Made by a program: the position numbers and the translations under genes. Source: Thermostichus vulcanus str. 'Rupite' (GTDB lineage Bacteria > Cyanobacteriota > Cyanobacteriia > Thermostichales > Thermostichaceae). From it: a stretch of DNA of 64,000 bases. Under the pieces are notes generated by a model. The model saw only the letters and a list, made by a program, of their open reading frames with translations. It was not told the origin of the DNA and did no database searches. Shown here piece by piece: positions 1 through 64,000 of this stretch; position 1 is the first letter of the stretch, and each line of letters opens with the position of its first letter. The stretch covers positions 1-64,000 of the forward strand of contig NZ_JAFIRA010000007.1 in NCBI RefSeq assembly GCF_022848905.1, in the 5' to 3' direction.

Positions 1-92
1 TTCTAACTCTACAAACTCTTGGATTTTGACTCCAGCAAGACCCAATAACTTATCAAGAGGAACCAATGTTCGTCATGGAACTCAGTATCTCA

Positions 93-584
93 TTATACTA
101 TCGACACCAAAATGTCAGGAGAGCCAATTTGGTTGATATCTCGAATAGGTAGCTGGGGCTGTGCACTACCTGAACGTAGGGCTAACACTTGTTCTTGAAA
201 ATCTAATGATCTGACAAATAGATATAAGTATCTAGGATCAAGGTTGTTAACTTTTGGGCGTAAGATTACCATCCCTGAATTTATCCTGATATTTTCAAAT
301 GGCACTGAACTATCAAAAAATGCGACATTGCCTACAGTTCCTCTGGTTGTTAGAACTATGTCGCCTCTATTTAGTTTTCCTTTTCGCAAGATAGAGTCTT
401 TGTCTTGAGAGATAAACGTACAATCAGAAAAGTTAAATCCTGTTTTTGTTACATTTCCAGCATTCAGAAATAGACAATAGCCACTAGCTAAAAAATCAGA
501 CTGCTTAGGGTAATTGATTCCTCGATCTCCATCAATTATTTCTAAAGGAGCATTTTCAAAACTCAATTCTTTCCACTCACTCAT
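93..584 (-). CDS. hsdS: Type I restriction-modification specificity subunit HsdS, N-terminal part (interrupted)
   Basis: HsdS supplies the DNA target-recognition domains of a type I restriction-modification enzyme and binds HsdM. The 163 residues resemble one target-recognition domain, with a DGDRG.NYP segment near residue 19 and a later GDIVLTTRGTVGNVAF stretch typical of HsdS. Family members are usually around 400 residues, so this is less than half. The reading frame stops at 93-95 just where the 'P..eQ' linker should begin. Another frame is open from about 72 to the left edge (TLVPLDKLLG...), resembling the start of a second domain, so a frameshift is likely. The start overlaps the hepT stop by 4 bases, indicating translational coupling. 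The window edge prevents a final decision between pseudogene and split subunit. Confidence 0.75.
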   Translation of the reverse strand: MSEWKELSFENAPLEIIDGDRGINYPKQSDFLASGYCLFLNAGNVTKTGFNFSDCTFISQDKDSILRKGKLNRGDIVLTTRGTVGNVAFFDSSVPFENIRINSGMVILRPKVNNLDPRYLYLFVRSLDFQEQVLALRSGSAQPQLPIRDINQIGSPDILVSIV

Positions 585-928
585 TGATTGCCCCTCTCCA
601 ATTGAGTTAAAAGATTTTGGATTTGGGTTTTCAAGATAGGAATATCATTTTGTACAACTTTCCAGACTATATCCAAGTCAATCATGAAATACTGATGCAC
701 TAACATGTTTCTCATACCAATAATTTCTGACCATTGTACACTGCGATCCATTGCTTTAACCTCTTGTGGTAGTGCTCTAACGGCTTCCCCGATAATTTCT
801 AAATGCCTAACAAACCAAACAGGCAATAGGTCATTATTTTCTAAATCCTCATAGCTAATGTTTTGATAGCGTTCGATAGCCTCGATCGCGGCAATGATGT
901 CTCGTAATCTTTCTAAGGGGTCTCTCAT
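581..928 (-). CDS. hepT: HepT-like ribonuclease toxin (DUF86, HEPN domain)
   Basis: HepT is the HEPN-domain toxin of the HepT/MntA (type VII) toxin-antitoxin family, in which the MNT partner inactivates the toxin by covalent nucleotide transfer. The 115-residue length is typical. The catalytic RX4HXY motif is intact as RNMLVHQY near residues 73-80. The gene overlaps the upstream mntA stop by 4 bases and its own stop overlaps the hsdS start, so all three appear to be read as one coupled mRNA. A GGAG ribosome site lies just before the ATG. Family assignment is firm; that this pair is active as a toxin-antitoxin system here is inferred from the intact motifs. Confidence 0.85.
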   Translation of the reverse strand: MRDPLERLRDIIAAIEAIERYQNISYEDLENNDLLPVWFVRHLEIIGEAVRALPQEVKAMDRSVQWSEIIGMRNMLVHQYFMIDLDIVWKVVQNDIPILKTQIQNLLTQLERGNQ

Positions 929-1245
929 AAAGCGATCGTCTCCTTCAGCACCCGTTCTTTAATTCGCGGCTTGAGTCCCCGCTCAGTAACAATATCAACC
1001 CTAAAACCCAGCAAAGCTTCCAAATCCAGCAACAAACCCGCAGGAAACCAAGGCGATATTTTATCGAGATCGTAATCAATCAACAAATCAATATCGCTCT
1101 CCTCGTCAGCTTCTCCCCTGGCAACAGAGCCAAAAACTCTAATATTCTTTGCTCCGTGTTTTTGAGCAATAGCGAGAATGTCCTCACGTTTTTGTCGTAG
1201 TAAATTCAGGTTTGGTGCTTTTTTTAGGTCACTCATAGTTCGCAT
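925..1245 (-). CDS. mntA: MntA-like nucleotidyltransferase antitoxin
   Basis: This minimal nucleotidyltransferase is the expected antitoxin for the following HepT, which it modifies on a tyrosine by adding AMP. The defining GSX10DXD motif is present (GSVARGEADEESDID, about residues 39-53), and the 106-residue length is normal. Two in-frame ATGs lie close together (1245 and 1236); the first overlaps the end of the doc reading frame and both sit inside a 51-bp repeat that also occurs at 1893-1943. The gene overlaps hepT by 4 bases, the usual arrangement of this pair. Confidence 0.85.
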   Translation of the reverse strand: MRTMSDLKKAPNLNLLRQKREDILAIAQKHGAKNIRVFGSVARGEADEESDIDLLIDYDLDKISPWFPAGLLLDLEALLGFRVDIVTERGLKPRIKERVLKETIAL

Positions 1246-1274
1246 AGCGTCGGCTTTGCCGAATCGCCTCCTCC
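1224..1274. repeat. 51-bp junction repeat, copy A
   Basis: This segment matches 1893-1943 at 47 of 51 positions by eye. Its core TCGGCTTTGCCGA can form a short hairpin. On the minus strand it supplies the last codons and stop of doc and the first codons of mntA. The other copy does the same for a different gene pair, in a different reading frame. Confidence 0.8.
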
Positions 1275-1664
1275 ACTGCCTTTAACCGCCGCTTGCAGTA
1301 CCGCAATCAAATCGGGTTTACTCACCTGTTGGTTAACAACAGCCATTACCAAATCATAGGCTTCGTCGTTTGACAGGGTTAACTCATACCCATTCACACG
1401 CAAGAACGTATCCATCACTGCAAAAGCCGTGCGCTTGTTGCCATCAATAAACGGGTGATTCATAGCTAAGTGGTACAAATAAGCTGCGGCTTGCTCACAG
1501 ATTGTCGGATGCAGTAAAACACCGTCAAACATTGCTTGAGGTTGCGCTAATGCTGAATTTAGCAATCCTTCATCCCGCAGCCCTAGAGACCCGCCAAAGC
1601 TTTGAATTTGATCGGCATGTATCAGCAACACATCCTCCTTGATCAAAAAATTAGGATTCGGCAA
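1233..1664 (-). CDS. doc: Doc/Fic-family toxin (death on curing)
   Basis: Doc toxins are small Fic-fold kinases that phosphorylate elongation factor Tu. The signature HPFIDGNKRT is intact at about residues 70-79, with H70 as the likely catalytic residue. I place the start at the TTG at 1664 (MPNPNFLIKEDVLL), because homologues begin near this point, a GGAGG lies 12 bases upstream, and it overlaps the last 14 bases of the antitoxin gene. That gives 143 residues against about 125 in typical Doc; the extra C-terminal tail (GGGDSAKPTLCEL) is encoded by the 51-bp repeat. The frame is open further upstream, but that part lies within the antitoxin gene and is unlikely to be translated. Confidence 0.8.
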   Translation of the reverse strand: MPNPNFLIKEDVLLIHADQIQSFGGSLGLRDEGLLNSALAQPQAMFDGVLLHPTICEQAAAYLYHLAMNHPFIDGNKRTAFAVMDTFLRVNGYELTLSNDEAYDLVMAVVNQQVSKPDLIAVLQAAVKGSGGGDSAKPTLCEL

Positions 1665-1836
1665 GGCGATTATAAACCTCCCTTCGCTCTTGTTTAGATT
1701 GCAGATATGCCTGCCAGATCGGACTAACCGCTTGCCGCTCTTGTAATAACTGCTCCGCATAGCGGATTAATTCTAGATTCTCTTCCGGGGTTAGGGTTTT
1801 CATTTGTTCAAAAATAGTCTGCAATTGTGAACTCAT
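1651..1836 (-). CDS. Small putative antitoxin paired with Doc
   Basis: A 61-residue, charged, probably helical protein (MSSQLQTIFEQMK...). The ATG at 1836 is chosen because a very strong AAAGGAGG precedes it; the frame extends further upstream but without a comparable signal. It overlaps the doc start, the classic antitoxin-then-toxin arrangement. I do not recognise a named DNA-binding family: it is not an obvious Phd/YefM protein. The antitoxin role is inferred from position, size and overlap. The C-terminal half (WQAYLQSKQERREVYNRLAES) could be the toxin-neutralising segment. Confidence 0.6.
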   Translation of the reverse strand: MSSQLQTIFEQMKTLTPEENLELIRYAEQLLQERQAVSPIWQAYLQSKQERREVYNRLAES

Positions 1837-1892
1837 CGTTCCATACCTCCTTTCCTTTGCATAAAACTCAAGGGTCGTTCTGGGCTTTGTTG

Positions 1893-1943
1893 TTAGGTCA
1901 TTCATCGTTCGCATAACGTCGGCTTTGCCGAATCGCCACCTCC
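1893..1943. repeat. 51-bp junction repeat, copy B
   Basis: Second copy of the repeat at 1224-1274, with four differences. On the minus strand it carries the final codons and stop of the small reading frame 1898-2032 and begins the stretch leading to the antitoxin gene. The TCGGC/GCCGA hairpin core is unchanged in both copies. Confidence 0.8.
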
Positions 1944-2032
1944 GCCAACTTCTCCTGAATCAGTGCTGTTAACCATTCCGATTTTGCAGATTGCGCCACA
2001 CTAGGCAAAAACTCGTCAACCCTAAACCGCAT
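1898..2032 (-). CDS. Possible 44-residue protein downstream of Uma2
   Basis: A short frame starts with ATG at 2032, inside the last codons of the Uma2 gene, and ends in the 51-bp repeat. The product would be 44 residues (MRFRVDEFLPSVAQSAKSEW...), helical and charged, in the size range of an antitoxin or its remnant. There is no clear ribosome site, so translation would rely on coupling to Uma2. No family is recognised. It could equally be the residue of a decayed antitoxin gene. Confidence 0.3.
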   Translation of the reverse strand: MRFRVDEFLPSVAQSAKSEWLTALIQEKLAEVAIRQSRRYANDE

Positions 2033-2603
2033 CAGGGGATGGCTCGAAAACAATTTCATCATAAAACTGCTCGATCGGCAAACTTAACCCAATACTTTTA
2101 AGCTCCACAATATCGCCCGGTCGATAGCTGAGAATCAGCCAATCTCCCGCCTCGTTTTTGTGATAAATATCAATCGCCATTTCCTCTGAACTCACTAACA
2201 CATAATCCATTAAATTCGGATTGCGGCGATATTGTTCAAACTTCTTGCCGCGATCGTAAGCCTCAGTATTAGGGGATAAAACCTCCACAATCAAGCAAGG
2301 ATAGGTGATATAGAGAGAATGCTCGCGATCGTCACAAGTCACACTCAAATCAGGGTAGGTATAATTTGGAGTGTGGAGGATGTTAATCTTTAAGTCTGAG
2401 TTGAAAACGCTACACTTGCTGCCTCTTAAATGCGAGCGAATTAACAATAAGCAATTTGTGGCGATCGCACTATGATTTTTTGTTCCGCCACTCATGGCAT
2501 AAACCCGGCCATCAATTAGCTCGTGTTTCTCTAACTGCTGTTCTTCCCAAGTAAAATACTCTTCAGGCGTAAAGCGCTGCTCCTGATCTCTGGCTACAAT
2601 CAT
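2022..2603 (-). CDS. Uma2-family PD-(D/E)XK endonuclease-like protein (DUF820)
   Basis: Uma2 proteins have a restriction-endonuclease fold and are greatly expanded in cyanobacteria; their biological role is largely unknown. The 193 residues include the N-terminal 'EEYFTWEEQQLEKHELIDGRVY' type region, a YPDLSV strand near residue 106 and the IVEVLSPNTEAYDRGKK core, which provide the acidic residues and lysine of the active site. A GGAG site precedes the ATG. It lies between hsdM and the toxin genes on the same strand. Whether it belongs functionally to the restriction system or is a passenger cannot be read from the sequence. Confidence 0.85.
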   Translation of the reverse strand: MIVARDQEQRFTPEEYFTWEEQQLEKHELIDGRVYAMSGGTKNHSAIATNCLLLIRSHLRGSKCSVFNSDLKINILHTPNYTYPDLSVTCDDREHSLYITYPCLIVEVLSPNTEAYDRGKKFEQYRRNPNLMDYVLVSSEEMAIDIYHKNEAGDWLILSYRPGDIVELKSIGLSLPIEQFYDEIVFEPSPDAV

Positions 2604-2637
2604 TACAATCTCCTAATTTAAGAGCAGTAACATTAAC

Positions 2638-4215
2638 TTACACCTCATAACCCAACCCCCGCAAATTCTCCCGAATCGCTGCCTCTAACTTAGCCGATTC
2701 CTTAAACTGTTCCCCCAACTTCGCCGACAACTCCGCCATCCGCTCCGCAAAGGGCACATCGTCTTCCTCAGCCGCCGCTGCCCCTACATACCGCCCCGGA
2801 GTCAGTACATAGTTATGCCCGCGGATTTCCTCTAAACTGGCGGACTTACAGAACCCTGGCACATCCTCATAGGGGCGGGTTTCAAACCCTTCCCTGCATT
2901 CTCGCCAGCGGTGGTAGGTATCGGCAATCTGCGCTATATCCTTATCGCTAAGCTCGCGGCGGGTGCGATCCACCATGTAGCCTAACTTGCGGGCATCAAT
3001 AAATAAGATTTCGCCCCGGCGGTCTCTCAACTTTTTGTGCCGGGCGATGCCATTCGATTTGTCTTTCGCTAAAAACCACAGACAAGCGGGAATCTGCGTC
3101 GAATAAAACAACTGCCCCGGCAAGGCAATCATGCAGTCGATCGCATCCCCCTCAATCATGGCTTTGCGGATCTCCCCCTCGCCGCTCTGCTGGGACGACA
3201 TCGACCCATTCGCCAACACCACCCCGGCAGTGCCCGTTGGGGATAGATGATGCCAGATGTGCTGCAACCAGGCATAGTTGGCATTGCTTGTAGGCGGAAT
3301 GCCAAACTTCCAACGCACATCTTCCCGCAGCCGGTCGCCGCCCCAGTCGGAAATATTAAAGGGTGGATTTGCCAAGATGAAGTCAGCCCGCAAGTCTGGC
3401 AGTTCGTCCTTGTGAAACGACCCCTCCGAATTCCAGCGAATATCCGCATCAATCCCTCGCACCGCCAGATTCATCTTGCACAAGCGCCAGGTAGTGTAGT
3501 TGCTCTCTTGCCCATAGATGGCGATATCGCCTATCCGCCCTTGGTGATCTTTTACAAACTTTTCCGACTGCACGAACATTCCGCCCGAACCACAACAGGG
3601 GTCATAGACCCGCCCCTTGTAGGGTTGCAGCATTTCTACCAGCAACCGCACCACCGATCGCGGCGTGTAAAACTCGCCCCCCCGCCTGCCCTCGGATCCG
3701 GCAAACTGGCCCAGAAAATACTCATACACCCGCCCCAACACATCCCTAGCGGCATCCTGCGCCTGACCTAGGGCAATGTTAGAAATCAGGTCGATTAACT
3801 CCCCCAGCATCACCGCATTCAAGGCTGGACGGGCGTATTCCTTCGGTAAAACTCCCTTGAGGGAAGCATTCTCCTGTTCGATCGCCAGCATCGCCTCATC
3901 AATCTGCTTGCCGATGGTCGGTTGCTTGGCGTTGGCTTGCAGGTGCGACCACCGCGCCGCCTGCGGCACCCAGAACACATTCTCCGCCGCATACTCATCC
4001 GGGTCTTCCACCCCTTCCGGGTATTCCGCCGCCAACTCCCGCCGCCGGGCCTCAAAGCGATCGGAAATATGCTTTAAGAAAATCAGCCCCAAGACAACGT
4101 GTTTGTAATCGGACGGCTCCATGTTGCCGCGTAATTTGTCCGCTGCCTTGAAGAGTTCGGCTTCGTAACCAAGATGAGCACCGTTATTCGGCTGAGGTGC
4201 GGGAGGCTGCGGCAT
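2638..4215 (-). CDS. hsdM: Type I restriction-modification DNA methyltransferase subunit HsdM
   Basis: HsdM transfers a methyl group from S-adenosylmethionine to adenine within the site chosen by HsdS. The 525-residue length is normal. An N-terminal helical HsdM_N domain (about residues 12-150) is followed by the methyltransferase domain with the SAM-binding [10 protein letters not shown] (near residue 206) and the catalytic NPPF (near residue 284). It is the first gene of the minus-strand run hsdM, uma2, antitoxin, doc, mntA, hepT, hsdS. The restriction subunit gene is not in view and may lie beyond the left edge. The gene is GC-richer than the toxin genes after it. Confidence 0.93.
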
Positions 4216-4578
4216 AGGGGTATAGATCGATGACCACTATTCCATGGAAAGTCAATCAATCGCCTTCACTAATTTGCGATCGTAGCAGCAAGATATCTAG
4301 AGTCTGTGCTGCTGTCTGCTTCGGAGCTATACCTGGAACATTAAGCAAAGCTTAATATACTGGCTCTGGGATCCTTTGTTCCCTATTCCCTTCACCCTGG
4401 TACGTTATGACCGATTCCGTGGCCCTCCAGGGTCTGCACCTGAGGAAAATCTCTCGGAGATAGATGAAATAATGGTGCGAGTGGCGCTTACATCTTGGGA
4501 AAGTCCTGAAAGTCTTATTTGGGATACCCTTTGGATTGCAAGCAGCATTGAGCAGTCGCAGACGCAGTACAGAGCACT
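4216..4578. other. Intergenic region between the defence island and the desaturase gene
   Basis: This region separates divergently transcribed genes. It contains the last GCGATCG-type site of the island (about 4269) and the first GGATCC sites of the flanking genome (about 4369), so the island border probably lies here. Short reading frames occur but none resembles a known protein. No tRNA, integrase or clear direct repeat is visible. Confidence 0.5.
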
Positions 4579-5904
4579 ATGGACATCGCCGGCATCAATC
4601 AGATCAATCAGTGGGTGGGGGCTGGAGTAATCGCATTGGGATCCATTCTTTGGGCAGAGATCGTGCGGGATCTGCGTCATTGGCTGGCTCATGTTTGGCC
4701 CTGGCTGATGCCCAAACACACTTTGCACCATCGCCTGTTTCGCCGCGATCTGAGTGTGGTCGATGAACAACTGTACCGGGAATCTCAGTGGCACCACGAT
4801 GTGCCGGAAGCTGTGACAATGATGGTGGCCGGAATCCCTTGGGTGATTTTGTTGGGGTGGGGATCCTGGCTGAATGGCGTAGCAGCAACGGCGGGTATTG
4901 TCTACTCCGCCAGCTTTTGGATTTCAGGAATGTTACGGGGTTGGGGGTTGGCTTTGGAAACCGACATCACCCACCAACCGGGGCCTTTTCCTGTGCCCCC
5001 CAGCCAATGGCATGTGAACCGCACCTACCACTGGCGACATCACTTCGACGATACCAACGCTTATTTTTGCGGCACACTGACGTTTGTGGATCGGATTATG
5101 GGTACCAGTCTTTCTCTCAAGGGCAAGCGAGTGGCAGTTACAGGAGCCTCTGGCACCCTTGGGCGCGCCCTGTTGAAGCACCTTCATCGGCAAGGGGCCA
5201 AAGTGATCGCCCTCAGCTCTCAGGCGGATCCCATTCAAATTGAGGTGAACGGGCAACCGCAAGCGGTGGAAACCCTCCAGTGGCAAGTGGGGCAGGAGGG
5301 ATCCCTGGCGGAGCTGTTGGAACGGGTCGATATTCTGGTGCTTAACCACGGTGTGAACGTCCATGGAGCTCGGGATGCAGCGGCGATACAACAATCCTAT
5401 GCAGTCAATACCTTCTCCAGTTGGCGGTTGATGGAGCTGTTTTTCCAAACGGTACGCAGCAACCCGGAGGTGGCCACCAAAGAAGTTTGGGTGAATACCT
5501 CAGAAGCCGAAGTCAGCCCCGCCTTCAGTCCCCTCTACGAGCTGTCCAAACGGGCCCTGGGAGACTTGGTGACCCTGCGCCGTCTGGATGCCCCTTGTGT
5601 GGTGCGCAAGCTGATCCTGGGGCCTTTCAAGAGTAACCTCAACCCAATTGGAGTGATGTCTGGAGATTGGGTTGCCGCCCAGATCCTGGCCCAAGCCAAG
5701 CGGGACTGCCGCAACATTATTGTCACCATCAACCCCTTCACCTACCTGTTTTTACCCCTGAAAGAGCTGGCCGTAGGCACCTACTTCCGACTGTTTAGTC
5801 ATTCGCTCCCTCATCCAGAAGCCCCTGCTTCCAACTCCGATAGCAGTGGCGTGCCGCAAGGCGATAGCACTAGCGTGCCGCAAGGCGATGGGATCTTGGG
5901 TTGA
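4579..5904 (+). CDS. Bifunctional sterol desaturase / short-chain dehydrogenase
   Basis: A fusion protein of 441 residues. The N-terminal half is a fatty-acid-hydroxylase/sterol-desaturase-type membrane domain with histidine clusters (HWLAH near 34, HTLHHRLF near 47, HWRHH near 151) that normally bind two irons, and several hydrophobic segments. The C-terminal half, from about residue 180, is a Rossmann short-chain dehydrogenase domain beginning GKRVAVTGASGTLG, with a YELSK catalytic pair near 320. Such fusions are annotated in cyanobacteria, but the substrate is unknown. The last residues (two GVPQGDST-like units) are encoded by a dispersed DNA repeat and are probably not functional. Confidence 0.85.
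   Translation: MDIAGINQINQWVGAGVIALGSILWAEIVRDLRHWLAHVWPWLMPKHTLHHRLFRRDLSVVDEQLYRESQWHHDVPEAVTMMVAGIPWVILLGWGSWLNGVAATAGIVYSASFWISGMLRGWGLALETDITHQPGPFPVPPSQWHVNRTYHWRHHFDDTNAYFCGTLTFVDRIMGTSLSLKGKRVAVTGASGTLGRALLKHLHRQGAKVIALSSQADPIQIEVNGQPQAVETLQWQVGQEGSLAELLERVDILVLNHGVNVHGARDAAAIQQSYAVNTFSSWRLMELFFQTVRSNPEVATKEVWVNTSEAEVSPAFSPLYELSKRALGDLVTLRRLDAPCVVRKLILGPFKSNLNPIGVMSGDWVAAQILAQAKRDCRNIIVTINPFTYLFLPLKELAVGTYFRLFSHSLPHPEAPASNSDSSGVPQGDSTSVPQGDGILG
5849..5889. repeat. Two tandem copies of a GCGTGCCGCAAGGCGAT element, 24-bp period
   Basis: Identical 17-base units at 5849-5865 and 5873-5889 lie inside the 3' end of the desaturase gene and are translated as VPQGD repeats. The GCGTGCC/GGC arrangement is palindromic and resembles interspersed repeats common in cyanobacteria. 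A related but not identical element is at 59969-59997. Confidence 0.75.
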
Positions 5905-6098
5905 AAGGGGATCCCTGCTTGGTGAATCCTGGCCAGCCCTGTGGCATTTAGCGCAGAAGTAGAGTAAGACAAGAGCAGGTTCCATTGCGCGAGCTGGAGC
6001 TTTCCTGGGTGTGAGAATGTCCCCCTGGGGTTTAGTCCCTGTCCCTCTAGGATGCCGTAGGCACAGTGGGTTCTTTGTGTGAGGAGTAGGAGTGAGAT

Positions 6099-6863
6099 AT
6101 GAAAGTTGTGCGCGAATGGGTGGGCGCAGTTCTCTGGGTTGTAGGCGGTGCTTTCCTGCCAGGGCTTTTGTCCGGTTGTGCCATCCCTATGCCTTCTGCA
6201 TCTGCTGAAGTTTCTGAAATTCAGGTGCGTTTGGTTCATGTGGCCCCCAATACCCCTCGGATTGATCTGGAAGTGGGGGGGGTCAGGGCAGCTCAGTACG
6301 TGGCCTATGGCTCTGTGAGTGAGTATGTGCGGATGCCGGCAGGTGAGTACGATATTGTCTTGTCTTCGACGCCTGAGAAAATTGACCTGAACCAACCTTT
6401 GCGTGCCACTGTTGCTGCCAGAACCGTAGCGAACTTGCGGGGTGGAGGAGTGTTTTCGGTGGTCGCAACCGACGAGCCCAATCGCATGACGGCTTTGGTT
6501 CTGGCAGACAATATCAATCCCCTCTTCGATCAAGCACTGGTGCGGTTTGTTCATGCGGCTCCCGATGCGCCAGCTCTGCAATGGCGGGGAGAACAAGATC
6601 GAGTGCTTTTGCCTCGCCTGGCCTTCGGGGAAGTCTCTACCTTCCAAGCGATGCGACCTGGGTTTACACAAATTCAGGTGGCTCCAGCCCCCTCGACCAC
6701 ACCTGGTGTGCAGTCCATGGCTAGTAGCTCTGCCTTAGAACGGTTTGATCTGCAGTTGGAAGCCGGCAAGGTATACACCCTCTACGTGGCGGGTCTGTTG
6801 CGCAGCAAGCCGGGGTTGGATTTCGTACTGGCGGAGGAAACCCGCGCTCGCAAACTCCTATAG
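6099..6863 (+). CDS. DUF4397 domain lipoprotein
   Basis: A 254-residue secreted protein. The N-terminus has a hydrophobic stretch ending in a lipobox LSGC, with Cys27 as the predicted lipid-attachment site. Two related beta-rich units begin VRLVHVAPNTP (about residue 44) and VRFVHAAPDAP (about residue 148), the hallmark of DUF4397 proteins. The biochemical role of the family is not established; an envelope-associated role is inferred from the signal peptide. An AGGAG-type site precedes the ATG. It is followed by thyX on the same strand after a 160-base gap, so the two are probably separate units. Confidence 0.85.
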   Translation: MKVVREWVGAVLWVVGGAFLPGLLSGCAIPMPSASAEVSEIQVRLVHVAPNTPRIDLEVGGVRAAQYVAYGSVSEYVRMPAGEYDIVLSSTPEKIDLNQPLRATVAARTVANLRGGGVFSVVATDEPNRMTALVLADNINPLFDQALVRFVHAAPDAPALQWRGEQDRVLLPRLAFGEVSTFQAMRPGFTQIQVAPAPSTTPGVQSMASSSALERFDLQLEAGKVYTLYVAGLLRSKPGLDFVLAEETRARKLL

Positions 6864-7024
6864 ATAGACTTCTGTTTTTCCTCTACAACCATTCCTCTTA
6901 TAGTGGGTTCTGGGATCCCCTGGGTACCCATGACCCTCTTCTGTATTGCCTGAGGCAATGCGGTGACTCGCACCCACAGGCTGGAATCGGTAGCGGGGCA
7001 AGTGACCTCGAGGTGAGGAAGCAG

Positions 7025-7789
7025 ATGGACGCGTTGTTTCAAGTGGTGGTACTCAACCAAACTCCGGATCCAGAACGGGTGATTTACCTAGCGATGCACC
7101 AGGATTACAGCCCTGGGTTTGTGACGGCTGAGGATCGGATCCCGGATCAGTATGGAGAGGCAGTTGTTAAACATTTGCTAGAGGGGAATCGCGGTCATTA
7201 TGGCCCGCTTGAGCATCCCCAGATCACGTTTGGGGTCGGTCATTTCCCTCATACGGTGATGCAACAGGCCCGTACCCATCGGGTCGGAATCAGCTTCGAT
7301 GTGCAATCTTTTCGATATACCGGCCAGCAAATCTCTACCTTGGGTAAGTTCCTCCACGCTGGCAGTCAGGCACAGCCGCCAAATGAAGTCATCGCCAAAA
7401 TAGAGGGCTTATTTTATTTGCCAGAAACCGTCAAACAGGGGAAAGCCAAAACTCGTCAAGGCTTTAAGCCCGTTTCACCCGAAGCAATGGAAATTATTCT
7501 GGAGCAGTATCGAAATCAGGCCATTGCCTACTATCGCTTGGTGGAAGAGTGCGGATTGCCCTACGAAGATGCCCGCAACATCATTGGATACGGGATCCGC
7601 CAGCACTTTGTGGTCTCTTTTAATTGCCGCAGCCTGATGCATTTCCTGGATCTGCGAGCCAAAGACGATGCCCAACGGGAGATCCGCTACCTCTGTGAGC
7701 TGATGTGGCCCCATTTTGAGGCGTGGTGCCCCCATGTGGCGGCTTGGTACTACAAAAATCGCTGGGGTAAGGCCAAACTGTCTCCTTAA
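7025..7789 (+). CDS. thyX: FAD-dependent thymidylate synthase ThyX
   Basis: ThyX makes dTMP from dUMP using methylene-tetrahydrofolate and reduced flavin. The protein is 254 residues from the ATG at 7025; I prefer this over an upstream GTG because AGGTGAGGAAG lies directly before it. The family motif region is present as ARTHRVGISFDVQS (about residues 82-95). The classical motif is RHRX7S; here the first arginine is threonine and the spacing to the last serine is eight residues, which looks like a cyanobacterial sequence variant. The C-terminal domain with RQHFVVSFNCRSLMHFLDLR fits the family. Confidence 0.9.
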   Translation: MDALFQVVVLNQTPDPERVIYLAMHQDYSPGFVTAEDRIPDQYGEAVVKHLLEGNRGHYGPLEHPQITFGVGHFPHTVMQQARTHRVGISFDVQSFRYTGQQISTLGKFLHAGSQAQPPNEVIAKIEGLFYLPETVKQGKAKTRQGFKPVSPEAMEIILEQYRNQAIAYYRLVEECGLPYEDARNIIGYGIRQHFVVSFNCRSLMHFLDLRAKDDAQREIRYLCELMWPHFEAWCPHVAAWYYKNRWGKAKLSP

Positions 7790-7799
7790 AACTCAAATC

Positions 7800-8594
7800 G
7801 GCTTTGTTGCATAAATGGAAAGGAGCCAGGTTTGTCTTGAGGCAACCTTGGTCTTAAGCTTCAACCTTATAGCTATCGGGCTTGACGATCTGAATCATGC
7901 GGTTGAGCGCAGCGCATTTGATAAACAACTCCACCGCTTGATTTTCAAATTTACGGGCATCGAGATTGCCTCCAAAGATCGTTTTGAGTCGAAACATAGT
8001 GGTTTCAGCAATCGAGCGACGATGATAACCAGACTCTCGTTTCCAGTGTTTGCGTCCATGCTTACGAATCGAGCGCAGGTTCTGGTCGCGTGGATGCGCC
8101 TTGCCTTTGCGATTGCCATTTGGCGGGTCTTCCACTCTCCTTCGCCATACACTTTCACCCCCGTTGAATCCACCACCACGTGGCGAGCACCCTCCTTCGG
8201 CATCACTGGCAGTTCAACCGAGAGTTGCCCCAATCGTCGCGATAAGGTGCTGTGGTCTGGCACAGGTAAATCAACCCCCATCAACTCAAAAATTGATTCC
8301 ACGAAGCCTTGGCATTGCCGTCCCGCTAGCCGATACACGGCTTTCAGCGTCGCCATCGTCAGGATTGCCAAATCGCTGTAAAAGATGGAGGCTCCAGGCT
8401 TGCCGCTTAAGTCCTCAACAGTCCATGCTTCTAGCACGGACTCCTCAACCCAGAAGGTGAGGCTTCCCCTCTGCTTCAATCCAGCGTTATACTCAGGCCA
8501 GTTGCGGATGCAGTATTGAGGTTTCATGGCATGGTTTTGGTGGAAACTTACCATGTCTCTACTCTTCCACAACACCTCTTCATGCAACAACGCC
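7800..8594 (-). mobile_element. IS5-family (IS903-like) element, internally deleted
   Basis: The left end reads GGCTTTGTTGCATAAAT and the right end, read inward, GGCGTTGTTGCATGAAG, forming an imperfect terminal inverted repeat of the IS903 type. The element is 795 bp against roughly 1050 bp for full-length relatives and contains one damaged transposase gene on the minus strand. It lies between thyX and a small membrane-protein gene. Without an intact transposase it could move only if a related element supplied the enzyme. Confidence 0.85.
7854..8527 (-). pseudogene. IS5-family transposase, internal deletion and frameshift
   Basis: The start is taken as the ATG at 8527 (MKPQYCIRNW). The first part matches IS903-type transposases up to GEGEWKTRQ, including the first catalytic aspartate region (VVVDSTGVKVYG). 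The frame then jumps directly to the C-terminal region (KHGRKHWKRESGYHRRS...KPDSYKVEA), which is read in a different frame and ends at 7854. Roughly 110 residues of the catalytic core, with the second catalytic aspartate, are absent. The product cannot be an active transposase. Confidence 0.85.
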
Positions 8595-8623
8595 ACTCAA
8601 ATCTAAAAACAGGAGGGGGAAGC

Positions 8624-9049
8624 ATGAGTTGGGATAGTCTCTTAATGCAGAAAACCAAGCGAGTGCTAGTCACCCTCGCAATCATCATCTGTCTCGGTCA
8701 AATTGCTGGATACTTGGTTGACATATTGGGCAACTATTTATTTGGAAATGATTTTTCAGGATATAGTTGGAGATCTGATGAAGAAAGCTGGCTCCGCCCA
8801 ACAGTGTACTGGGGATTCGGAGGTCTTTCCCTCACCTTTGCCATTCAACTACACCGAAGATTTACAATCTTTGCAAACGGTCTAGGAATTGCTGGTGTCT
8901 ATTTGATGCTTTACGGGAACCGTGGAGGCTGGTATGAACGTGGATTTGTTGTGCAGAAGTTAATTTTATCCATCCTGACACTTGTTGTCTTGGCTTTGCT
9001 GTCAAACCGACTTGCTTCTTCTCATCAAAACTCTTCCGCTGAAGACTAA
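8624..9049 (+). CDS. Small membrane protein of unknown function
   Basis: The 141-residue product has about four hydrophobic segments (VLVTLAIIICLGQIAGYLVDI, a central WGFGGLSLTFAI region, IAGVYLMLYG and LILSILTLVVLALL). No family is recognised. I start at the ATG at 8624 because AGGAGGGGG precedes it; the frame continues upstream into the IS, which is not original coding sequence. The IS target duplication ends only 7 bases before that ribosome site, so the gene's native promoter may have been displaced. Confidence 0.6.
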   Translation: MSWDSLLMQKTKRVLVTLAIIICLGQIAGYLVDILGNYLFGNDFSGYSWRSDEESWLRPTVYWGFGGLSLTFAIQLHRRFTIFANGLGIAGVYLMLYGNRGGWYERGFVVQKLILSILTLVVLALLSNRLASSHQNSSAED

Positions 9050-9190
9050 CGTATTTCGTTGCTAAGTAGGTGTGCTTAAGTAAACGTAGTCCTGAATTAC
9101 TGAAGGCCTTACTGTGCCATGGTCAGTACGCTGATGATTTAGGACCACCCACTTACATCGCATTTCTCACCTTTTGCTAAGTTGGCTCTA

Positions 9191-9973
9191 ATGGATCCCA
9201 AAGCTTATGAGCAAATGGCCAAGCTGGAAGACGAACACTGGTGGTTCGTGGGCCGTCGCCGTATTTTCAGTCGAGTGATCGAGACCCTTGCTTTACCTTC
9301 TCCCGCACATATTTTGGAAGCCGGATGCGGTAGTGGCGGCAACTTGAAGATGTTGTCCCAATTTGGCAAAGTTTGGGGCATGGAAAAAAGTGAGTTTGCA
9401 CGTCCTCTCGCGCAAGCACGTCAGATTGGCATCGTTGCAGAAGGGGAATTGCCGGATCGGATCCCGTTTGAGGGTCAACAGTTTGATTTGATCGCTCTGC
9501 TGGATGTACTGGAACATTTAGAGCAAGATAGAGAGTCTCTAAAAGCCCTGAAATCGAGGTTGACTTCAACGGGCTATTTGCTTGTAACCGTTCCTGCTTA
9601 CCCATGGTTATGGAGTTCTCATGATGAACTCAACCATCACAAACGCCGTTACACTCGTCCCCAGCTTTTGGCGACACTTGAGCATTCTGACTTAGAAGTT
9701 CACACGCTTTGTTATTTCAACAGCGTCCTTTTTCCCCTGATCGCAGGGATCCGCTTGTTCCGGAAAATAGTTCGTCTTCCGGAAAGCCAAGACCTGAAAA
9801 TGCCATCTCCTTGGTTAAATCAACTGTTAACAAGTATTTTCTCGGCGGAAGCCTATCTGATACCGAGATTTGCATTACCCTTTGGCTTATCTTTGTTGGC
9901 AGTAGCTAGCCCTGTAAGAATGGCCTTCTCACAACATTTAATATCGGAAGCTTCCTCAATCCCTCATAACTGA
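9191..9973 (+). CDS. Class I SAM-dependent methyltransferase
   Basis: The 260-residue protein has the SAM-binding motif I as ILEAGCGSGGNL (about residues 41-52) and the post-motif LIALLDVLEHL near residue 98, as in the Methyltransf_11/UbiE-like group. The N-terminal AYEQMAKLEDEHWWFVGRR is characteristic of methyltransferases found in polysaccharide and lipid gene clusters. The C-terminal third contains hydrophobic stretches that might associate with membrane. The substrate cannot be told. The ATG at 9191 is preferred over a TTG three codons upstream. It stands alone, with intergenic DNA on both sides. Confidence 0.8.
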   Translation: MDPKAYEQMAKLEDEHWWFVGRRRIFSRVIETLALPSPAHILEAGCGSGGNLKMLSQFGKVWGMEKSEFARPLAQARQIGIVAEGELPDRIPFEGQQFDLIALLDVLEHLEQDRESLKALKSRLTSTGYLLVTVPAYPWLWSSHDELNHHKRRYTRPQLLATLEHSDLEVHTLCYFNSVLFPLIAGIRLFRKIVRLPESQDLKMPSPWLNQLLTSIFSAEAYLIPRFALPFGLSLLAVASPVRMAFSQHLISEASSIPHN

Positions 9974-10088
9974 ATTTGGGAAAGCCTAACCCAGCCAAAT
10001 CTCAACGTTGAGATCTGTGATTTCGATGAGCCAAATGTTCCAGAAGTATTGTAGGCTGTGCTAACAGTAAGCTAGCCGGTGCAAAGAC

Positions 10089-10700
10089 ATGGGATCCTCG
10101 GTTGTCAAGGTTCATTTGCCCAGTCGAATCAGATCTATCTGGAATAGCCCAGGCTCCACGGTCTTTAAGGCAGCAGCGTTGGCGACCCTAACTGCGTGTG
10201 GTGCTGCTGTTGGCTTGGCTCCGATTCTTTTCCCAGCTCCACTGGTGGGCTTACGGTTTTTTAATGATGCGAATCAGCCCATTATTCAACCAGAAGCACC
10301 TGGATTGTTGAGGTTTTCTAACATCGGGAATCCTGTGCGTTTGACGGTGCCGGAAACTCAACCTTCCCAGCGGGTGGTATTTACCCTCCTCAACGAAGAT
10401 GAACTGCTCAACCAAGGGCCTATTACAGAGCAAACCACCGAGCGTAGCGTTCCCATCACCTTTCAAGTGGATCCTGCTTCCACCGCAGTCCCCGGTAGAG
10501 ATTATGTTCCTTTTAGCACCGAACTCACGGTTCCTGCGGGGCAAAGTCGGGCCACTCTGGTGATTGAGCTGATCAACAATCTGAACCCTGTGGGAGATCG
10601 GACGCTGATTTTGAACTTGCTTGAGCTGCCTGTTGGGGATCCCTACTCGGGTGCTCCCTGTTGTACAACGGCTATTCTCACCATTCGGGATGCAAACTAG
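10089..10700 (+). CDS. Secreted protein with a Calx-beta-like repeat
   Basis: The 203-residue protein has a hydrophobic N-terminal segment (about residues 25-50, ALATLTACGAAVGLAPILF) consistent with a signal anchor. The C-terminal half has the Calx-beta signature: a PGRDYVPFSTELTVPAGQS stretch followed by a strand like ATLVIELINNLNPVGDRTL. Calx-beta repeats occur in extracellular adhesion proteins; usually several are present, whereas here only one is clear. A function at the cell surface is inferred, nothing more specific. It precedes tRNA-Phe by about 90 bases. Confidence 0.6.
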   Translation: MGSSVVKVHLPSRIRSIWNSPGSTVFKAAALATLTACGAAVGLAPILFPAPLVGLRFFNDANQPIIQPEAPGLLRFSNIGNPVRLTVPETQPSQRVVFTLLNEDELLNQGPITEQTTERSVPITFQVDPASTAVPGRDYVPFSTELTVPAGQSRATLVIELINNLNPVGDRTLILNLLELPVGDPYSGAPCCTTAILTIRDAN

Positions 10701-10729
10701 TGATCAATCTAAAGCGGGGTTGTGACCAG

Positions 10730-10759
10730 TTGCAGAAGGTCTTCCTGGGATCGTAAGAT
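10730..10759 (+). promoter_or_regulatory. Probable promoter of tRNA-Phe
   Basis: TTGCAG (10730-10735) and TAAGAT (10754-10759) are separated by 18 bases and lie 32 bases upstream of the tRNA, matching a housekeeping sigma promoter. Confidence 0.45.
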
Positions 10760-10791
10760 GGAAAGTCCAAACACATAAGCGGGAGTTCTTA

Positions 10792-10864
<73 letters not shown>

Positions 10865-11039
10865 TCGAATACAACCTTGATTCCGATCTCAGCGGTGGGT
10901 ATCCTTCCGGGATCTGGGTCAGTGGGCCTTGGGGTTGGTGGGTGCAGCAGTGGCCATCATCACCCTGAGCGATGGACTGTCGTCCTAGGTGCCTCACCCC
11001 TCCGCTGGTTATGCCTTTTTCTCTGGTCACCCCCAGCGA

Positions 11040-11208
11040 AGAATAGGTAACAGAGATGGGCAGCAGGGCGGCCACCTCGGGGTCATCGTGGCGCACCCCC
11101 AGCACCTCCCCGCCGTTGGCCAGAACGCGGGCGGTAATCTCGTCGAGCACCTCATAGCTCTGACCGCTGCTTCCCTCGGCTAGGGTCAGGGATCCCGTGT
11201 CAACACCT
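11040..11208 (-). pseudogene. C-terminal remnant resembling release-factor-like (baeRF) proteins
   Basis: Only about 55 residues look protein-like: SSGQSYEVLDEITARVL followed by ANGGEVLGVRHDDPEVAALLP. This pattern (a D-E helix, then GGEV.AVR..D.P) resembles the C-terminus of eRF1-domain baeRF proteins. The frame continues past the expected stop into unrelated sequence and no body of the gene is found upstream. Assignment rests on recollection of the family motif and is tentative. Confidence 0.35.
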
Positions 11209-11304
11209 GACCGGGCAAGGATCGCAGAATACGGAATAAACGGAATAGACTGCCTCCACCACGTTTCCGGCAGAGCTGGGTAGAGATCAGTATGCGGGAG
11301 CACC

Positions 11305-11580
11305 TTAGCCCAACACCCAGAGCATGAAGGCGACTCCTAGGGTGACAGCACCAAACAGAGCATAGCTTACCTGGCGTAGGGGCTTCAGTTGCATCGCATG
11401 TAAGGTTTTCAGCCAGCCTAACCCCAAAGATTCCACGAAGCGATCCAGTACTGTTTGCATCGGGTAGGCGTAAACCGATTCGCTTTCTTTGAAGTTCACC
11501 AGCAGAATCAGCAGCGTGGCATAGCCCCAAAGGCTGCCCCAGAGCACAGCACTCAATCCGATTAAGATTGGCTCGAGCAT
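11305..11580 (-). CDS. Small two- to three-segment membrane protein, unknown
   Basis: A 91-residue protein from the ATG at 11580, which has GGGAGA upstream. A hydrophobic segment (LIGLSAVLWGSLWGYATLLILL) is followed by a polar central part with VLDRFVESLGLGWLKTL and a C-terminal hydrophobic segment (YALFGAVTLGVAFMLWVL). This looks like a conserved cyanobacterial membrane protein but I cannot name the family. It lies between the release-factor-like remnant and the divergent TM2 gene. Confidence 0.55.
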   Translation of the reverse strand: MLEPILIGLSAVLWGSLWGYATLLILLVNFKESESVYAYPMQTVLDRFVESLGLGWLKTLHAMQLKPLRQVSYALFGAVTLGVAFMLWVLG

Positions 11581-11831
11581 TGATCTCCCCATGCCTTCCC
11601 ATGCCCCAGTCACTGCTGACCCGCCCGGAAATGAATGAGATCTCATTTTCCAATCCTTTTCCCGGTTGGAGCTACTTTACTCTTGATCCCTTGTCTTGAT
11701 CAGATTCAGATCTCTTGTTCAGGGTGCAGGGATCCCAGTCCAGTGCCGGTTGCTGAACAGGGGATCAGGCTCTCCAGCTCCCCTTTGCCCCAGGAAATGG
11801 CAGACTAAAGGTATGTCCGGTCAACGCCACT

Positions 11832-12380
11832 ATGAGTTCCCGTTACTTGGTTCCGATTACCCCCAAATCCACCGGTGCAGCCTATGCCCTTTGGTGTTTG
11901 GGTTTCTTTGGAGCTTGTGGCATCCACCGTCTCTACGCGGGCAAGACCGGTACGGGCGTTCTCTGGTTGCTCACCTTTGGGCTATTGGGCATTGGCCAGC
12001 TGATCGACCTGTTTTTGATCCCAGGGATGGTGGAAGACTACAACTTCAGGCAAGCGGTTCTCCTCGGTCAGGGATCCCAGCTTCCCCAGACCAGACTGGA
12101 ACCCCCAACCCAGACAACACCCCCCTCCCTTCCTCCGGAACTCCTGAAGGGGCAAGCTTTGATGCGAGAGATCTTGCGGCTGGCCCAACAGCGTCAAGGC
12201 ATCCTCACGCTCTCGGAAATTGCCATCGACTTGCCTGCTGATTTTGATGAGATTGAGCGAGCACTGCAGGAACTGAGTCGCCGTGGCATGGCTTTCCCGG
12301 AGAACAATCGGATTACCGGGGCGGTGGAATATCAGTTTGTTCACTTGCTTCCCCGTTCGCCAGATCAACCCTTCAACTGA
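11832..12380 (+). CDS. TM2 domain protein with C-terminal helical domain
   Basis: The 182-residue protein begins with a TM2 domain: two membrane segments around a conserved turn (ALWCLGFFGACGIHRLYAGKTG then LLTFGLLGIGQLIDLFLIPGMV, about residues 18-70). A proline-rich linker follows, then a roughly 75-residue domain (LMREILRLAQQRQGILTLSEIA...) whose helix pattern suggests a winged helix. TM2 proteins have no settled biochemical role. The TM2 call is confident and the winged-helix suggestion is weak. Confidence 0.8.
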   Translation: MSSRYLVPITPKSTGAAYALWCLGFFGACGIHRLYAGKTGTGVLWLLTFGLLGIGQLIDLFLIPGMVEDYNFRQAVLLGQGSQLPQTRLEPPTQTTPPSLPPELLKGQALMREILRLAQQRQGILTLSEIAIDLPADFDEIERALQELSRRGMAFPENNRITGAVEYQFVHLLPRSPDQPFN

Positions 12381-12391
12381 AGGAACCAAGG

Positions 12392-12838
12392 TTGTGGCCG
12401 TTGGCCATCTTGAGGCGAGCCGCAAACCCAGAGGCAATCTTGAGGCAGGTGGCGGGTGAGATTCAGAAGTTATCTGGTGGGCAGGAGCGGACAAACCTGG
12501 CAACCTACACCTACCTGCTAGGTGGATTACGCTTTAACAAGGAGGTATTGCGGCAACTGTTGCGGGAGGACGTGATGCGGGAATCGGTGACTGACCAAGC
12601 CTTGGTAGAAGTAAAGTAAGCAACTGGGGCTGGCCGAGGGACTCAGTCAAGGGATCCAACAGGGGGAATCTGAACTCGTAATCCACCAATTGCAGCGAAA
12701 GCTAGGAGAAATCCCCTTAGCTTAGAGTTGCAGATCCAGATTCGCTCCTTGTCGGTGGAGCAGTTGGAAGTGCTGGCGGAAGCGCTCTTGGATTTTGGAT
12801 CCCTGGGGGATCTCATTGATTGGCTGGAGGACATCTGA
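12392..12838 (+). pseudogene. Decayed Rpn-family/DUF4351 nuclease gene (C-terminal half)
   Basis: Three pieces in different frames make up the tail of an Rpn-type recombination-promoting nuclease. The first is at 12392-12619 (SGGQERTNLATYTYLLGGLRF then VLRQLLREDVMRES). The second is at about 12622-12724 (QLGLAEGLSQGIQQGESELV, ending in an early stop). The third is at about 12726-12838 (RSLSVEQLEVLAEALLDFGS then LGDLIDWLEDI). The last matches the DUF4351 C-terminus common in cyanobacteria. The N-terminal PD-(D/E)XK catalytic domain is absent, so this is a relic. Confidence 0.75.
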
Positions 12839-13025
12839 TTCGATGCGGTTTGGATGTAGCTTGAATGTAGAAGAGGGAGCTAAGGATTAATCCTTTTCCC
12901 CTGGTTTTTCTAACTCCGTGTCAATAAGTCCTGAAGAATACGGTTGCTGAGGGTAGAAGTGCCGGTGCTACGATAACGACAGCTTGCCGTCAGGCGTTGG
13001 CTACGGACGAGTTCAACTCCAATCT

Positions 13026-14024
13026 GTGGTTCGCTCTGCCCCCCTTCTCCCTCCCTCCCCCCTGGCTCCGATCTCGGATAGCAACCGCCTCAAGATCTTC
13101 TCGGGTAGTGCCAACCCAGCTCTAGCTCAGGAGGTGGCGCGCTACTTGGGTATGGATCTTGGCCCGATGGTGCAAAAACGCTTTGCCGATGGCGAGCTCT
13201 ATATCCAGATTCAAGAGTCGATTCGGGGTGCAGATGTTTACTTGGTGCAGCCCACCTGCCGTCCTGTCAACGATCACCTGATGGAATTGTTGGTGATCAT
13301 CGATGCCTGCCGCCGCGCTTCTGCCCGACAAATCACCGCAGTCCTGCCCTACTATGGCTATGCTCGTGCCGATCGGAAAACGGCAGGGCGTGAAGCGATC
13401 ACCGCCAAACTGGTGGCCAACATGATCACCCAAGCAGGGGCGCATCGGGTGCTGGCTATGGATCTGCACTCAGCCCAAATCCAAGGGTACTTCGACATCC
13501 CTCTGGATCACGTTTATGCTCAACCGGTGTTGCAAGCTTATTTGAAAGAGAAGGGGATTCTGAACGAAGAGATCGTAGTGGTTTCACCGGATGTGGGAGG
13601 GGTAGCCCGTGCCCGTGCCTTTGCCAAGAAACTTAAGGAAGCCCCCCTAGCGATCATCGATAAGCGGCGGCAGGCCCACAACGATGTAGAAGTCATGAAT
13701 TTAATCGGAGATGTGCGGGACAAAATAGCCATCCTTGTGGACGATATGATCGACACAGCAGGCACCATTTCGGAAGGGGCAAAACTCTTGCGCAAGCTGG
13801 GAGCCAAGGCTGTCTATGCCTGCGCCATCCATCCTGTTTTCTCCGAGCCTGCCATTCAGCGCCTTCGGGGCGGGTTGTTTGAAGAAGTGATCGTCACCAA
13901 CACCATCCCTGTCCCTGCAGAACAGCGTTTTCCAGAATTGACCATCTTGTCGGTAGCCAACGTGCTAGGGGAAGCAATTTGGCGTATCCACGAAGACAGC
14001 TCTGTCAGCAGCATGTTTCACTAA
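13026..14024 (+). CDS. prs: Ribose-phosphate pyrophosphokinase
   Basis: This enzyme makes phosphoribosyl pyrophosphate from ribose 5-phosphate and ATP for purine, pyrimidine, histidine and tryptophan synthesis. The sequence is highly conserved: FSGSANPALAQEVARYLG, the flexible-loop segment GYARADRKTAGREAI, and the PRPP-binding loop ILVDDMIDTAGTI. I choose the GTG at 13026 (MVRSAPLLPP...), which matches cyanobacterial homologues beginning M.RSA and gives 332 residues; a TTG at 12984 is possible but would add an unusual extension. No strong ribosome site is visible for either. Confidence 0.93.
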   Translation: MVRSAPLLPPSPLAPISDSNRLKIFSGSANPALAQEVARYLGMDLGPMVQKRFADGELYIQIQESIRGADVYLVQPTCRPVNDHLMELLVIIDACRRASARQITAVLPYYGYARADRKTAGREAITAKLVANMITQAGAHRVLAMDLHSAQIQGYFDIPLDHVYAQPVLQAYLKEKGILNEEIVVVSPDVGGVARARAFAKKLKEAPLAIIDKRRQAHNDVEVMNLIGDVRDKIAILVDDMIDTAGTISEGAKLLRKLGAKAVYACAIHPVFSEPAIQRLRGGLFEEVIVTNTIPVPAEQRFPELTILSVANVLGEAIWRIHEDSSVSSMFH

Positions 14025-14151
14025 ATTTTCATTAGAATTGAGTGAGTACAGAACTGATATGCCCGTAAAGGATCCCCGTAGCTGTGGAGCCCTACCAGTC
14101 GGTTTGGATGTGATGGGTTGGATTGAGCTAACCCCCTAGTCAGGTTTTCTC

Positions 14152-17100
14152 ATGTCACCTCCTATTTCTCGCTTGCCAGGATCCCGTGTCAATGGCTTGG
14201 TTTCTCAACAGACCACTCCTGTTGAAGAGTGGACTGCTGATACCAGCTCTGAGGCTGAATCGACCTCACCGCTGTACCCATTGTTACAGCTGTTGGGGCG
14301 CCTGCTAAAGGTTCCTTGGGTCTATCTGGCACTTGACCCGCTAAGCTGTGAACCCCACTCCCTCTCAGCTTCAGAGGGGATCCTTTATCGAGATCCGCAG
14401 CTCCTGCCCACTTGGGAGCGGCTTGGCTCCGATCCCTATCCAGCTTCAGAACAATGGGCCTTTCATCAAGCATTTCCCTTGCAAGATGACCAGGGATCCC
14501 GCCTAGCGGATCTGCACTTATTCGACTACCGCCCCCGCCAACTGAGTCCTTCTGAACAGGAGCAGGTGTCTCTGATTACCCTCAGCTTGAGGGGAATACT
14601 CATCCAAATCCAAGAGCACCGGCAAATCCAAGCCCATCTCCAGACACAAGTACAAGACAGCCAAAACAGTGCCACCCGCTACCGACAGATCTTCGAAAAC
14701 GCCATCGAAGGTATTTTTCAAACCACCCCAGACGGCAAACATTTGGTTGCCAACCCAGCCTTGGCTCACCTTTTTGGGTACGACTCACCAGAAGATCTGA
14801 TGCACAATGTCTCAGACATTGGTAGCCAGATCTATGCCGATCCGGATCGTCGTGAAGAGTTTGTCCAGCGAATGCTGACAGAAGGCCAAGTGGTGGATTT
14901 TGAACATCAGGTGTGTCGCAAAGATGGAAAACTCATCTGGGTTTCTCTCAATGCTCGCACCATTTATAACGAACAAGGGGAGCCTCTTTATTTTGAAGGA
15001 TTTGTTACCGACATCACAGCAGCTCATCAGTTGAAAGAACGGCAGCGGCAATCGGAAGAAGCCTTGCGGGAGAGCGAGTTTCGCTTTTTACAACTGGCAG
15101 CAAATACCCAACAATTATTTTGGATCACGACGGTTTACAGCAAAGAGCTCATCTACGTCAGCCCTGCTTGTGAAAGGATTTGGGGTCGTTCTGTTGAAGA
15201 GTGCTACGCCAATCCCCAAGCCTGGATCCGTCAAATTCACCCTGACGATCGCTGGTTGTTTCCATCTATACTGAAGGCTCAATCGGAAGGTCAGCAAACA
15301 GATGTTACCTTTCGTGTTATTCGTACTGACGGTAAAATAATTTGGCTGCGGGAACGCAGCTTTCCCATTCGAGATAAAAACGGAAAAGTCTACCGAGTAG
15401 CAGGCATTGCCGAAGACATTACAGAATCCAAGCAACTGGAAGCAGAGCGTCATCAGATCGAGCAAGCTTGGCAACAAAGTGCCAAACATTTTCGGCAAAT
15501 CTTTCAATTGGCTCCCAATGGCATTGCTCTTGTAGATTTGCAGGGGCGGTTTATTCAGGTCAATGATGCTTTTGCCGAGATTGTTGGATATAACCCCGAA
15601 GAACTCAAAGGACGACAGCAGCTCGATATCCTTTACCCTGAAGATGTTATTCAGCTCTTAGAAGCCAATGAAGCTCTCCTGACTGGGAAAGTCACGGTTA
15701 GCCAGCGGCAAATTCGCTGTACCCATCGTTCAGGTCAGATTATTCATCTGCTCTTTCGGGTTACTCTCCTAACCGATGAAGCAAGCAACCCCACTGAATT
15801 TCTAGTGCAAGTCATCGACATCAGTGCCCGTGTTGAAGCAGAACGTGCCCTGAAGGAGAGCGAAGAACGGTTTCGACAAACCTTTGAGTTGGCGCCCATC
15901 GCCAAAGCCATGACCAATCTCAAGGGGGAATACCTACAGATCAACTCTGCTTTCACCCAAACCCTAGGTTACACCCTGGCTGATCTTCAGGGTAAAACCA
16001 TCCTTGACATCACCCATCCTGATGATGTGGCGGCCACAGTTGAGAATGTCAACCGGCTCTTGACTGGAGCAGCCCATCAGTGTGAACAGGAAAAACGCTA
16101 TTTTCACAAGAATGGTCAGGTTATCCATGCGATTCTCCGCATCACTCTTGTGCGGACAGACCAAGGGGATCCCAGTTACTTTCTCAGCCAAATCCTCGAC
16201 ATTACCGAACGAAAACAGGCGGAAGCAGCCCTCCGTCAAAGCGAGCTGAGTTTACGGGGCATCTTCGAGCAGAGTGCCCTCGGCATTTCTATTGCTGATC
16301 AACGAGGCCACTACGTGAAGGTCAATCCTGCCTTGGAAGAGATGCTGGGCTACAGCGCTGCCGAATTGGCCAGTATGAGCTTTTGTGACTTCACCCATCC
16401 TGAAGATGTCTCCCAGAATTGGCAGCTGTTTCAGGAAATTTGGAATGGTCAACGGGATCATTATCGTCTGGAAAAACGCTACATTCACCGCAACGGGCAA
16501 ATCTTCTGGTGTCGACTGGCGGTGTCTGCTGTGCGGGACGCCGATGGCAAGAACCTTTTCACCATTGGCATCTCTGAAGATATCACCGAAGAAAAGCGAG
16601 CCGAACTGCAAATTCAGGCGGCCCTCCAAGAAAAAGAGATTTTGCTACGGGAGATTCATCACCGCGTCAAAAACAACCTTCAGATCATCTCCAGCCTATT
16701 GCGCCTACAGGCTGACCAGATCAAAAGCCGGAAGTATGCCCGTGTGTTTAGGGATGCCGGCAGTCGTATTCAAGCCATGTCCCTTATCCATGAGGGATTG
16801 TACCAATCCAACAATCTGGCTGCTGTCGATTTGACCCAGTACCTACACAACTTAATCTCCAATCTCTTTCACTCCTACGGGGTGAACCCGGAGAGCATTC
16901 GCGCCAGCATTCGGGCTGAAGGGATCCGCCTCAGCATTGATGAGGCCGTTCTGTGTGGCCTGATCATCAACGAGCTGGTGACCAACAGTCTCAAATACGC
17001 CTTTCCGAAAGGCCGTAGCGGCGAAATCCACGTCCACTTCAGCCAGACTCGCAAATTCACACAACTGCGGGTCTCTGACGATGGCATTGGTCTGCCGCCG

Positions 17101-17238
17101 GACTTTGATTTCAAGGAAACTCAATCTTTGGGTTTACAACTGGTTGCAACCCTTACCGAACAGCTGGAGGGCAAGATAGAATCAAAAAACAAAACTGGTA
17201 CAACCTTCATCATTACCTTCCCGAGGATCGAATCTTGA
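14152..17238 (+). CDS. Multi-PAS sensor histidine kinase (HisKA_2 type)
   Basis: A 1028-residue, probably cytoplasmic kinase with no evident membrane segments. After a roughly 165-residue N-terminal region that could be a degenerate GAF domain, five PAS/PAC units follow (starting near residues 180, 310, 445, 570 and 700), each ending in a DIT/DIS-type PAC motif. The kinase core is HisKA_2, with REIHHRVKNN at 833-842 (phosphorylated His about 836), and a HATPase with NELVTNSLKYAF and DGIGLP boxes. This His-box type also occurs in light-sensing PAS kinases, but I see no GXNCRFLQ flavin-binding motif in any PAS. The response regulator gene overlaps its stop. Confidence 0.9.
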   Translation: MSPPISRLPGSRVNGLVSQQTTPVEEWTADTSSEAESTSPLYPLLQLLGRLLKVPWVYLALDPLSCEPHSLSASEGILYRDPQLLPTWERLGSDPYPASEQWAFHQAFPLQDDQGSRLADLHLFDYRPRQLSPSEQEQVSLITLSLRGILIQIQEHRQIQAHLQTQVQDSQNSATRYRQIFENAIEGIFQTTPDGKHLVANPALAHLFGYDSPEDLMHNVSDIGSQIYADPDRREEFVQRMLTEGQVVDFEHQVCRKDGKLIWVSLNARTIYNEQGEPLYFEGFVTDITAAHQLKERQRQSEEALRESEFRFLQLAANTQQLFWITTVYSKELIYVSPACERIWGRSVEECYANPQAWIRQIHPDDRWLFPSILKAQSEGQQTDVTFRVIRTDGKIIWLRERSFPIRDKNGKVYRVAGIAEDITESKQLEAERHQIEQAWQQSAKHFRQIFQLAPNGIALVDLQGRFIQVNDAFAEIVGYNPEELKGRQQLDILYPEDVIQLLEANEALLTGKVTVSQRQIRCTHRSGQIIHLLFRVTLLTDEASNPTEFLVQVIDISARVEAERALKESEERFRQTFELAPIAKAMTNLKGEYLQINSAFTQTLGYTLADLQGKTILDITHPDDVAATVENVNRLLTGAAHQCEQEKRYFHKNGQVIHAILRITLVRTDQGDPSYFLSQILDITERKQAEAALRQSELSLRGIFEQSALGISIADQRGHYVKVNPALEEMLGYSAAELASMSFCDFTHPEDVSQNWQLFQEIWNGQRDHYRLEKRYIHRNGQIFWCRLAVSAVRDADGKNLFTIGISEDITEEKRAELQIQAALQEKEILLREIHHRVKNNLQIISSLLRLQADQIKSRKYARVFRDAGSRIQAMSLIHEGLYQSNNLAAVDLTQYLHNLISNLFHSYGVNPESIRASIRAEGIRLSIDEAVLCGLIINELVTNSLKYAFPKGRSGEIHVHFSQTRKFTQLRVSDDGIGLPPDFDFKETQSLGLQLVATLTEQLEGKIESKNKTGTTFIITFPRIES

Positions 17239-18284
17239 AGAAAGTTCCCCCACTGGTTAAAGGCAGTATCCTGGTCGTCGAAGACGAGAAAATTATTGCC
17301 AAGGATATCGCCACCGTCCTGAAAAAATTTGGTTACACTGTGCCTGCCATTGCCTCCTCTGGAGAGGAAGCGATGCGTCGGTTAGAAGAGTCCCCCGTAG
17401 ACTTAGTGCTGATGGATATCGTCTTGAAAGGCGATATCGACGGTGTAGAAGCGGCTAAGCGTATTACCGAGCGGTTCAACATTCCGGTGGTGCATCTGAC
17501 TGCCTATGCCGACGATGACACGCTGGCCCGCGTCAAGGAAACCCAGCCCTTCGGCTACATCATCAAACCCTTCAAGGAGCGGGAGCTGTACACCACCATC
17601 GAGATTGCCCTGCACAACCACCAGCAGAGCATCGAGAATCGCAAATTAGAAGAGAAAAAGATTGAGGAGCTGCGGCAAAACCTACACAAGCTTCAGCAGT
17701 TCACCGATGTGAAGGGCACCCTGTTCAAAAAGTTCCTGCAGGATCTGAGCGAGCCCTTATCCAATCTCAGCTTTGCCGTTAGTCTCCTTAAAGATGCTGA
17801 GGCGGATCCTAAGCGGGAGCATTATCTGCAGGTGCTTGAGGAGGAATTTCGCCGTGAGTTGGAGCTGATCCACCAGACCTCCAACCTAGAAGATCTCCTC
17901 AACCTGGAAAATGTTGGCTTACTCAGCCAATTCAGCCTGTTGCGGCCCCAGGAACCCAGTCGAGGTCGGCTGATGGAAGGGGAAAAAATACCTGCGTCTG
18001 CACCAACTCCATCGGTTGGAGTTGCTACTATGCCCGCGCAGGCGGCTGCCCCGGCCTTTACCCCTGCTGCTCCAATGGCCATGGATGAGGCAATCACGGT
18101 ACCCCGGGTGACGTTACGCCCCCTTAACCAAACTCAGCTGGCGGAACGCTTGGGGGTGGTGGTCTCCGCCATCACCTACTGGAAGTTCAAAACCGGATTT
18201 CCGGAATGGAGCCGTAGCCGGGATCCGGATGGCATCTCTTGGCGGTATTCTTCCGATTCCAAGCGCTTTTCGCCTGTGCCCTAA
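17235..18284 (+). CDS. Response regulator with C-terminal helix-turn-helix-like domain
   Basis: A 349-residue protein whose TTG start overlaps the kinase stop by 4 bases, so the two are a cognate pair. The receiver domain spans about residues 10-125 with acidic pocket E16/D17, phosphorylation site D61 (VLMDI), T89 and K111 (KPF). A helical middle section (about 135-235) follows, then a proline/alanine-rich linker. The last 55 residues (LNQTQLAERLGVVVSAITYWK... then FPEWSRSRDPDGISW) resemble a helix-turn-helix segment found at the ends of several cyanobacterial proteins. The output could therefore be DNA binding, but the middle domain is unassigned. Confidence 0.85.
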   Translation: MKKVPPLVKGSILVVEDEKIIAKDIATVLKKFGYTVPAIASSGEEAMRRLEESPVDLVLMDIVLKGDIDGVEAAKRITERFNIPVVHLTAYADDDTLARVKETQPFGYIIKPFKERELYTTIEIALHNHQQSIENRKLEEKKIEELRQNLHKLQQFTDVKGTLFKKFLQDLSEPLSNLSFAVSLLKDAEADPKREHYLQVLEEEFRRELELIHQTSNLEDLLNLENVGLLSQFSLLRPQEPSRGRLMEGEKIPASAPTPSVGVATMPAQAAAPAFTPAAPMAMDEAITVPRVTLRPLNQTQLAERLGVVVSAITYWKFKTGFPEWSRSRDPDGISWRYSSDSKRFSPVP

Positions 18285-18301
18285 CATTATTGATGGTATT
18301 G

Positions 18302-18329
18302 ATGGGCTGAAGGGATCCCTTCAGCCCAT
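18302..18329. terminator. Perfect palindrome, probable bidirectional terminator
   Basis: ATGGGCTGAAGG and CCTTCAGCCCAT enclose a GATC loop, making a 12-bp perfect stem centred on a GGGATCCC. It lies between the convergent response-regulator and rlpA-like genes, 17 and 21 bases from their stops. No long T run follows. Confidence 0.65.
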
Positions 18330-18350
18330 TCCATTGGCTAGCAATTCAAC

Positions 18351-19523
18351 TCAACGCTGCACCACTTCCACCCGCACGGGAGCAATCCCAGAACGTACCA
18401 TCCCCAGCACTTCCGCCGCTCGAATTGACACATCAATAATGCGACCGGGAATGAAAGGGCCGCGGTCATTGATGCGCACGATGGCTTGGCGACCATTCTC
18501 CACATTGGTGACCCGTACCTCGGTGCCAAAGGGCAAGGTGGGGTGGGCAGCTGTCATTTCATGGCGGGTTTTGTGTAGGTCATACCAGGAGGCAATGCCT
18601 TCTTCCACAGGCCCAACCACGCGGGTGGGAGCTGGAACAGGTTCCTGCTGAGCTCCCGTTTTGGGCTGGCGGGCTGTAGCAGTGAGGGTGGGGGACTGGG
18701 GCAAAGCTGGGGCCTGAATGGGAGGGGCATCCAGCAACAGACGACGCAAACGGTTGACTGCCAGCACAGCAGTATCGACGGGGCGCTGGCTATCCACCAA
18801 CAGCACCCCCTCATCGATACGAAGCAGTTCTTCTTCGTTGACATGGATGGCATAGAGTGGAACACCCGACTCTTGTTCTGTGGGTTTCGGGTCTGCCCAG
18901 TCGAGGGTAATGGTGGTGTCTTTCAGGGATCCCTGCGCTATTTGGTTCAGCTGGGCCACCAAAGAAGTGGCTCGTTCCAGAGGGTTATCCAACTCAGGTT
19001 GCTCGACAAAGCTGACCACGGGCAGATCCCGCACGTAAACCGTGACCACCTGCTGGCCGTCCATCTGATAGTCGTACAGGGTGGAGATGGGCTGGCTGGT
19101 TTGCTGCTGCTGTTCGCCGATCTTGAGGGCGGGTTCTTCCCCGGAGGTAGGGGCCGCTTGACGAACTTGATCCAAAAGGTCATCCAGGTTTAGGCTGCCC
19201 GGTTTGGCGGGGATGGGTAGGGTAGCAGCGGATAAAGTGCCCTGCTGCTCGGCCAAAATTCCAGAAATGGATTGGGGTGCAGGAACTTGGACAGCCGCTG
19301 GCGATAGGGTAGAGGGCCCGTCTAATACAGTTGCTTCTGATACATCTGCCAAATTGGTTGCTCTGCCATTGGGGGATCCTGTTCGAGTTGAGGCTTGTGC
19401 CCGTGGAGCCAAACTACCGACAATCCCGATAGGTAAGCCCAAAGCCGTGACACAGAGGCAACTGACCAAACCCAATTTCTGGGCGGGATCCAGTCCCTGT
19501 CCAAGCCATTTCCAATTCCGCAT
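18351..19523 (-). CDS. rlpA: Septal-ring RlpA-like protein (double-psi beta-barrel)
   Basis: A 390-residue exported protein. The N-terminus has a hydrophobic segment (about residues 17-37, LGLVSCLCVTALGLPIGIVG) acting as signal peptide or anchor. A long low-complexity region and a conserved middle domain follow. The last 85 residues are the RlpA barrel: GIASWYDLHKTRHEMTAAHP, then PFGTEVRVTN, then INDRGPF and GRIIDVS. RlpA proteins bind or cleave denuded peptidoglycan. The SPOR domain of E. coli RlpA is absent, while the barrel with its conserved Asp/His surroundings is intact, so lytic activity is plausible. It is transcribed divergently from purM. Confidence 0.85.
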   Translation of the reverse strand: MRNWKWLGQGLDPAQKLGLVSCLCVTALGLPIGIVGSLAPRAQASTRTGSPNGRATNLADVSEATVLDGPSTLSPAAVQVPAPQSISGILAEQQGTLSAATLPIPAKPGSLNLDDLLDQVRQAAPTSGEEPALKIGEQQQQTSQPISTLYDYQMDGQQVVTVYVRDLPVVSFVEQPELDNPLERATSLVAQLNQIAQGSLKDTTITLDWADPKPTEQESGVPLYAIHVNEEELLRIDEGVLLVDSQRPVDTAVLAVNRLRRLLLDAPPIQAPALPQSPTLTATARQPKTGAQQEPVPAPTRVVGPVEEGIASWYDLHKTRHEMTAAHPTLPFGTEVRVTNVENGRQAIVRINDRGPFIPGRIIDVSIRAAEVLGMVRSGIAPVRVEVVQR

Positions 19524-19670
19524 GAGGCCGCGCTCCTCTCTAACTTTACCTACAACATTCAGTGCGATAGTTGAAGCAGAAGTTAATGTACCATAGGTTT
19601 TTAAGTTGGCAAGTTTAGGCGATAGGGCCCGAAAAGCCCAAGTCTCGTCAGCATAAGGACTCTCGGCATC

Positions 19671-20726
19671 TTGGATTACCGTTCCGCAGGGGTTGACATA
19701 GATCTGGGCCGCGCCCTTGTCAAGGGGATCCAGGAGCGGGTCGCACGTACTAAAGTCCCGTCTTCCGGTTCTTCAGGAACCCTAGGGGGAATCGGTGGGT
19801 TCGCGGGTCTGTTTGAGTTGCCAACGGGGTATCAAGCGCCTGTATTGGTGGCGGGAACCGATGGGGTGGGCACCAAGTTGCAGATTGCGCAGCAGTGGGG
19901 CCAGCACCGTGGGGTCGGCATTGATTTGGTGGCCATGTGCGTCAATGATGTGCTGACGGTGGGGGCAAAGCCGCTGTTTTTCCTGGATTACATCGCCACC
20001 GGCAAGCTGGAGCCAGACGCCCTCTTGCAGGTGATCGACGGGATCCTAGAGGGCTGCCAACAGGCGGGTTGTGAATTGCTCGGCGGCGAAACGGCGGAGA
20101 TGCCGGGGTTCTATCCGCCGGGGGAATATGACCTGGCGGGGTTTTGCGTCGGCATTGTCGAGAAATCCGCCATCTTGGATGGATCCCAGGTGTGCATTGG
20201 GGATCGGCTGTTGGCTCTGCCCAGTAGTGGTGTTCACAGCAACGGCTACAGCCTGGTGCGCCGGATTGTGGCGGAGGGGGGCTGGACTTGGGATCATCAA
20301 CCGCAGGGATGGGAGCGGCCCTTGGGGGAAGTGTTTCTCACCCCGACCCGCATCTACGTTGAGGCAGTACACCAGCTACAGCAGGCAGGCATTGAAATCC
20401 ACGGCATGGCCCACATCACCGGTGGCGGCATCCCCGAAAACCTGCCCCGTTGTTTGGCCCCCACGCAAGCAGCACGCCTTACCCCCCACAGTTGGCGGAT
20501 CCCACGGGAGTTTTCTTGGCTCCAGGAGCAGGGGCAGGTGGAGACTGACGAGATGTTCCGGACTTTCAATCTTGGGGTAGGGTACGTGTTGGTTGTGCCA
20601 CCCGATGTGCAGGAACGGGTGCAAAGCCTCCTGCCGGAAGCCCAGGCAATTGGGGAGGTGGTGGCGGCAGAGGCTGGGGAACATCCTGTGCGAGTCTTGG
20701 GCCTAGAGAATTGGGGATCCCTTTGA
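19671..20726 (+). CDS. purM: Phosphoribosylformylglycinamidine cyclo-ligase (AIR synthetase)
   Basis: PurM closes the imidazole ring in purine synthesis, converting FGAM to AIR with ATP. The 351-residue length is normal. Recognisable segments are MDYRSAGVDIDLGR at the start, GTDGVGTKLQIA, ELLGGETAEMPGFY and the C-terminal HITGGGIPENLPR. Translation probably starts at a TTG (19671) preceded by AAGGA, since homologues begin exactly there. It is followed after about 200 bases by the ABC exporter operon, which has its own start signals. Confidence 0.95.
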   Translation: MDYRSAGVDIDLGRALVKGIQERVARTKVPSSGSSGTLGGIGGFAGLFELPTGYQAPVLVAGTDGVGTKLQIAQQWGQHRGVGIDLVAMCVNDVLTVGAKPLFFLDYIATGKLEPDALLQVIDGILEGCQQAGCELLGGETAEMPGFYPPGEYDLAGFCVGIVEKSAILDGSQVCIGDRLLALPSSGVHSNGYSLVRRIVAEGGWTWDHQPQGWERPLGEVFLTPTRIYVEAVHQLQQAGIEIHGMAHITGGGIPENLPRCLAPTQAARLTPHSWRIPREFSWLQEQGQVETDEMFRTFNLGVGYVLVVPPDVQERVQSLLPEAQAIGEVVAAEAGEHPVRVLGLENWGSL

Positions 20727-20926
20727 AAGGTTCACCAGGGGGATCCCCACCAAAAGGGGGAACGGGATTCCGTCCCCGCGAAACCATGCTTCCTCCAGCT
20801 ATGCTAAGTTTGCATTTGGCCTAAGCAAAGTTGCCTAGGGCCTTGCAGTGGGATCCGGGCAACCCGCGACAGCCTTCATCAACCAGGGCCGTTTGCGAAC
20901 CACTCATGACCCTGTAGGAGCCGCTG

Positions 20927-21961
20927 ATGACTGTTCTAGGAAGCGCAAGCGCGATCGAAGTTGAACACTTGAGCAAAACCTACGGCACTTTTACTGCCAT
21001 CCGGGATATCTCTTTTCAGGTGAATGCCGGAGAGATCATGGGATTTTTGGGGCCCAACGGAGCTGGGAAAACCACCTCCATGCGCATCCTGACAGGATTC
21101 TTGCCTGCCAGTGAGGGGACGGCACGGGTGGCTGGATTCGATATCAACCAAGACTCCATGGCGGTGCGCCAACGGATTGGTTATCTGCCGGAAAATCCGC
21201 CCCTCTACACCGAAATGACCGTGGAGGGCTACCTGCATTTTGTGGCCCAACTCAAACGGGTTAGCCCCGGTGACCGAGCAACACAGGTGAATCGGGCTAT
21301 ACAGCGCTGCAGCCTAGAAGAAAAACGCCACACCCTGATCCGCAAGCTCTCTAAAGGGTTTAAGCAGCGGGTAGGGATTGCCCAGGCTTTGGTCCATGAT
21401 CCACCCGTGATCATTTTGGATGAACCGACAGTGGGCCTGGATCCGAAGCAGATCATTGAGGTGCGCAACCTGATCAAAAGCTTGGCCGGGGAACACACGA
21501 TCATTCTTTCCACCCACATCCTGCCAGAGGTGAGCATGACCTGTGACCGGGTGGTGATCATCAATCGCGGCCAAGTGGCGGCCATCGGTACCCCCAGTGA
21601 GCTGACGGCCCAATTTCAGGGGCAACACCAGGCTCATCTGCACATCGGTGCTGCCAGCGAAACTGCCATCCGCACAGCTCTAGAACGGATCCCACAGGTG
21701 CAAATTTTGAGCCTAGAACCTCGTACTGCGGTAGAGTCTCAGCGATGGCAACTGCAACTGAGCAGCAGTACCCCCGTTGATACATGGATCCCTGAGGTGG
21801 CCAAAGCCCTGATCCAGTCGGATATGGCTCTCTACGAAATTGGTCGTTCACAAGCCTCTCTGGAGGAGATTTTCCTGCAACTGACGACCCAAGAGAGATC
21901 TGGCCAAGAGGGATCCGACTCAGCGCCAGACTCTGAGATCCCTGAGGAGGCAGCAGCATGA
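20927..21961 (+). CDS. ABC-2 type exporter ATPase, GldA/NatA-like
   Basis: The ATP-binding subunit of an exporter. Walker A is GPNGAGKTT (residues 42-50), the signature is LSKGFKQRVG, and Walker B is VIILDEPTVGLDP followed by the switch histidine in STHIL. A roughly 110-residue C-terminal extension is typical of the GldA/NatA/CcmA-like DUF4162 group. Its stop overlaps the next gene's start by 4 bases (ATGA), so it is co-translated with the permease. With the two genes after it, the set matches the GldA-GldF-GldG family first known from gliding bacteria; cyanobacterial versions are of unknown substrate. Confidence 0.9.
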   Translation: MTVLGSASAIEVEHLSKTYGTFTAIRDISFQVNAGEIMGFLGPNGAGKTTSMRILTGFLPASEGTARVAGFDINQDSMAVRQRIGYLPENPPLYTEMTVEGYLHFVAQLKRVSPGDRATQVNRAIQRCSLEEKRHTLIRKLSKGFKQRVGIAQALVHDPPVIILDEPTVGLDPKQIIEVRNLIKSLAGEHTIILSTHILPEVSMTCDRVVIINRGQVAAIGTPSELTAQFQGQHQAHLHIGAASETAIRTALERIPQVQILSLEPRTAVESQRWQLQLSSSTPVDTWIPEVAKALIQSDMALYEIGRSQASLEEIFLQLTTQERSGQEGSDSAPDSEIPEEAAA

Positions 21962-22743
21962 ACGGAGTGATCACGATTTTCCGCAAAGAGTTGCGGGGAT
22001 ATTTCACCTCCCCCATTGCCTATGTAGTCGCGGCGGTATTTTGGGGCTTGGCCGGGTTCTTCTTCACCAATATCCTGGTGCGGGTGATCGCTATTGCGCA
22101 GCAGGCGGATTTATTTGCCCAGTTTGGCCAAGACAGCAGCTTTGATGCAGCCACCATTCTCTCGCAGCAATTTTTGAACCTGCTGGGCACGATTTTTCTC
22201 TTTTTGCTGCCGATCCTAACGATGGGATCCTACGCCGAAGAACGGCGACGCGGCACGATAGAGCTGCTGGCCACTTCCCCGATCACCAACTTGGCGGTGG
22301 CAGTGGGCAAGTGGCTGGCGGTGTGGGTCTTTTTCATAACGCTGCTGATCCCGCCCTTGGTGTACCAGGTGCTGACTCTGAGCACTTCCAATCCGGCGGT
22401 GGATTATCGGCTGACCCTGGTGGGTTATGTTGGATTGGCGCTGATGGCGGGCAGTGTCATGGCTTTGGGCTTGTTTGTCTCCTCCCTCACCGACAGTACC
22501 CTAATCGCGGCGGTGGCCACTTTTGGTTTGGTGCTGTTGCTTTGGGTAGTGGATGCGGCAGCCGGTCAGGAGAACAACTGGATTGCGGCCACCCTGCGGC
22601 ATCTTTCCCTGCTGCAGCAATATGGCAACTGGGTGCAAGGGATTGTCAGCAGCAGCAGCCTGATTTTGTTCTTGAGCATCACGGTGCTGGGGTTGTTTGC
22701 CACGGTGCAGGCGGTGGAAAGTCTGCGTTGGCAGCAGAGCTAA
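21958..22743 (+). CDS. ABC-2 type permease, GldF-like
   Basis: A 261-residue membrane subunit with six hydrophobic segments, an N-terminal FRKELRGYFTSPIAYV typical of the ABC-2 family and the conserved MGSYAEERRRGTIELLATSPI loop after the second segment. It partners the preceding ATPase and the following GldG-like protein. Exported or handled substrates of cyanobacterial GldF proteins are not established. Confidence 0.88.
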   Translation: MNGVITIFRKELRGYFTSPIAYVVAAVFWGLAGFFFTNILVRVIAIAQQADLFAQFGQDSSFDAATILSQQFLNLLGTIFLFLLPILTMGSYAEERRRGTIELLATSPITNLAVAVGKWLAVWVFFITLLIPPLVYQVLTLSTSNPAVDYRLTLVGYVGLALMAGSVMALGLFVSSLTDSTLIAAVATFGLVLLLWVVDAAAGQENNWIAATLRHLSLLQQYGNWVQGIVSSSSLILFLSITVLGLFATVQAVESLRWQQS

Positions 22744-22829
22744 AGTCTTGATCTTTAAAGATCTACTGAACCCATGCGAACTTATGCCCCCTAGGGGATG
22801 GCCGAATAGAGCGGTGTAGGAGGTGCAGG

Positions 22830-24422
22830 ATGAAAAACGGACAGGCATTATCCGATTGGACAGGCATTATTGGCATCGGGGTGATTGCCATTGGCTTAGT
22901 GGTGGGATCCGCCCTGACGGGTTGGACGGCGGTGCCCTTTAGCCTGCTCGCCGCCGGACTGGCACTGCTGGTGTTCTGGGGTATCACCCACCGACAACAG
23001 GTGGGATCCTTCCTAGGTTTGCGCTCCACCCAAACCAACGCCAATATCCTCGTCTCGGTGGCAGCGATGGCGGTGATTTTGGTGCTGATCAACGTGGTGG
23101 CAGTGCGCTACGATGCCCGGCTGGATCTGACGGAAGGGGGGCTGTTTACCCTGTCACCCCAAACCCAACAGTTGGTTCAGGGCCTATCCCGCCCCGTTAA
23201 GGTATGGGTAGTCACCACCGCACCGGATCCGAACCTACGAGAACAACTGGAGCGTTACCGGCGTCTTAACCCCAGCCGCTTCCAGTTTGAGTTTGTGGAT
23301 CCCAACCGCAATCCCTTGGTGGCCCAGCGGCTGCAGGTCACCCAGAGCAATACCTTGGTGGTGGAATCGGGAGAGAGCCGCCAGCAACTGCCACAACCGC
23401 CGGCCCCTGATCTGGAGAGCAACCTCACCCCGATCCTTTCTAAAGTGGTGAACCGAGGGGAAGCGGTCGCCTACTTTGTGCAAGGGCATGGGGAAGCCTC
23501 TCTGGAGGCGAATGGGGGAACGGTCAGTTTTGCGCAAGCGGTGGGATCCCTAGGTCGAGAAGGCTACCGAGCAGAACCCCTGAACCTGGTGCAGGCGGAG
23601 ATCCCGGAGGATGCGGACGTGCTGGTGCTGGCAGGGCCACAACGTCCTTTGTTCCCAGGAGAAGTGGAGAAGCTACAGGAGTATTTGGCCAATGGCGGCA
23701 GGGTTTTGTTGTTGATTGGCCCCCGGGTGGATGCTGGACTGGATCCCTTGCTGGAGGAGTGGGGGGTGGTCTTGGCGGATGACATTATTGTGGAGGCCAG
23801 CAGCGTTAGCCAGCTGTTGGGAACCGGCCCGGCTGTAGCTCTGGTCACCAGCTATGGCGATCACCCGATCACTGCGCCACTGGCAGCCCAGCGGTTGATG
23901 ACCCTCTTCCCGCTGGCTCGTTCTGTCGAAACCGAGGCGCGAGAAGGGATCCAAGCCACGCCGCTGCTGCGCACCAGTCCCCAGAGTTGGGGGGAAACCA
24001 GCGTTGATCTGGAGAATACCCCGGTGCAGTTTGATCCTGATCGCGATAAGCCTGGACCCTTAACCCTGGGAGTCGCGCTCACCCGCAGTCTCGACAACAG
24101 TGAGGCCAATGCTGAGCAGAACGCTGAACAAAACGATGAACAGGAATCTAAGCCAAGAGAAGCCCGCTTTGTGGTGATTGGCAACGTCAATTTTGCGGTG
24201 AACGGCAACCTCCTGCAGCAGGGGAACCAGGATCTGTTTTTGAATACCCTCAACTGGCTGACGGAGCAAACGGATCAAATCTCCATCCGACCCAAATCGA
24301 TTACCAACCGTCGCCTTACCCTGACCAGGCAAAACCTGAATTGGCTGGTGCTCGGCTCTACGGTGCTCCTGCCCCTGCTGGCGCTGGGATCTGGTGCAGC
24401 GCTCTGGTGGCAAAGACGGTAG
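22830..24422 (+). CDS. GldG-family ABC auxiliary protein
   Basis: A 530-residue membrane-anchored protein, preceded by a strong GTAGGAGGTG site. Three N-terminal hydrophobic segments (within the first 95 residues) are followed by a large extracytoplasmic domain of the ABC_transp_aux/GldG type: RYDARLDLTEGGLFTLSPQTQ, then a PVKVWVVTT strand, then YFVQGHGEASLE, and VLVLAGPQRPLFPGEVEKLQ. A C-terminal hydrophobic segment near 505-525 ends the protein. A short glutamate/asparagine-rich insert (NAEQNAEQNDEQE) lies near residue 425. Confidence 0.88.
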   Translation: MKNGQALSDWTGIIGIGVIAIGLVVGSALTGWTAVPFSLLAAGLALLVFWGITHRQQVGSFLGLRSTQTNANILVSVAAMAVILVLINVVAVRYDARLDLTEGGLFTLSPQTQQLVQGLSRPVKVWVVTTAPDPNLREQLERYRRLNPSRFQFEFVDPNRNPLVAQRLQVTQSNTLVVESGESRQQLPQPPAPDLESNLTPILSKVVNRGEAVAYFVQGHGEASLEANGGTVSFAQAVGSLGREGYRAEPLNLVQAEIPEDADVLVLAGPQRPLFPGEVEKLQEYLANGGRVLLLIGPRVDAGLDPLLEEWGVVLADDIIVEASSVSQLLGTGPAVALVTSYGDHPITAPLAAQRLMTLFPLARSVETEAREGIQATPLLRTSPQSWGETSVDLENTPVQFDPDRDKPGPLTLGVALTRSLDNSEANAEQNAEQNDEQESKPREARFVVIGNVNFAVNGNLLQQGNQDLFLNTLNWLTEQTDQISIRPKSITNRRLTLTRQNLNWLVLGSTVLLPLLALGSGAALWWQRR

Positions 24423-24539
24423 AGGAATGGGGCTGTTGCCTGAGAAGGAATCCCCAATTGACATTGAAGCTGGTGAAACTCATCCTGCCAATCTAAATCA
24501 ATTTGATTATCCATCTGATCAAGAAGAGTCAAGAGGACG

Positions 24540-25949
24540 ATGTTCAAGCGCACCACCCTAATTCTGTTAGGCTTGGCCGTGGCCTGCATCCTCGGCTATT
24601 TCCTCTTCGACAATGCCCAGCAGCTGCGCCAACAGGCGGAAGCGGAACGGGCAAAACTGTTCCATGTCCAGACCGATACGATTGCCCGCATTGAGATCCA
24701 GCAGCAAAGCTCCGACGAACCGGAGTTGATCGTTCTGGAACGGGTGCCAGACAGTGATCCGACCCAGTGGCGAATTCTCAGCCCAATTCAGTCAGCAGCC
24801 CTGGATTTCCCCATCTCCAGCCTGTTAAACACCTTTTCCCGCCTCACCCCAGAAATCACCCTAGAGGGATCCCTGGATAATCCTGAGGATTTGGCCGCCT
24901 TTGGCCTGGATAACCCCAAACAGCAGATCACCCTCATGCCTCAGGCGGGGGATCCCTATCGACTTTCGATCGGAAACGACAACTTTGACCGCTCCGGTTT
25001 TTATGCCCGCGCCAATGATGGAGAAGTGGTGTTGATCGCCAGTGCCCAAAAGGGATCCCTGTTACCCTCGCTGCTGGCTCTGCGGGATAAAACCCTGCTT
25101 AGCTTTGATTCGGCTGATGTGGAATCGTTCCAGGTGCGACTGGCAGAGGCGGATCCGGAGCAATTTCAGATAGAGCGGCAGGGCAATGGCTGGCAGATAA
25201 CCGACCCGAAGCGGCTACCTGCGGATGATACCAACGTGAATCGGTTGCTGAATACCCTGGCCCGTTTGCAAGCGGTGGAGTTTCCCGCCGAAACTCAGGC
25301 GGATTTGGCCCCCTACGGTCTGGATAACCCCTCCGCCCAGCTGACGATTAAACTCGCGGCCTCTGCCGAAAACTCTGATCCCGCCCCACTGACCGTGGCT
25401 CTTGGCTCAGAAACCAACGGACAAGTGCATGTGATCACCTCTCAACATCCGGCAGTGGCCACGCTACTCACCAGTACAGCCGACATTCTCCGTTCTGATC
25501 TCGAAGATCTACGGGATCACCGTATTGCCCGCCTCAATGCCAATCAAATTGAGGCCATCACCCTTGCGTCGGAAGGAGAGGAGATCACCTTACAACCCTT
25601 GCCCAGCGAGAGCGGATCCCCTGGCATTCGTTGGGAAAACCCCGACCAACCGGGCCAAGCGCAGGAGCTCACCTCGATTTTTTCCACCCTCAACTCCGCC
25701 CGAGCGAGCGAATTCCTGCAGGACGATCCAGAGGCCCAGAAAAGCTTGCAGGATCCCACCCTGCGGCTGACCTTTCGGCCCAAACCCGATTCTGGGCAGG
25801 ATCCCCTGACTTTGAGCTTGGCCCCATCGGGGTTACGCGCCTACGTGCAAAGCAGCTACCAGCCGGATATCGCCGTCATCGACCTCAGCACCTTCCACAC
25901 CCTGGAAACAGAGGTGAATCGGCTGCTGGAACAAGAGGAAGCTAGTTAA
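24540..25949 (+). CDS. DUF4340 domain protein, fourth gene of the Gld-type operon
   Basis: A 469-residue protein with one N-terminal membrane segment (TLILLGLAVACILGYFLF) and then repeated beta-rich units. DUF4340 units are evident around residues 115-140 (AAFGLDNPKQQITL) and 255-275 (APYGLDNPSAQLTI), sharing the .YGLDNP... motif. DUF4340 genes regularly sit next to gldG-like genes, so it likely forms a periplasmic partner of that exporter. A GAGGA site precedes the ATG. No enzymatic motif is visible. Confidence 0.85.
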   Translation: MFKRTTLILLGLAVACILGYFLFDNAQQLRQQAEAERAKLFHVQTDTIARIEIQQQSSDEPELIVLERVPDSDPTQWRILSPIQSAALDFPISSLLNTFSRLTPEITLEGSLDNPEDLAAFGLDNPKQQITLMPQAGDPYRLSIGNDNFDRSGFYARANDGEVVLIASAQKGSLLPSLLALRDKTLLSFDSADVESFQVRLAEADPEQFQIERQGNGWQITDPKRLPADDTNVNRLLNTLARLQAVEFPAETQADLAPYGLDNPSAQLTIKLAASAENSDPAPLTVALGSETNGQVHVITSQHPAVATLLTSTADILRSDLEDLRDHRIARLNANQIEAITLASEGEEITLQPLPSESGSPGIRWENPDQPGQAQELTSIFSTLNSARASEFLQDDPEAQKSLQDPTLRLTFRPKPDSGQDPLTLSLAPSGLRAYVQSSYQPDIAVIDLSTFHTLETEVNRLLEQEEAS

Positions 25950-25963
25950 GTGAAATTCTAGTG

Positions 25964-25993
25964 GGGGATCCCGATCCCATCGGCGGGATCCCC
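25964..25993. terminator. Inverted repeat between convergent genes, probable terminator
   Basis: GGGGATCCCG (25964-25973) and CGGGATCCCC (25984-25993) can form a 10-bp stem with a 10-base loop, between the stops of the DUF4340 gene and usp. The stem is built from two GGGATCCC elements. There is no T run, so the evidence is structure and position only. Confidence 0.45.
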
Positions 25994-26014
25994 TGGAATA
26001 GCTCATGGAGTCGT

Positions 26015-26548
26015 TCACGAGGTGGCCGCAGCCATTTCACCGGTGGGGGTAGGCGCTTTTTTCTGGATGGCTTTTCCCTGTACCGTCAATACAGAACAGG
26101 GGGCATGGTGCAGCACGTAGTTGCTGACACTCCCCATGAACAACTCACTCAAACCGGAGTGTCCGCGGCGGCCCACCACCACCAAATCTGCCTCCCAAGA
26201 GCGGGCTAAATCACAGATGACGCGACCAGGATTGCCATAGTTGAGGCTAAATTCGGCGTGTACTCCGTGTTCAGCCGCTTCATCCGTCAGCGAACGCAGA
26301 TAATCCTGCTGGTTTTGCTCAAAGATGGCACATTGCTCCCGATAGGATTGCCACAGCTCGGCGCTGATGGTGGAACTGTAATCCACTCCCAAGATCATCG
26401 GCGGTTCTGGAGCACCGGGCTCCTCGTGGGAGAGAACATGGAGCACCATCAGATTGGCTTGCATGGCTTCCGCCAGTTGGATCGCTTTTTGGAAGACCAT
26501 GTCGCTCAATTCCGACCGATCCAAGGCTACCAAAATCCTGTTGTACAT
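26015..26548 (-). CDS. Universal stress protein, UspA family
   Basis: A single-domain, 177-residue Usp protein beginning MYNRILVALDRSELS. The ATP-binding signature GX2GX9GS is intact (GRRGHSGLSELFMGSVS, about residues 130-146), so it probably belongs to the nucleotide-binding subgroup. An insertion between the second strand and third helix (GVDYSSTISAELWQSYREQC) is common in cyanobacterial members. It stands as a single gene convergent with the Gld-type operon. Confidence 0.9.
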   Translation of the reverse strand: MYNRILVALDRSELSDMVFQKAIQLAEAMQANLMVLHVLSHEEPGAPEPPMILGVDYSSTISAELWQSYREQCAIFEQNQQDYLRSLTDEAAEHGVHAEFSLNYGNPGRVICDLARSWEADLVVVGRRGHSGLSELFMGSVSNYVLHHAPCSVLTVQGKAIQKKAPTPTGEMAAATS

Positions 26549-26716
26549 ATCGGCTTCCTCCAGGTTGTCAACAGCCGAGCAAGGGATAGAGATGAGCTGA
26601 TTGACCTGGTTTCGACTCCAACTTCCTCTCTTCCTTGCCCCCTATTTGCGTTGTAGAAGATCTGTGTGAGGAAATCGTGAAGATCAAGGATGGCAGGTTG
26701 GATCGGTAACCAAAGT

Positions 26717-27466
26717 TCAAGTTTCTTGACCCATTTTGTTGATCGTTGGGGTTGATCCTCTGTCTGCAACCGAAAGATACTCCAACAGCGCCTGCAATGC
26801 CTGGACTTGTTCTTGCCACACCTGGTTCAGGGGAGTCCCCCGCAAGAGTTCTAGGGTAAGGGTCGGGATCCCGCGTTCCCAACCGGCCCAAGTGCCGAGA
26901 GAGCCGGGTGTGGGGTAGCCAATATCGTCCGTGACCGGTAAACCGTTGTGGGCCGCCATCACCCGGGCCAACTCCAGGGCAGGGCCATTGTAATTCACAC
27001 AAGGATGGTTCTCGCAAGAGTGGGCGGAGAGAATGAACTGAGGCTGAATGTGCTCCAGACAAGCCAGCAATGCCTGCGTCTCAGGTTCAGAACCGGGGGC
27101 GGATCCCGGAGGATAGCGAGCTTCTAGGGGGTTTGGGATCCAGTCTTGTGTGGGCATATTGCGGTTGAGATCCACCCCGTTGGCATTGAGTCGTTGCCCC
27201 ACTGCACAGCCATCCGGGTTCAACCGCGGGATCACCCACACCGTTGCCCTGCCTGCCAGGGATCCCCATAGCTCTGAGTGCACATACCGCTCGATCAGGT
27301 CGTACCCCTCCACCTCATTGCCGTGTACCCCTGCCACCAGTAGTACCGAGGGGATCCCTTGGGTCAGTTGCCACAGGTGAATCGGACGGCCCTGTACGGA
27401 ATACCCGAGAACCTGCTGTTGGATCCTTTGGGCACTAACGCTGAGGTCTTGGGGCATGGGCGGCAA
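26717..27466 (-). CDS. M14-family zinc carboxypeptidase (MpaA/succinylglutamate desuccinylase-like)
   Basis: A 249-residue metallopeptidase. The zinc ligands are the HXXE motif H48-G-N-E51 and a later histidine in ILSAHSCE (near 145), with the substrate arginine region GVDLNRN near 98 and the catalytic glutamate likely in TLTLELLRG near 211. Short, soluble, no signal peptide: this fits the cytoplasmic MpaA-like branch that trims gamma-glutamyl or muropeptide-derived peptides, but the substrate is not evident. The gene ends 11 bases from its downstream direction neighbour boundary and lies just after ssb on the same strand, so they may be co-transcribed. Confidence 0.82.
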   Translation of the reverse strand: MPPMPQDLSVSAQRIQQQVLGYSVQGRPIHLWQLTQGIPSVLLVAGVHGNEVEGYDLIERYVHSELWGSLAGRATVWVIPRLNPDGCAVGQRLNANGVDLNRNMPTQDWIPNPLEARYPPGSAPGSEPETQALLACLEHIQPQFILSAHSCENHPCVNYNGPALELARVMAAHNGLPVTDDIGYPTPGSLGTWAGWERGIPTLTLELLRGTPLNQVWQEQVQALQALLEYLSVADRGSTPTINKMGQET

Positions 27467-27477
27467 TCCAACAACCC

Positions 27478-27909
27478 CTAAAACGGGATCTCGTCTGGGT
27501 TGGGCGGAGAAAAAGAAGCGGCAGCAGCAGGTTTGGGCGAGAAGGACTCCGTCCCGCTATCGCGAACGGCTGTTGAGGCTTCACTCATTCCCGTTAAAGA
27601 CAGCACCTGGCCGGATCCCAGGTGATGGATGCGGCGGGCAGTAATTTCTGCCAGTTTTTCCTTCCTTCCATCCCGCTCCACCACATTCATGTGCAGTTGC
27701 CCCTCCACCGTTACCCGATCCCCCACATGGCAGCTATCCACCACCTTTTGCGCCAGTTCTCCGAAGGAAGAAACCCGCACCTGATAGTCCGGCTCCTCAG
27801 GACGCAAACTGGGAAAGCTGAGCAGCAGAGAAGTCACGGCCAAGTTGTCAGGTGTGTAGCGAAGCTCCGGCTCGGCCAGAACTTCACCGAGCAAGACAAT
27901 TGAATTCAT
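27478..27909 (-). CDS. ssb: Single-stranded DNA-binding protein
   Basis: A 143-residue OB-fold protein starting MNSIVLLGEVLAEPELRYTPDN. SSB coats single-stranded DNA in replication and repair and recruits partners through its acidic C-terminal tip. That tip is present as DEIPF, a small variant of the usual DDDIPF. The linker (about residues 105-135) is short and rich in serine, proline and alanine. It sits next to rpsF, the usual genomic neighbour of ssb. Confidence 0.9.
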   Translation of the reverse strand: MNSIVLLGEVLAEPELRYTPDNLAVTSLLLSFPSLRPEEPDYQVRVSSFGELAQKVVDSCHVGDRVTVEGQLHMNVVERDGRKEKLAEITARRIHHLGSGQVLSLTGMSEASTAVRDSGTESFSPKPAAAASFSPPNPDEIPF

Positions 27910-27977
27910 AGCAAGGCTACCAAAGTGTAGAAGGGCAGCTCAAGGCAACTCCATCATGCCCACAGAATAGGATCCCG

Positions 27978-28274
27978 TCAAACCAAATCCGAGCGGGTCG
28001 TCATGTAGCGCAACACATTTTCGTTAATGCGCAGCCCTTTTTCCCAAGTGGCCACCGCGCTCGGTTCTGCTTCGTAGTTCATCTGGATGTACAGCCCTTC
28101 CTTAAAGCCTTTCATCTCAAACCCGGCAAAGCGGCGCTTCCCTTTGTTGGTGGTCTCCAAATTGGCTGCCCCATTCTCTCGCAAGATCGCCTCCTGACTG
28201 TTGAGCAGCTGCTCGAGAGGTTCATCCGACATATCAGGACGCAAAATCAGCATCGTTTCATAGGCGCGGGGCAT
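27978..28274 (-). CDS. rpsF: 30S ribosomal protein S6
   Basis: S6 binds 16S rRNA together with S18 in the platform of the small subunit. The 98-residue protein begins [19 protein letters not shown] use the ATG at 28274 because AAAGGAG precedes it and homologues begin there. The [22 protein letters not shown] core is typical, in a cyanobacterial form. It is transcribed toward ssb. Confidence 0.93.
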
Positions 28275-28526
28275 GGAAGTGGGTTCTCCTTTGGGAATCA
28301 ACTCAGTAGAGACGCAGTTGGTTATCTTAACTTCTTTGACTGGCAATCGAAAAGGTCATGACTCAGGAACTTCTAAGAGTTAAGAGTAGGGTGATGTTAG
28401 CGTCACCAGATAAGCGTCTTACCTCCCAGTAGAGAGGGGATCCGTTGTCCGATAGAATAAAAGTTGCTTCAGTGGCCACCAACTGGCTTGGCCAAGACAC
28501 TTCTATCGATATTTAAGGTTCCAAGC

Positions 28527-28772
28527 ATGAGCGCAGATGACGTTTACAGCCGTGTTCGCAAGATCGTGTCGGAACAGCTGGGTGTAGAAGACGGCAAAGT
28601 GACTCCGGAAGCCAATTTCCAGAACGACCTGGGGGCCGACAGCCTCGATACGGTGGAGCTGGTCATGGCCTTTGAAGAAGAATTTGACCTGGAAATCCCT
28701 GATGAGGATGCGGAGGGCATTGCTACAGTGCAGGATGCTGTCGATTACATCTCCAAGAAAGCTGCTGCTTGA
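28527..28772 (+). CDS. acpP: Acyl carrier protein
   Basis: An 81-residue carrier of growing fatty-acyl chains. The phosphopantetheine attachment serine lies in [16 protein letters not shown]. The ATG at 28527 gives [14 protein letters not shown]; the frame extends upstream but homologues start here, and an AAGG lies before it. fabF begins 55 bases downstream on the same strand, a standard fatty-acid synthesis pair. It is divergent from rpsF, and the 250-base gap must hold both promoters. Confidence 0.95.
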
Positions 28773-28827
28773 CGGGGATGAGGAACTGCCCTGCTGTTGC
28801 GCTTAACCTAATCGGATAGTTGGTGTC

Positions 28828-30111
28828 ATGAATCCCGAAACTGTGCCTATGCCTGCTCAGCCAACCTCCCGTCGCCGCGTGGTGATCACGGGTTTGGGTG
28901 CGCTGACCCCGATTGGCAACTCCCCAACTGAGTTTTGGCAGAGTTTGCTGGCGGGGCGCTCTGGTATTGGGCCGATTACCCTCTTCGATGCCTCTCGCCA
29001 CGATTGTCGCATCGCTGGAGAGGTGAAGGGATTTGACCCCCTCGACTATCTGGAGCGCAAAGATGTCAAGCGCACTGACCGTTTTGTCCATTTGGCGCTG
29101 GCAGCAACCCAACAGGCTCTAGAGGATGCTCAGTTCCAAATCACCGACCTCAATGCCGAGCAGGTGGGGGTGATTTTGGGCACCGGTATCGGCGGGATCC
29201 GTGTCTTGGAGGAACAGCAGACGATCTACCTGCAAAGAGGGCCGGATCGCTGTAGCCCCTTCATGGTGCCGATGATGATCGCCAATATGGCTGCCGGTCA
29301 ATTGGCCATTCATTTTGGGGCCAAAGGCCCTAACTCCTGTACGGTGACAGCCTGTGCTTCCAGCTCCAATGCGATTGGGGACGCTTTCCGCCTGATTCAG
29401 CGGGGGGAGGTTCAGGCGGTGATCACAGGGGGTACGGAAGCAGCGGTCACCCCCCTGTCGATGGCGGGGTTCTCTGCCATGAAAGCGCTCTCCACCCGCA
29501 ACGACGATCCGGAGAAAGCCTGTCGTCCTTTTGATCGGGATCGGGATGGCTTTGTCATGGGGGAAGGGGCTGGGATCTTGCTGTTAGAGGAGTTGGAACA
29601 TGCCTGCGCCCGTGGGGCGAAAATCTACGCGGAGATCGTTGGTTATGGTCTCACCTGCGACGCCCATCACATGACCAACCCTGCCCCAGGGGGCGAAGGG
29701 GCAGCGCGGGCGATGCGGCTGGCCCTTAAGGATGCCGGGATCCCAGTGCAAGCGGTGCAGTATATCAATGCCCATGCCACCAGTACTAATGCTGGGGATA
29801 TTGCTGAGGTGCAGGCGATCAAATCGGTGTTTGGAGAATATGCCCGAGCTCTGGCCATCAGCGCCACCAAGTCCATGACCGGTCACCTTTTGGGCGGCTC
29901 CGGCGGCATTGCCACCATTGCTACCGCCCTGGCCGTTCACCATGGTTGGGCTCCACCCACCCTCAACCTCGAGAATCCGGATCCGGAGTGCGATCTGGAT
30001 TTTGTCCCCCACACAGCTCGCCAGCTTCCTCTGCAGGTGGCCTTGGTGAATGCCTTTGGTTTTGGTGGCCACAATGTGACGCTGGTTCTGCGCCGCTACT
30101 CCCCTGCTTAA
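28828..30111 (+). CDS. fabF: Beta-ketoacyl-ACP synthase II
   Basis: FabF condenses malonyl-ACP with acyl-ACP to lengthen fatty acids. The 427-residue protein shows the Cys-His-His triad: C176 (TACASSSNA), H316 (NAHATSTNAGD) and H353 (TGHLLGGSGG). The C-terminal GFGGHN motif is present. A 10-residue N-terminal extension precedes the usual RRRVVITGLGALTPIG. It is in an operon with acpP. Confidence 0.95.
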   Translation: MNPETVPMPAQPTSRRRVVITGLGALTPIGNSPTEFWQSLLAGRSGIGPITLFDASRHDCRIAGEVKGFDPLDYLERKDVKRTDRFVHLALAATQQALEDAQFQITDLNAEQVGVILGTGIGGIRVLEEQQTIYLQRGPDRCSPFMVPMMIANMAAGQLAIHFGAKGPNSCTVTACASSSNAIGDAFRLIQRGEVQAVITGGTEAAVTPLSMAGFSAMKALSTRNDDPEKACRPFDRDRDGFVMGEGAGILLLEELEHACARGAKIYAEIVGYGLTCDAHHMTNPAPGGEGAARAMRLALKDAGIPVQAVQYINAHATSTNAGDIAEVQAIKSVFGEYARALAISATKSMTGHLLGGSGGIATIATALAVHHGWAPPTLNLENPDPECDLDFVPHTARQLPLQVALVNAFGFGGHNVTLVLRRYSPA

Positions 30112-30145
30112 CTCCTAACCCAATTCCCATTCATCTTCCGCTTTT

Positions 30146-30412
30146 ATGTCTTCCGATGCTTCGCCCGAATGGATCCGTCAGCAAGCCTTGGCTGCTCTCA
30201 CGAGCGAACTGGCTAAGCAGGGACATCCCCCGCACTATGCGCAGCACATGGCAGCAGCGGTGATCTTTCAGGCGGATTTGGATCTGTGTGCAGCACAACT
30301 AGCGCGTCTGCTCAGTTGGCTCAAGCAAAACCATGCCGAACTCTACCCAGAGGCGGTGCAACTGGTGGATGCCACCCGCGATGAGTTTGAGCGCCGCGTT
30401 CAGAACGGATAG
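30146..30412 (+). CDS. Conserved hypothetical protein, 88 residues
   Basis: A small, probably all-helical soluble protein (WIRQQALAALTSELAKQGHP... FQADLDLCAAQLARLLSWL). It contains one cysteine and no recognisable catalytic motif. It follows fabF by 34 bases on the same strand and may be co-transcribed with it. I do not recognise the family. Confidence 0.55.
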   Translation: MSSDASPEWIRQQALAALTSELAKQGHPPHYAQHMAAAVIFQADLDLCAAQLARLLSWLKQNHAELYPEAVQLVDATRDEFERRVQNG

Positions 30413-30475
30413 GTAAGCTGCAAACTCCTCCGATTCAGAACGCTAGGATGAGGGAGCGCTCTTTTTTTCCTGTCT

Positions 30476-31201
30476 ATGGCCCTTACCCCCATCTCCTCTA
30501 AGCAGATCCTGCCCACCATGTATGATCTGCCCAGTGAGTCTCCAGAGGATCCGGGTTTGCCAGATGAGTTTCACCTATGGCAGCCGCAACAACTGCTGTC
30601 TAAGACCTTTCGCCCCAAGACCTACCCCCTGGAACACGTTTTTACTGCTTCCGACCTGAATCTTTACTACGACTCGCAGCGGACTCACCTGTATAGGCGT
30701 CCCGACTGGTTTGCGGTTGTGGGGGTACCCCGACTTTTGGATAAGGGCCGACTCAGTTATGTCGTTTGGCAAGAAGGTCGCTCCCCGATTGTTGTGGTGG
30801 AACTGCTCTCTCTGAGCCCGATTGAGTGGGATCAAGGACGTGACAAGCGGGGCGGGGACATTCCCAGCAAGTGGGAGGTGTGCGAGAGCCTACTGCGGGT
30901 GCCCTATTATGTGCTCTTTGACCGGTTAGCGGCATCTTTTCAACTGTTTCGCCTGGAGGGGGCCTCCTACCGACCCCTGAACGAACCAACTCTCTGGATC
31001 CCAACCTTGGAAATTGGCCTGGGGTTGTGGCAGGGATCCTTCGAGGGAGTAGAGCGCCTCTGGCTACGGTGGTTCGACGAAACGGGATGGATCCCGACGC
31101 CAGAAGAGGAAGCAAACGAACGGGCAATACAGGCTGAGCAGAAGGCGACACGACTGGCAGAGCAGCTACGGGCACTGGGGGTAGATCCCGCAGAGGCTTA
31201 G
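30476..31201 (+). CDS. Uma2-family PD-(D/E)XK endonuclease-like protein, second copy
   Basis: A 241-residue member of the Uma2 family that is only distantly similar to the one at 2022-2603. Recognisable parts are the YLYRRPDWFAVVG-like strand with its aspartate (about residue 78), SPIVVVELLS (about 101-110) with the glutamate, and KWEVCESLLRVPYYVLFD. The C-terminus is a charged helical stretch (EEEANERAIQAEQKATRLAE) that often ends this subgroup and may be a coiled coil. A role is not known. Confidence 0.8.
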   Translation: MALTPISSKQILPTMYDLPSESPEDPGLPDEFHLWQPQQLLSKTFRPKTYPLEHVFTASDLNLYYDSQRTHLYRRPDWFAVVGVPRLLDKGRLSYVVWQEGRSPIVVVELLSLSPIEWDQGRDKRGGDIPSKWEVCESLLRVPYYVLFDRLAASFQLFRLEGASYRPLNEPTLWIPTLEIGLGLWQGSFEGVERLWLRWFDETGWIPTPEEEANERAIQAEQKATRLAEQLRALGVDPAEA

Positions 31202-31283
31202 GGATAGCCCATACAACAGGGAAACAACTCTAAACAACTCTATTGAAAATGAAGTGCTCAAGTTTGAGCTGAGGCAGTTGACC

Positions 31284-33809
31284 ATGAAAGATAGCACGAT
31301 GCCCATTCTTGATGCAGTGGCCCAGGTCGGGGATCCGGTTGGTCAGGGTCAAACTTTGGCGGGATCCCTTTTGCTCGAGGTGGGGGGCATGAGTTGCGCC
31401 GGTTGTGTTCGCGCCGTCGAGCAGGAATTGCTGAAGCAGCCGGGGGTGGTCAAGGCCAGCGTGAATCTGGTCACTGGGTCAGCCTTGGTGGAGTTTGCCG
31501 CAGGCATTGAACCTAACCCGGAGCATTTGGCGGAGATTTTGACCGAGGCGGGTTTCCCCAGTCACTACCGCCAGGATGGGGAGGTTCTCTCCACAGCCGG
31601 TTCAGAAGCGTTGGGAGCAGATGTTGATGCCCTCGTTCGCGTTAGCGGGACCGAGCACTTTGCCTCTGCCGACCCGGTCGCTAAGCAACGACAGCAGACC
31701 CAACAGCAGATTCGCCAAGCGCTCACTGCCGCTTTTTTGCTCGTGCTCTCTGCGGCTGGACACCTCAACCTATTTACCCGCCTGGGTTTGCCGATCCTGA
31801 ACGATGTCTGGTTGCACTGGGGATTGGCAACTTTGACTTTTGTTGGGCCGGCCCGGAGCCTTGTCCTGGATGGCTGGAAAGCGGCACGACGACTGGCCCC
31901 CAATATGAACACCTTGGTGACCCTCGGCTCCGGCTCTGCCTATGTCGCCAGTTTGGTGGGGCTCTTGGCGCCACAGGTGGGGTGGGAATGTTTTTTTGAT
32001 GAGCCGGTGATGTTGCTCAGCTTCATTTTGTTGGGGCGAGCCCTGGAACAACATAGCCGCCTACGGGCTGCCAGCAGTTTACAGGCGCTGGTAAACTTGC
32101 GCCCCAGCGTGGCCCGGCGCGTCCAGGGATCCGAAGCAGAACTGGCTCATTGTTCCAGTCTGGCGGAAGGTGCCCTAGACTTTGGGTTGCAAGTTGAGGA
32201 AGGGTGCCCCATTGAGCAGGTGCGGGTAGGGGATTACTTGCAGGTACGGGCTGGAGAGCGCATCCCAGTAGATGGGGAAGTCATCGCCGGGCAGGCCACG
32301 GTTAACGAAGCGATGTTGACGGGAGAATCCTTGCCGGTACTGAAACAACCTGGAGATGCCGTCGTAGCCGGGACATTGAACCAATCGGGGGTGCTGATTT
32401 GTCGTGCCACCCGCACCGGGAAAGAGACTACGCTCGCTCAAATCATCCACTTAGTCGAAGCAGCCCAAGCCCGCAAAGCTCCCATCCAAGGCATTGCCGA
32501 TGCTGTGGCGGGTTATTTTACCTATGGGGTGGTGACGCTGGCCCTGCTCACTTTTGGGTTTTGGTACTGGGTCGGGATCCCTCTTTGGGGTAGCGATTGG
32601 CTGACGGGGCACAGTCTGCACATGCACCTGCTGGCCAGTGACCATGTTCCTCACCCTACTCCTCTGCTGAACAGCCTCAAGTTGGCGATCGCGGTTTTGG
32701 TGGTGGCCTGTCCTTGTGCCTTGGGATTGGCCACACCGACGGCAATTTTGGTGGGTACGGGCCTAGGGGCGGAACGGGGCCTGTTGATCCGAGGGGGAGA
32801 TGTTTTGGAAAAGGCCCATCACTTGCAATCCCTGGTGTTCGACAAAACCGGCACCCTCACCCAAGGGGATCCCCGCCTGACGGATTGCATCAGCCTGGAG
32901 GGATCCCTGGATTCAGCCCGACTGCTGCAACTGGCTGCCACGGTAGAAAGTGGAACTCACCATCCTTTGGCAGAAGCCATTTTACGGGCAGCCCGCGAGC
33001 AAGGGTTGCCGCTGTTTTCGGCCACCGCCTTTCAAACGGAGCCAGGGTTGGGGGTTGCCGCTCAGGTGGAGGGGCAACGGGTGATCTTGGGATCCCTCCA
33101 TTGGTTAGCCGATTTGGGGATCCCGATTGCTCCAGAGGCGCAAGCCCAGATTGAGGCTCTGGTGGGGGCAGGCAAAACGGTGGTGGGAGTGGCGGTGCAG
33201 GGATCCCTGGTGGGGCTGATGGCAGCTCAGGATCCGCTGCGTCCTGACGCTCGGGCCACGCTGCAACAACTGCAAAAGATGGGTTTGCAGGTGATGCTCC
33301 TAACCGGCGACCGGGCTGAGGTGGCCGAACAGGTGGTCCAAAGCCTGGAATTGCCAGGGATCCGGGTGATTGCTGAGGTTCATCCGGGCGCCAAGGCTCA
33401 GGTGATCCGGGACTTGCAGGCTCAGGGGCTGCGGGTCGGCATGGTGGGGGATGGGATCAACGATGCGCCGGCGCTGGCACAAGCGGATGTGGGCATTTCC
33501 CTCCATTCGGCTACGGATGTGGCGATTGAAACGGCTGATATCATCCTGATGCGCAACCGCCTTTGGGATGTGGTGGAGGCGATTCGACTCAGCTCAGCTA
33601 CCTTCCGCAAAATTCGCCAGAACCTGATTTGGGCCTTCGGGTATAACCTGTTGGGGATCCCTGTGGCGGCAGGGGCACTTTTGCCCTCGTTCGGACTTTT
33701 GCTCAGCCCGGCCATGGCCGGTGGGTTGATGGCCTTTAGTTCTGTCAGTGTTGTTTTGAATTCACTGTTGCTGCGCCGGACTTTTTCAGAAAGTAAGCCC
33801 CATTCTTAG
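31284..33809 (+). CDS. Copper-translocating P1B-type ATPase
   Basis: An 841-residue heavy-metal pump. The N-terminal HMA domain has the metal-binding MSCAGC (C38, C41). Eight membrane segments are expected, with the Cu(I) motif CPC at 476-478 in the sixth. The actuator TGES, phosphorylation motif DKTGT (D520), nucleotide-binding HHPLAEA and hinge GDGINDAPAL are all present. The ATG at 31284 with GAGG nine bases before is preferred over an upstream GTG. CPC plus HMA points to monovalent copper, as in the cyanobacterial CtaA/PacS pair; which of the two this is cannot be told from sequence reading. Confidence 0.92.
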   Translation: MKDSTMPILDAVAQVGDPVGQGQTLAGSLLLEVGGMSCAGCVRAVEQELLKQPGVVKASVNLVTGSALVEFAAGIEPNPEHLAEILTEAGFPSHYRQDGEVLSTAGSEALGADVDALVRVSGTEHFASADPVAKQRQQTQQQIRQALTAAFLLVLSAAGHLNLFTRLGLPILNDVWLHWGLATLTFVGPARSLVLDGWKAARRLAPNMNTLVTLGSGSAYVASLVGLLAPQVGWECFFDEPVMLLSFILLGRALEQHSRLRAASSLQALVNLRPSVARRVQGSEAELAHCSSLAEGALDFGLQVEEGCPIEQVRVGDYLQVRAGERIPVDGEVIAGQATVNEAMLTGESLPVLKQPGDAVVAGTLNQSGVLICRATRTGKETTLAQIIHLVEAAQARKAPIQGIADAVAGYFTYGVVTLALLTFGFWYWVGIPLWGSDWLTGHSLHMHLLASDHVPHPTPLLNSLKLAIAVLVVACPCALGLATPTAILVGTGLGAERGLLIRGGDVLEKAHHLQSLVFDKTGTLTQGDPRLTDCISLEGSLDSARLLQLAATVESGTHHPLAEAILRAAREQGLPLFSATAFQTEPGLGVAAQVEGQRVILGSLHWLADLGIPIAPEAQAQIEALVGAGKTVVGVAVQGSLVGLMAAQDPLRPDARATLQQLQKMGLQVMLLTGDRAEVAEQVVQSLELPGIRVIAEVHPGAKAQVIRDLQAQGLRVGMVGDGINDAPALAQADVGISLHSATDVAIETADIILMRNRLWDVVEAIRLSSATFRKIRQNLIWAFGYNLLGIPVAAGALLPSFGLLLSPAMAGGLMAFSSVSVVLNSLLLRRTFSESKPHS

Positions 33810-33883
33810 CTAGAGGTTCATGGATGATACATGGATGATAGATAGTAGAGGGATCCCTCAAGTGAAGATGGGGTTTATCGTTA

Positions 33884-34495
33884 GTGCTGATTTTGGATTG
33901 CTCTCCCCTGACCCTTTCTGCGGATGAAGCGCGGGAGAAATTGCTGTACCTGCTCACCCAACTGGCTTACCGCGAGGGATCCTTCACCCTCACCTCCGGG
34001 CGATACAGCGACTACTACATCAACTGCAAACCCGTCACCCTCCACCCGCAAGGGGCCTATCTGGTGGGATCCCTGTTGCACGGGCTGTTGCCCCCCGAAG
34101 CCGAAGCGGTTGCCGGGATGACCTTGGGGGCCGATCCGATTGTGACAGCAGTGAGTTTGGCCTCTTTACAGCGGCAGCCGGCCAATTTACCTGCATTGAT
34201 CGTGCGCAAGCAAGCCAAGGGCCACGGTACCCAAGCCTGGCTAGAGGGGCCGCAACTGTCTCCAGGAACTCGCGTTTGGATTTTGGAAGATGTGGTCACC
34301 ACCGGTGGGTCGGCCCTCCAGGCGGTGGAGCGGGTGCAGGAAGCGGGGTATCGGGCGGAAGGGATCCTCACCTTGGTGGATCGACTGGAGGGGGCGGAGG
34401 CTTGCTACCAAGAGGCCGGGATCCCGTTTCGGCGGCTCCTGACCATCGAGGACATTCGCGCCTATTACCGGGCTCGGCACACCCCGGAGCGTTGA
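33884..34495 (+). CDS. pyrE: Orotate phosphoribosyltransferase
   Basis: PyrE joins orotate to PRPP, forming OMP in pyrimidine synthesis. The 203-residue protein has the expected LTSGRYSDYYINCK segment and the PRPP-binding motif ILEDVVTTGGSA. GTG at 33884 is the most likely start, but homologue starts vary and the first 10 residues are uncertain. A GGGATCCC-based spacer separates it from the copper pump, so it may have its own promoter. Confidence 0.92.
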   Translation: MLILDCSPLTLSADEAREKLLYLLTQLAYREGSFTLTSGRYSDYYINCKPVTLHPQGAYLVGSLLHGLLPPEAEAVAGMTLGADPIVTAVSLASLQRQPANLPALIVRKQAKGHGTQAWLEGPQLSPGTRVWILEDVVTTGGSALQAVERVQEAGYRAEGILTLVDRLEGAEACYQEAGIPFRRLLTIEDIRAYYRARHTPER

Positions 34496-34640
34496 GTGGG
34501 CCAACAGAATCCCTGTTGGGGTAGAAGGAGCAGCCTGCGCAGGATAGCAATCACCCAGCAAAGGCCCAACACCGTTGAGCACCTCTGAGGTTACGGACAC
34601 CATCATCCAGTTTTTACGTCTCGAACAGGGGGAACGCTCC

Positions 34641-34744
34641 CGTAGGCTGTACCTGTTGCAAAATCTTGCCCAGGGTAGCGCCGTCGGTGAGATCCCCGTA
34701 GTGCAGAGAGAGCCTCGCCTGGGGATCGTACGAATCCACATCGA
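34641..34744 (-). pseudogene. gmd: Internal fragment of GDP-mannose 4,6-dehydratase
   Basis: About 34 residues, including RLSLHYGDLTDGATLGKIL and QQVQP, match the conserved LHYGDLTD...L..I...V.P block near residues 60-85 of GMD enzymes. Both flanks diverge at once, so the start of the Rossmann domain and everything downstream are missing. It is a relic without function. Confidence 0.6.
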
Positions 34745-34898
34745 TAGTTCAGCCCCATTCAACCATCCATCTTCAGAAAGTGGCTGTGTCATGGGCTTAG
34801 GCTATGGCCTGCCCTAAGGCAAAAGTGTGCCTCCTGTTGCGAAAATCAAGGATCCCAGATGTATCGGGATCCTCCAAGACCAGCCCCCCAGGGATCCC

Positions 34899-35045
34899 TC
34901 ATTCTGCCCTATACAAGCCCCAGGCAAAACAAGCCAAAGGTGCTGTTGCGAGCACCGTGCGAATATGGTTCCAGCGCTGCCAGCTGCCGACGTACTCTGG
35001 CCAGTAGCTTGCGGCTTCTTGGGCGGGCATACGGATGACCCTGCC
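34899..35045 (-). pseudogene. C-terminal fragment resembling DUF1772 membrane proteins
   Basis: The frame reads AASYWPEYVGSWQRWNHIRT followed by VLATAPLACFAWGL and a stop. The W..W..WNHIRT motif just before a last hydrophobic segment is how DUF1772 (anthrone-oxygenase-like) proteins end. No upstream part of the gene is found. Confidence 0.4.
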
Positions 35046-35231
35046 ATCCAGTAAGGGGATTGCTCGAGATGCTAGACGCAGACAGGATTCTGGGGATCCG
35101 ACTCTATGGTTTAGGGAGGGCTTTAGGGAGACCCTAGGGCCGAAAATGCCATTCCTAGGTGGTCACCGCTCCTCTCTCCAAGAAAGGGAGAAATCGCTGA
35201 AAGGGTTTGCTACGCCAGTTTTTGACCTTTA

Positions 35232-35305
<74 letters not shown>

Positions 35306-35406
35306 ATGAGTAGCTCATCATAGCATCATACCAAAGGAGGGTGAAGCTACACGAGTCTTGCACCAGCGATGTGATCAAGAACCAACTTGCCTAATTAAAG
35401 CCATTC

Positions 35407-36501
35407 TCAGTGCCCTTGCAAAACTGGGATCCGCTCAGTGGGGTGAGCTTGAGGCTGGGATTGGTTCTGTTGCAGTTGCCGGATCATCTCCGGTACCACC
35501 TGATAGAGATCCCCGACGATGCCGTAATGGGCAAATTTGAAGATGGGGGCGGAACTGTCTTTGTTAATGGCGATGATGGTTCGAGATTTATCCATGCCGA
35601 CACGGTGTTGAATCGCCCCAGAAATACCGCACGCAATATAGATTTGTGGGCGCACGGTTTTGCCGGTTTGACCCACTTGATGGGCATAAGGGATCCAACC
35701 AGAATCCACCGCCTTGCGGGAGGAACCGACGGCGCTGTTGGGAAAACAAGCTGCCAGCTGCTGCATCAACTCAAACCCTTCTGGCGAACCCAACCCATAG
35801 CCCCCGGAAACAATCACCTCCGCCCGCGTCAGATCAGTTGTCTGGGAAAGATTGCGCACCGTCTCGACAATCTGCAAACTCAAATCGCTGGGATCCAATT
35901 GAACCGGTACCTGGAAGACCTCGCCTCGACGGGATCCATCCCAAGGCAGCGGCACCATTACCCCCGGACGTACCGTCGCCATTTGTGGGTTTTTCCAAGG
36001 ACCGAGAATACGGGCCTTCAGGGATTCCCCAAAGCTAGGCCGAATCGCATACAAACAGTCGCGGAAGAGACCAGATTTACTCGGGTCTTTGCTGTTGGAG
36101 TACTCGAAGGGGCCAATATCCAGATCGGTGCAATCGGCTGTCAGCCCGGTTTCCAGATGGGCCGCCAAACGTGGGGCCAAGTCCCGACCGGTGGTGGTGG
36201 ATCCCAGCAGGATGGTGTGGGGAGGCTCTGGCCAGCTTTTGATCAAGTCGGTCATCACCCGACGATAGGGCAAAGTGCGGTATTGAGCCAGTTCGGGGTG
36301 ATCTGCCACAAACACTTCGTCGGCTCCATGGCCAATCAGGGTTGACGCCAAGTGGGCAATATTGGATCCCAGAACCAGCGCACTCAGAGTGGCCCCCAAT
36401 TTATCAGCCAGCAAACGCCCCGAGCCCAACAGCTCCAGGCCAATCGGCTGCAATTCCCCATTCACCTGCTCGGCGAAGATCAAAACCCGCTTCTGAACCA
36501 T
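35407..36501 (-). CDS. etfA: Electron transfer flavoprotein subunit alpha
   Basis: ETF-alpha binds FAD and, with ETF-beta, carries electrons from dehydrogenases. The 364-residue length is somewhat above the usual ~320. The C-terminal FAD domain is clear: VGSSRKAVDSGWIPYAHQVG, then QIYIACGISGAIQH, then INKDSSAPIF and YGIVGDLYQVVP. etfB lies directly upstream on the same strand, 73 bases away, so they form one unit. ETF is uncommon in cyanobacteria, and its electron donor here is not evident from the neighbourhood. Confidence 0.93.
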   Translation of the reverse strand: MVQKRVLIFAEQVNGELQPIGLELLGSGRLLADKLGATLSALVLGSNIAHLASTLIGHGADEVFVADHPELAQYRTLPYRRVMTDLIKSWPEPPHTILLGSTTTGRDLAPRLAAHLETGLTADCTDLDIGPFEYSNSKDPSKSGLFRDCLYAIRPSFGESLKARILGPWKNPQMATVRPGVMVPLPWDGSRRGEVFQVPVQLDPSDLSLQIVETVRNLSQTTDLTRAEVIVSGGYGLGSPEGFELMQQLAACFPNSAVGSSRKAVDSGWIPYAHQVGQTGKTVRPQIYIACGISGAIQHRVGMDKSRTIIAINKDSSAPIFKFAHYGIVGDLYQVVPEMIRQLQQNQSQPQAHPTERIPVLQGH

Positions 36502-36574
36502 AGAACTGCAACTCCCATAAGCATAAGGATTGATATTGGGCTGGATGGCCTTGAGTTAACAATGAACCTTCGGA

Positions 36575-37399
36575 CTATCTTGCTCCCACATAGCTAGAGA
36601 TCGAGGCAGCCTCCGTCAGGCTTTTCACCAAGCTGGGTACCGACTGTCCCTGAAAGATTTGGCAATTGCCGCCAATTTCCCCCACTTTTTCAGTAGCGGC
36701 CACGATGGTCGGGGATCCCTTCAGACCACAGCGTTCCGGATCTGCGCCCACATCGTCCAAGTTAATGATTTGAATCACCTCAGCCCGCGCCGCTTCATCC
36801 CGCATCAGGCGTTGCACCCGTTGGGCACCTCGCAGGGTTGGGTAGGCCAAGCGTTGGGCAGAATTGGCAACCGTTACCAGAACCGGCAAGGGGACAGTCA
36901 CGGTTTGGGATCCCCCTTCAATGGCTCGCCGCGCCAGGAGAATGCCATCCCGAATCTCGAAGGCTTCGCAATAGGTGACCTGCGGGATCCCTAATCGTTC
37001 CGCCAGTTGGGGCCCCACTTGGGCCGTGTCGCCGTCGGTGGTCTGTAAGCCACAGAAGATCAAGTCCGGGGAGCCCGCGTAACGCACCGTTTGCGCCAGG
37101 GTATAGGCAGTAGCCAAGGTGTCCGAAGCCGCCAGGCGGCGATCCGTCATCAAAAAGCCCCGATCTACCCCATGGGCAATGGCTTCGTAGAGAACCTCTA
37201 TCGCCGGTGGTGGCCCCATGGTGATGGCTGTGACCCTCGCCCCGTGTTGTCGTTTGGTTTGTAAGGCCGCTTCTAGGGCATAGCGATCAAAGGGGTTGAG
37301 CATGCGCTTGGCTTTAGCCCGGTCAATGGTGCCATCGCTGTTGATGCCCGCTTTCGAGCTTTGATCCGGAACTTGCTTGATCAGAACAAAACTTTCCAA
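36575..37399 (-). CDS. etfB: Electron transfer flavoprotein subunit beta
   Basis: A 274-residue ETF-beta that binds AMP in conventional ETFs. Diagnostic parts are the start VLIKQVPDQS, NPFDRYALEAAL, the DLIFCGLQTTDGDTAQVGPQ segment and LPVLVTVAN. It is the first gene of the etfBA pair. Confidence 0.93.
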   Translation of the reverse strand: MESFVLIKQVPDQSSKAGINSDGTIDRAKAKRMLNPFDRYALEAALQTKRQHGARVTAITMGPPPAIEVLYEAIAHGVDRGFLMTDRRLAASDTLATAYTLAQTVRYAGSPDLIFCGLQTTDGDTAQVGPQLAERLGIPQVTYCEAFEIRDGILLARRAIEGGSQTVTVPLPVLVTVANSAQRLAYPTLRGAQRVQRLMRDEAARAEVIQIINLDDVGADPERCGLKGSPTIVAATEKVGEIGGNCQIFQGQSVPSLVKSLTEAASISSYVGAR

Positions 37400-37499
37400 G
37401 GGTAAGCGCCCCCACAGTTATCCCCTCTAGGCTAGAAGGGATCCCTGGGCAACACTGGCTTATTCAGCTTTTTTTCGGGATCGGAGCTAGAGGATGCGT

Positions 37500-38026
37500 T
37501 CAAGCCCGAATCAATTGTTTTTCCACAGTAGTGTTGGCCACCACCCGCCCACGATGCAGGACAATCCGCCATTCACTCCCATCTGCGAGAGCATCCGTCA
37601 AATGATGCCCTTGAATGGCCAACAGTTCGGCAGGGGATCCCGGAGCCAGGGTCACTTCTGGCAAACCCATTGCCTTGCGCGCTGCGTTGCTGCACAGATC
37701 CCAGACGTGCTCGGGCGTGAAGTGGGCCACCATCCCCAAAACCGTTGCCGTACAGACCCCCCGAACACCAGCTTCCTGCCAGCGACGATGAACCCCTTGA
37801 GTAAAGCAATCCTGGATCCCTCTCACCCGCTTCATCACCGCTGCAAAATCCACCTGGACGTGGGTGTGGATCCCCAATTTGCCTGCCTGCTGTGCTCACC
37901 CCTGATGGCATCCCGCTCGAATCTCACCACCTGCTCAGCCACACGGGTGACGGCTTGTGAGTAAGCATCCAGAAGTGGGCCATTGGCAAGGGGGAGTGTT
38001 GGGTTCGTAACCCGCATTGGAGACAA
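37500..38026 (-). pseudogene. Decayed cytosine-deaminase-like amidohydrolase
   Basis: Two pieces are in different frames. At 37835-38026 a segment reads LLDAYSQAVTRVAEQVVRFE; at 37500-37877 HTHVQVDFAAVMKRVRGIQD is followed soon by MVAHFTPEHVWDL, SNAARKAMGLP and VLHRGRVVANTTV. The second piece fuses a region near residues 100-130 of cytosine deaminases directly to the C-terminus, so the central metal-binding half is missing. At least one frameshift and one deletion are needed to explain this. It cannot encode an active enzyme. Confidence 0.6.
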
Positions 38027-38100
38027 GGCTTCAGTGCGGTATGGCTATCCCATCCTGTTGATCCAGGTTTTGAAAGCTTGCCCTTCAGAAAGGGGTTTTT

Positions 38101-39468
38101 TCAATGGCGGGAAGGCTCGTTAATTGCCAACACATCGTGCAGGAATTGATCCTGTTGCTGGCGCAAAAGGTCCAGGTCTGGCCCGTGGTTGAGCAAAACA
38201 AAGTGGGTGCCATCCGGCAACTGCCCCATTACCATCAGCCGATGGTGCTCCGCACCGTGTGGAGTACGATCGACTACGAATCCCACTTGAGCAAAAGTGC
38301 CGAGAGGCAAGGTGCGCACCCGCAGGGTGCTGTGGCCAATGCCGGCCATGGGCAAAATCCGAGTCGGATCTCCGCCTGTAAAATCAATCAGATATTCCCA
38401 AAGATGGGCAAGGGCGCGTGGGGAGAGGTGCAGCTCTTGACTCCCTTGCTCAAGGCGAATATCCCCTGCCTCAGGAGTCATAGCCGCATCCATGTAAGAG
38501 ACTGGGTGGGCAACCAAGCGATTCTGTAGGTACTCCAGCAAAGCGGCTTTACCCCCCAACTGGGCCAACAGGGTTTCCGCCATCGCCCGAGGGTGCTCCG
38601 CGCCCTGCAGAGCAGGATCATCGTTGCCATTTAGGATTTGCAGCAGGGATCCCAGGCGCATCGAGGTGTAGACAGCCAGGGTATGGGTACCGGAAGGCAC
38701 TTGCTGCACGGTGGAAACAGCGCCAGTAACGGCAATTGGCTGATCCCCCTCTTGTAACAGAGTGACCAATCGGCGACCACTGGCCAAGGGATCTGGCTGG
38801 CCCAAAAGACGGAAGGAGGGCAACACCTTCACATCCCCGTCGATCTGGCGAATATCGTAATTGCGCAAATGACGGGCCAACGCTTGAACATCGGCCTCCT
38901 TGAAGTAGGGATCCCCGCTGCCAACGACGATTAAATCCCCCACCAAGCGATTCTCCACCAGACGGCCCGTGGTCAAAAACTGGGTTTCAAAGCGGTGGTC
39001 GTAGCCCCAAGTCTCGAGAGCCATCAGACTGATCGCCAATTGATCCAATGCCCCCACTGGCAAGGGCTGATCCAGCAAATGCTCCGCCAACAGATCCCCT
39101 TCCGGTGTCCACAGCAGGATCCCCTGTTGGGAAAGAGACCCGCCTTGGGCCGCTAACCCCTGCAAAAAGCCGGATAGCACCACCGCATAAGGGGAGTACT
39201 CCCAAACCTGGGCCTGAGAACGAGGCCACCAGGGCGGTACACCCGGCGTACCTGTAGGAGAAGGCAGTGGCGGCGGTGGGGTGGGAATGGGCGGGAAAGG
39301 ATTTTGGGCGGATGTCGGAGATCCGGCTTGTACAGCCTGGGTTGGCGGAGGCGCTTCGACTCCTGTGCGGTTTGTCCAGCAGGCCCCCAAGGCCAAGGAA
39401 CAAGCCAACGGGATCCCGGCCCAAAGGGAACGACGGGGAGGTAACCCCTGGAGGATAGGCAGCAGCAT
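38101..39468 (-). CDS. PBP4/DacB-like lipoprotein, probable pseudoenzyme
   Basis: A 455-residue protein with the lipobox LGAC (Cys30), a proline-rich linker (about 50-75) and a domain resembling S13 D-Ala-D-Ala carboxypeptidases: LVGDLIVVGSGDPYF near residue 175 and the surrounding fold match PBP4. The catalytic motifs are not where they should be. The SXXK position reads GALDQLA, the SXN region reads NGNDDPALQG, and I find no KTG. I infer a non-catalytic, envelope-bound relative. It is divergent from the marR gene, with a 256-base gap between. Confidence 0.7.
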   Translation of the reverse strand: MLLPILQGLPPRRSLWAGIPLACSLALGACWTNRTGVEAPPPTQAVQAGSPTSAQNPFPPIPTPPPPLPSPTGTPGVPPWWPRSQAQVWEYSPYAVVLSGFLQGLAAQGGSLSQQGILLWTPEGDLLAEHLLDQPLPVGALDQLAISLMALETWGYDHRFETQFLTTGRLVENRLVGDLIVVGSGDPYFKEADVQALARHLRNYDIRQIDGDVKVLPSFRLLGQPDPLASGRRLVTLLQEGDQPIAVTGAVSTVQQVPSGTHTLAVYTSMRLGSLLQILNGNDDPALQGAEHPRAMAETLLAQLGGKAALLEYLQNRLVAHPVSYMDAAMTPEAGDIRLEQGSQELHLSPRALAHLWEYLIDFTGGDPTRILPMAGIGHSTLRVRTLPLGTFAQVGFVVDRTPHGAEHHRLMVMGQLPDGTHFVLLNHGPDLDLLRQQQDQFLHDVLAINEPSRH

Positions 39469-39636
39469 AGGGACCTCGCAAATAACGATGCTCCTCAGAA
39501 TCGCGCCGTTCCTGCTGTAGGCATAGCGCGAGGGAGGAAGGCAAGACTTGACGCTACTCTAGTGCCAACAGAATCGCCTTGGCAAACATCCCAGAAAACC
39601 CTGCTTGCCACTCTGTTTCAAACTGGCAAGACAGGT

Positions 39637-39699
39637 TTACAGTTGTAACGAACCATAAACCGCTTTTCTGCTTAAAGGATAGAATGAAACAATTTAAGC
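39637..39699 (+). promoter_or_regulatory. Two inverted repeats upstream of the MarR gene, candidate operators
   Basis: TTACAGTTGTAA (39637-39648) is a TTACA/TGTAA palindrome. GCTTAAA (39670-39676) and TTTAAGC (39693-39699) form a second repeat enclosing a -10-like TAGAAT (39680-39685). MarR proteins commonly repress their own gene through such sites. This is position-based inference. Confidence 0.35.
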
Positions 39700-39724
39700 T
39701 CTAAGCATTCTGGCTAGGCCACCG

Positions 39725-40237
39725 ATGGGGAACAGTCAAACTATGGTGATGGTGAAATCGGAGAAACAGGCTTTCCTGGAGCGGTGGCACGATATCCTTG
39801 CTCCCAATTCTTTGGGATATCGCATTCGGCTTTTGTCTCAATTGGTACGGCGGCAGTTTCAGTCCCATCTAGAGCCTTTTGGCTTGACCCCCTCCCATTG
39901 GGTGGTGTTGTGCTGTCTTTGGGAAGAAGACGGGATCCCCACCTCCACCATTTGTGAGCGCCTACAGCAGTTGGGGGGCACCATGACCGGTGTGTTGGAT
40001 GGCATGGAAAAACGGGATCTGATTCGGCGGCAACGGGATCCCCAGGATCGCCGCATCTGGCGGGTTTATCTGACCCCAGCTGGGGAAAAGCTGAAGGAGG
40101 TTTTGCCCCCCCTAATTTGGGAACTGCGGGATCATACTTATGGATGTTTCACCCCAGAAGAACGGGACACCTTCTCGCAGTTGGTGGATCGGCTGATCGC
40201 TCATCTCTCGCAGCTCTCGGATGAGGCGGCCTTATAG
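39725..40237 (+). CDS. MarR-family transcriptional regulator
   Basis: A 170-residue winged-helix protein. The DNA-binding core runs FGLTPSHWVVLCCLWEEDGI, then the recognition helix region TSTICERLQQLGGTMTGVLD and the wing with RDPQDRRIWRVYLT (the DxR motif of the family). The dimerisation helices at both ends are present. Single cysteines could sense oxidants, but this is speculative. Its target may be its own promoter or the divergent DacB-like gene. Confidence 0.88.
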   Translation: MGNSQTMVMVKSEKQAFLERWHDILAPNSLGYRIRLLSQLVRRQFQSHLEPFGLTPSHWVVLCCLWEEDGIPTSTICERLQQLGGTMTGVLDGMEKRDLIRRQRDPQDRRIWRVYLTPAGEKLKEVLPPLIWELRDHTYGCFTPEERDTFSQLVDRLIAHLSQLSDEAAL

Positions 40238-40291
40238 GGGAATGGATGCCCATCAACAGCCCCTTCAAGCTCAGTTGCGGCTACCTTAATC

Positions 40292-40951
40292 ATGACCGAT
40301 GATTTTGAACCGCAGTCTGTTTGCACTCTAATGATTGGCACTCTGGCAACGGTGGATTTGGTGGAGTTAACCCAGCTGGATCCCAGTTTGAAGTTGGATA
40401 TCCGCTATGCCCGCTGCGATAACTTTTTGGGTTATCCGGTGTATACCCAAGCGCGGGCTTTTTTACAACGTCCGGTTGCGGAGGCGGTGGTGCGGGTTCA
40501 TCGGGCCTTGGCTATAGAAGGGTTGGGGTTACAGATCTTTGATGGCTATCGCCCCTGGTCGGTGACACGTACCTTTTGGCAGGCGGTCGCCCCTTCTCAA
40601 CGGGCTTTCGTCGCTGATCCGGCGCGGGGATCCCGCCATAACCGGGGTTGTGCCGTGGATTTGACTTTGTTTGATCGCACCACCGGCCAAGCACTGGAGA
40701 TGCCGAGCGACTTTGACGAAATGACGGAGCGCGCCCATATCGCCTACCCAGGCGGGTCAGAAGAGGCCCGTCGCAATCGGGATCGACTGCAATCAGCCAT
40801 GGCTCAGGAGGGATTCACCGTTTATGCGCGGGAGTGGTGGCATTATGATCATCCCCTCTGGACTCGCTACCCAATTCTGGATTTGAGTTTTGAGCAGTTG
40901 GCGCTGGATCAAGATTTGCCTCCTGCGGAGCCTGTCGAGCCATGCGGGTGA
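40292..40951 (+). CDS. VanX-type D-alanyl-D-alanine dipeptidase (M15D)
   Basis: A 219-residue zinc peptidase cleaving D-Ala-D-Ala. The zinc ligands are in SRHNRGCAVDLT (H116, D123) and EWWHYD (H184), with the catalytic glutamate just before WWH (E181) and FDGYRP supplying the arginine (R87). In non-glycopeptide-resistant bacteria this enzyme recycles peptidoglycan dipeptide. The first 13 residues may be untranslated, since another ATG follows at 40331. It follows marR by about 55 bases and could be in the same unit. Confidence 0.88.
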   Translation: MTDDFEPQSVCTLMIGTLATVDLVELTQLDPSLKLDIRYARCDNFLGYPVYTQARAFLQRPVAEAVVRVHRALAIEGLGLQIFDGYRPWSVTRTFWQAVAPSQRAFVADPARGSRHNRGCAVDLTLFDRTTGQALEMPSDFDEMTERAHIAYPGGSEEARRNRDRLQSAMAQEGFTVYAREWWHYDHPLWTRYPILDLSFEQLALDQDLPPAEPVEPCG

Positions 40952-41092
40952 GGGATAGGGGTACCGCCAGGGATCCCGTCTTCTTCCCACTGTTCGTGGG
41001 AGCCTCGGTAACCCTTAGGTCGGCCAAACACCACCATCAAATTGGGGGGCATGTAATATTTAGTCTGTCGGTTGGTTCCAAGCTTGTGGGGT

Positions 41093-41722
41093 ATGGGAGA
41101 GCAGGTGCAGCCCAGTTTGGTTCAGGAGGGATCCCTTTGGCAGCAAGGGATCCACTCGGTCGCGGGGGTCGATGAAGTGGGGCGGGGATCCCTGGCGGGG
41201 CCGGTGGTGGCAGCAGCGGTGATTTTACCCGTGGAGATGGATCCTGCGGAGCTAGAGGGGGTGAAGGATTCCAAACAACTGCGCCCGCAGCAACGAACTC
41301 GATTGGCGGAGCAGATTCGACAGGTAGCCCTAGCCGTAGGGATCGGCAGTGCCTCCGCAGCTGAGATTGACCAACTCAACATTCGGCAGGCAACGGTGCT
41401 GGCCATGCAACGGGCTTTGGCTGAGGTGGGTGAGGTGGAGCACATTTTGCTGGATGGATTACCGCTAGCCGAATTGGGATCCCAGCAAACAGCCCTGGTG
41501 AAAGGGGATCAAATCAGCCTCTCCATTGCTGCTGCGTCGATTGTGGCCAAAGTCTGGCGGGATACCCTGATGCAGGACTGGGATCGACAGTACCCCGGCT
41601 ATGGTTGGCGAACCAACGTTGGCTATGGAACGCGAGCGCATCGACGAGCCTTGCAAGAGCTGGGACTGACTCCACAGCACCGGCGCAGCTTTGTCCACTT
41701 GGCAGACCCGAAAGCAAATTGA
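41093..41722 (+). CDS. rnhB: Ribonuclease HII
   Basis: RNase HII removes ribonucleotides from DNA and primers. The four acidic catalytic residues are in GVDEVGRG (D, E), ILLDG (D) and the SIVAKVWRD segment (D). GRGSLAGPV is a small variant of the usual GRGPLAGPV. I start at the ATG at 41093; an earlier TTG is possible. The tRNA-Arg promoter lies in the 3' end of this gene. Confidence 0.93.
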
Positions 41723-41728
41723 TAGAAT
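41699..41728 (+). promoter_or_regulatory. Probable promoter of tRNA-Arg
   Basis: TTGGCA (41699-41704) and TAGAAT (41723-41728), with an 18-base spacer, overlap the rnhB stop codon and end 18 bases before the tRNA. Confidence 0.5.
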
Positions 41729-41746
41729 ACGAGCCGCAGTTACGTT

Positions 41747-41820
41747 GCCCACGTAGCTCAGTGGACTAGAGCACTGGGTTCCGGTCCCAGGTGTCGGAGG
41801 TTCGAATCCTTTCGTGGGCG
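41747..41820 (+). tRNA. tRNA-Arg(CCG)
   Basis: The acceptor stem GCCCACG pairs with CGTGGGC, the anticodon stem CTGGG/CCCAG encloses TTCCGGT with anticodon CCG, and the T-arm has GGTTCGAATCC. The discriminator is G and CCA is not encoded. Confidence 0.95.
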
Positions 41821-41937
41821 CTTCTCATCGGATGATCTCTCCGCTTTACCGTCGGGCGACCCCGCAAGAGGATTTTCTCTTGGGGAGTCATTTTCTGCAG
41901 TTGTGGCGGGATAGCGGCTTCAGCCCAGACCCAATAA

Positions 41938-42894
41938 TCAACCATATAAATGCGCCACATACTCTCCATAGCCGTTGTAGGGCAAGGTTGGCACGGTCTG
42001 CCAATGGGAACGGGATCCAAATCCGATCAGGGTTTCCTGCGCCTGGGACCAGCGCGGATGAGGCACCGTCGGATCCACGTTGGCTTCAAATCCATATTCA
42101 TCCGGGGCTAAGGTGTTCCAAAAGGTGGCGGGTTGCTCCGCCAGAAATTCAATCTTGACAATGGATTTCCCCCCCTTAAAGCCATATTTCCAAGGGAGCA
42201 CCATGCGAATCGGAGCCCCATGTTGTTTGGGCAACGGCTTGCCATAAATTCCGAGGGCAAAAAAAGCCAACGGATTCGCCATTTCTTCAATCCGGAGCCC
42301 CTCAGTATAGGGCCAAGGCAAGTTGGGGGGCCAAATGGGGCCATACATGATGTCACGGTCGTAAAAAGAGGTGAAGCGGACAAATTTGGCCTCGGGCAAA
42401 GGATCCACTTGTTCGAGCAGCAGACGCATCGGGAAACCCAACCAAGGCACCACCATTGCCCAAGCTTCTACACAGCGAAAGCGATAAATCCGTTCTTCTA
42501 GGGGGAACCCAAACAGATCTTCTAGCCCCAGCTTTTGCGGTTGCCGCACCAGCCCTGTGATTTCCACCGTCCAGGGATCCGTCGGCACAGCCTGTGCCCC
42601 TCGCCAAATGCGTTTGCCGGATCCAAACTCATAAAAGTTGTTATGACGGGCCGCAACAATCTCTTCGGTCAGAGGTCGCTCTGGATCTGAAAAAGCAGGG
42701 TTGAGTGGGATCCCACTCAAGTCCCGTTCCACAGAAGGAGCTGCCTCCCTGCCGCCAAACCCAAAAATGGAGAAACTGGCTCCTGCCCCTGCGGATCCCA
42801 GTTGGGTTAGAAATCGCCGCCGGTTCAAAAAGATCTCTTCCGGTGTAACAGGGGTTTCTTGTTGCCAGGGGTGAGGAACCCGGATCCCGAACAT
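41938..42894 (-). CDS. msrP: Protein-methionine-sulfoxide reductase catalytic subunit MsrP (YedY)
   Basis: A 318-residue periplasmic molybdenum enzyme that repairs oxidised methionine in envelope proteins. The twin-arginine signal is NRRRFLTQLG (about residues 24-33). The molybdenum ligand is Cys141 in RFRCVEAWAM. The C-terminal YGFKGGKSIVKIEF and APDEYGF segments are typical. The haem membrane partner MsrQ is not adjacent. The DUF29 gene ends 14 bases upstream on the same strand. Confidence 0.93.
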   Translation of the reverse strand: MFGIRVPHPWQQETPVTPEEIFLNRRRFLTQLGSAGAGASFSIFGFGGREAAPSVERDLSGIPLNPAFSDPERPLTEEIVAARHNNFYEFGSGKRIWRGAQAVPTDPWTVEITGLVRQPQKLGLEDLFGFPLEERIYRFRCVEAWAMVVPWLGFPMRLLLEQVDPLPEAKFVRFTSFYDRDIMYGPIWPPNLPWPYTEGLRIEEMANPLAFFALGIYGKPLPKQHGAPIRMVLPWKYGFKGGKSIVKIEFLAEQPATFWNTLAPDEYGFEANVDPTVPHPRWSQAQETLIGFGSRSHWQTVPTLPYNGYGEYVAHLYG

Positions 42895-42908
42895 ACGTCA
42901 GCCATCCT

Positions 42909-43337
42909 TTAGGTGGGGAAAAAGTCCGTTGCCAAAATTTGCTCTATCGTAAACGGACATTCATCAGGAAAACTCTCTAAGCCGGTTTCCCGCTCTGCCC
43001 CAATGACAGCTAAAGGATAAACCCGCCGTAAGGCCTCTGGGATCCAACCTTGCAAACTGGGATTGTCTTGCAAATGAGCTTGCAAACGGATGTGCTGTTC
43101 CTGCAGGGTCAGTTGCCAACTTCGGGATCGCAAAGCAGGTTGAAATTGCCACTTGAGCAGGTGGATCACGATCACCCGTAAACGACCTTCCAACTCCCGC
43201 CGTTCTGCTTTTCCCAACGATTCAATTTCCTCCACCAGGTTCTCCCAGTCCAATTCTTCTAACTTGCCTGACCGCAAGAGATCGACTTGAGTTTGCGTCC
43301 AAGCGTAGAAGTCGGATTCGTAGGTAGAGGATCCCAT
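42909..43337 (-). CDS. DUF29 family protein
   Basis: A 142-residue cyanobacterial protein with the DUF29 pattern YESDFYAWTQTQVDLLRSG (start), LDWENLVEEIESLGK, then HLLKWQFQP. The family is abundant in cyanobacteria, often near mobile or toxin genes, and its role is unknown. It lies between the lptA-like gene and msrP on the same strand. Confidence 0.88.
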   Translation of the reverse strand: MGSSTYESDFYAWTQTQVDLLRSGKLEELDWENLVEEIESLGKAERRELEGRLRVIVIHLLKWQFQPALRSRSWQLTLQEQHIRLQAHLQDNPSLQGWIPEALRRVYPLAVIGAERETGLESFPDECPFTIEQILATDFFPT

Positions 43338-43356
43338 AGATGATGCGTACTTGTGG

Positions 43357-43764
43357 TTAAGGACTGGGGGCAGGTTCCGGCAAAACGTAAATGGACTCCA
43401 CCTGCCGTCCCGCCACCGGAACAGCTTGGATTGTGCCTTGGTCGATGCGGTAGATCACCTTCTCCGCTTGCAGTTGATTGTCCCCTTGGCTGATGGTGAC
43501 CTGGCCCTCCAGTTCAATCCGCTGTTCCTGGCTGTAGTAGACTGCTCTCTGGGCGCGAGCGCTGAGGCGTTCGGCTGGAAAATTGAGGGTGACATTACCA
43601 GTGGCGGTAAACACGCCCGTATTGGCGTTGGCCTCCTGAGAATCGGCGTTGATGCTAATGGCACGAGGATTTTGACCCCAAGCCGGGATCCCAGCTCCCA
43701 ACAACAAGCCCACAGCCAAAAGACCGCCCAGAGGGTTCCGGCAGCGGTTTCTTTCTAATTTCAT
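43357..43764 (-). CDS. LptA/OstA-like periplasmic protein
   Basis: A 135-residue exported protein. A signal peptide (GGLLAVGLLLGAGIPAWG) is followed by an OstA-type beta-jellyroll: INADSQEANANTGVFTATGN and LQAEKVIYRIDQG. LptA carries lipopolysaccharide across the periplasm. The protein is shorter than E. coli LptA (~185), as often in cyanobacteria. The ATG at 43764 gives MKLERNRC. The gas-vesicle genes end 36 bases upstream. Confidence 0.8.
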   Translation of the reverse strand: MKLERNRCRNPLGGLLAVGLLLGAGIPAWGQNPRAISINADSQEANANTGVFTATGNVTLNFPAERLSARAQRAVYYSQEQRIELEGQVTISQGDNQLQAEKVIYRIDQGTIQAVPVAGRQVESIYVLPEPAPSP

Positions 43765-43800
43765 GCCACACCACCCAGTCAAACCACCACAGCAGCCAGT

Positions 43801-44148
43801 TTAGCTTGTGGCCCCCGAGTTCGTTCCATTTCCCCCTTTGGACAGAACTTGGGCCAACTGGCCCTCTAGGTAGGCCACCCGTTGCATCAGTTCCCGGTTG
43901 GTTTGCAACAGCTCCCGCGCCTGGCTATTCAGATAGGGATCCGATTCCCACCAGTTAATGCCAATTTCTTTGGCCTTATCCACCGAGGAAATCAGCAGAC
44001 GGATCCGCACATTCAGCAACTCCACATTGCCCACGGAAACGGTAATGTCTCCCGCAATCACAATGCCCTTATCCAATACCCGCTCCAACACATCGGCCAA
44101 AGAGGAGCCGTGCGTGGCTGTGGTCAAGGGTTGAGAGGTAATAGGCAC
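43801..44148 (-). CDS. gvpJ: Gas vesicle protein GvpJ
   Basis: A minor, GvpA-like shell protein. The GvpA core is evident (SLADVLERVLDKGIVIAGDI, then LLNVRIRLLISSVDKA), with an extended helical C-terminus (ARELLQTNRELMQRVAYLEG) that GvpA lacks. GvpJ is thought to help nucleate or cap the vesicle. The 115-residue length fits. It is the last gvp gene in this cluster. Confidence 0.9.
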   Translation of the reverse strand: MPITSQPLTTATHGSSLADVLERVLDKGIVIAGDITVSVGNVELLNVRIRLLISSVDKAKEIGINWWESDPYLNSQARELLQTNRELMQRVAYLEGQLAQVLSKGGNGTNSGATS

Positions 44149-44200
44149 AGGGTGGATGACTCTCCAGGACTTGCAAAGGGATAGAACACTAGGTCAGGAA

Positions 44201-45085
44201 TTAGCCAGGCAGTTGATCTAGCAAATGATTGAGCAGCTGGGATCCCTCATCTTGGCGCTTACCGGCACGAGCCAGCAGCACATCCGCACAGAGGGCACGA
44301 AAATCGGCGCTATTTTTGCTAACGGCCAGCTCGTGCTCTTTGACAATGCGGCCAATCATCAGGCAACTGCGCAAGCTAGGATGCTGAGTCAGATCCAACT
44401 TGCGGCGGAAGGCCCGCACCACATGCACGATCTTAAGGGCATCCGGCCCGGATAGACCCACCCGTGAAATGAGGATCTCTTTTTCGGTTTCGATATCCGG
44501 CTCTCCCATATCGATGGTGATCATCCGGTCAAGTAGCGCATCTTGGGCTTTGTGGACTCCTGTATACTCCTCCGGGTTGGAGGTAAAAATGGCGCGAAAC
44601 TGAGGATGCACCCGCAGATATTCTGACCGATTGCTATCGGGCGGCATCACCAACAGCTTTTCCTCTAGAGCACTGAGCAAAGCATTGTTGGCCTCAGGGC
44701 GGGAGCGATTGAACTCGTCGTAAATCAGGGTAAACCCTTCTCGGCAAGCCAAAGTCAGGCGGGCATCTACCCAACGTTGCTGCAGATCCTCCTCTGTTTT
44801 CACCACGGAATGAATGTAGTTATCCACCACCCGCCGATGGGTAAAGCCGGTGCGTCCGCCGATCAAATCGGAGGAATCAAAACGGTCATCCCCATAGATC
44901 AACATGATTGGGCGGCCCATCAAGCTAGCCAGATGCATGGCCAAGGTGGTTTTGCCCGTACCGGAAGGCCCCCGCAGGTGAACTGCAAAGCCCGATTGCA
45001 AATAACGCAAGGCCCGGCGGGTAATTCGCTCCGTGTAGGCAGTATTGACAAACTGGCGTGGACGCGCCTGCAAAACGGTGGCCAT
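44201..45085 (-). CDS. gvpN: Gas vesicle AAA ATPase GvpN
   Basis: A MoxR-type AAA ATPase needed for vesicle enlargement. Walker A is GPSGTGKTTLA and Walker B is LIYDEFNRSRPE, followed by sensor 1 AIFTSNP. The ATG at 45085 is preferred to a TTG at 45097. The 294-residue length is slightly below the roughly 330 of other cyanobacterial GvpN. Order A-C-N-J is the usual one in cyanobacteria. Confidence 0.92.
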   Translation of the reverse strand: MATVLQARPRQFVNTAYTERITRRALRYLQSGFAVHLRGPSGTGKTTLAMHLASLMGRPIMLIYGDDRFDSSDLIGGRTGFTHRRVVDNYIHSVVKTEEDLQQRWVDARLTLACREGFTLIYDEFNRSRPEANNALLSALEEKLLVMPPDSNRSEYLRVHPQFRAIFTSNPEEYTGVHKAQDALLDRMITIDMGEPDIETEKEILISRVGLSGPDALKIVHVVRAFRRKLDLTQHPSLRSCLMIGRIVKEHELAVSKNSADFRALCADVLLARAGKRQDEGSQLLNHLLDQLPG

Positions 45086-45129
45086 GGGAGTACTCAACCT
45101 CTTTTGCCTTGACTATAGCTGGGATTCTT

Positions 45130-45159
45130 GTTGAGGGCCGTAGCGTTGAGGGCTGTAGT
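45130..45159. repeat. 15-bp tandem duplication between gvpC and gvpN
   Basis: GTTGAGGGCCGTAGC is followed directly by GTTGAGGGCTGTAGT, two differences in 15 bases. It lies in the short spacer. No function is evident. Confidence 0.5.
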
Positions 45160-45164
45160 CCGCC

Positions 45165-46208
45165 TCAAACTGCGACGGTTTCTGAAACCATGCGCCGCAA
45201 CGTGGTCAGAATCTCCGAAGGATCCACCCCCAGATCCACCGCACCTCGGGCCAGCAGATCCCGCACCTGTTCCCGATTGCCAATCACCTGCAATAGCGTC
45301 AGATCAGGGTTTTGTGCCCGTAGAGCCTCCACGTACTCGTTCACATAGGTAAGAATGCGGTTTGGCTCTTCAGTCTCGGCTACAGGAGTAGGCGGAATGA
45401 CCGGAATAGCCGGCATCACGGCAGCAATTGGCGGTTGGGGTTCTGGAGCAGGGACGGGGATAGACAGGGATGGGATCGGGGTTTCAGGGGTTTCAACAGA
45501 GGCTGTACCCACATCCGAGGCTGTACTCATATCCATAGACAATGGGGTGGGTTCCGAAGCAGGGGGGGTCGCAGACACGACGGGTTCCGGTTCTGAGATG
45601 GGGATCCCGTTGCCCCACACCTGTTTATGCAGCTCAACTCGGAAAGCCGCCAGTTCACTTTGCAGCACTTGCGCCCTGACCTGCCGTTCCTGGGCCATCT
45701 GGGCCAGTTCCTGCTGAGCCACGTGTTGTAGGGTTTGTACCTGCTGTTGAAGATTGGCCCGAAACGCTTGTAGTTCTTGCTGAGTGGCATCGGCCATGGT
45801 TTGCCGCGCCTGACTGTAGGATCCCAGTAGACCCTCCACATCCAACGTCAGATTGGCCCGAAACGCCTGCAGTTCTTGCTGGATGGCCTCGGACTGAGCA
45901 GCCCGTTCTTGCCCCAAACTGGAGAGAAGGTGTGCCACCGATTTGGCCCGTTGTGTAGCTGTTTCTGTACGGGAATATTCGTCTAGGGCACGCTGTACCG
46001 CCCGATCCTGTTCCAGCTTGCGCAGGTGGTTGCGGGTTTGCTCTGCTTGCTGCTGCATTGCCTGCCGCCGTTGTTGACGTTGTTGGCTCAACTCAGCCAT
46101 CAGGGCTTGGTGACGCTCAAGGCGCTGCTGTCGGGATCGACCTAATAAACTTTGGTTTTGAGCTGCCCGTTGGGTTCGGGCTGTAGCCCACTGTTCCTGC
46201 AAACTCAT
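45165..46208 (-). CDS. gvpC: Gas vesicle protein GvpC with an added C-terminal domain
   Basis: GvpC coats the outside of the vesicle and stiffens it. The 347-residue protein starts at the ATG at 46208 (MSLQEQWATARTQ), with AAGGGA upstream. About residues 110-200 contain the characteristic 33-residue repeats: units beginning QQELQAFRANL occur twice and QSELAAFRVEL once. A proline-rich linker (about 215-280) and a final 65-residue segment (RILTYVNEYVEALRAQNPDL...) follow. That last segment is not part of classical GvpC of Anabaena and looks like a small helical domain. Confidence 0.85.
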   Translation of the reverse strand: MSLQEQWATARTQRAAQNQSLLGRSRQQRLERHQALMAELSQQRQQRRQAMQQQAEQTRNHLRKLEQDRAVQRALDEYSRTETATQRAKSVAHLLSSLGQERAAQSEAIQQELQAFRANLTLDVEGLLGSYSQARQTMADATQQELQAFRANLQQQVQTLQHVAQQELAQMAQERQVRAQVLQSELAAFRVELHKQVWGNGIPISEPEPVVSATPPASEPTPLSMDMSTASDVGTASVETPETPIPSLSIPVPAPEPQPPIAAVMPAIPVIPPTPVAETEEPNRILTYVNEYVEALRAQNPDLTLLQVIGNREQVRDLLARGAVDLGVDPSEILTTLRRMVSETVAV

Positions 46209-46509
46209 GTTGTCCAATCCCTTACGTTCGTTCTGAATGTTGTCCCGAATGTTGTTCTGAATGTGGGTGCATAGTTCGGGCAAACCCAATGCCCCAGCCC
46301 GATGAACTAGATCATTGAAAACAAGATGACTGTATCAACTGGATTGGCGTGATGGAGGAAAACAAGGCAGAAGCCCAAACGGACCCCTGCCTGATTCCAC
46401 GAGAGCCTCTACCATGCAGTTGCACCGGATCCTCAATCCAAAATCCACGAATGTTCATGACATCGAGGAGTGATGAATCGATACAACCTCATCAAAAAGA
46501 ACCTCTAGC
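46209..46509. other. Spacer between gvpA and gvpC
   Basis: About 300 bases with no gene. In other cyanobacteria this spacer lets gvpA message be made in excess over gvpC, but I do not find a strong terminator hairpin here. It contains one GGATCC site and two GAGGA-type sequences near gvpC. Confidence 0.4.
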
Positions 46510-46728
46510 TTAGGCGGCAGGGGCAGCCGCAGTTGCCGTCAGACCCACAGCCTCAGCGTATTTCAGATAGGTTTCCACAGAAGCCACGACAACACGGGCT
46601 TCAATCGCCAATAGCTCGATACCCACCAAAGAAACCCGCACCCAGGCATCGACAACGATACCCTTATCCAAGATGCGATCAATCACCTCAGCCAAGCTCG
46701 AGGAAGAGTTTACTTTCTCAACTGCCAT
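46510..46728 (-). CDS. gvpA: Gas vesicle structural protein GvpA
   Basis: The main 7-kDa rib protein of the vesicle wall. The 72-residue sequence is close to the cyanobacterial consensus ([20 protein letters not shown], then [20 protein letters not shown]). AGGAG precedes the ATG. Only one gvpA copy is seen, while many bloom formers have several. It is the first gene of the minus-strand gvp cluster. Confidence 0.97.
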
Positions 46729-47109
46729 GACAACTACTCCTGCATTAATGATGCTAGTTCAGAGAGACAAACAAATGGGCGGCAAAAGCGTTCAGAAAGG
46801 ATCCAAAACCAAATCCATTCCCGGCGAGGCGACGAACCGCACTTCCCATCGCCCTAAACCTCATTTTGATACCTTTCCTCCGCAAGAACACCCGTAGATC
46901 TGCTTAAAAAAGAAAGCGAACTCAAGCAATTTGTCACTTTTTGTGAAGACCCATCCGCACAGCCATAATATTTCTTCATAGGGAAAAACCCGTGAAATCT
47001 TCTTTTGCACTCCAGCAGTAGGGGTGGGGAGTCTATTGGCAGGGATCCCTTATACTGAGAACCATCATGTTTATCCAACTGTGACCTATCGCCCGCCTGT
47101 GGAGCTGCT
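46729..47109. other. Divergent promoter region of gvpA and hfq
   Basis: A 381-base gap between two outward genes, so it must contain both promoters. A -10-like TATACT lies at 47051-47056 upstream of hfq, without a convincing -35. No structured RNA or coding frame of note is visible. Confidence 0.4.
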
Positions 47110-47328
47110 GTGGCTGATTTGAATACTGGGATCCCAAGCGTGCGCCGATTGCAAAAGGGGATCAAAGACCGGGAAACCTTTGAAATTAAGCTCAACACTG
47201 GGGATGTCTTTGTGGGCCAGTTACGCTGGCAGGATCCTGATTGCATCTGTTTGGCAGATTCCGGCGGGCAAGAGTCGCTGCTGTGGCGCTCCGCCATTGC
47301 TTTTATCAAGGTTAAATCTCATCCGTAG
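47110..47328 (+). CDS. hfq: Hfq, cyanobacterial type
   Basis: A 72-residue Sm-fold protein, shorter and more divergent than E. coli Hfq, matching cyanobacterial Hfq: IPSVRRLQKGIKDRETFEIK, then TGDVFVGQLRWQD, and WRSAIAFIKV. In Synechocystis, Hfq acts with the pilus motor PilB1 in motility rather than as a general small-RNA chaperone. GTG start with GGAG five bases upstream. Confidence 0.88.
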   Translation: MADLNTGIPSVRRLQKGIKDRETFEIKLNTGDVFVGQLRWQDPDCICLADSGGQESLLWRSAIAFIKVKSHP

Positions 47329-47487
47329 AATCCTGTCAGTCCTTGCCGCCAACCCTGCGTCCCTTTACAAAAATTCAAAGGGATCCCTCCGCTCTATCCT
47401 ATGGGCATTTGACTCTAGGAAAAAGTACCGGAGGAGAAGGGTATGATCTAAGGAGTGTTAAAAAATGTACTCTCTCCTTGCACGATC

Positions 47488-48171
47488 ATGACGGTTACCC
47501 CTATCGAGTTGCGCCTTCAGCCTGCCGCCCAGCGGCACAATCACTATAGCCGCGAAGACTTTTATCGGTTTGACCGCCAACAGGGATCCCTGCTGGACTG
47601 GACGGGGGGCCGTAATGTTTTGGTGAGCGAAGATTTTATCCTCGGTTTGCAGCAGGGCCTCGAAGAAGAAGTGGGAGACGCCTCCGCTTCTTTGATGTAC
47701 ACCATTGGTCAAGAGTGGGGCCGCAATGATGCTGCTCATTTTTCTCGGTGGTACGAAGAGGAATACCAGCGCAAAACCAAGCAGAGTAATCTGATGTTTC
47801 TGCTGGAAACCTGGTGGTGGCCCTTGACTGCTCAGGGATGGGGACGTTGGGAAGTGGATACCGAAAACCGGCGACAGGGGTTCATATTCATCAGCCTGTT
47901 TGACTCGGCTGTCGCACGCACCCTTGGGGATGTGGGGAAGCCCGTTTGTCATCTCTACGCCGGGCTGTTTGCCGGTTTTTTCAGCGCCATGGTGGAGCGG
48001 CAACTGAATTGTATTGAGATCCAGTGCTATTCCATGGGGGAAAGCTACTGTAAGTTTTTGCTCGGCAGTAAGGAGCGCATTGATGCGGCTGCCTTTTGGC
48101 TCAACGAGGGGGCCAGTGCCAACGAAATCACCCAAAAGTTGCGTTCGGGCGAGGGAGTGGCCAAGGCATGA
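47488..48171 (+). CDS. V4R domain protein, slr0144-like (PAP operon)
   Basis: The first gene of a cluster resembling slr0144-slr0147 of Synechocystis, the photosystem II assembly proficiency operon. The 227-residue protein carries a 4-vinyl reductase (V4R) domain that binds small hydrophobic molecules. Conserved cysteines lie at C154, C175, C180 and C188 (CIEIQCYSMGESYC), a possible metal or tetrapyrrole site. The ATG at 47488 is chosen over a GTG at 47455 because homologues start near here. Its stop overlaps the next start (ATGA). Function in PSII assembly is inferred from the synteny. Confidence 0.82.
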   Translation: MTVTPIELRLQPAAQRHNHYSREDFYRFDRQQGSLLDWTGGRNVLVSEDFILGLQQGLEEEVGDASASLMYTIGQEWGRNDAAHFSRWYEEEYQRKTKQSNLMFLLETWWWPLTAQGWGRWEVDTENRRQGFIFISLFDSAVARTLGDVGKPVCHLYAGLFAGFFSAMVERQLNCIEIQCYSMGESYCKFLLGSKERIDAAAFWLNEGASANEITQKLRSGEGVAKA

Positions 48172-48419
48172 CCCTAGAAATTCCTCTAGAAGAATCCGTG
48201 CAAGGTTTTTTTGCCCGTTTGAATTGGGATAACCGCCCTCTTCAGGTGCGCTCGGTGCCCATGCCTTTCCTACTGGTGCGGGAGCAATTTGGCTCGATCC
48301 CATGGGCCGGGGATCCCTTAGATTTGGCGGCGCGTTCCTTGGGATCCCTAGCGGCAGTACCGGAACCGGAACCGGAAGAAGATCAAATCACCCTAGCAGA
48401 CCTGTTCAGCATGTTTTGA
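48168..48419 (+). CDS. slr0145-like small protein of the PAP operon
   Basis: An 83-residue acidic protein (MTLEIPLEESVQGFFARLNWD... ending DQITLADLFSMF) translationally coupled to the preceding V4R gene by an ATGA overlap. It has a proline/glutamate spacer before its C-terminal helix. No domain is recognised; the identity rests on size and position between the V4R and phycobilisome-fold genes. Confidence 0.65.
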   Translation: MTLEIPLEESVQGFFARLNWDNRPLQVRSVPMPFLLVREQFGSIPWAGDPLDLAARSLGSLAAVPEPEPEEDQITLADLFSMF

Positions 48420-48456
48420 CCCCTGCAGCACCTACTGACTATCGGGAGAAGCGAGA

Positions 48457-48915
48457 ATGGCTAGCGCATTTGAACAGATGCTCATCGAAGCGGAAGCCCG
48501 CTACCTGAAGCCCGAGGAATTGAGCCAATTGAAATCCCATATTCTCGGTTGGCCGAAGCGGCAGCACGTCTACCGGATCCTGCGGGAACAGGAGAGCCCA
48601 ATGGTGAGCCGCACTTTGAATGCCCTCAAGCAGGAAATGCCCAGCCTTTCGGGACAGGTATTAGATCTCTGTCAGCGACATCTGCTGTTGTTGTTGCGCC
48701 ACAGCGCCATGGCCATGTTGCTTCAGGATGAAGAGCTCTTGAAGGAACGGCTGATTGAGTGGATGGAAGAAGAGGTGCGACTGTACGGGCTACAGAGCGT
48801 CTACGAAATTGCCTACCGGATCTTTCAGCAGGAACTGAAAGATCACCTCGCTCCGGGCGAGTTGGAGTTCATTCGCCCCTTCATTACTCAGGTTCAGGTG
48901 GCTTTGCTGTTTTAA
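48457..48915 (+). CDS. Orphan phycobiliprotein-fold protein (slr0146-like)
   Basis: A 152-residue protein with the phycobilisome/globin-like helical pattern: an N-terminal helix pair (LIEAEARYLKPEELSQLKSH), then QVLDLCQRHLLLLLRHSAMA, and LYGLQSVYEIAYRIFQ. Cys72 aligns by eye with the chromophore-binding Cys84 of allophycocyanin (CxRD), but the aspartate is replaced (CQRH). No antenna genes are near. It lies between two V4R genes in the PAP-type operon, so a role in photosystem II assembly or pigment handling, not light harvesting, is inferred. Confidence 0.75.
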   Translation: MASAFEQMLIEAEARYLKPEELSQLKSHILGWPKRQHVYRILREQESPMVSRTLNALKQEMPSLSGQVLDLCQRHLLLLLRHSAMAMLLQDEELLKERLIEWMEEEVRLYGLQSVYEIAYRIFQQELKDHLAPGELEFIRPFITQVQVALLF

Positions 48916-49001
48916 GGTACCCTTGGTCACTTTTTTGGAGTTTTCATTGCTCTCCCCATCCCTCCTGCAACACAGTCAACCACAACTCACAAAGGATCCC
49001 T

Positions 49002-49697
49002 ATGGTCACCACTGCCTCCAGCCCCAATGGCTCGGCCAGCTTCGATCCCTACACCTCAGTTTTGGCCAATTACTACACCCCCAGTGCCTATCTACAAAGT
49101 GATTTGGAATCGGGCCTGCTGGAAAGTCGCCGTGGGGACCGTCTTTTGGCCCTTCCGGAAGCGCTGCTGCGGGGGATTTACAGTGGCTTGGAATACGAGA
49201 CCGGGCAGGCGGCCCGCTTGGTTTTGCGCAACTGTGGTCGGATGTGGGGGAAAGAATTTTTTCGCCGCTTTGCCCAGGAGCTTTCGGAGTACTATCAAAA
49301 GCCGCTGGCGGAACTAGAAATGGGTCTGTTTCTACAAAATTTGGGGCAAGCCTGGAAGACCCACGGTTGGGGGTTGATCGAGATCGACTGGACCTACAAA
49401 GATCAAGGGGTTTTGGTGGTGTCCATCCGCAACTCTCCCTTCGCCGCTCTCACACCTGCCCATTTCACCCGCCCCATGGGCTTTCTGGAGGCAGGCTTGC
49501 TGGGCACTTGGTTTAGCCAGTTGACCGGTCAGGATCTGATCGCTGTGCAGACCACCAGCGAAGCTTTGGGGGCCAAGAGCAATTTGTTTGTCCTCTCCAC
49601 CGCCACCCGCCTTAAAGATGGGGAAGCCTGGGTGGACTCTGGCCTCAGCCACGATCAAGTCCTAGAAAAGCTGTTGCAACCGACCCCAACCGTGTGA
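49002..49697 (+). CDS. V4R-like protein, slr0147-like (PAP operon)
   Basis: A 231-residue paralogue of the first V4R gene. It shares the layout (LRNCGRMWGKEFFRRFAQEL, then GWGLIEIDW, then a hydrophobic FLEAGLLGTWFSQLTG), but the region matching CIEIQCYSMGESYC reads IAVQTTSEALGAKSN, with all the cysteines lost. It may therefore bind a partner or ligand differently. AAAGGA precedes the ATG. It appears to end the operon; the ferredoxin and kinase genes that follow in Synechocystis are absent. Confidence 0.78.
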   Translation: MVTTASSPNGSASFDPYTSVLANYYTPSAYLQSDLESGLLESRRGDRLLALPEALLRGIYSGLEYETGQAARLVLRNCGRMWGKEFFRRFAQELSEYYQKPLAELEMGLFLQNLGQAWKTHGWGLIEIDWTYKDQGVLVVSIRNSPFAALTPAHFTRPMGFLEAGLLGTWFSQLTGQDLIAVQTTSEALGAKSNLFVLSTATRLKDGEAWVDSGLSHDQVLEKLLQPTPTV

Positions 49698-49782
49698 TTA
49701 CTGCTGCGCCTGTCAAAGCAGGATCCTACTCGGTATAATTTTCTGAAAGCCAGACGAACTCAAGCGAACGAGGTTGTGGTCA

Positions 49783-50157
49783 TTGGGGTGGCGTGTCAGA
49801 GCAATTCGCGGAGCCATAACCGTTCCCTGCAACAGTGCCGAGGCGATCTGCACAGCAGTGACTGAGCTGCTGGATGCCCTGGAACATCGCAACGCTTTGG
49901 ATCCAGCCGAGTTGGTCAGCGTTGTGTTTTCTGCCACGCCCGATTTGAATGCTGCTTTTCCAGCCCAATTCGCCCGCCGTCGTCCCGGTTGGGAGTTGGT
50001 GCCCCTGCTGGATGTACAGCAGATGGAAGTGATTGGCGCTTTGCCCCGGTGCATTCGGGTGTTGATCCAGTTGAATACGCCCTTGAATCAGACAGATATG
50101 CAGCATGTTTACTTGGGAGGGGCACGGGAACTGAGACCGGATCTCAGCCCAGTTTGA
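49783..50157 (+). CDS. aroH: Chorismate mutase, AroH family
   Basis: AroH converts chorismate to prephenate for phenylalanine and tyrosine. The sequence RVRAIRGAITVPCNSAEAI, ending with MQHVYLGGARELRPDL, matches the small trimeric B. subtilis-type enzyme (here 124 residues). The catalytic R7 is in the RAIRGA segment and the second active-site arginine near LPRCIRVL. I prefer the TTG at 49783 because GAGG lies nine bases upstream; another TTG at 49774 is possible. Confidence 0.9.
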   Translation: MGWRVRAIRGAITVPCNSAEAICTAVTELLDALEHRNALDPAELVSVVFSATPDLNAAFPAQFARRRPGWELVPLLDVQQMEVIGALPRCIRVLIQLNTPLNQTDMQHVYLGGARELRPDLSPV

Positions 50158-50242
50158 TGGGCCAGTTTGGTCTGCTGGCGTTGTAAGGGATTAAGCTTTG
50201 TTCACTTTGTCCTAAAGGCAGGGATCCTAACCCAAATCCTGC

Positions 50243-50644
50243 TCAGGGGGATTGCCTTTGTCGTAGGTTGATTTCCCATTGCTCCAATTGATCTTGACGG
50301 GCAGCTACCTCCGCTTCTCGCCGACTCAGTTCCTGGCTTTGCCGGGTTAAGGATTGCCGCCAGCTTTCAATTTCAGACAAATCCATCAGGCTGCCCGCCT
50401 GGGATAAGCTATGGAGCATTTCCACCAGTTTCATGGCTGCTTCTTCCACCCGCTGCACCCGGCGCTCTTCGGAGACTTCCACCAGAAGCAACACCCCAAC
50501 GTTGTAAGCGCTAGCCTCACTAGAGGTGACTGTTTCCGGCTTGCGAACGGCCGACCAAATCCGATCCGGAGTCTGGTATGCCAACAATTGCAGCTCTGCT
50601 TGGCCGAACAGCCCTTTCTTGTACACCCGTGCTAAATACAGCAT
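50243..50644 (-). CDS. Truncated HmpF-like motility protein
   Basis: The start MLYLARVYKKGLFGQAELQL, followed by VQRVEEAAMKLVEML and a coiled coil (RQSQELSRREAEVAARQDQL), matches the N-terminus of HmpF, a protein of pilus motility and phototaxis. HmpF normally has more than 500 residues, mostly coiled coil; this one stops at 133. Whether the short form is functional is unknown; the remaining frame looks undamaged, which suggests some selection. It is flanked by aroH and ycf66. Confidence 0.7.
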   Translation of the reverse strand: MLYLARVYKKGLFGQAELQLLAYQTPDRIWSAVRKPETVTSSEASAYNVGVLLLVEVSEERRVQRVEEAAMKLVEMLHSLSQAGSLMDLSEIESWRQSLTRQSQELSRREAEVAARQDQLEQWEINLRQRQSP

Positions 50645-50777
50645 GAAGATGATGGGAGAGGCAGTGTGATTTTAGCACCGATCTTTTCGGTTCAAGGGAT
50701 CCCGCCGCTGCGCCTTGGCCTAATCCTCAGGTATTGCCCCTGTTACAGAGGGGATCAGTGTTAGGATCGGCGTTGAA

Positions 50778-51644
50778 ATGGGTAATGACCAACTCTCTCC
50801 CATTTTCATCGTTGTAGGGATCCCTGGCATGTTTCTCACCCAAAGCCCCTATTTCTTGATGGCAGCGCTAGTGGCTATTGCCAGTGGAGCCATCTTTGCA
50901 GTTCGGTTCATCAAGCGAGAAGCTTCCGCTGAGTACGATGTCATTTTCGCCACGATGGGCCTGATTTATTCTGTCTGCCTGTTGTTGGAAGGGCAACGCC
51001 TGATTCCGTTGCTGTTTTTTGCCCAAGTGCTATTGGCGGTAATGGCCGGTTGGTTTGCAATAGAAACCTTCCGCTTGCGCATTCTCCTGAGCGAAAAAGC
51101 ACGGCAAGTGGGGGGGGCTCGTCCGACAGTCCGTCGGCAAGGCTTTACCCGTACCTACCAACCGGATGGTTATGGGCAGGGGCGCACCGTCAGCACCCGT
51201 GCCGGGGGATCCCGTATCCGCGATACCTCCTCCTATGGCCGTTCTATTGCCAGGCGGACTGAAGACTCTGGCCCCGGATCTGGCCGTCGCCCTAGGCCGC
51301 AATTGACCAGCGATACCCGGGTGCGTCCCCGCCGTCGCCCGGAAGTGGATGAGTATTACGACGAACCGGAACCTCGTTCTCGCCAAAGCTCTGACTATGA
51401 CGAGCCGGCTCCTCCTCCTCCAGAAACCCGCCGCCCCCGCGGTCCTGCTGCCGGGGAATATCCAGAGGATGTGCAAGAAGAGCGGGGTGCAGGTACAGCC
51501 ACCCGTCGTCGCCCGCCGCGCCTGCCTCAAGAGGAAGATTATGCAGACGAGACACCGCCCCGTGCCCCCCGCCGAGTGGTTGAGGTGGAGTCAGTGGAGG
51601 TAGAAGAAGTAGAACCCGACGAGTACGAGGATGATTTGCTGTAA
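50778..51644 (+). CDS. ycf66: Ycf66-family membrane protein
   Basis: A 288-residue protein with three N-terminal membrane segments (to about residue 100) of the Ycf66 type (PYFLMAALVAIASGAIFAVR, then FATMGLIYSVCLLLEGQRLI, then LLFFAQVLLAVMAGWFAIE) and a long, low-complexity tail rich in R, P, E and D. Ycf66 is found in cyanobacteria and some plastids and has no known biochemical function. The repetitive tail is longer than in many relatives. Confidence 0.88.
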   Translation: MGNDQLSPIFIVVGIPGMFLTQSPYFLMAALVAIASGAIFAVRFIKREASAEYDVIFATMGLIYSVCLLLEGQRLIPLLFFAQVLLAVMAGWFAIETFRLRILLSEKARQVGGARPTVRRQGFTRTYQPDGYGQGRTVSTRAGGSRIRDTSSYGRSIARRTEDSGPGSGRRPRPQLTSDTRVRPRRRPEVDEYYDEPEPRSRQSSDYDEPAPPPPETRRPRGPAAGEYPEDVQEERGAGTATRRRPPRLPQEEDYADETPPRAPRRVVEVESVEVEEVEPDEYEDDLL

Positions 51645-51678
51645 CGGGGGTGAAGATCCCGCTGGACTAGCTCCTAGC

Positions 51679-54615
51679 TCAGCCCGTGTTGCGCATCCCG
51701 GCGGCAATGCCGTTGATGGTGAGCATCGCCCCCCGCAAGAGTTCAGCTCGGCTGTAGCGAGTCCTCCCGGTTCGGGATCCCTGGTTTTCTCGTAGGCGCT
51801 TCAAAAGGGAGACCTGAATAAAGCCCAGAGGCACGATCGAGCGGTTGCGTAGCTGCACCGAACGCTTTAAGTAGGGGTCATTTTCCAACAGCTCACGATG
51901 CCCCGTAATTTGCAGCACCATCTCTCGGGTGCGGTACATCTCTTGGGCAATACACTCAAACAGCTCCATGGCCCGCTCTAGGCGCTCCGGGGAGCTCATC
52001 TCCCGCACGTAGTGGCGAGCAATTTGCAGATCCACCTTCGAGAGGGTCATCTCCACTTTTGAAATCACCATGCGGAAGAAGGGCCACTCGCGGTAGAGAT
52101 GCTGGAGGTGCTTGAGGTTGTGATCCCCCTTAGCCACGTATTCCTGTAGGGCGGTGCCCACACCATACCAAGCAGGCAGCAGAAAGCGGCTTTGGGTCCA
52201 ACTGAAGACCCAGGGGATGGCCCGCAGGGATCCAATATCTTTTTTGCTGCCACTGCGGCGAGCCGGACGGGAACTGATTTGCAACTGACTGATCTCTTCA
52301 ATCGGGGTAACCTCGTGGAAAAACTCGACGAAACCCTCCTGCTCGTAAACCAAGCTGCGGTAGACTTGCCGGGAACGATCCGCCAAGGACTCCATCAGGC
52401 GCGACCACTCGTGTAAATCATTGGGGTAGGTGCGCAGCAGACTGGCCTGGATCACGGCACTGGTGACGGTTTCTAGGTTAAAGATGGCCAGATCTTGGAG
52501 GGAATACTTAGAGGCCAGCACCTCTCCTTGCTCAGTAATTTTGATCCGTCCGCCCACACTGCGCCCCGGCTGGGCCAAGATTGCCTCGTAGGCTGGGCCA
52601 CCCCCACGACCGACCGATCCGCCCCGGCCATGAAAAATCTGCAGCTTCACCCCGTAGGACTCTGCCACCAGTTGCAGCATCTGTTGGGCTTTGTAGATCT
52701 CCCAGTTGCTGCTCAAAAAACCTGAATCTTTGTTGCTATCGGAATACCCCAGCATCACCTCCTGCAGATCCCCCTGCTGGCTCAGATACTGCCGATAAAA
52801 CGGGATCTCCAACAACCCCTTCAGGACTTCCGGGGCCCGCTTTAGGTCTTCTACGGTTTCAAACAACGGCACCACCGCCAGGGATCCCTTGCCGCTGATC
52901 GGGTCGTAGAGACCGACTTCTTTGGCCATGAGCAGCACCTCCAACAGGTCACTGAGCTGGCGGCTCATGCTGATGACGTAGGTTTGACAGATGGCCAGGC
53001 CAAATTCCTGTTGGAGGCGACGAAGGGTACGAAAGGTAGCAACTAACTCTGTAGTTTTCTCAGAAAAAGGAGTATCCAGAGGCAAGAGGGGTCGCCGCGT
53101 TTGCAACTCCTGAAGCAAGAAAGCCGTTTTTTCCTCTTCGGTCATGTCGCTGTAGGGGCGGGGCAAAATGCGCAAATACTCAAAGATTTCGGTTAGGGCT
53201 GCCTCGTGGTAGCTACTGTCTTGGCGAATATCCAAATGGGCCAGATGAAAGCCAAACACCTCCACTTGATGGATAAGGTGACTCAGTTGCCGACAGGCCA
53301 AACCGCTGCTTTTTAGGCTGGTTTGAATCAATCTCAGATCCGCCAAAAACTCCTTAGCGTTGGCATAGGCATTGGCCAGAGGCGGGGGAGCAGGCAAATG
53401 GGCAGAGTCCGCCAGCTGACGGTTGCGTTCGCGGGTCAGTTCCAGCCGCCGTTGAATATAGCTGAGTTTGAGGCGATAGGGTTCCTGACGATATTGCAAC
53501 GAGAAGGATTCGTACACCTCTGGCAACAGGCGGTGATCCTGCTCTAGGGCATCCAGCAGTTGGCTATCCACATCCCCCCAGTGCAGGGAGATGCTCAGGG
53601 TTTTGGTTAGAGATTTGACGGATTCGATGTACTTGCCCAGGATCAGATTGCGTTGATAACGAGCCGTTTGCCAGGTGACGTCCGCCGTCACAGAAGGGTT
53701 ACCATCGCGATCGGATCCCACCCAAGAGCCGAAGTTGCAGAAACTGGCCGCTGGGGGTTCTAGGTGAGGAAAAGAATTTTTCAGGCTGCGGCTGAGGTAC
53801 TCATGCAGAAGAGGGATGGCTTGAAACAGTACTTCTTCAAAGTAGTGCAGGGTGTAGTCTACCTCGTTGAGGACGGTCGGTTTGGCCTGGTGCAGTTCGT
53901 CGGTGCGCCACCAGAGCAAGACTTCTTCTGCCAGCTGTTCTTTCAGAATGGAAGCCTGCAGGGGAGAAGACTGCTCAGCCCAGTCCAGTTGGCTAAGCAG
54001 ACGGGAGAAGGCCCGCTGCTTTTCACGAATGGTATGGCGGACAATCTCGGTGGGATGGGCGGTAAAGACCATGCGAATATGTAGTTGCTCCAGCAATCGA
54101 CGCAATAGGCCCGGCGGCACCCCCTGAGCCCGCAGATAGGGAAATAATCGCTCAAACTTTTCGTTTTCTCGCACGGTTCGTTGCTGGCTATCCACCATGC
54201 GCATGTCGGAGGCTTCGGCTCGTTCGTAGTGCTGCTCCACAATGTTGATCAACTGGAAAAACAGAGCAAAGGCACGGGCAGTTTGAATAGCAGCATCGAG
54301 ACTGAGATACTCAACAATCTGGAGCACCTCCGGCACTGGGTATTCCAGAGCTTGTCCTTCGGGGGAACACATGGAGCGCAGCCGTTGCAACAGATCCACC
54401 AGCGACTGGCCACACTCCTGGAGCAGCACCGACTCCCACAGTTCTTCCACCAATTGCAGTCGCCGGTTCAGCAGGCTGTTTCCCAGGTGAAGGGCTTCGT
54501 TCACCTCAAGCGAATGAGCCAAGGGATCCCGTCCCATCCGCAGGGAGGTCTCCTCCAGCCCGTTGGCAGAACCGACAGTCCACTCTGCAGCAGTCAGGCG
54601 CGGAGAAGAGGTCAT
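51679..54615 (-). CDS. ppc: Phosphoenolpyruvate carboxylase
   Basis: This enzyme adds bicarbonate to PEP to make oxaloacetate, the anaplerotic entry to the TCA reactions in cyanobacteria. The 978-residue protein has the catalytic histidine in [20 protein letters not shown], the [12 protein letters not shown] loop, [14 protein letters not shown] and the C-terminal RNTG that binds inhibitor. I start at the ATG at 54615, with GGAG nine bases upstream, since homologues begin there. The N-terminal serine used for plant phosphorylation is not obvious. It converges with ycf66. Confidence 0.96.
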
Positions 54616-54802
54616 GAAGGCAGCTCCTGGAACAACCATCCCAATATTAGAGCCTGTTCGCCGGAATAGTAGATGTAGCAGGCATCACGCTTGGATTTGA
54701 GGCTGGAGGAGGATGAGTTTTGTAGCCGAGTCTACAAATTGCAAGAAAAAAGTGCTTTACCTTAAGAAAATGTAAGACCCGTGGTTGTTTTGGGTGAGTT
54801 CA

Positions 54803-56038
54803 GTGACTGCAACTCTCTTTATCAATGCACATTTATTCGATCCTGCGCAGGGGTTGGATGAACTGGGTCAAGTACGGGTTGAGGAGGGCAAGATTGCTGC
54901 GATTGGCCCCCAGTTGCCTGTGGAGGGAGCGGATGTGGTGGATTTGAGGGGGCAGCTGCTCACCCCTGGTTGGATCGATATTCATACCCATGTTTTTACG
55001 GCGGTGGGGGATTTCTGTCTGCCTGCCGATGAGGTGGGGATCCAGTCTGGTGTCACCACGGTGGTGGATGCGGGGACTTCTGGCACTCTTACCTTCCCTG
55101 CCTTTCGAGAAACGGCGGCCCAAACTGCTCAAACGCGGGTCTACGCCCTCATCGATCCCTCGCTGCTCTACATTGCCACTTCTGATTTCATCGCTCACCG
55201 TCTTGGCTTTGCGGTGGATCCGAAAAATCAAGACTTGGATCGGGCCCGAGCGGTGATTGAGGCCCATCGGCAGGTGATTGTCGGCTTCAAGGCTCGCCCC
55301 ACCGTCAAGCTTGGAGAGATAGAATCTCCCACCCTCACTTCTGCCCTCATTCTGGCGGAGGAATATCAGCTACCCATTATGATCCACCTGGGTCGCTTCC
55401 CCATGGATGGGGTGTTGGATCCCTCGGATTTGTTGGATCGCCTGCGTCCGGGGGATATTGTCACCCATACCTATCAGCCCCGCTTTGGTCTCTTCGATGC
55501 GGAGGGATCCCTGTTGCCAGCAGCACGGCGGGCTTTGGAGCGAGGGGTTCTTCTGGATGTCGGCCACAGTGGCAGCGACTTTTCCTTCAATACGGCCCGC
55601 CTAGGTCTGGATCAAGGCATTCGCCCCCATACAATTTCCACCGATCTGAATATTTTCAACACGGAGATCGTGGTGGATTTGGCCACAACAATGAGCAAGT
55701 TTTTGGCCCTAGGCATGACCCTGGCGGAGGTGATCCAGGCTGTGACTGCAACAGCGGCGCGAGCGATTCAGAAAAGTGATCAACTGGGATCCCTGCAGGT
55801 GGGTCAGGAAGCGGATTTGACCATGGCCGAGTTGGTGGAAGAAGAGGCAGAATTGACGGATGGTCGAGGGGGTACCTTATCGGTCAACCAGATGCTGAAG
55901 GTGCGCGGCGTTTGTCGGGCCGGTCAGTTCCGGAAGATTGACCATACTCCCTATGCCCTCCCCCATTCAAAATCCGATTTAGAGATACGCCAGCTGGCCT
56001 GGGTCGGTGCAGAACATGTGAACGAGGAGATCCCCTAA
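54803..56038 (+). CDS. Amidohydrolase/deacetylase-type metallohydrolase
   Basis: A 411-residue amidohydrolase-superfamily enzyme. Metal-binding HTH follows DI (H61, H63), a conserved lysine sits in VGFKARPT (possibly carboxylated), and further ligands are expected in MIHLGR and DIVTHTY with the final aspartate in ISTDL. This is the 'amidohydrolase/deacetylase' group, whose substrates are uncertain; dihydroorotase itself is less likely. Three starts are close (54785, 54794, 54803), and GTG at 54803 fits the usual MTATL. The next gene overlaps its stop by one base. Confidence 0.85.
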   Translation: MTATLFINAHLFDPAQGLDELGQVRVEEGKIAAIGPQLPVEGADVVDLRGQLLTPGWIDIHTHVFTAVGDFCLPADEVGIQSGVTTVVDAGTSGTLTFPAFRETAAQTAQTRVYALIDPSLLYIATSDFIAHRLGFAVDPKNQDLDRARAVIEAHRQVIVGFKARPTVKLGEIESPTLTSALILAEEYQLPIMIHLGRFPMDGVLDPSDLLDRLRPGDIVTHTYQPRFGLFDAEGSLLPAARRALERGVLLDVGHSGSDFSFNTARLGLDQGIRPHTISTDLNIFNTEIVVDLATTMSKFLALGMTLAEVIQAVTATAARAIQKSDQLGSLQVGQEADLTMAELVEEEAELTDGRGGTLSVNQMLKVRGVCRAGQFRKIDHTPYALPHSKSDLEIRQLAWVGAEHVNEEIP

Positions 56039-56745
56039 TGACGGCAACTTTATCTCCAGAGTTATCTCCAGAGAATGTGTCTACGGCCTACACTTGGGCG
56101 GCCTTTGTGCAGGAAATTGAGTCGGAAATTGAAGCCCATCGGGATCGCGCCTTCACAGAAGCGCGGGAACAAGCCTTTGCCCCGCCCGAAACGGAGATTA
56201 AGCCCTGGCCGAAAGAGCGATTAATCGAGTGGCTCAGCTTTCAGACCTACTACGAATATCAGGCGATTTTGTTCATCAGCAGGTGGCTGCAGGATACGCC
56301 AGAAACCGATGCACTGGTGTTGCTTTGCCATCAAATTGAGGACGAAAGCAACCATTTCCGTTGGCTAAACCGCCATTTGGAGGCGATGGGGGCTTCTTTG
56401 CAGGATTGGCAGCCGCTCCCGGAGATCAAAGCCTGGGTGGAAACCTTCTATGGATCCCTGCCGGATACCATTTCCCGTTTGGCCGCGCACAACCTAGCCG
56501 GAGAATCGGGAGCCTGCCGCAGTTTTGCCAGTATTTTGCCGCATCTGCCGCCCGATTTGCAGAAGACGATGCGCAAAATTATGCCGGATGAGCAGTTTCA
56601 CCTGAATTTGGGACGACAAATCCTGAGCCGCTATTGCAAAACTGATGAGCAGAAGGCGCGTGCCCGCCATTATGCCTTGCAAGTGGCGGATTTGGAATCG
56701 CAGGCAATCACGGCTTTTAACCGCAAGTTGGCAGCTTTGGCCTAG
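56038..56745 (+). CDS. Ferritin-like di-iron protein
   Basis: A 235-residue helical protein. Four helices carry the classic di-iron carboxylate set: E73 (TYYEYQA), E103xxH106 (EDESNH), E156 (LAGESGA) and E185xxH188 (DEQFH). This pattern suits both iron storage-like and oxygen-activating enzymes; the protein is not a bacterioferritin or rubrerythrin by sequence. Its ATG overlaps the stop of the amidohydrolase gene by one base (TAATG), so the two are translationally coupled. The following small cysteine protein could be its electron donor. Confidence 0.75.
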   Translation: MTATLSPELSPENVSTAYTWAAFVQEIESEIEAHRDRAFTEAREQAFAPPETEIKPWPKERLIEWLSFQTYYEYQAILFISRWLQDTPETDALVLLCHQIEDESNHFRWLNRHLEAMGASLQDWQPLPEIKAWVETFYGSLPDTISRLAAHNLAGESGACRSFASILPHLPPDLQKTMRKIMPDEQFHLNLGRQILSRYCKTDEQKARARHYALQVADLESQAITAFNRKLAALA

Positions 56746-56780
56746 CGACCTAGACTGAGAGTGCAAACGGATCCCTGCCC

Positions 56781-57014
56781 ATGACAAGTTCTGCTGTCCG
56801 TCGTCGTCCGCCGGCCCGTCGCCCCGCCTACTGCTATTGCAGCGAAGTGGAACACGCGGAAATTCTCAGCCGCCAGCAACGGGATCCTTTGCCGTTTGAG
56901 GAAGCAATGCAGGTTCATTGCCAATCTGGGATCCGCTGTGGCCATTGCCTTTGGCCTTTGGAGCAGTTGTTCCGTCAGCAGGGCTGTTACATGGCCAGCC
57001 CCGACACGGAATAG
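56781..57014 (+). CDS. Small Bfd-like [2Fe-2S] protein candidate
   Basis: A 77-residue protein with an arginine/proline-rich start. Cysteines at C18 and C20 (CYC) and C53 and C56 (CGHC) are separated by 32 residues, almost the CXC-X31-CXXC arrangement of bacterioferritin-associated ferredoxin (Bfd), and G50-IRCGHC matches the Bfd turn. An extra C47 and C68 are present. It lies 35 bases after the di-iron gene. Iron-sulfur content is a prediction from spacing, and there is no clear ribosome site. Confidence 0.55.
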   Translation: MTSSAVRRRPPARRPAYCYCSEVEHAEILSRQQRDPLPFEEAMQVHCQSGIRCGHCLWPLEQLFRQQGCYMASPDTE

Positions 57015-57083
57015 ATGGACTAGGTGAATGGGGATGTCGGATAAACCTGTGGGCATGTGAGGATCCCAACCCCTCAGGTTGGC

Positions 57084-57923
57084 TCACTCCGGCAACCGCC
57101 CCAACCTCACCCCTCGATAGTAATAGGCCAAAATTTGTCGGTAATTCCACCCTTGGCGGGCCAATTCCTGTGCGCCCCACTGACTCATGCCAATGCCATG
57201 CCCATGCTTGGGATAAGGGCTGACATCCGGCAGGCTCATCAAATAAGGGATCCCGCTCACCCCAACCGTTTGGCCGCCACTACTGGCACTGTACATGGCG
57301 TTGACGAACTGCCCTCCGTAGACCATCACCACCCCACGAGTGGCCCAAGTCGCTTCCAGAGCTGCAACCGACCGCTGCGATAGGCCCCGATACACCTGGG
57401 AGCGAGTGTCGCTAAACACGTCAAACCAGCCGCGGGAATTGCGGTGATAAAGCACATAACTGCGGGCCGCCACCGCCTGCGCTTTCAGCGCCTCCGGGAG
57501 AAACCTAGCCCCCATTTCCGCATCCACCACGCTGGCCACGTAGTCTTCTAGATCTACGTAGTTGATGGCCATGAGCAAGTTATGACCGGTTAGGAGCACC
57601 TCGCCGGGGTACCAGTGGCCGTTCACCGCTACCATGCCACCCTCTTCAGGCTTGATAAACAAAACCGGAGAAACCACCCCCTGCAGGCGTACTCCTTGGG
57701 GGCTGGGTTGAGCCATAAACCCTTGCATCGGGGGCAGCTCCGCCAGGATCTCTCCCCGGCTATTGGTCAACTGGGCAGGCACAGACACCCCCACTACCAA
57801 AGGGGCACGGCTATTGGCCAGTTCCACCCGCACTGTTACCCCGGCCCAAGCCGCCTCTATCCACCCCAGCAGAGCGCCCAAAACCAGGGATCCCGTTAGC
57901 CCCACCCATCGCCATGCCTTCAT
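57084..57923 (-). CDS. SpoIID/LytB-domain protein
   Basis: A 279-residue exported protein. A signal peptide (about residues 7-27) is followed by the SpoIID domain: INYVDLEDYVASVVDAEMGA, then ALKAQAVAARSYVLYH, then YSASSGGQT and GHGIGMSQWGA. SpoIID in Bacillus is a lytic transglycosylase of sporulation; cyanobacteria do not sporulate, so a role in cell-wall remodelling is inferred. The active-site glutamate (DAEMG) is present. Converges with the Bfd-like gene. Confidence 0.88.
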   Translation of the reverse strand: MKAWRWVGLTGSLVLGALLGWIEAAWAGVTVRVELANSRAPLVVGVSVPAQLTNSRGEILAELPPMQGFMAQPSPQGVRLQGVVSPVLFIKPEEGGMVAVNGHWYPGEVLLTGHNLLMAINYVDLEDYVASVVDAEMGARFLPEALKAQAVAARSYVLYHRNSRGWFDVFSDTRSQVYRGLSQRSVAALEATWATRGVVMVYGGQFVNAMYSASSGGQTVGVSGIPYLMSLPDVSPYPKHGHGIGMSQWGAQELARQGWNYRQILAYYYRGVRLGRLPE

Positions 57924-58061
57924 CAGCTGTGCCCAGAGTTGGTTCCAGAGTTATTTTTTGCACATTCCCCAGCTAAGGATAGTGCAAGTTCGGGGAAATG
58001 GGCAGCCTGCAGACGGGATCCGGCTCTGAACACAAAATCTGGACAGAAAACTTGTAGAGAG

Positions 58062-59393
58062 TCAAAGCCGACGGCTGCGAACGGCGGTTGGGGATCCCTC
58101 TCGGGAGGGAGCAGAGGGTTCTGGCAGCTTTTCACTGGGCCCTGCCCGACCCTGAGGATCATCAACCACTTCCCTTTGGCTGAACTCATCCGGCCCCAGC
58201 CCCAGGGCAAAGCGCAGCGATGCACCCCGCCCGGGATTGGAAAAGGCCAGAAAATAAACCAGAGAGGCCAAAGATAGCAGTGCCGCGTAGCCAAACATGG
58301 CCCGATAGCCGGATCCCACCGCGAGGGTGCCCAAAACCGGGCCCGCCAAGCCAATCCCCAGATCAAACCCGCACATCACCAAGCTAAACAAGCGCCCCCG
58401 CTCAATCGGGCTAGAGCGATCGGCAACCAAGGCGGAAATGAGCGGGATCAAAGTGCCAAAACCGGATCCCACCACCACACCAGCCAGCAAAAAGGCCCCC
58501 ATGCTATTGGCCCCCAACAAAATCAGCATGGCTAAGGCATAGGTGGCCAAACTGATGGAAATAAAAGGCCCTCGCCCAAACCGATCCGACGCTCGACCCG
58601 CCAACAAGCGCACCCCAAAGCTGGCAAAAGCCACTGCCGTGTAGAACAGGCCAGGGTTCATGGGCACTGCGGTTTCCTGGATCAACAGGGCGACAAACGT
58701 GGTTTGGGTGCCAAACGCCAAGCCCACCAAAAACATCACCAGGGTTAGGGAGCGCACCTTTGGACTGCCCAAGAGGCTCCAGAAGGGCAAATCCACCGAC
58801 AGGGATCCCATCTGTTCAGGACGCTGCTCCCGTACCGCCCGCGTACACACAAACCCCACCAACCCCAACAGTGCAGAGAACAAAAACAGAGGGGAGTAAC
58901 CGGCAAACTCCTGCAAAAACCCTCCCAAAGCAGGGCCAATCGCTGCCCCAATCGGGTTAACCAGGCTCATGTAGCCTAAGATCTCGCCGCGTTTTTCCTC
59001 CGGGGCAAAATCCACCACCAAAGTCACATAGCCGGTGGCAAAAGCAGCAATACTGATACCATGGAAGGCTCGCACCAAGGCAATCAACGGGATCCAATCG
59101 GAGAGCCAGTACCCCAGCGGCGCTAACCCCACCACGCCCATGCCGATGAGCAGTACGATCTGCCGACTGCGCCGATCCGCCAAACGCCCCAACCATGAGC
59201 GAGAGGCCAACAACCCAATCGAAAAGGCCCCCATCACCAACCCGATCTGCTGAGGGGTACCGCCAGCATCGCTGACATAAAGGGGTAGGGTGGGCAACAG
59301 AGAGGATAAACTGGCCCAGAAAAGCAGCCCGGCTATGAACAGAATGCTCAAATTGCGGCGTTGTGCAGGTTGCAGTTGCCGAAATACCCTCAC
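58062..59393 (-). CDS. Major facilitator superfamily transporter
   Basis: A 443-residue membrane protein with 12 hydrophobic segments in two halves. The conserved loop after segment 2 is present as ASRSWLGRLADRRSRQ, and its copy in the second half as LLAGRASDRFGRGP. The N-terminal form, with YVSDAGGTPQQIGLVMG, suggests the drug/arabinose-exporter branch (MFS_1), but the substrate cannot be told. A charged tail of about 50 residues follows the last segment. Confidence 0.88.
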   Translation of the reverse strand: MRVFRQLQPAQRRNLSILFIAGLLFWASLSSLLPTLPLYVSDAGGTPQQIGLVMGAFSIGLLASRSWLGRLADRRSRQIVLLIGMGVVGLAPLGYWLSDWIPLIALVRAFHGISIAAFATGYVTLVVDFAPEEKRGEILGYMSLVNPIGAAIGPALGGFLQEFAGYSPLFLFSALLGLVGFVCTRAVREQRPEQMGSLSVDLPFWSLLGSPKVRSLTLVMFLVGLAFGTQTTFVALLIQETAVPMNPGLFYTAVAFASFGVRLLAGRASDRFGRGPFISISLATYALAMLILLGANSMGAFLLAGVVVGSGFGTLIPLISALVADRSSPIERGRLFSLVMCGFDLGIGLAGPVLGTLAVGSGYRAMFGYAALLSLASLVYFLAFSNPGRGASLRFALGLGPDEFSQREVVDDPQGRAGPSEKLPEPSAPSREGSPTAVRSRRL

Positions 59394-59635
59394 GAAGACT
59401 CCTCACCCAGCTTGGATCTTTAGCGTTCAAAGGCTGGTTAGCCGGGATCCCGAAGAAACCCACGCTCCACCGGATCCCTTGGATCCCTAGGCCAAAAATA
59501 ATTTAGGTGCTAACCTTCTCGATTGTAACCGTATTGTGGAGGAGGGTCATCGGTCGGGATTGACCTTGACAGAGCTATCATGACAGAGCCAAAAGTGCAA
59601 AGTTACCCTGTAAGGCAAGCCCTTTTCTCCTATCC

Positions 59636-59899
59636 ATGTCTGAACGGTCGGATCTGTTAACCCGCAGCTTCGCTGCCCTGATTCGGGGCTATCAGGTCGG
59701 GATTTCGCCGCTATTTCCTCCCACTTGTCGCTACTCCCCCACCTGCTCTCACTACACCCTAGAAGCCGTGCGGCGCTATGGAGCTTTGCGGGGAGGTTGG
59801 CTGGGGATCCGTCGCATTTGTCGCTGTCATCCCTGGCATCCGGGGGGCTACGATCCCGTTCCGGATTTACCGGGATCCCTGTCTGGCCCGCGGGAATAG
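59636..59899 (+). CDS. yidD: Membrane protein insertion efficiency factor YidD
   Basis: An 87-residue protein with the family signature: [20 protein letters not shown], then [14 protein letters not shown] and [15 protein letters not shown]. YidD helps the YidC insertase place membrane proteins. The cysteines of CRYSPTC and CRC are conserved. The gene stands alone here, not next to yidC or rnpA. Confidence 0.92.
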
Positions 59900-59968
59900 A
59901 GCCCATTGCAGTTGCTATCATCGGCTACAGTGTTGACAACCCCTGGATTCCTGGCTGCTGGCAAGGTG

Positions 59969-59997
59969 GCGTGAGGTACCTCTGGCACGCTAGCGTG
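59969..59997. repeat. Compound palindromic element
   Basis: GCGTG (59969-59973) pairs with CACGC (59986-59990); inside lies the palindrome AGGTACCT, and CACGCTAGCGTG (59986-59997) is itself a 12-bp palindrome. The GCGTG...CAC.CTAGCGTG layout recalls the repeat in the desaturase gene at 5849-5889. It is in the yidD to 60158 spacer. Confidence 0.6.
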
Positions 59998-60157
59998 AGC
60001 AGAATGGGAGCAGGTGGTTAGGCTGAGTGGTGTGTTGAGCAGGTCTTGGGTAAAGAACAGGCTCATTTATTTGTGGCAGAAAGCACTTTGCACCGCTCTT
60101 GCGAATGTTGTTGCCCACCGCTAAGCATTCTCGATTGACTGCAACGGAACCGTCACA

Positions 60158-61138
60158 ATGTCCTCTGATCTGAGACCCCCTTTTCGTCCTGTGCGGCCCC
60201 CCAAACCCAGCTCAGCCAGTGGGAAGGTGTCGTCGCAACAGACCGACAGGAACCTTGCAGGGCTAAACCCCCCAGAGGAACCTCAACACTCTTCAGAGCC
60301 CGCTGCTCCTGCTCAGCCCAGTAGCCCAGCCTCTGCAGCAGCAATCAAAGCAGCACAGTCAGAAGACTTAGAAACAGAACGAACCTATCTGGAGCCGATC
60401 CCTCCGCCTGGGGAAGAAATGCAATATCGGGCCATTGGCCTGATCGAAGGGCAGTATATCCCCTCCCCCCAGCAATTTACCCGTGGGGTTTTGCGCACAC
60501 CAGATGGCTTGGATTTGGATGCCGTGTTGTTGGGCCGGGTGATGAGCCTGGTGCGCAAGCATTTGCGGCCAGAGCGCAATTACTTGTGGGTGGTTTATCC
60601 TCGCACCCGTGAGAAAACGGAGGATCTGCATGTACAGTTAATGGGAGTCTGGGCACCCGAAGAAATGGGTCAGCCGCTACCCCAGGGATCCCGTTCTCCT
60701 GTTGTACCCGATTGGTTTTCCATCCGCGGCGAGGTGGTGTTTCAATCCCAAGAAAAGGGGTTTATCATTGTCAAGATTCGTCAGTCTGGGAAAAAAGCTT
60801 CCTCCAACCGGAACGAGGCTGCCCTGGCCAGCAGCAAACCTCAAGCCTTCAAACTGCGCCTCATGGGATCCTTACCCAGCAAAGGGGTAGGAACTTTCTG
60901 GGACTTACAGGTGCGCCGTCAGGGATCCCTACTCTATGTGGAAGCGGGTACCCCGATTGGCCCTGTGATCAAAACGCCCCCACGCCCCCGCCTGAAACGC
61001 TCACGCTCAACCCCGCGCCCCCAAATTAAGAAAGCCCTCAGTAAACCCGCCAGCAGTGGGGAGTCCATTCCAGAGCAGTTTTATTCCCCACGGGATCCCG
61101 CCAAGGTTCCCAAGCCGATTAAGAAAAAACGCCCATAA
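60158..61138 (+). CDS. Conserved cyanobacterial hypothetical protein
   Basis: A 326-residue soluble protein. The first 75 residues are low-complexity (P, S, A, Q). The middle (about 85-255) is a compact domain (YRAIGLIEGQYIPSPQQFTR, then LDAVLLGRVMSLVRKHL, then SIRGEVVFQSQEKGFIIVKI) whose strand pattern suggests an OB-like barrel. The tail is basic (KIKKK-like, PRPRLKRSR), compatible with nucleic-acid binding. I recognise it as a widespread cyanobacterial unknown, not as a named family. Confidence 0.7.
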   Translation: MSSDLRPPFRPVRPPKPSSASGKVSSQQTDRNLAGLNPPEEPQHSSEPAAPAQPSSPASAAAIKAAQSEDLETERTYLEPIPPPGEEMQYRAIGLIEGQYIPSPQQFTRGVLRTPDGLDLDAVLLGRVMSLVRKHLRPERNYLWVVYPRTREKTEDLHVQLMGVWAPEEMGQPLPQGSRSPVVPDWFSIRGEVVFQSQEKGFIIVKIRQSGKKASSNRNEAALASSKPQAFKLRLMGSLPSKGVGTFWDLQVRRQGSLLYVEAGTPIGPVIKTPPRPRLKRSRSTPRPQIKKALSKPASSGESIPEQFYSPRDPAKVPKPIKKKRP

Positions 61139-61185
61139 GTCCTGAACATTGATTGATTGATAAATAAAGGATAAAGTTCTTCCCT

Positions 61186-61515
61186 TTGCTCAGTAAAAGA
61201 AAATCCACTTACCCCCTCTTCGCCGTGCCGGAACCCACTCCTCCCCCAAAAGATCCCAGGAAAGATGAGTTTCTCTCTCCCCGCTATCCCTACTGGGGCG
61301 AGGTGAAACCCCAGAATTTGATTTTTGATGCCAATTTACAGGAATTCAGCAATAAAGTGGCCCTGATTTGTAGCTTGGAAACTGGCGGAAAACTGAAGCC
61401 TGAGGAAGCTTATCGACAAATTAAAGAGCTGTGGAAACAACTCAAAGAAACCAAGAAAGCCATTTTGGATGACCCCCAGTGGCAGGAGCCACCGCCAGAC
61501 TTACCGGAAGACTAG
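61186..61515 (+). CDS. Conserved cyanobacterial hypothetical protein (DUF7219-like)
   Basis: A 109-residue protein with the core FLSPRYPYWGEVKPQNLIFD, then ANLQEFSNKVALICSLETGG and AYRQIKELWKQLK, which I recognise as a conserved cyanobacterial unknown. The start is uncertain: a TTG at 61186 has AAAGGA too far upstream to be convincing. It may be co-transcribed with the preceding gene, 47 bases away. Confidence 0.65.
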   Translation: MLSKRKSTYPLFAVPEPTPPPKDPRKDEFLSPRYPYWGEVKPQNLIFDANLQEFSNKVALICSLETGGKLKPEEAYRQIKELWKQLKETKKAILDDPQWQEPPPDLPED

Positions 61516-61610
61516 CCAGCGGGTAGCCCACCGAGGGGCAAGCGACCCTGGTGCAGAGCGGCCAAAAGAGCAGATAATAACGCCTGGGTAGTGCCGAGTC
61601 GGTGCATGGC

Positions 61611-63338
61611 ATGCAAACCTTTCCCTCCCCTGAAGCGTTACGGCGGCTGCCGGCTGGGGTTGCCGATGTGGCGATTGTCTTCGGCACCTTGGTGCTGCTG
61701 GCATTGATTGCCCAGGTGGGGACAGGGGCTTTTGTGCGCTTTCAACCCCCCGCCGTGGTGCCTCAGATCGACTTGGATCCGCGCAACCTGCCTTACTATG
61801 CGGCGCGTTCCACCTTGCGCATGTTCATTGCCCTCGGGTTTTCCACAGCTTTTACCTTGGTCTACGGCTACATTGCCTCAAAAAGCCGTTGGGCTGAACG
61901 GATCATGATTCCGCTGCTGGATATTCTGCAGTCGGTGCCGGTTTTGGGTTTTTTATCGATCACGGTTACGGGATTTATTGCCTTGTTTCCAGGCAGTTTG
62001 CTGGGGTTGGAGGCGGCTTCTATCTTTGCCATCTTTACCAGCCAAGTCTGGAACATGACTTTTTCCTTTTATCAATCTCTACGCACCATTCCCCAAGAAT
62101 TATCGGAAGCCACCACCCTCTATCGCTTATCTGCTTGGCAGCGGTTTACCCAATTGGAGGTTCCCTCAGCCATGGTCGGCCTGCTCTGGAACGCCATGAT
62201 GAGTTTTGGGGGCGGGTGGTTTTTTGTGGCGGCCAGCGAAGCCATTAGTGTGCTCAATCAAGACTACACACTGCCGGGGATTGGCTCCTATGTGGAGGCG
62301 GCTATTCGAGCGGAGGATCTGCCGAAACTGGGTTGGGCTTTGTTGACCATTGCTCTGGTGATTGTGCTGGTGGATCAACTGTTTTGGCGACCTTTGATTG
62401 TTTGGTCGGATAAGTTTCGCTTGGAGCAGAGCGCCGGGATGTCTGTCCCGGAATCTTGGCTTTACGATCTGTTGACCACGGCTCGGATTCCGCGACTGCT
62501 CAATAGCTGGCTCACCCCAACCCGCGAGCTGCTGGATCGGTTGTTGTCGGCCCTGACTCGTCCGCAGGGGGTGCCCCTCAGGGATCCAGAACGGCAGCAG
62601 CGCCAGGATCGGCTGTTGACCCAGATCCTGTTGGTAGTGATTGGAGCGATTTTGGTTTGGATCCTGAACTTCATCACCACTACTGTGGGTTGGGGAGAGG
62701 TTCTGCTCACGTTTGGCCTCGGGATCCTTACCCTGCTGCGGGTGGCGTTGCTTTTGGTTTTGGCCACTGTGGTTTGGACACCGATTGGAGTGGCGATTGG
62801 ATTCAATCCACAACTGGCGAGATTACTCCAGCCAGTAGTGCAGTTTCTGGCGGCTTTCCCGGCCAACTTTATCTTTCCTTTTGCCACATTATTTTTTATT
62901 CGGGCCCACATCAGCATTGAATGGGGCAGCATTGTGCTGATGTCTTTGGGAGCGCAGTGGTACATTCTCTTCAATTCCATTGCAGGTGCTCAGAGCATCC
63001 CTACGGATTTGCGAGAAATGGCAGTGGATGTGGGGTTGCGGGGTTGGCAGCGCTGGCGCCAGTTGATTATCCCTGGGATCTTTTCTGCTTGGGTCACTGG
63101 GGGGGTCACCGCCAGTGGTGGCGCCTGGAACGCCAGTATTGTCTCGGAAATCGTAACCTGGGGATCCACCACCCTCACTGCCACTGGACTAGGTTCCTAT
63201 ATCGCAGAAGCCACTGCGGTGGGAGACTGGCCCCGCATCACCTTGGGGATTGGCATGATGAGTTTGTTTGTGGTGGGATTCAATCGATTGTTGTGGCGGC
63301 GGCTCTATCAATTGGCGGAAGAAAAATATCACCTCTAG
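61611..63338 (+). CDS. ABC transporter permease with two fused membrane domains
   Basis: A 575-residue permease composed of two NitT/TauT-type (binding-protein-dependent) domains in tandem, each about 250 residues. The EAA-type loops are visible twice: IPQELSEATTLYRLSAWQRF and IPTDLREMAVDVGLRGWQRW. Such fused permeases normally pair with an ATPase and a periplasmic binding protein; the ATPase is the next gene and no binding protein is in view. The substrate (nitrate, sulfonate, bicarbonate or other) cannot be assigned. The ATG at 61611 is chosen; GTG at 61602 is possible. Confidence 0.85.
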   Translation: MQTFPSPEALRRLPAGVADVAIVFGTLVLLALIAQVGTGAFVRFQPPAVVPQIDLDPRNLPYYAARSTLRMFIALGFSTAFTLVYGYIASKSRWAERIMIPLLDILQSVPVLGFLSITVTGFIALFPGSLLGLEAASIFAIFTSQVWNMTFSFYQSLRTIPQELSEATTLYRLSAWQRFTQLEVPSAMVGLLWNAMMSFGGGWFFVAASEAISVLNQDYTLPGIGSYVEAAIRAEDLPKLGWALLTIALVIVLVDQLFWRPLIVWSDKFRLEQSAGMSVPESWLYDLLTTARIPRLLNSWLTPTRELLDRLLSALTRPQGVPLRDPERQQRQDRLLTQILLVVIGAILVWILNFITTTVGWGEVLLTFGLGILTLLRVALLLVLATVVWTPIGVAIGFNPQLARLLQPVVQFLAAFPANFIFPFATLFFIRAHISIEWGSIVLMSLGAQWYILFNSIAGAQSIPTDLREMAVDVGLRGWQRWRQLIIPGIFSAWVTGGVTASGGAWNASIVSEIVTWGSTTLTATGLGSYIAEATAVGDWPRITLGIGMMSLFVVGFNRLLWRRLYQLAEEKYHL

Positions 63339-63366
63339 AGAACTTTGGGTAGAAGGAAAGTGCTGT

Positions 63367-64000
63367 ATGCATCTCAACTCGGTTCGTCCATTAATTCAGG
63401 TCGAGGATGTCCACAAGCGGTTTCCGCTACCGGAAGGCAAAGGTGAGTTTACCGTATTAAGTCAAATCAGCCTCGAGGTGAGAAGCGGGGAAGTCCTGGC
63501 GCTGTTGGGCCGCAGTGGCAGTGGCAAAAGCACCCTACTGCGCATCATGGCGGGGTTAATCCCCCCCAGTCAGGGGCAAGTGTTCAGCAGCGGTAAGCTC
63601 CTGCGTGGGGCCAACCCGGATGTGGCCATGGTGTTTCAAAGTTTTGCCCTGCTGCCCTGGTTGACGGTGCAAGAAAATGTGGAGTTGGGATTGCAAGCCC
63701 AAGGGATCCCACGGGAGGTGCGACGGCAGCGGGCCCTGAAGGCGATCGACCTGGTGGGGTTGGATGGATTTGAAAGTGCTTATCCCAAGGAACTCTCCGG
63801 CGGCATGAAACAACGGGTGGGCTTTGCCCGCGCCTTTGTGTTGGAGCCGAAGGTGTTGTTTATGGATGAACCCTTCAGTGCTTTGGATGTCCTGACTGCC
63901 GAAAACCTGCGCGGAGAAATTGACGATCTTTGGAATGCCCAATCCTTCCCTTCCCAGAGCATTTTGATCGTCACCCACAACATCGAGGAGGCGGTTTTTC
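63367..64000 (+). CDS. ABC transporter ATPase, NitT/TauT type (runs off the right edge)
   Basis: The ATPase partner of the fused permease, 28 bases downstream with GAAGGA before the ATG. At least 211 residues are in view. Walker A is GRSGSGKST (48-56), the Q-loop is VFQSFALLPWLTV, the signature is LSGGMKQRV, Walker B is VLFMDEPFSALD and the switch histidine is in VTHNIEEA. The C-terminus lies outside the window. Confidence 0.9.
   Translation, partial: MHLNSVRPLIQVEDVHKRFPLPEGKGEFTVLSQISLEVRSGEVLALLGRSGSGKSTLLRIMAGLIPPSQGQVFSSGKLLRGANPDVAMVFQSFALLPWLTVQENVELGLQAQGIPREVRRQRALKAIDLVGLDGFESAYPKELSGGMKQRVGFARAFVLEPKVLFMDEPFSALDVLTAENLRGEIDDLWNAQSFPSQSILIVTHNIEEAVF

Follow-up and report, generated by a model that had tools for sequence, protein, structure and literature searches.

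Cassette layout

The DNA analysed here, referred to as the window, is a 64,000-nucleotide stretch of the Thermostichus vulcanus str. 'Rupite' genome (contig NZ_JAFIRA010000007.1, positions 1 to 64,000 of the forward strand). Downstream of a divergent PEP carboxylase gene, the window carries a cassette (54803–57014, forward strand) encoding an amidohydrolase, a ferritin-like di-iron protein and a small cysteine-rich protein (Table 1). The amidohydrolase stop and the di-iron start share one base in the sequence TAATG, and a gap of 35 bases separates the di-iron stop from the start of the small gene. A check of the open reading frames recovered the three frames, their coordinates, the overlap and the gap as an earlier sequence-only reading had described them, and also its numbering of the di-iron ligands (E73, E103xxH106, E156, E185xxH188) and its CxC-X32-CxxC motif in the small protein (C18, C20, C53, C56). 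Purifying selection acts on each of the three genes, with dN/dS values of 0.05–0.09 between the window and its nearest relative. Together with the invariant ligands and the co-occurrence of the di-iron and small genes described below, this means that conservation of the cassette is more than chance.

Table 1 Genes of the cassette in the window
Feature	Position	Strand	Evidence
COG3964/NF006689-type amidohydrolase, 411 aa	54803..56038	+	ORF; GTG start 54803, stop ends 56038
Ferritin-like di-iron protein, 235 aa	56038..56745	+	ORF, ATG start
Bfd-like small protein, 77 aa	56781..57014	+	ORF, ATG start

The di-iron and small genes occur together

Profile searches of 390 cyanobacterial genomes detected the di-iron gene in eight genomes and the small gene in nine, with both present in eight, all within only two families; the eight include one genome, G005, that carries only remnants. 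The hypergeometric probability of this overlap is 7e-16 over the class and 4.5e-5 inside family f16 (42 genomes, with the di-iron gene in four, the small gene in five and four in common), values to be read with the non-independence of the genomes in mind. The ninth genome, G281, carries the small gene alone, in an assembly of 700 contigs; 79 bases separate the start of the gene from a contig end, and no di-iron C-terminus is found in them. The sequence-only reading had treated all three genes as one unit; this is borne out almost perfectly for the di-iron and Bfd-like genes (8 genomes of 8 and 9), and less fully for the amidohydrolase, which adjoins the di-iron gene in six of the eight genomes, is decayed in G005 and is missing in G004. 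The amidohydrolase is thus the looser member of the cassette.

The order amidohydrolase, di-iron protein, small protein is found in five genomes (G000, G003, G105, G148 and G304), and in G105 and G148 the di-iron stop and the small-gene start overlap as ATGA. The di-iron and small genes are kept in the same genome even when they are unlinked, at other loci or on other contigs: topA and a SpoIID-like gene flank the small gene of G004 and G005, and that of G322 is located on another contig than the di-iron gene. The unlinked copy in G322 (L070 151–1367) lies about 285 bases downstream, on the same strand, of a gene for a CADD-family protein of the 4-aminobenzoate synthase type (279 bits, cut-off 200). 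At both of its locations in the genus (window 56781–57923; L028 8834–10250 and L029 8660–10079), the small gene adjoins a SpoIID-family gene, with a different paralogue and orientation at each, and recombination between SpoIID paralogues may have moved it.

Other neighbouring genes were considered as parts of the cassette and set aside. A gene for an MMSDH-type dehydrogenase lies divergently upstream in G105, G148 and G304, yet it is present in 28 of the 42 genomes of the family, most of which have no cassette. Genes for GlnT, guanine deaminase, a MetX-like hydrolase and a desaturase, found nearby in G105 and G148, are common only to those two sister genomes.

Decay of the cassette within the genus

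Comparison of six genomes of the same genus revealed an intact cassette in two. G005 retains remnants of all three genes, with the small gene frameshifted; G002 has a broken first amidohydrolase only, and G001 has nothing of the cassette. In G004, the di-iron frame is open with H106 replaced by proline, the exception to ligand invariance in this protein; the gene (L004 1498–2208), in a genome that has no amidohydrolase, is otherwise well conserved, with 83% identity and a dN/dS of 0.08. Since the position beside PEP carboxylase is shared, these data suggest that the cassette was already present there in the common ancestor of the genus. In part of its own genus, the cassette is in decay. It is dispensable, as would fit a catabolic or specialised pathway.

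The small protein resembles Bfd

The four cysteines of the CxC-X32-CxxC motif are invariant in eight homologues. In the same alignment two further cysteines, C47 and C69, which the sequence-only reading does not mention, are also invariant, giving a total of six, with the extra pair lying outside the Bfd pattern. Against the Fer2_BFD profile (PF04324), the small protein of the window scores 15.3 bits, below the Pfam cut-off of 26, and five of the eight members match this profile, with a best E-value of 0.001, again below the cut-off. An AlphaFold2 model of the protein (pLDDT 81) was compared with 350,542 chains, and the four best matches were all Pseudomonas Bfd, at E-values of only 0.34–0.88; superposition on the Bfd chain in 6e6r, 4e6k and 6e6s gave a TM-score of about 0.62 and an rmsd of 2.4, with weak E-values. 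A sequence search of the PDB with the small-protein profile returned nothing meaningful, and a search of plasmids returned no homologue. A classic Bfd was also sought in the genome of the window, where the sole Fer2_BFD match over the cut-off lies in a 307-codon frame, which is not a stand-alone Bfd.

The earlier description of a nearly Bfd-type arrangement therefore survives as a resemblance in profile and in fold, each of which falls below its formal threshold. With Bfd (PF04324; Pseudomonas aeruginosa 4e6k and 6e6r), the protein shares its small size, the CxC-X(31-32)-CxxC spacing, a di-iron protein as partner and probably a similar fold; it differs in its sub-threshold profile score, in the two extra invariant cysteines and in a partner that is not bacterioferritin. 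The known role of Bfd is to act as release factor for bacterioferritin; here, the genetic partner does not match the ferritin profile, and the ferritin-family genes of the genome are found on other contigs. The designation Bfd-like is well supported, while identity with Bfd proper is not established.

The two extra cysteines make zinc binding, or a role as a metal chaperone, the rival explanation that we take most seriously. In such a scenario, the small protein would use its six invariant cysteines, rather than four, as a metal or cofactor helper, either as a zinc or iron chaperone or as an assembly or activation factor for the di-iron site, a role in keeping with its strict partnership with the di-iron gene and with the appearance of a CopZ N-terminal domain at rank 8 of the fold search, among its weaker matches. 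However, the cysteines at the four Bfd positions are kept and the four best fold matches are Bfd, and we consider a helper role unlikely compared with that of a Bfd-like [2Fe-2S] protein.

One or two amidohydrolases accompany the pair

The amidohydrolase passes the NCBIfam model NF006689 (375.5 bits, cut-off 371) and has a binuclear metal site (H61xH63, K163, H195, H222 and D281), whose HxH, K, H, H and D ligands are invariant in an alignment of five members. It aligns over most of its length with the COG3964 amidohydrolases Atu3266 (PDB 2ogj) and EF0837 (2ics), with which it has the complete metal site in common, and the metal ligands are likewise aligned in the further PDB relatives 8wzy and 8je0. 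Atu3266 and EF0837 are nevertheless distant from the cassette enzyme, which differs from them in its linkage to a di-iron gene, and its substrate can therefore not be inferred from theirs; a literature search on the function of COG3964 gave one passing mention only.

A second amidohydrolase, of the TRZ/ATZ type, is encoded immediately downstream of the small gene in G304 and G281. In G134 and G313, both of which have no di-iron/small pair, its gene comes next after that of the first amidohydrolase. It is unlinked in the genome of the window, and orthologues at 72–82% identity are unlinked in G000, G003 and G322, with 72–74% in G000 and G003. G002 has a broken copy, and at this level of identity none was found in G001, G004, G005, G105 or G148. 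Within the genus of the window, an intact second amidohydrolase is found in precisely those genomes that have an intact cassette of three genes. Seen in this way, the two hydrolases form a module, to which the di-iron/Bfd-like unit is an optional addition. In G000 (contig 2; L111 7240–8637) and G003 (L112 7957–9327), both of them genomes with the intact cassette, the second amidohydrolase gene immediately follows what looks like a gene for aspartate-semialdehyde dehydrogenase.

The close subfamily of the first amidohydrolase occurs in four genomes that have no di-iron/small pair (G076, G134, G203 and G313), and G004 has the pair with no amidohydrolase, as would be expected if the locus comprised two independent units, with the pair forming one system and the amidohydrolase serving another pathway that has only the transcript in common with it. 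This is quite unlikely, given that the amidohydrolase and di-iron genes are adjacent and in the same order in six genomes from two families, in addition to the remnants in G005, and that within the genus they have been lost or have decayed together. Two of the pair-less subfamily members are themselves altered: the homologue in G203 has one in-frame stop, and in G076 (L101 5913–7139) the HxH motif reads NxY (DLNTYI), so that the metal motif is lost, yet the 408-codon frame is open.

The di-iron protein belongs to a separate family

A tblastn search of plasmids located relatives of the di-iron protein in Staphylococcus saccharolyticus, Priestia megaterium and an Abditibacteriota bacterium. In an alignment of the cyanobacterial, Firmicutes and Abditibacteriota sequences, extending down to 27% identity, all six candidate ligands are among the 28 invariant columns. 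The best-matching profile is DUF455 (PF04305), which the protein of the window matches at 25.2 bits, below the cut-off of 34.3, and which matches all seven members tested (best E-value 3.6e-7); the COQ7 profile comes next, weakly, and no curated profile cut-off is passed. The ferritin profile PF00210 gave no match at E-values up to 1, a PDB sequence search with the di-iron profile gave nothing meaningful, and a literature search on the function of DUF455 found nothing. DUF455, COQ7 and aldehyde-deformylating oxygenase have the same E/ExxH/E/ExxH ligand pattern, with similar spacing, but the cassette protein stands apart from DUF455/COQ7-type enzymes as a separate, unnamed family.

The AlphaFold2 model of the di-iron protein, based on a shallow alignment of seven sequences, is all-helical (pLDDT 75). 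Its best matches are TenA, PqqC and BesC folds, with the ferritin-like PaaA and 3ez0 ranking lower. Haem-oxygenase-like di-iron oxidases (HDOs) carry the motif HxxxD/ExxH on the third helix; position 181, four residues before E185, is isoleucine in all seven cyanobacterial members. Because this motif is absent, we rely more on the ligand pattern than on the TenA/PqqC-like model.

The two Firmicutes relatives (WP_115314165.1 and WP_108674900.1) are 39–41% identical over two thirds of the protein and keep the six ligands. Encoded on the plasmids of S. saccharolyticus and P. megaterium between methyltransferase and ketosynthase genes, they are found in clusters that also encode an acyl carrier protein, a benzoate-CoA-ligase-like enzyme, cupins and an arylformamidase-like protein. 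A cluster with ketosynthase, acyl carrier protein, CoA ligase and ferritin-like protein is common to both plasmids (L081 and L082). These ferritin-like proteins differ from the cassette protein in being shorter and in having other neighbours (ketosynthases, acyl carrier protein and methyltransferases), with no Bfd-like gene annotated beside them. Since these relatives reside in ketosynthase clusters, we infer that the cassette di-iron protein is an enzyme, probably an oxygenase, and not a store.

Discussion

The sequence-only reading had left two interpretations side by side, a compact oxidative pathway and a non-classical iron store with its own release factor. An iron store, in which the di-iron protein would oxidise and hold iron for release by the Bfd-like protein, as Bfd does for bacterioferritin, would accommodate the Bfd likeness of the small protein and the ferroxidase-like E/ExxH/E/ExxH site, but it is highly improbable in view of the missing PF00210 match, the three other genes, elsewhere in the genome on other contigs, that match this profile well, the relatives in biosynthetic clusters and the linkage to amidohydrolases, which has no evident role in iron storage. 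The location of the Firmicutes relatives in ketosynthase clusters and the three true ferritin-family genes in the genome favour an oxygenase with a dedicated ferredoxin, and with the co-occurrence of the pair and the Bfd likeness of the small protein, the oxidative pathway is the interpretation that we retain.

Taken as a whole, the cassette is, in our judgement and with moderate confidence, an O2-activating di-iron oxygenase or oxidase with a dedicated Bfd-like [2Fe-2S] donor and one or more amidohydrolases in the same pathway. The di-iron protein would represent a ferritin-like family so far undescribed and would activate O2 as an oxygenase (or as another kind of oxidase), and electrons would pass from some reductase through the Bfd-like protein to the di-iron site, where reduction of the diferric form would allow O2 binding and turnover. 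The amidohydrolase, along with the second, TRZ/ATZ-type enzyme in several relatives, would process the same small compound, either ahead of the oxidation or following it; this compound is probably nitrogen-containing (an amide, an ester or a heterocycle). A comparable arrangement is seen in the Dnf (Dirammox) system, which comprises the AurF-type di-iron oxygenase DnfA, the reductase DnfB and the hydrolase-like DnfC (PMC11160463). Dnf combines a di-iron oxygenase, its electron donor and a hydrolase within a single operon, as proposed here for the cassette; the likeness is an analogy only. Among the papers listed in our literature search, none described a Bfd-like donor of a di-iron oxygenase.

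We tentatively propose, at a little under even confidence, that the cassette represents a new di-iron oxygenase family with its own Bfd-type [2Fe-2S] protein, in a cyanobacterial pathway that has yet to be described and that includes one or two amidohydrolases. The di-iron family is unnamed, with members in cyanobacteria and in biosynthetic clusters of Firmicutes, and its few partners lend themselves to testing. Bfd would gain a wider role from a Bfd-like protein that accompanies a non-ferritin di-iron enzyme from genome to genome: if the proposal is true, Bfd proteins can donate electrons to catalytic reactions as well as for the release of iron.
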